A stretch of DNA of 13,878 bases from Nitrospinota bacterium (GTDB lineage Bacteria; Tectomicrobia; Entotheonellia; J063), in NCBI GenBank assembly GCA_003696125.1, contig RFHZ01000602.1, positions 1-13,878 on the forward strand. The letters are read 5' to 3'. Both the position numbers and the translations under genes were made by a program. Positions 1 to 13,878 of this stretch are shown here, in pieces. Under the pieces are notes generated by a model. That model searched no databases. It had not been told where the DNA came from and saw only the letters and a program-made list of their open reading frames with translations. Each line of letters opens with the position of its first letter. Position 1 is the stretch's first letter.

Positions 1-1190
1 CCGAAGCAGGTGCTGAAGGTGGCCTGGGGTTCGCTCCCCATTCCCGTCTCTGTTCCGGCCACCTTGGCCGTATACCCGGAGAGGAAGTGGTACATGGCCT
101 GGGCCGGGGTCAGCCTGGCAATGGGAGGCATCACACCGAAAGCGTCAGCGGTCAGCATCACGATGTTACGGGGATGACCGGCGATACCGGCACGGCTGGC
201 ATTGGGGATATGGGAGATCGGGTAGGCGGCCCGGGTGTTTTCGGTCAACGAGGCGTCGTTCAGATCGAGTCGCCGGCTTTCGGTATCAATGGCCACATTC
301 TCCAGGATGGTACCGAAACGGCGGGTGGTCTCGTAGATCTCCGGCTCTGCCTCGCGGGAGAGTCGGATCACCTTGGCGTAACATCCCCCTTCAAAATTGA
401 AGATGCCTCGATCACTCCATCCATGCTCATCGTCACCGATAAGGGTCCGATGGGGATCGGCGGAGAGGGTGGTCTTGCCGGTACCAGAAAGACCAAAGAA
501 GAGGGCGGTATCCCCATCCGGTCCCACATTGGCCGAGCAGTGCATGGAGAGGACCCGTTCCTGGGGAAGCAGGTAGTTGAGCACGCTGAAGATCGACTTT
601 TTGATCTCACCGGCGTAGCTGGTCCCCCCGATCAGGATGAGCTTCCGGGCAAAGTTGATCAAAATGAAGACCTCAGAGTTGGTCCCATCCACCTCGGGAA
701 CGGCGTGGAAGCGGGGGAGGTTGATCACGGTAAACTCCGGCACGTGATCAACCAGCTTGGCCCGATCGTGCTGCTGGATAAACATGTTGCGGGCAAAGAG
801 GTTGTGCCAGGCGGTCTCGGTGATGACCCGGATGGGGAGTCGATACTCGGGATCGGCGCAGGCAAAGCAGTCCTGGATAAAGATGTCTTTCCCCTGCAGA
901 TAGGCGAGGAGACGATGGTAGAGGGCCTCAAACTTTGCCGGGTCAAAAGGACGGTTGACCGGTCCCCACCAGATCTTCTCTTCGCTGGAAGGCTCTTTCA
1001 CAATGAACTTATCGTTGGGAGCACGACCGGTATGGTGTCCGGTCCGGACCACCAGGGGGCCGAGATGGGCGATCAACCCCTCACGTCGGCGTACCGCCTC
1101 TTCGTACAGGGCAGAAGTGGTGAGGTTCCAGTAGGCGGTGTTGACGTTTTTGATTCCGTGCTTTTCTAAGCCGTATCGACTCTGTATCAT
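1..1190 (-). CDS. pckA: ATP-dependent phosphoenolpyruvate carboxykinase, partial (C-terminus outside window)
   Basis: This enzyme converts oxaloacetate plus ATP to phosphoenolpyruvate, CO2 and ADP in the cytoplasm, at the entry to gluconeogenesis. I read 396 codons from an ATG at 1190 to the window edge. The family is about 530-540 residues, so roughly the last quarter is missing. Visible marks of the ATP-type family are [14 protein letters not shown] near residues 49-62, the substrate-loop [11 protein letters not shown], the P-loop [11 protein letters not shown] with Lys239, the IGDDEHGWS metal/kinase-2 motif just after it, and NFEGGCYAK. The start is supported by a purine-rich GGAGAGAGGG directly upstream. 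It is divergent from the SDR gene and has its own promoter near 1363-1391. The family is clear; only the missing end limits certainty. Confidence 0.96.
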
Positions 1191-1291
1191 ACCCTCTCTC
1201 CTCTGGATTAACCGCAATACACCTTTCCCATCCTTCTCTCCACACCCTCTGGGCAGCGCCGGACCCCCGTGACCCGATGCGCTTGATAGAC

Positions 1292-1316
1292 ATAACCGGC
1301 CCTCAGGTCCGGTTAT
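1292..1316. repeat. perfect 8-bp inverted repeat in the pckA leader
   Basis: The arms ATAACCGG (1292-1299) and CCGGTTAT (1309-1316) flank 9 nt. The element lies about 40-65 nt downstream of the predicted pckA transcription start and about 100 nt before the start codon. There is no U-tract on either side, so it does not look like a terminator. It could be an operator for a dimeric regulator or a leader hairpin. Confidence 0.5.
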
Positions 1317-1362
1317 TCCCCACCACCCATCTATTACCGCTGAAACATGGCTGTTAAGAGGT

Positions 1363-1391
1363 ATTCTACCACGGAACACCTCCCTTGACAA
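1363..1391 (-). promoter_or_regulatory. sigma70-type promoter for pckA
   Basis: Read on the minus strand: TTGTCA (plus positions 1386-1391), a 17-nt spacer, then TAGAAT (1363-1368). Each box matches the consensus at 5 of 6 positions. Transcription would start near 1356, leaving a leader of about 165 nt before the pckA ATG. Identified by eye only. Confidence 0.6.
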
Positions 1392-1425
1392 CCTCTCTCG
1401 CTTCCTCGCATTGTCAGAAGCGCCA

Positions 1426-1434
1426 TGCTATAAT
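1426..1434 (+). promoter_or_regulatory. extended -10 promoter for the SDR gene
   Basis: TGCTATAAT is a perfect TATAAT (1429-1434) preceded by TG at the extended -10 position. There is no good -35 at 17 nt, which is tolerated in extended -10 promoters. Transcription would begin near 1441, giving a leader of about 90 nt to the ATG at 1534. Confidence 0.5.
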
Positions 1435-1533
1435 GAAGCCATGCCATAATTTTCTGGCAGAGCTGCCCATGAGCATCGCGGTTTGTGCGGTCTGCCTTTT
1501 TACGGAAGCCTATTCCAGATAACAGGAGTCACC

Positions 1534-3003
1534 ATGTCAACCCCCTCCCCTCCTTCACCACTCCTCCTCACCGGTGCCACCGGCTATGTCGGGGGACGCC
1601 TGCTGAAAGCCCTGGAAGCTTCAGGAAGAGCGGTTCGCTGTCTGGTGCGTCGGCCAGAGTTTCTCCAGGCTAAAGTCCCTCCCTCCACCTCCCTTGTTAC
1701 CGGAGACGTGCTGGATCGGCAGAGCCTGGTCGCGGCGATGGCCGGGGTACATACGGCCTACTACCTGATTCACTCCATGGGAGCAGGAGGTACCTTTGCA
1801 GAAGTAGACCGCCAGGCAGCACACCATTTCGGTCAGGCAGCACGCAAAGCCGCTGTGAAACGCATCGTGTACCTGGGAGGCTTGGGAGCAGCAGAGGGCT
1901 CCCTCTCCTCTCACCTCCGTAGCCGGCAGGAAGTGGGAGACATCCTGCGGCAGTCTGGTGTGCCGGTAACCGAATTTCGTGCCGGGATCGTCATCGGTTC
2001 TGGCAGCCTCTCCTTTGAGATGATACGCGCCCTGGTAGAACGATTACCGGTCATGATCACCCCGCGCTGGGTTTCTAACCCGACCCAGCCGATAGCCATC
2101 GAAGATCTGATCGCCTACCTCTTGGCCGCCTTAGACCTGGCAGGGACGGAAAACCATCTCTTTGAGATAGGGGGACCGGACCGCGTATCGTACGGGGATA
2201 TGATGCGGGAGTACGCCCGACAGCGCGGCCTGCGCCGGGTAATGCTCGCTGTGCCTCTACTCACCCCCCGTCTCTCCAGCCTCTGGCTGGGACTGGTCAC
2301 CCCGGTCTATGCCCGTATCGGACGGGCCCTCATCGAGAGCATCCGTCACCCGACGGTGGTGCGTGACGCCTCTGCGCTGCAGGTCTTCCCTGTACGGCCC
2401 ATGGGGATGCCGGAAGCGATCGAGAGAGCCCTCCATAACGAGGACAAGGCCTTTGCAGAAACCCGCTGGTCTGATTCTCTAGCGATGGCCGGAACTCCCC
2501 GTACCTGGGGAGGGATACGGTTCGGAACCCGCTTTATCGATACGCGAGAGGTACGGGTCCCCTGTCCCCCAGCCACAGCCTTTGCCCCCATCCAGCGGAT
2601 CGGCGGGGATACCGGCTGGTACTACGCCGACTTCTTGTGGCAGCTCCGTGGCTTTCTGGATCTATTGGTCGGCGGCGTGGGGTTGCGTCGGGGACGTCGC
2701 AACCCCTCAGAGGTCCGTGTGGGAGACCCCATCGATTTCTGGCGGGTCGAGGCCTTTGAACCGGAGCGACACCTGCGCCTGGTGGCAGAGATGCACCTGC
2801 CGGGCAGAGCCTGGCTCGAATTTACCGTAGAGGGAGATGAGCGGTCTTCCCGCATCCGCCAGACCGCCATCTTCGATCCGGTCGGTCTGGGGGGACAGGT
2901 GTACTGGTACGCCCTCTATCCCCTGCACCAGCTCGTCTTCGCCGGTATGCTCCAGGGCATCGCTGCCAGGGCCCTCCGACTGCAGGAGGCTCGTCTCTCC
3001 TGA
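1534..3003 (+). CDS. atypical SDR / NAD(P)-binding protein with C-terminal DUF2867 domain
   Basis: A 489-residue two-domain protein. The N-terminus is an extended/atypical SDR (NmrA-like) Rossmann fold with the dinucleotide-binding loop TGATGYVG at residues 13-20. It lacks the classical YxxxK catalytic pair at an obvious place, as usual for the NAD(P)-sensor-like branch. The C-terminus, with GGDTGWYYADFLWQLRG from residue 357, matches DUF2867, a START/SRPBCC-like fold usually fused to such SDRs. The substrate is unknown in this family, and a cytoplasmic redox or NAD(P)-sensing role is only inferred. I chose the ATG at 1534 because AGGAG at 1524-1528 lies 5 nt upstream. An upstream ATG at 1483 in frame has no ribosome binding site. 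No close operon partner: the next gene starts 182 bp on, with its own promoter. Confidence 0.88.
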   Translation: MSTPSPPSPLLLTGATGYVGGRLLKALEASGRAVRCLVRRPEFLQAKVPPSTSLVTGDVLDRQSLVAAMAGVHTAYYLIHSMGAGGTFAEVDRQAAHHFGQAARKAAVKRIVYLGGLGAAEGSLSSHLRSRQEVGDILRQSGVPVTEFRAGIVIGSGSLSFEMIRALVERLPVMITPRWVSNPTQPIAIEDLIAYLLAALDLAGTENHLFEIGGPDRVSYGDMMREYARQRGLRRVMLAVPLLTPRLSSLWLGLVTPVYARIGRALIESIRHPTVVRDASALQVFPVRPMGMPEAIERALHNEDKAFAETRWSDSLAMAGTPRTWGGIRFGTRFIDTREVRVPCPPATAFAPIQRIGGDTGWYYADFLWQLRGFLDLLVGGVGLRRGRRNPSEVRVGDPIDFWRVEAFEPERHLRLVAEMHLPGRAWLEFTVEGDERSSRIRQTAIFDPVGLGGQVYWYALYPLHQLVFAGMLQGIAARALRLQEARLS

Positions 3004-3048
3004 CCGTCTGGAGAGGGAGTTTCCCGGGTACAAGTCCCGCCCTTTCCC

Positions 3049-3077
3049 TTGACAGCGCGGGAGAAGACTGCTATATC
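3049..3077 (+). promoter_or_regulatory. sigma70-type promoter for the phosphonoacetate hydrolase gene
   Basis: A perfect TTGACA (3049-3054), a 17-nt spacer and TATATC (3072-3077). Transcription would begin near 3084, about 100 nt before the start codon at 3186. This argues that the gene is not simply read through from the SDR gene. Confidence 0.6.
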
Positions 3078-3185
3078 TTGGTGACAGACAAAAGCTCGAT
3101 CAGGGGAATCTCCTCGGCTACGTTATCGTTCAGTGTCTGGGAGAATCGATTCAGGATAAGGCACGCTGGTGAGAGAGGATCGCGC

Positions 3186-4442
3186 ATGGCCAACCAGATT
3201 AGGGTAAATGGACGCACGTATCATCTCCCCACCATCCCCACCGTGGTCATCTGTGTGGATGGCGGGGCACCGGAGTATTTTGATGATGCGTTGAGCCGGG
3301 GGCTGATGCCCAACCTGGAACGCATCATCGCGCAGGGGACCTACCTGCGGGGAGAAGGGGTCATTCCCAGCTTCACCAATCCGAACAACATCGCCATAGT
3401 CACCGGTGTGACACCGGATATCAACGGGATCTGTGGCAACTACTTCTACGACCCGGATGCCCGCAACCCGGATGGCACACGAGGGGCAGAGGTGATGATG
3501 AACGGTCCAGAGTATCTCCGCTGTGACACCATCCTGAAAGCCTTTGCCGATCACGGCCAGCGTGTGGTAGCCATCACGGCAAAAGACAAGCTGCTAGCCC
3601 TGTTCCGCCACGGCTGGCGAGGCATCGCCTTTTCTGCAGAGAAGGCGCATGAGGTAACGCGTGAACATAACGGGATAGAGAATGTCCTGGCCCTGGTTGG
3701 ACGCCCCAACCCGGACATCTATTCCGGACAGATCAGCGATTATGCCCTGGACGCAGGGGTAAGAATCCTGGAGCAGATGGGGGGAGACCTCTTCTATATC
3801 TCCCTGACCGACTATGTGCAGCACAAATACGCGCCGGGAACAGCCGGAGCCGATGCCTTTTTCCGGGCACTGGACAGACGCCTCCAGCAGTTTCACGAGC
3901 GTGGTGTGGTTCTGGCCATCACCGCTGATCACGGGATGAACGACAAGACCCGTCCGGATGGGAGCCCCAATGTGCGTTACCTCCAGACCATCCTGGATGC
4001 GGCAATCGGTCCCCATGCCCGGGTCATCCTCCCCATCACCGATCCCTATGTGGTGCATCACGGAGCTCTCGGCTCTTACGCCACCATCTACCTGCCGGTA
4101 GAACTGGTAGCAAAGGCGAAGGCGTGTTTACAGGAGATCGAGGGGATCGAGCTGGTGCTCACACGAGCAGAGGCGGTAGCACGTTTCCGTCTCCCTGCCG
4201 ACCGTATCGGAGATCTGGTGGTGCTTTCTGATGCGCACACGGTCCTGGGAGTCAGCGAAGAGTACCATGACCTGCGGCATGTCCGCGAAGGACTCCGCTC
4301 CCATGGAGGACTGCACGAGGCCGCCGTTCCCCTGATCCTGAACCGTCCCCTGCGGGAAGAATATCAGGAGCGGGTGGCCCAGGGCTTTTGCTGGCACAAT
4401 TACGACATCTTTGATTTGGCGCTCAACGGGGTGAGGTTATAG
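3186..4442 (+). CDS. phnA: phosphonoacetate hydrolase
   Basis: This 418-residue alkaline-phosphatase-superfamily enzyme would cleave the C-P bond of phosphonoacetate to acetate and phosphate, using two bound zinc ions. Sequence marks are VNGRTYHLP at the N-terminus, typical of PhnA, then CVDGG with Asp25 and FTNPNN with the candidate nucleophile Thr64. NIAIVTGVTP and GICGNYFYDP follow, then TAKDK near 131-135. The remaining metal ligands appear as Asp209 and His213, Asp248 and His249 (TADHGM), and His373 (SHGGLHE). All seven expected ligands are therefore present at family-like spacing, and activity is likely. The ATG at 3186 follows GAGAGGA at about 6 nt; a longer in-frame reading from 3078 lies inside the predicted promoter. 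The gene ends tail to tail with the small membrane gene, overlapping by 6 bp. No other phosphonate gene is nearby. Confidence 0.93.
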   Translation: MANQIRVNGRTYHLPTIPTVVICVDGGAPEYFDDALSRGLMPNLERIIAQGTYLRGEGVIPSFTNPNNIAIVTGVTPDINGICGNYFYDPDARNPDGTRGAEVMMNGPEYLRCDTILKAFADHGQRVVAITAKDKLLALFRHGWRGIAFSAEKAHEVTREHNGIENVLALVGRPNPDIYSGQISDYALDAGVRILEQMGGDLFYISLTDYVQHKYAPGTAGADAFFRALDRRLQQFHERGVVLAITADHGMNDKTRPDGSPNVRYLQTILDAAIGPHARVILPITDPYVVHHGALGSYATIYLPVELVAKAKACLQEIEGIELVLTRAEAVARFRLPADRIGDLVVLSDAHTVLGVSEEYHDLRHVREGLRSHGGLHEAAVPLILNRPLREEYQERVAQGFCWHNYDIFDLALNGVRL

Positions 4443-4706
4443 ATTGATCACGCTGAAGATGAGCACGATCCACCCGATGCCTTCCAGGCAGTAGGAAATG
4501 ATGGTGCGCACCCTCTTTCGCCAGATCACCGGCGAGAGAGAGAAGCGGAGGTAGCGGGCCAGGGGCGGGAGCACAAGGGCCAGGCCGATCAGGGTACCAT
4601 AGATTCCCCACCGCAGGTGGGCATACCCCCAGAGCAGACCACACCAGAAATAGGTGATCTTGGGGAGATCGGGCAGGGGATATGCCCCCTCTCTTCCATT
4701 CATCAT
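4437..4706 (-). CDS. small two-helix membrane protein, unknown function
   Basis: An 89-residue protein that I do not recognise. It has two hydrophobic stretches likely to span the membrane: about residues 21-49 (WCGLLWGYAHL to ALVLPP, possibly one or two passes) and about 73-88 (CLEGIGWIVLIFSVINL). A basic segment between them (RKRVRT) probably faces the cytoplasm. It is the last gene of the ABC operon, 80 nt after the haem-type lipoprotein. Its stop overlaps the convergent phosphonoacetate hydrolase stop. Two ATGs in tandem (4706 and 4703) could start it. The only Shine-Dalgarno-like AGGA (4714-4717) falls inside a predicted stem. A partner role for the preceding lipoprotein is possible but is inferred from position only. 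Confidence 0.65.
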   Translation of the reverse strand: MMNGREGAYPLPDLPKITYFWCGLLWGYAHLRWGIYGTLIGLALVLPPLARYLRFSLSPVIWRKRVRTIISYCLEGIGWIVLIFSVINL

Positions 4707-4709
4707 ATC

Positions 4710-4767
4710 CAGGTCCTATTCCTCGGAAGGGGCTCTCCCCTTCCACCTCTCAAGCCAAGAGGACCTG
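4710..4767 (-). promoter_or_regulatory. nested inverted repeats covering the ribosome binding site of the small membrane gene
   Basis: The outer arms CAGGTCCT (4710-4717) and AGGACCTG (4760-4767) are perfect complements. Within them GGAAGGGG (4725-4732) and CCCCTTCC (4737-4744) form a second perfect 8-bp stem with a 4-nt loop. In the minus-strand transcript the outer stem includes AGGA, the only plausible Shine-Dalgarno for the ATG at 4706. No U-tract follows. Confidence 0.55.
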
Positions 4768-4786
4768 TCAGGAGAAGCAAGCACCA

Positions 4787-5890
4787 CTACTGCGCGAAGG
4801 TCAGCTTCTGCACTTCCGAAAAGCTCCCGTCCGTATCCGTGTTATCAAAGACCCCGATGGTGAAGGCAAACGTCTTGGAGCGATCGTCAAACTGGATATC
4901 CTCTTCTGGTGTCGCCGTCGTGAGCTTCCGCTGTACCTCGACCGTCCAGGTCTCCTCTTGTTCTAAATGTGTCGATCCGACATTGATATCGATGATGCTT
5001 CCCGAAGGATTTTCTTCAAAGATATAGGCGGGAAGGGTGGCCTCTCGATCGACAAAGGCCAGGTCAAAAGGCTCCACTTCGGAGCGATAGTAGAGCAGGA
5101 TCGGCTTTTGACCTTTCACGATAAAGAGCTTGGGGATCTTCTGCTGCACCAGGTCTACGCGAGGCATGAAACGGGGATACTTGCGCTCATCGATCCGCGT
5201 TTTGGGATTGTCTTCGTCGGTCGTGTTCGGGATCAAAAAGCTCTTTCCGCTGTCATCATGTACCCCTTGCGTATCGATGTATTGATCGAGGAGTTTGTGT
5301 ACCGGATCGGTGGTGCCGGCCGCCCAGAGCCACCGGTCCATCTTCCCCTGGCTGGTTTTAAATCCCTTGAGATGCACCTTTTGCGGCAGATCTTCCTGCT
5401 CGAAATCGGGGGAATCGATATTCCAGACCAGGCTCAGCATATCTTCAAACCCAAACGGCTCCCACTTCTCCTGGGCTTCCGTAGGCGCCTTGCCAAACTC
5501 TCCTCCCACATGCACCCGCTCCCAGGAGCCGGCCTGCCGGATGGAGTGCGAGTAGTCGGACCAGGTGAAGAGGAAGAAGATATCGGTGTCAGTATAGACC
5601 GCCTTCATCTTGATCCGGTCGCCACTATACCCCTTGACCGCGATGATATACTCCTGGGCCGCTTTCCAGGCTTCATCCGTACCCTTTCCATCCAGGGTGG
5701 GGGCGGTAGAGGCTTTGGCTACCACGATCTCCTGGGTTTTGATGACCTTCTCCTGTCTCCTCTCGGTCTGCTTTTGCGTCTCTTCTTTCTTTACTTCGCA
5801 CCCGATCAGGGACAGGCTAGAGACAAAGAAAAAAAGCAAAAGAAGAGGAAAATAATCCCTTACCCCTTTCCGAACATGACACCCATTCAT
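4787..5890 (-). CDS. lipoprotein with ethylbenzene-dehydrogenase-type haem-binding domain
   Basis: A 367-residue predicted lipoprotein. A basic N-region and the hydrophobic run LLLLFFFVSS lead to a lipobox L-I-G-C with Cys31, so it should be anchored to a membrane facing the periplasm. A charged, Gln/Lys/Glu-rich linker follows (about residues 32-57), then PTLDGKGTDEAW and VYTDTDIFFLFTWSD. The latter are typical of the EB_dh fold found in gamma subunits of ethylbenzene and related DMSO-reductase-family enzymes and in stand-alone c-type complexes, where it binds one haem b. No CxxCH motif is present. I could not assign haem ligands. It is 40 nt downstream of the ABC ATPase and so in its operon, with no molybdenum subunit nearby, which makes its redox role unclear. 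The ATG at 5890 has GGAG 9 nt upstream. Confidence 0.8.
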   Translation of the reverse strand: MNGCHVRKGVRDYFPLLLLFFFVSSLSLIGCEVKKEETQKQTERRQEKVIKTQEIVVAKASTAPTLDGKGTDEAWKAAQEYIIAVKGYSGDRIKMKAVYTDTDIFFLFTWSDYSHSIRQAGSWERVHVGGEFGKAPTEAQEKWEPFGFEDMLSLVWNIDSPDFEQEDLPQKVHLKGFKTSQGKMDRWLWAAGTTDPVHKLLDQYIDTQGVHDDSGKSFLIPNTTDEDNPKTRIDERKYPRFMPRVDLVQQKIPKLFIVKGQKPILLYYRSEVEPFDLAFVDREATLPAYIFEENPSGSIIDINVGSTHLEQEETWTVEVQRKLTTATPEEDIQFDDRSKTFAFTIGVFDNTDTDGSFSEVQKLTFAQ

Positions 5891-5930
5891 CAGCGCACTC
5901 TCCAGCTCTAGACTTCGTGGTGATCGTGAC

Positions 5931-6707
5931 TCAATAAATGACTTTACTCAGGAATTGGCGGGTTCGTTCACTCTTGGGATTGGTAAAGATCTCCTCCGGT
6001 GGTGCATCCTCCTCGATACGACCGTTATGGAGGAAGATAACGCGATCAGAGACCTCCCGGGCAAACCCCATCTCGTGGGTAACCACGAGCATGGTCATCC
6101 CTTCGGCGGCCAGCTTCTTCATCACCTCGAGCACCTCACCGACCAGTTCCGGGTCCAGGGCAGAGGTCGCTTCGTCAAACATCATGATCTTGGGATTCAT
6201 GGCCAGCGCCCTGGCAATGGCCACCCGTTGCTGTTGTCCACCAGAAAGGCGGGAGGGGTATTCATCTTTTTTCTCCAGGATGCCGACCTTGTCCAGGAGC
6301 TCCTCGGCAATGGCCACCGCCTCTTCCCGTGACTTCTTGCGCACGATCATGGGGGCTTCGATCACATTGCCCAGGACCGTCTTATGGGGCCAGAGGTTGA
6401 ACAACTGGAACACCATCCCGATCTCGGCCCGCATCCGGTTGATATTGGCCTGCGAATCCCTGACCAGCCGTCCATCCGGGAGCTCGCGGTACCCCATGAG
6501 CTTCCCCTCGATGTAAATCTTCCCCTTGGTCGGCTCCTCCAGGAAGTTGATACAGCGCAGGAAGGTGCTCTTTCCTGAACCGCTGGCACCGATGATGCAG
6601 ACCACATCCCCCTTGTTGACTTCGAGACTTATCCCTTTCAGGACTTCTAAACTCCCAAAGCTCTTGTGCAGGTCCTCCACTCGAATAATTGGATCGCTCA
6701 AAACCAT
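5931..6707 (-). CDS. polar amino acid ABC transporter ATP-binding protein (GlnQ/HisP family)
   Basis: This cytoplasmic ATPase subunit should power uptake through the two permeases encoded upstream. Numbered from the ATG at 6707, the 258 residues contain Walker [10 protein letters not shown] (40-48), a Q-loop Gln at 101 ([11 protein letters not shown]), the signature LSGGQQQR (154-161), Walker [13 protein letters not shown] (174-185) and the switch His211 (VVTHEM). All catalytic residues are intact. The insert around residues 69-93 resembles the longer HisP-type version. GGAGG (6708-6712) abuts the ATG at 6707 with no spacing, while an in-frame TTG two codons later (6701) has ideal 6-nt spacing. 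The true start may therefore be that TTG, giving a protein beginning M-S-D-P-I-I. The gene lies 19 nt after the unknown membrane gene. Confidence 0.95.
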
Positions 6708-6726
6708 CCTCCTTCTCTTTGCCCCT

Positions 6727-7407
6727 TCACCCTCTCTTAGCCTTCTTCTCCTTCTTGGGTTTTAAGAGGAAAAGGGTTCCACAGATAAAGGCAAGTACCC
6801 CAAATCCCATCATCATTTGTATCCGTTGTTCCGGGGTGGTTTCTATCCCGGCAATGATCAGGATGATACGTGGTCCCTGCCCCAGAAAGAAACGGGAGTA
6901 GTATCCCTGAAATCCGACCAGCACTCCCAGGATGAGCAGGGCAATTCCCCACTTCTCCCATCCAGAAGGGGGAGCCTGCAGACGCACCGGCAGATGGGGC
7001 TGATAGGCACGCAGGAATTCATAAGGAAAAAAGAAGTTCTTGAGATTACCCAGGAAGATAAACACATAGCCCAGGAGAAAGGTCAGTGCCACCCAGGTCG
7101 GATCCGGTTTCAGGAAGTGGAAACGAAAGTAGAGGAAAACGATGTCGATACAGAAGATGATGGAGAGCACGGCATGGGCAAAAACTGTCGAAGGGGATTG
7201 AATCGCCTTGCGCCGCAGAAATACGTACAGGGAAGAAAGGAGCGGGAAGAGGAGCGCGATGATGTAGAATGGATCCTGATCGAACAGATAGATAGCCTGT
7301 GTTTCGATATCGAATCCCCGGATGACCCCGATCGGAAAGACAAAGGTCGGCAGGGCCAGGAGAATACCGAGGAGTATCAGCACTTCGTTCTTTCGTATAA
7401 AACCCAC
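6727..7407 (-). CDS. multi-pass membrane protein of unknown function in the ABC operon
   Basis: A 226-residue integral membrane protein that I do not recognise. Hydrophobic segments lie at about residues 8-30, 46-64, 78-99, 104-124, 150-168, 173-187 and 199-217, so six or seven passes are likely. A very basic C-terminus ([11 protein letters not shown]) should be cytoplasmic. The start is GTG at 7407, with a G-rich Shine-Dalgarno ending 6 nt upstream; no better ATG exists nearby. It lies between the second permease (21 nt away) and the ATPase (19 nt), a position normally empty in amino-acid ABC operons. It lacks the EAA loop, so it is not a third permease. A transporter accessory role is inferred from position only. 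Confidence 0.75.
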
Positions 7408-7428
7408 CAGAATCCCCCCTTCATCAGT

Positions 7429-8268
7429 CTAAGGAATTGCCGTCTTCTTCTCCAGCCATTGTGAAAAGCGGGAGAGGGTGACCAGGATAATGAGATATTC
7501 TAAGGTGAGAAAGGCGTAGATCTCCGGCTGGCGCGTCTGCGTCAATGGGCCGGCAATGATCTGGAAGGCACGTCGCGTCAACTCGGCTACCCCGACAAAC
7601 GAGGCGATAGAAGAGGCTTTCACGATAATGACAAACTCACTGGTGATCGGGGGCAGCACCCGGCGAATCGCCTGCGGGAGGACGATCCGGCGCATGGTTT
7701 GCCAGCCGGACATGCCGAGAGAGCGGGCCGCTTCGATGTGTCCTCGATCGATCGATTCGATTCCGGCGCGGAACACCTCGGACATAAAGGCGGCTGCGGT
7801 GATGCTGAGGGTCAAGACCACGGCCAGATACGGATCGGTCTCTATGGGGGTAATGATCGGGGCGGCAAAGTACATCCAGAGCATCAGGGTAAAGAGGGGC
7901 ACGTTGCGGAGCACCTCCTGGTAGACTCGAATCAGGAGATGGAAAAGGAGATAGACTTTGAGCTCAATCCTCCCGATCTTTATGGTAAAGCGGGATAAAC
8001 GTAAAAAGGCGATGACTAAACCAAAGAGGATACCAAAGACGATCGAGAGGGCGGTAATCTCCAGCGTGACGGGAAATCCGGCGACCAGGTAAAGGAAGTT
8101 CGCCTTTCCCTGGGGGTCCCAGGGAGAGATGACCTCCCAGCGCCAGTGATAGCTCAGATTGGAGGCGCACCCGCTCAAGAGGAGGAGCAATCCCAGTCCC
8201 ACTCCTGCTCGCCACACCCGGTATATCCTGTCCCGTACCTGACCGATCTTCGCTCGAGGTTGCCTCAT
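7429..8268 (-). CDS. polar amino acid ABC transporter permease 2, with N-terminal lipobox
   Basis: A HisM/GlnP-type inner-membrane permease of 279 residues. The EAA loop that docks the ATPase is clear in the C-terminal half: HIEAARSLGMSGWQTMRRIVLPQ. The N-terminus is odd. A basic region (RDRIYRVWRAG) and hydrophobic stretch end in L-S-G-C with Cys34, followed by A-S-N, a textbook lipoprotein signal. A periplasmic-looking stretch (SYHWRWEVISPWDPQGK) follows before the first core helix. Both permeases share this arrangement. I chose the ATG at 8268, because AAGGA sits about 6 nt upstream; a TTG one codon earlier is possible. It lies 27 nt after permease 1, with which it is clearly paralogous, so a heterodimeric channel is likely. 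The substrate is probably an amino acid or similar acid. Confidence 0.93.
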   Translation of the reverse strand: MRQPRAKIGQVRDRIYRVWRAGVGLGLLLLLSGCASNLSYHWRWEVISPWDPQGKANFLYLVAGFPVTLEITALSIVFGILFGLVIAFLRLSRFTIKIGRIELKVYLLFHLLIRVYQEVLRNVPLFTLMLWMYFAAPIITPIETDPYLAVVLTLSITAAAFMSEVFRAGIESIDRGHIEAARSLGMSGWQTMRRIVLPQAIRRVLPPITSEFVIIVKASSIASFVGVAELTRRAFQIIAGPLTQTRQPEIYAFLTLEYLIILVTLSRFSQWLEKKTAIP

Positions 8269-8295
8269 CAAGATTCCTTTCCTACTGATGCGTGC

Positions 8296-9087
8296 TTAGG
8301 CGATCACTGTCTTCTTTTCAATCCATCGGACGCATTGGGAGAGAAGAAGTAAGAGGAAAAGGTATTCTAAAAGGAGGAAAGTATAGATCTCAAACGGACG
8401 ATAATTGAGCGTATCCAGAAAGAGGGCCTTTTGATCCAACACCCCTACTGCCAGTCCAGCCCCCAGGGCCGTGTCTTTGGTCAGCACGATGGCGTTGTTG
8501 GCCAGGGCAGGAAGCATGCGCCGGGCGGCCTGGGGAAAAACGATCCGCTTCATCGTCTGCCAGCTCGACATGCCGAGAGAACGGGCCGCTTCGATGTGTC
8601 CATGGGAGATCGATTCGATACCGGCTCGATAGATTTCGCAGACAAAGGCGCTCTCATTCAAGACAATAGAGAGGACAAGGGCCTGAAAGGCGGAAAGGGA
8701 GAGTCCCAGCAGGATCGGAGAGACATAGTACACGGCAAAGAGGAGGGCAAAGAGGGGAATATTGCGGAAGAGCTCCAGATAGATGGCGGCGATACCGTTG
8801 AACAACTTATTCTTGGTCAGCCGCATCAGGGCAACGATAAATCCCACGATCTGGGTACCGATCAGGGCGGCAATGGTTACCAGCAGGGTCCATTTCAACC
8901 CGCTCAGCATCAAGACGATATTCTTGCGTCCACCTGGAGAGATCGGGGTAAAGAGATACCAGGCCGGTGAATACTTGACCTTACCGCAACCGGCCAGAAG
9001 CAGGAGGACTACACAGGACAGAAGAAGCAGATATTTCTTTCTCGTTTGGGGGTCACCATATATTTTCTGCATGTTCGTCGTCCACAC
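8296..9087 (-). CDS. polar amino acid ABC transporter permease 1, with N-terminal lipobox
   Basis: A 263-residue HisQ/GlnP-type inner-membrane permease. The EAA loop reads HIEAARSLGMSSWQTMKRIVFPQ, almost the same as in permease 2. As in that protein, the N-terminus looks like a lipoprotein signal: RKKY, then LLLLSCVVLLLLAGC with Cys34 (numbered from the GTG at 9087), then G-K. A short periplasmic-like stretch containing ISPGGRKN precedes the first core helix. I chose GTG 9087 because GGAAG lies a few nt upstream; an ATG at 9072 has no ribosome binding site at a workable distance, and either start keeps the lipobox. It is the second gene of the operon, separated from the binding-protein gene by a strong intercistronic hairpin. 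Confidence 0.92.
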   Translation of the reverse strand: MWTTNMQKIYGDPQTRKKYLLLLSCVVLLLLAGCGKVKYSPAWYLFTPISPGGRKNIVLMLSGLKWTLLVTIAALIGTQIVGFIVALMRLTKNKLFNGIAAIYLELFRNIPLFALLFAVYYVSPILLGLSLSAFQALVLSIVLNESAFVCEIYRAGIESISHGHIEAARSLGMSSWQTMKRIVFPQAARRMLPALANNAIVLTKDTALGAGLAVGVLDQKALFLDTLNYRPFEIYTFLLLEYLFLLLLLSQCVRWIEKKTVIA

Positions 9088-9105
9088 CCTCTCTTCCTTA
9101 ACAGC

Positions 9106-9140
9106 ATGACGCTGGGGCAGGAGTCCTGCCTCAGCGTCAT
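9106..9140 (-). promoter_or_regulatory. intercistronic hairpin between the binding-protein and permease 1 genes
   Basis: ATGACGCTG (9106-9114) and CAGCGTCAT (9132-9140) form a perfect 9-bp outer stem. It is extended inward by a G-U pair and GGCAGGA/TCCTGCC, so about 15 bp can form once a hairpin loop is left. In the transcript it follows the binding-protein stop by about 20 nt and has no U-tract after it. That fits an mRNA-stabilising or partial attenuating element, as seen after binding-protein genes of other ABC operons. Confidence 0.65.
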
Positions 9141-9158
9141 TTTATCTCCTCAGTCTCC

Positions 9159-10028
9159 TTACCAGGCGATCCACTTCTGTTCCAGTTCTTCAAAGAATCC
9201 ATCCTGCTTGTTCAGGCGAATCCAGGTGTTGACGAACTGGAGCCAATCCGGGTCTCCCTGCTGGACCGGATAGCCAAAGTAATCCTTTTCAAACGGGTGT
9301 CTCGGGTTTACGGCGTACAGCTCCGGATGGTCCTGCGCCTGCATGACCGCCGCGATGTTATCGGTGATGGTCGCATCGGCCCGGCCGGCCAACAGCTCGG
9401 CCACGGTACTGGCCGGAGCAGTGATACGCTTGATGGTGGCGTGCTTAAACCGCTTGGTCACGATCTGATCGTTGGAGGTTCCCAGGGTCACCACCACCAC
9501 CACGCCGGGACGATCCACATCCTGCCAGGAGCGGAACCGTTTCGCATCCTCTTTCCGCACCAGCGGGGAAGAACCGATCAGGATGTAGGGATCGCTGAAA
9601 TGAACCGACTTGGCCCGTTCCAGGCGAATGGTAATCCCGCTCATGGCGATGTCGTACTTGTCTGCCACCAGACCGGCGATCAGGTTGCGCCATTCAAAGG
9701 GGACAAACTCGACCTTGACCCCCAGATCTTCGGCCAGTTTTTTGGCTGCATCAACATCAAAGCCGATCAGCACCTCATCCTCTTTCTTGGCCGCCAGTCG
9801 AGAACCGGTCTTCGCTACGGCCAGGCGTCCCTTTTCCGCCTCGGTCTTGGGTACGATGAAGCTAAACGGCTTGTAATCCCCTGAGCTCCCTACCCGGAGA
9901 ACTCCTCGCTCCAGGATGCGTACCAGGTGAGATTTTTCCGGATGGGCCCAGCTCATCCCCGGGAACAGGGTGAGCACAAAGAGACTGGCCAGCAACACTA
10001 CACCGATCTTTCCAATCACGTTTCGCAT
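9159..10028 (-). CDS. periplasmic amino acid-binding protein (SBP family 3), PheC-like but lacking the catalytic Glu
   Basis: This should be the periplasmic receptor of the ABC system. Numbered from the ATG at 10028, residues 1-28 are a Sec signal peptide probably cut after GMSWA. RILERGVLRVGSSGDYKPFSF, GFDVDAAKKLAEDLGV (89-104), YDIAMSGITIRLER (125-138) and HPELYAVNPRHPF follow the cyclohexadienyl dehydratase (PheC) branch of family 3 binding proteins closely. As I align it, the dehydratase general acid (Glu173 of the Pseudomonas aeruginosa mature enzyme, in TDAIE) falls on Ala226 here (TDNIA), so a transport role is more likely than catalysis. A Lys/Ala/Glu-rich insert of about 23 residues (roughly 60-86) separates KPFSF from GFDVD. 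GGAGG is 5 nt from the ATG at 10028 and only 2 nt from an upstream ATG at 10031. Confidence 0.9.
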   Translation of the reverse strand: MRNVIGKIGVVLLASLFVLTLFPGMSWAHPEKSHLVRILERGVLRVGSSGDYKPFSFIVPKTEAEKGRLAVAKTGSRLAAKKEDEVLIGFDVDAAKKLAEDLGVKVEFVPFEWRNLIAGLVADKYDIAMSGITIRLERAKSVHFSDPYILIGSSPLVRKEDAKRFRSWQDVDRPGVVVVVTLGTSNDQIVTKRFKHATIKRITAPASTVAELLAGRADATITDNIAAVMQAQDHPELYAVNPRHPFEKDYFGYPVQQGDPDWLQFVNTWIRLNKQDGFFEELEQKWIAW

Positions 10029-10461
10029 CATAACCTCCCTCCCTTATCTGGAAAGATAGGAGAAAAAGATCCACTCCACCTAACTAGCCTGAAGAAGAAA
10101 ACCGTCGGGAAAACCGCATCACCCCCCTTCTTTTTTCTCTTTTACCATGATGCCTTTTCCGCTCTTCCCTCTATTCGAGCTTCAACATACATACTAAAAA
10201 TGCCTTCGCTTGTCAACACCAAAATTTCCCTGCCTTCCTTTCGCAGCAGGAATACGTTCCCGGCACGATTAGCCTGCCCATGTCCCTCCCAGGCAAATTC
10301 TTCCTCATGTTTTCAGACCAGATTGCCGATAGGTAGAGGTGTCGATGGTAAAAGAGGAAAGCGACAGGCAGGATATCAGGAAAGGTTTTTCACGGCGAAG
10401 GCAGGCATACAAGCGATTTCCCATCGCCGGCAGATGGGAAATCGCTACTCCCTGGAGACGA
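10029..10461. other. intergenic region between the ABC operon and the small secreted peptide gene
   Basis: This 433-bp stretch holds the ABC operon leader (10029-10181), its promoter (10188-10216) and most of the nested hairpin at 10393-10480. Between about 10217 and 10392 I see no convincing gene. One 31-codon minus-strand reading there has no ribosome binding site and no recognisable features. Confidence 0.5.
10188..10216 (-). promoter_or_regulatory. promoter of the ABC transporter operon
   Basis: On the minus strand a perfect TTGACA (plus positions 10211-10216) is followed by a 17-nt spacer and TATGTA (10188-10193), a weak -10. Transcription would start near 10181, leaving a leader of about 150 nt before the binding-protein ATG. 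The weak -10 suggests modest or activated expression. Confidence 0.5.
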
Positions 10462-10480
10462 CTATGCTGCGCCTTCGCCG
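10393..10480 (-). repeat. large nested hairpin at the 3' end of the small peptide gene
   Basis: A perfect 13-bp inner stem pairs 10413-10425 (GCGATTTCCCATC) with 10433-10445 around a 7-nt loop. Outside it, CGGCGAAGGC (10393-10402) pairs perfectly with GCCTTCGCCG (10471-10480), and a 5-bp helix (GCATA with TATGC) can form between the two. The outer right arm covers the last codons of the peptide gene. No U-tract follows on the minus strand, so it is not a classical intrinsic terminator. It may act as a 3' mRNA structure, a terminator of another kind, or a repeat element. Confidence 0.7.
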
Positions 10481-10608
10481 CACGCCACCACGACTCTTAC
10501 ATCCTTCTTGCAGATGTCATCATGGTGGGCCGCTCCTTCTCCGGCAAAGGAGAGGGCGGAGAAGGCCAGAATAGCCATGAGCACGCCCAGTGCAAACAGC
10601 TTTCTCAT
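10462..10608 (-). CDS. small secreted peptide, 48 residues, Cys-X9-Cys, unknown function
   Basis: A short gene that I do not recognise but consider real. The start has a perfect seven-base Shine-Dalgarno (AGGAGGT, plus positions 10617-10623) 8 nt upstream and a good sigma70 promoter further up. The product begins MRKLFALGVLMAILAFSALS and is a clear Sec signal peptide with likely cleavage after S-F-A (residue 22). The mature part would be only 26 residues. It starts with GEGAA, carries HHDD and two cysteines (33 and 43) nine residues apart, and ends with GEGAA again. The cysteines could form a disulphide loop, and the HHDD/Cys cluster could bind metal; both are inference. It is transcribed toward the ABC operon, but a hairpin and a second promoter separate them, so it is probably its own transcription unit. 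Confidence 0.7.
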   Translation of the reverse strand: MRKLFALGVLMAILAFSALSFAGEGAAHHDDICKKDVRVVVACGEGAA

Positions 10609-10680
10609 CCTATCTCACCTCCTCCCTTTTGTGCAGTTGCCTGATAGGAAGCTGTGCGCACGGACTCCCATTAACCAAAT

Positions 10681-10708
10681 AAGATATTAATTTTGTGAAT
10701 AATGTCAA
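10681..10708 (-). promoter_or_regulatory. sigma70-type promoter for the small secreted peptide gene
   Basis: On the minus strand a perfect TTGACA (plus positions 10703-10708) is followed by a 16-nt AT-rich spacer and TATCTT (10681-10686). The surrounding sequence is much richer in A and T than the neighbouring genes, as in strong promoters with UP-like DNA. Transcription would start near 10674, about 65 nt before the ATG. Confidence 0.6.
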
Positions 10709-10877
10709 CAAAAAAATTACTGCTCTCCATATCACAGCAAAAATTTTTTAAGATCCGGGCAGAAGATCCCTGCTCTTTATACCTTAACTGCTGTAAAAAC
10801 CCAGATGGATGCAGGGAAAAAAAGGGTAATTGTCTATGAGGTCAGCGGGACAGGGTCAGTCCAGATGCCTTCTCCCC

Positions 10878-10907
10878 TTGACACCGCCATCCTTTTCGGT
10901 GTAAAAA
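10878..10907 (+). promoter_or_regulatory. promoter of the hydrolase-selenoprotein operon with an overlapping dyad
   Basis: A perfect TTGACA (10878-10883) is followed by an 18-nt spacer and TAAAAA (10902-10907). The inverted repeat ACACCG (10881-10886) / CGGTGT (10897-10902) covers the -35 end and the spacer, where a bound dimeric protein would block polymerase. Transcription would begin near 10914, about 40 nt before the start codon. The -10 is imperfect. Confidence 0.45.
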
Positions 10908-10955
10908 AACAGCAAAAGCCGAAGCGGAATTGTTTCTCCCGGAAGGAGGGTATGC

Positions 10956-12797
10956 ATGCGTCTATCCCCGTACCAGGGCTCTTCGCTCCAGTACGATGTG
11001 GTTGTAGAGAAGAATGTCCTGATCCCGATGCGCGACGGTACCCGGTTAGCCGCCGACATCTATCGTCCGGCCCTCCGGGGAAAGGTGGTGGACGGGAAGT
11101 TCCCCACCATTTTGGAACGTACCCCGTACAACAAGGAACGGCTCCCTCTCATCGCTACGGCCAGGTTTTTCGCTGCTCGAGGATACGTGAGTGTCCTCCA
11201 GGATGTACGGGGCCGGTTTCAGTCAGAAGGGAGCTGGTACTTCCTGATGAACGAGGGACCGGATGGGTACGATACGGTGGAGTGGATCGCTGGGCAACCC
11301 TGGAGCGATGGGCAGGTGGGTACCATCGGGCTCTCTTACTCCACGGCGACCCAACAGGCCCTGGCGGTACTCAAACCTCCTCATCTCAAGGCGCAGTTTC
11401 TGCTCGACGGGGGCTATAACTACTTTACCCGTACCATACGGCATTCCGGAGCTTTCGAATACGGTGTTCTCCTCCCCTACGTCTTCTGGATGGCACGCTA
11501 TAGCAAGGAAGCCGCCGCTGATCCCCTGGTGCAGCAGGCCCTCGATGAGGCCTGCTCTCACCTCCAGGAGTGGCTGGGTCATCTCCCCCTCAAAAAAGGT
11601 GCCTCCCCCCTGCGCTACGTCCCGAGTTATGAAGAGTGGTTCCTGGAGATGTCCAGTCATGGCGACTATGACGAATACTGGAAGAGGGAGGGATGTAACA
11701 TCGAGGAATTTATTGACGACTACCCCGATATCCCCATCTACCTGCAAACCTCCTGGTACGGCCACCACGTCTGGGCTACCCTCACCAAGTACCAGGAGAT
11801 GAGCAGGCGACACCAGACCCCCAAACGCCTCCTGATCGGTCCCTGGTTACACGGCCTCGATGCCTACACCCAGTCCTGGTCGGGAGAGGTCGATTTCGGG
11901 GTGGAGTCTCCCCTGCATAACCTCAACGACCTGCGCCTGAAATGGTTCGACCACTGGTTGAAAGGGATGAAGACCGATGTCCTGGAAGGACCACCGATCA
12001 GGCTCTTTGTCATGGGAGGAGGGGATGGGAAGAAGAACCGGGAGGGAAGGCTCAACCATGGCGGGTACTGGCGCCATGCCCAGGAGTGGCCTCTCCCCCA
12101 TACCCGCTTTACCCCGTACTACCTGCACGCCGATGGGAGCCTGACCCCTGATCCTCCGGCTCCTGATGAACCGCCCAGCACCTATACTTACGATCCTCGC
12201 AACCCGGTACCGACTATCGGTGGTCACCTGCAAAATCCTCACTTCCCCGGTATCGTGGAAGGAGGGGGATTCGATCAGCGGGGAAGACCCCATCTCTTTG
12301 CCTGTAAGGATACCCTGCCCCTGGCCGCCCGCTCCGATGTCCTGGTCTTCATGACTCCCCCTCTACCCGAGGATGTGGAGGTGATCGGTCCCGTCACGGT
12401 AAGACTCTGGGTCTCCTCTTCGGCTGTGGATACCGATTTTACGGCCAAGCTCATCGACCTCTATCCCCCCAGTCCGGACTATCCGGACGGGTATGCCCTG
12501 AACCTGACCGACAGCATCATCCGGATGCGGTATCGCCATTCCCGGGAGAAGGCGGAGTTGATGGTACCGGGTGAGATCTACGAAATCACCATCGAACCCC
12601 AACCGACCGGTAACCGGTTTCAAGCCGGGCATCGCATTCGACTCGATATCTCGAGCAGTAATTTTCCGCACTTCGACGTCAATCCTAATACCGGAGGTCC
12701 CCTGGGGAAGGAACGACGGATGGTGGTAGCCCATAACACGGTCTACCATGATGCTGCCCATCCTTCCCATGTGGTCTTGCCGATCGTTCCAGGGTAA
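10956..12797 (+). CDS. CocE/NonD (X-Pro dipeptidyl-peptidase S15) family hydrolase
   Basis: A 613-residue alpha/beta hydrolase of the family that includes cocaine esterase, glutaryl-7-ACA acylase and X-Pro dipeptidyl peptidases, which cleave esters or amides. The order is as expected: N-terminal hydrolase core, helical cap, then the C-terminal jelly-roll domain (VIGPVTVRLWVSSSAVDTDF onward). The oxyanion Tyr58 (RTPYNK), nucleophile Ser127 (GLSYST) and His299 (GPWLHG) are in place. The acid is not: the usual GWYD reads SWYG, with Gly269 encoded GGC where Asp (GAC) is expected. There is no signal peptide, so it is probably cytoplasmic; the substrate is unknown. AGGAGG (10944-10949) lies 6 nt before the ATG at 10956. 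The selenoprotein gene follows after 42 nt, so the two are probably co-transcribed. Confidence 0.92.
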   Translation: MRLSPYQGSSLQYDVVVEKNVLIPMRDGTRLAADIYRPALRGKVVDGKFPTILERTPYNKERLPLIATARFFAARGYVSVLQDVRGRFQSEGSWYFLMNEGPDGYDTVEWIAGQPWSDGQVGTIGLSYSTATQQALAVLKPPHLKAQFLLDGGYNYFTRTIRHSGAFEYGVLLPYVFWMARYSKEAAADPLVQQALDEACSHLQEWLGHLPLKKGASPLRYVPSYEEWFLEMSSHGDYDEYWKREGCNIEEFIDDYPDIPIYLQTSWYGHHVWATLTKYQEMSRRHQTPKRLLIGPWLHGLDAYTQSWSGEVDFGVESPLHNLNDLRLKWFDHWLKGMKTDVLEGPPIRLFVMGGGDGKKNREGRLNHGGYWRHAQEWPLPHTRFTPYYLHADGSLTPDPPAPDEPPSTYTYDPRNPVPTIGGHLQNPHFPGIVEGGGFDQRGRPHLFACKDTLPLAARSDVLVFMTPPLPEDVEVIGPVTVRLWVSSSAVDTDFTAKLIDLYPPSPDYPDGYALNLTDSIIRMRYRHSREKAELMVPGEIYEITIEPQPTGNRFQAGHRIRLDISSSNFPHFDVNPNTGGPLGKERRMVVAHNTVYHDAAHPSHVVLPIVPG

Positions 12798-12820
12798 CGG
12801 CCACATCTCCCCTGTGGCCG
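12798..12820 (+). promoter_or_regulatory. intercistronic hairpin between hydrolase and selenoprotein genes
   Basis: CGGCCACA (12798-12805) and TGTGGCCG (12813-12820) form a perfect 8-bp stem with a 7-nt loop, starting at the base right after the hydrolase stop codon. No U-tract follows, and the next ribosome binding site (AGGAGG, 12829-12834) begins 8 nt later. It could uncouple the two genes or stabilise the upstream message. Confidence 0.55.
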
Positions 12821-12839
12821 ACAAGCAAAGGAGGTAGGT

Positions 12840-13673
12840 ATGGCGATCGCGTATATGGAGTTGGTGAAAGAGCAGTACGTCGGGTTCCCAGACTACCGGT
12901 GGTCCGTTTATGATTCGAGTCCCTGGACTCCCCTGACCAAGCCGCTACGGGACTGCCGTGTCGCTCTTATCAGTTCGGGAGGGGTCTACCATAAGACCCA
13001 GCCCCCTTTTAACCCGGAGAAGAACGACTTAACCTTCCGTGAAATCCCCAAGGCTGTTGATCCAGCCGAACTGCTCATCTCACATGATCATTACGATCAC
13101 ACCGATGCGGAAAAGGACATCAACTGTATCTTTCCCATCGAGCGGTTCCGGGAACTGGAGGCAGAAGGGATCATCGGATCGCTGGCCGACCCGAACTATA
13201 CCTTCATGGGGCGGATCTTTAAACGCACCGCGCTCAGAGAGGAGATGACCCCGGCCCTGATCGCAAAGCTCAAAGCGCAGGAGGTCGATGTCCTCTTCCT
13301 GGTGCCGGCCTGACCTCTCTGTCATCAGTCCGTGGGACTGATCGCCCGGCAGGTAGAGGAAGCGGGGATCTGCACCGTGGCCATGAGTTCGGCCCTCGAC
13401 GTCTCCCATGCGGTCAAGGCTCCTCGTACCGTCTTCCTCAACTTCCCTCAGGGACACCAGACCGGCAAGCCGCTCGACCGTGACCTGCAGCGACGCATCA
13501 TCCTTGATGCCCTGCGCGCCCTGGAAACACTTACCGTTCCAGGGAGCATTGTGCAGCTCCCTTACCGGTGGGAAGCCGGAGAGCCCCAGTTGTGGGAACA
13601 GGAGTTGAGCCAGGGGGGGAAGTACCTGATCCCGGAAGAGACGATACGGCAGTGGTGTATCCAGCTCGACTAG
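12840..13673 (+). CDS. glycine/sarcosine/betaine reductase selenoprotein B family protein, with in-frame UGA (Sec158)
   Basis: I read this as one 277-residue selenoprotein rather than two genes. The UGA at 13311-13313 lies in frame between a first part (to residue 157) and a second part that continues without a shift. Across it the sequence is LFLVPA-U-PLCHQSVGLIARQVEEAG, which matches the family's conserved redox motif, written C/U-P-x-C-H-Q-S-V-G in homologues. Sec158 and Cys161 form a UxxC pair. Upstream, SHDHYDHTDAEKDINCIFP (from residue 81) is also family-typical. Glycine-reductase B subunits make a selenoether from an amino acid or betaine substrate; the role of this shorter stand-alone branch is not known to me. 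AGGAGG lies 5 nt before the ATG. It is downstream of the CocE-like gene and convergent with the regulator. Without readthrough the protein would stop at 157 residues and lose its redox Cys. Confidence 0.88.
13311..13342 (+). promoter_or_regulatory. bacterial SECIS element downstream of the selenocysteine UGA
   Basis: Just after UGA (13311-13313), ATCAGTCC (13324-13331) and GGACTGAT (13335-13342) form a perfect 8-bp stem with loop GUG, or a 7-bp stem with loop CGUGG. The loop begins about 19 nt after the UGA and has a G within its first two bases. Both fit the known rules for bacterial SECIS hairpins, which recruit SelB with selenocysteyl-tRNA. The element lies in coding sequence, as bacterial SECIS elements do. 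Confidence 0.8.
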
Positions 13674-13683
13674 CGTAGGGTGC

Positions 13684-13878
13684 CTATTCCTCCGGCTCCT
13701 CTGACTCTGTCGAAGGCCAGAAGGGATCGGTCGGGGCCGGTGGATCGGCAAGGTGATATTTACGGATCTTGCTGAGGAGGGTCGGATAGGAGATCTGCAG
13801 GATCTCTGCTGCCCGGGTCTTGTTTCCCCCGGTATAGCGTAACACCTCGGCGATATGCTGGCGCTCGACTTCGGCCAG
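13684..13878 (-). CDS. sigma54-dependent NtrC-family regulator, C-terminal fragment (N-terminus outside window)
   Basis: Only the last 64 residues are inside the window. They contain a Fis-type helix-turn-helix: HIAEVLRYTGGNKTRAAEIL followed by QISYPTLLSKIRKYHL. This is the classical DNA-binding end of sigma54 activators of the NtrC family. An acidic, Pro-rich tail (PTDPFWPSTESEEPEE) follows to the stop. The AAA+ ATPase and any receiver domain lie beyond the window, so the input signal is unknown. It is convergent with the selenoprotein gene, only 10 bp apart, and no terminator is visible between them. Control of neighbouring genes cannot be claimed: I saw no -24/-12 promoter (GG-N10-GC type) upstream of them. 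Confidence 0.88.
   Translation of the reverse strand: MAEVERQHIAEVLRYTGGNKTRAAEILQISYPTLLSKIRKYHLADPPAPTDPFWPSTESEEPEE

Follow-up and report, generated by a model that had tools for sequence, protein, structure and literature searches.

A predicted stand-alone PrdB-like selenoprotein gene with a covarying SECIS hairpin in a Nitrospinota bacterium of the Tectomicrobia

The window, i.e., the whole analysed stretch of 13,878 nucleotides from a Nitrospinota bacterium, carries on its forward strand a stand-alone gene (positions 12840–13673) predicted to encode a PrdB-like selenoprotein of 277 residues. The gene runs as 277 codons in one frame from an ATG at 12840 to a TAG at 13671–13673, and a Shine-Dalgarno-like AGGAGGT is recognisable in the sequence 4 nt ahead of the start codon (12829–12835, forward strand). 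Codon 158 is an in-frame TGA (13311–13313, forward strand), which would be read through as selenocysteine and thereby provide the first residue of a UxxC redox motif within U-P-L-C-H-Q-S-V-G, the predicted resolving cysteine being Cys161 (TGT, 13320–13322, forward strand). Under the standard code, the same stretch yields two ORFs, one of 157 aa (12840–13313) and a GTG-started one of 113 aa (13332–13673). This is the split by a standard gene caller that an earlier sequence-only reading of the window had foreseen, and the position of the UGA, the residue number, and the motif were all given exactly in that reading.

Directly 3' of the UGA lies a hairpin, ATCAGTCC-GTG-GGACTGAT (13324–13342, forward strand), in which the arms 13324–13331 and 13335–13342 form 8 of 8 standard pairs around a GUG loop. 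Counted from the UGA, the stem starts after 10 nt and the loop after 18 nt, in line with the perfect hairpin with a G-starting loop that had been placed about 19 nt downstream. The element has the features of a bacterial SECIS, a hairpin immediately following the UGA with a small apical loop containing G, and it is both conserved and covarying. Taken alone, the hairpin is weak to modest evidence; the 56-nt SECIS stretch folds no better than its shuffles (z = -0.63), and 1114 of 50000 synonymous recodings (2.2%) reach such a stem. In an Rfam search of the region, no match reached the gathering score and those returned were chance ones; comparison among relatives served to test the hairpin instead. 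An equivalent hairpin is found at equal offset, with G first in a three-base loop, in nearly all UGA-bearing relatives. Across 32 distinct sequences, 90.6% of the cells are paired, compared with 14–49% for slid structures, and changes on both sides of the stem occur in 22 cells against a shuffled mean of 6.9, a count matched by none of 500 shuffles, although kinship among sequences alone can exceed shuffles. RNAalifold, run independently, predicts the inner five pairs of the stem. The covariation can be followed at the pair formed by the first base of codon 164 (13329) and the wobble base of the Gly166 codon (13337, both forward strand), which is intact in all 33 UGA-bearing members as T-A (21), A-T (9), T-G (2), or G-C (1). 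Codon 166 encodes Gly in most members, with its third base free to vary, while residue 164 switches between Ser, Thr, and Ala. In members with Ser (G000c), Gly (G057), or Cys (G182) instead of the UGA, the equivalent pair is mismatched and the stem is absent. The window gene contributes, in this way, a clean SECIS in which the covariation of the stem runs via wobble positions that are synonymous.

The UGA itself was compared across relatives drawn from whole genomes, with 36 members aligned and 13 more distant ones added to give 49. The column is UGA in 33 of the 36 aligned members and Ser, Gly, or Cys in the rest, while Cys161 is Cys in 33 of the 36. Over all 49 relatives, which come from many bacterial families, residue 158 corresponds to UGA in 41, Cys in three, Ser in three, and Gly in two. 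Hence, the in-frame UGA aligns with Cys or Sec in homologues, including a Roseomonas homologue with Cys, as the sequence-only reading had proposed, and Ser and Gly occur in addition. Paralogues are also found within the window's own genome, one containing Sec (contig C937, UALC) and one Ser (C905, SPLC). At locus L063, the Ser paralogue (SPLC, codon TCA; 2288–3028) is located just upstream of a gene for an AhpC/TSA peroxiredoxin (3079–3597). For the two closest relatives, G358 and G229, dN/dS is 0.07/0.45 before the UGA and 0.03/0.33 after it, far below 1 on both sides, and the window protein is 58% identical to that of G358 before the UGA and 57% after it. The low dN/dS after the UGA indicates that the gene is not broken. 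A pseudogene or a sequencing error, with the UGA a real or a spurious stop, could be suspected from the single stop parting two ORFs in a fragmented MAG, yet it has next to no probability left, as the same UGA recurs in tens of genomes, including the single-contig G001 and G002, both halves are equally conserved, and a conserved UGA with a covarying SECIS refutes it in practice.

The genome also encodes the machinery needed for selenocysteine insertion. A tRNA-Sec was detected (74 bits, UCA anticodon), selA and selB share one contig, and selD is itself a selenoprotein gene with an in-frame UGA (N-terminal motif ACAGUASK), i.e., selA, selB, selC, and selD, on whose presence the earlier proposal had been made to depend, are all found. 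The assembly is a MAG of 990 contigs with 8% contamination, and the composition of the window relative to the selA/selB contig therefore matters; the values (GC 0.57 vs 0.59, tetranucleotide r 0.76) suggest linkage, although they leave it unproven. Among 30 genomes carrying the family, 27 have a tRNA-Sec above the family cut-off, and the three below it, G057, G058, and G332, have Gly, Ser, and Ser, respectively, at the Sec column. The match in G035 is barely over the cut-off (50.3 bits, 77 nt) and is weak enough that it may be another tRNA. While the hairpin would be insufficient by itself, the conserved UGA column, the covariation, the low dN/dS, and the genomic Sec machinery together make it almost certain, as far as sequence can tell, that UGA158 is decoded as selenocysteine in a single intact gene. 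The Sec/Cys pairs, SECIS covariation, purifying selection, and the four sel genes thus agree with the original suggestion of one selenoprotein gene read as two, and the split gene is recovered as a single one.

The protein was previously described as glycine-reductase-B-like, a label that fits the family but not the branch. It matches Pfam PF07355 (GRDB) with 41.3 bits, above the gathering score of 22 bits, yet the NCBIfam PrdB model TIGR04483 scores 189.8 bits (~190), compared with 56–59 bits for the GrdB, GrdF, and GrdH models, and the protein is hence PrdB-like. The protein-B cut-offs lie higher than these latter scores, at 602–800 bits for the equivalog and exception models and 65 bits for various_sel_PB. 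Similarly, the idea that the two ORFs are halves of the same family is borne out by the PrdB profile, which spans residues 27–245, but not by the Pfam match, which covers only residues 21–154. The PrdB score nevertheless stays under the equivalog cut-off of 300 bits, as does the best TIGR04483 score across 386 genomes, with the stand-alone branch ranging from ~150 to 197 bits.

Annotated PrdB proteins resemble the window protein in length, in consisting of a single domain, and in the position of Sec within UxxC followed by H[QR], and the predicted redox chemistry is the same. In the annotated PrdB of Terrisporobacter and of Enterococcus plasmids, Sec is residue 151 of 241 and identity to the window protein is 37–38%, while in Clostridium sticklandii PrdB it is residue 152 of 242 (PMC3091704), matching the Sec position of the window protein. 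However, their motif reads UGTCHR rather than UPxCHQ, and they group separately. In a tree including annotated PrdB, with GrdB as a distant outgroup and the midpoint root on the GrdB branch, annotated PrdB falls outside a 47-row clade that unites the window protein with the stand-alone relatives (96/91), within which the window protein joins G358 and G229 (99/89). On this sequence evidence, the window protein belongs to the PrdB side of the GrdB/PrdB family, in a clade that is sister to operon PrdB. Annotated PrdB genes, moreover, sit in prdA-prdB or prdC-prdA-prdB-prdD clusters, whereas the window locus has no prdA/prdC/prdD/racemase cluster; prdA, prdC, and racemase genes are absent from the window, where the neighbours are a CocE hydrolase, an amino-acid ABC transporter, and others. 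It could be argued that the protein is a genuine D-proline reductase subunit with PrdA encoded elsewhere in the genome, as the PrdB profile is by far the top match, length and Sec position fit, and PrdB has natural Cys and Sec forms. Yet the low score of the entire branch, its separation in the tree, and the missing cluster speak against this, and the only match in the genome to PF09338 is a fragment closest to GrdG, rendering a genuine PrdB highly unlikely.

Alphaproteobacterial proteins annotated as 'glycine/sarcosine/betaine reductase selenoprotein B family protein' (Roseomonas, Haematobacter) share the size and N-terminal extension of the window protein; the Roseomonas protein has CPVCHQ, the Cys form of UPxCHQ, with Cys rather than Sec and no UGA. 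At three further loci (L070, 4463–5629; L071, 5042–6235; L072, 5462–6655), a PrdB-like Sec domain is followed by a C-terminal extension of ~150 residues, and the one scanned, that of L070, gave no Pfam match. In addition, eight Terrisporobacter records of 21-kb plasmids (L135) carry the prdB gene of D-proline reductase, with prdA adjoining in the one inspected.

Upstream of the selenoprotein gene, on the same strand and 42 nt away, lies a gene encoding a CocE/NonD hydrolase (CocE_NonD, 419 bits). Between the stop codon of the hydrolase gene and the ribosome-binding site of the selenoprotein gene, a perfect 8-bp hairpin, CGGCCACA-N7-TGTGGCCG (12798–12820; z -5.3), resembles a terminator or attenuator, albeit without a T run. 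The short distance and shared strand, together with the presence in Roseomonas of a CocE/NonD gene at 2.7 kb from the Cys homologue, might point to a functional pairing, in which the selenoprotein would, for example, reduce a product of ester or amide cleavage. However, the hairpin standing between the two genes is a strong one, and the upstream gene in the closest relatives G358 and G229 encodes ClpB, with unrelated neighbours in other genomes, and such a pairing appears improbable. The neighbours in relatives include ClpB and SHMT (G358), an NAD kinase-like protein (G001), a glycosyltransferase (C937), ScpB and a pseudouridine synthase (G057), and UvrB and a cyclase (G101). Across the 36 loci compared, no recurring neighbour cluster was found outside near-identical genomes, except for two small clusters of scattered genes including ABC-transporter genes, and no functional partner emerged.

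Possible partners are, on the other hand, encoded on other contigs. The sequence-only reading had noted no visible grdA/C/D/E or prdA context, which is correct for the locus but not for the genome, as contig C950 (L054) carries a GrdC beta gene followed by that of a Sec-containing GrdA, and C930 carries a GrdE/G-type fragment, the PF09338 match mentioned above. A partner acting in trans is therefore conceivable, and the window protein could be a substrate-specific B component from whose bound substrate GrdA would take the carboxymethyl selenide, all the more since PF07355 is the B-component family. The protein shares with protein B (GrdB, GrdF, GrdH) a homologous C-terminal half and Sec at the aligned column. 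Unlike GrdB, which functions with GrdA and GrdE and has the motif UGTC or UGSC, it displays UPxCHQ, lacks the N-terminal half (profile positions 1–207), is only 27% identical, and falls short of the about 430 aa of a full-length protein B. Furthermore, 7 of 13 genomes carrying the family have no GrdA match, one of them being G043 (95% complete, Sec form), and PF09338 (PrdA/GrdE type) is likewise missing from 7 of 13 carriers, mostly draft genomes. A B component working in trans is thus unlikely, while retaining some probability.

An AlphaFold model built with 29 family rows shows a single alpha/beta domain (mean pLDDT 90.2, pTM 0.89), in which Sec158 is positioned between strand 151–155 and helix 159–174, at the N-terminus of the helix. 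Searching the PDB by sequence gave no relative, a profile search found nothing better than weak hits on designed or phosphate-loop proteins, and Foldseek found no significant match by fold. The best VIA-align match (Z 8.4) was an unrelated protein, and it was taken to reflect a common alpha/beta arrangement. For PrdB, it has been proposed that the selenolate attacks the alpha-carbon of proline bound to the pyruvoyl group of PrdA, and that the PrdB Cys resolves the resulting selenoether to a selenide-sulfide, which is reduced by PrdC (PMC3091704). In the window protein, sequence comparison shows that the hairpin at 13324–13342 and SelB guide the decoding of UGA158 and that Sec158 and Cys161 make up the UxxC redox pair. 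By analogy with the proposals for PrdB and GrdB, the selenolate may then attack a small electrophilic or oxidised substrate, after which Cys161 would resolve the selenide adduct or Se-X bond as a selenenylsulfide, to be re-reduced by a dithiol donor such as thioredoxin. The enzyme would be cytosolic and single-chained, and it probably needs no pyruvoyl subunit of its own, since no PrdA/GrdE-type partner and no PrdC adjoin the gene. A stand-alone thiol/selenol reductase or peroxidase with a substrate other than D-proline is, in our view, a fairly probable function. More tentatively, and with slightly less than even odds, it could be speculated that the UPxCHQ branch constitutes a distinct and broadly distributed selenoenzyme class with Sec, Cys, Ser, and Gly forms, which would act without a pyruvoyl partner on substrates that are neither D-proline nor glycine and would owe the label 'proline reductase' to homology alone.

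Members of this enzyme family have been encountered before. PrdB-type UxxC selenoproteins of PF07355 rank with the most abundant ones both in the Sargasso Sea survey of 2005 (42 genes, PMC1088965) and in the GOS metagenomes (235, PMC2398784). A 'proline reductase' is likewise recorded for Anaeromyxobacter and Geobacter (PMC1794560). The marine 'proline reductase PrdB' proteins resemble the window protein in belonging to PF07355, in their UxxC motif, and in occurring in Sec and Cys forms, and they are abundant in marine metagenomes (PMC1088965, PMC2398784). It is likely that they and the Anaeromyxobacter and Geobacter proteins represent the same stand-alone branch. For Entotheonella and Tectomicrobia, no reports on the stand-alone PrdB-like branch were found in the literature. 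The enzyme family is thus already known from marine metagenomes, and the window gene is a further member. The 'PrdB' of metagenome surveys may extend to a large branch that lies apart from the D-proline reductase cluster, and if the branch is indeed the same, it would be among the commoner bacterial selenoproteins of those surveys.

Other genes in the window include one for a phosphonoacetate hydrolase, PhnA (3078–4442; 515 bits vs the TIGR02335 cut-off of 407), and, on the reverse strand, one whose product has a haem-binding domain of the ethylbenzene-dehydrogenase type (EB_dh; 4787–5890). Two amino-acid ABC permeases are encoded at 7429–8271 and 8296–9087 (reverse strand), and the N-termini of both resemble lipoprotein signal peptides (LLLLSGC and LLLLAGC) fused to the permease domain.
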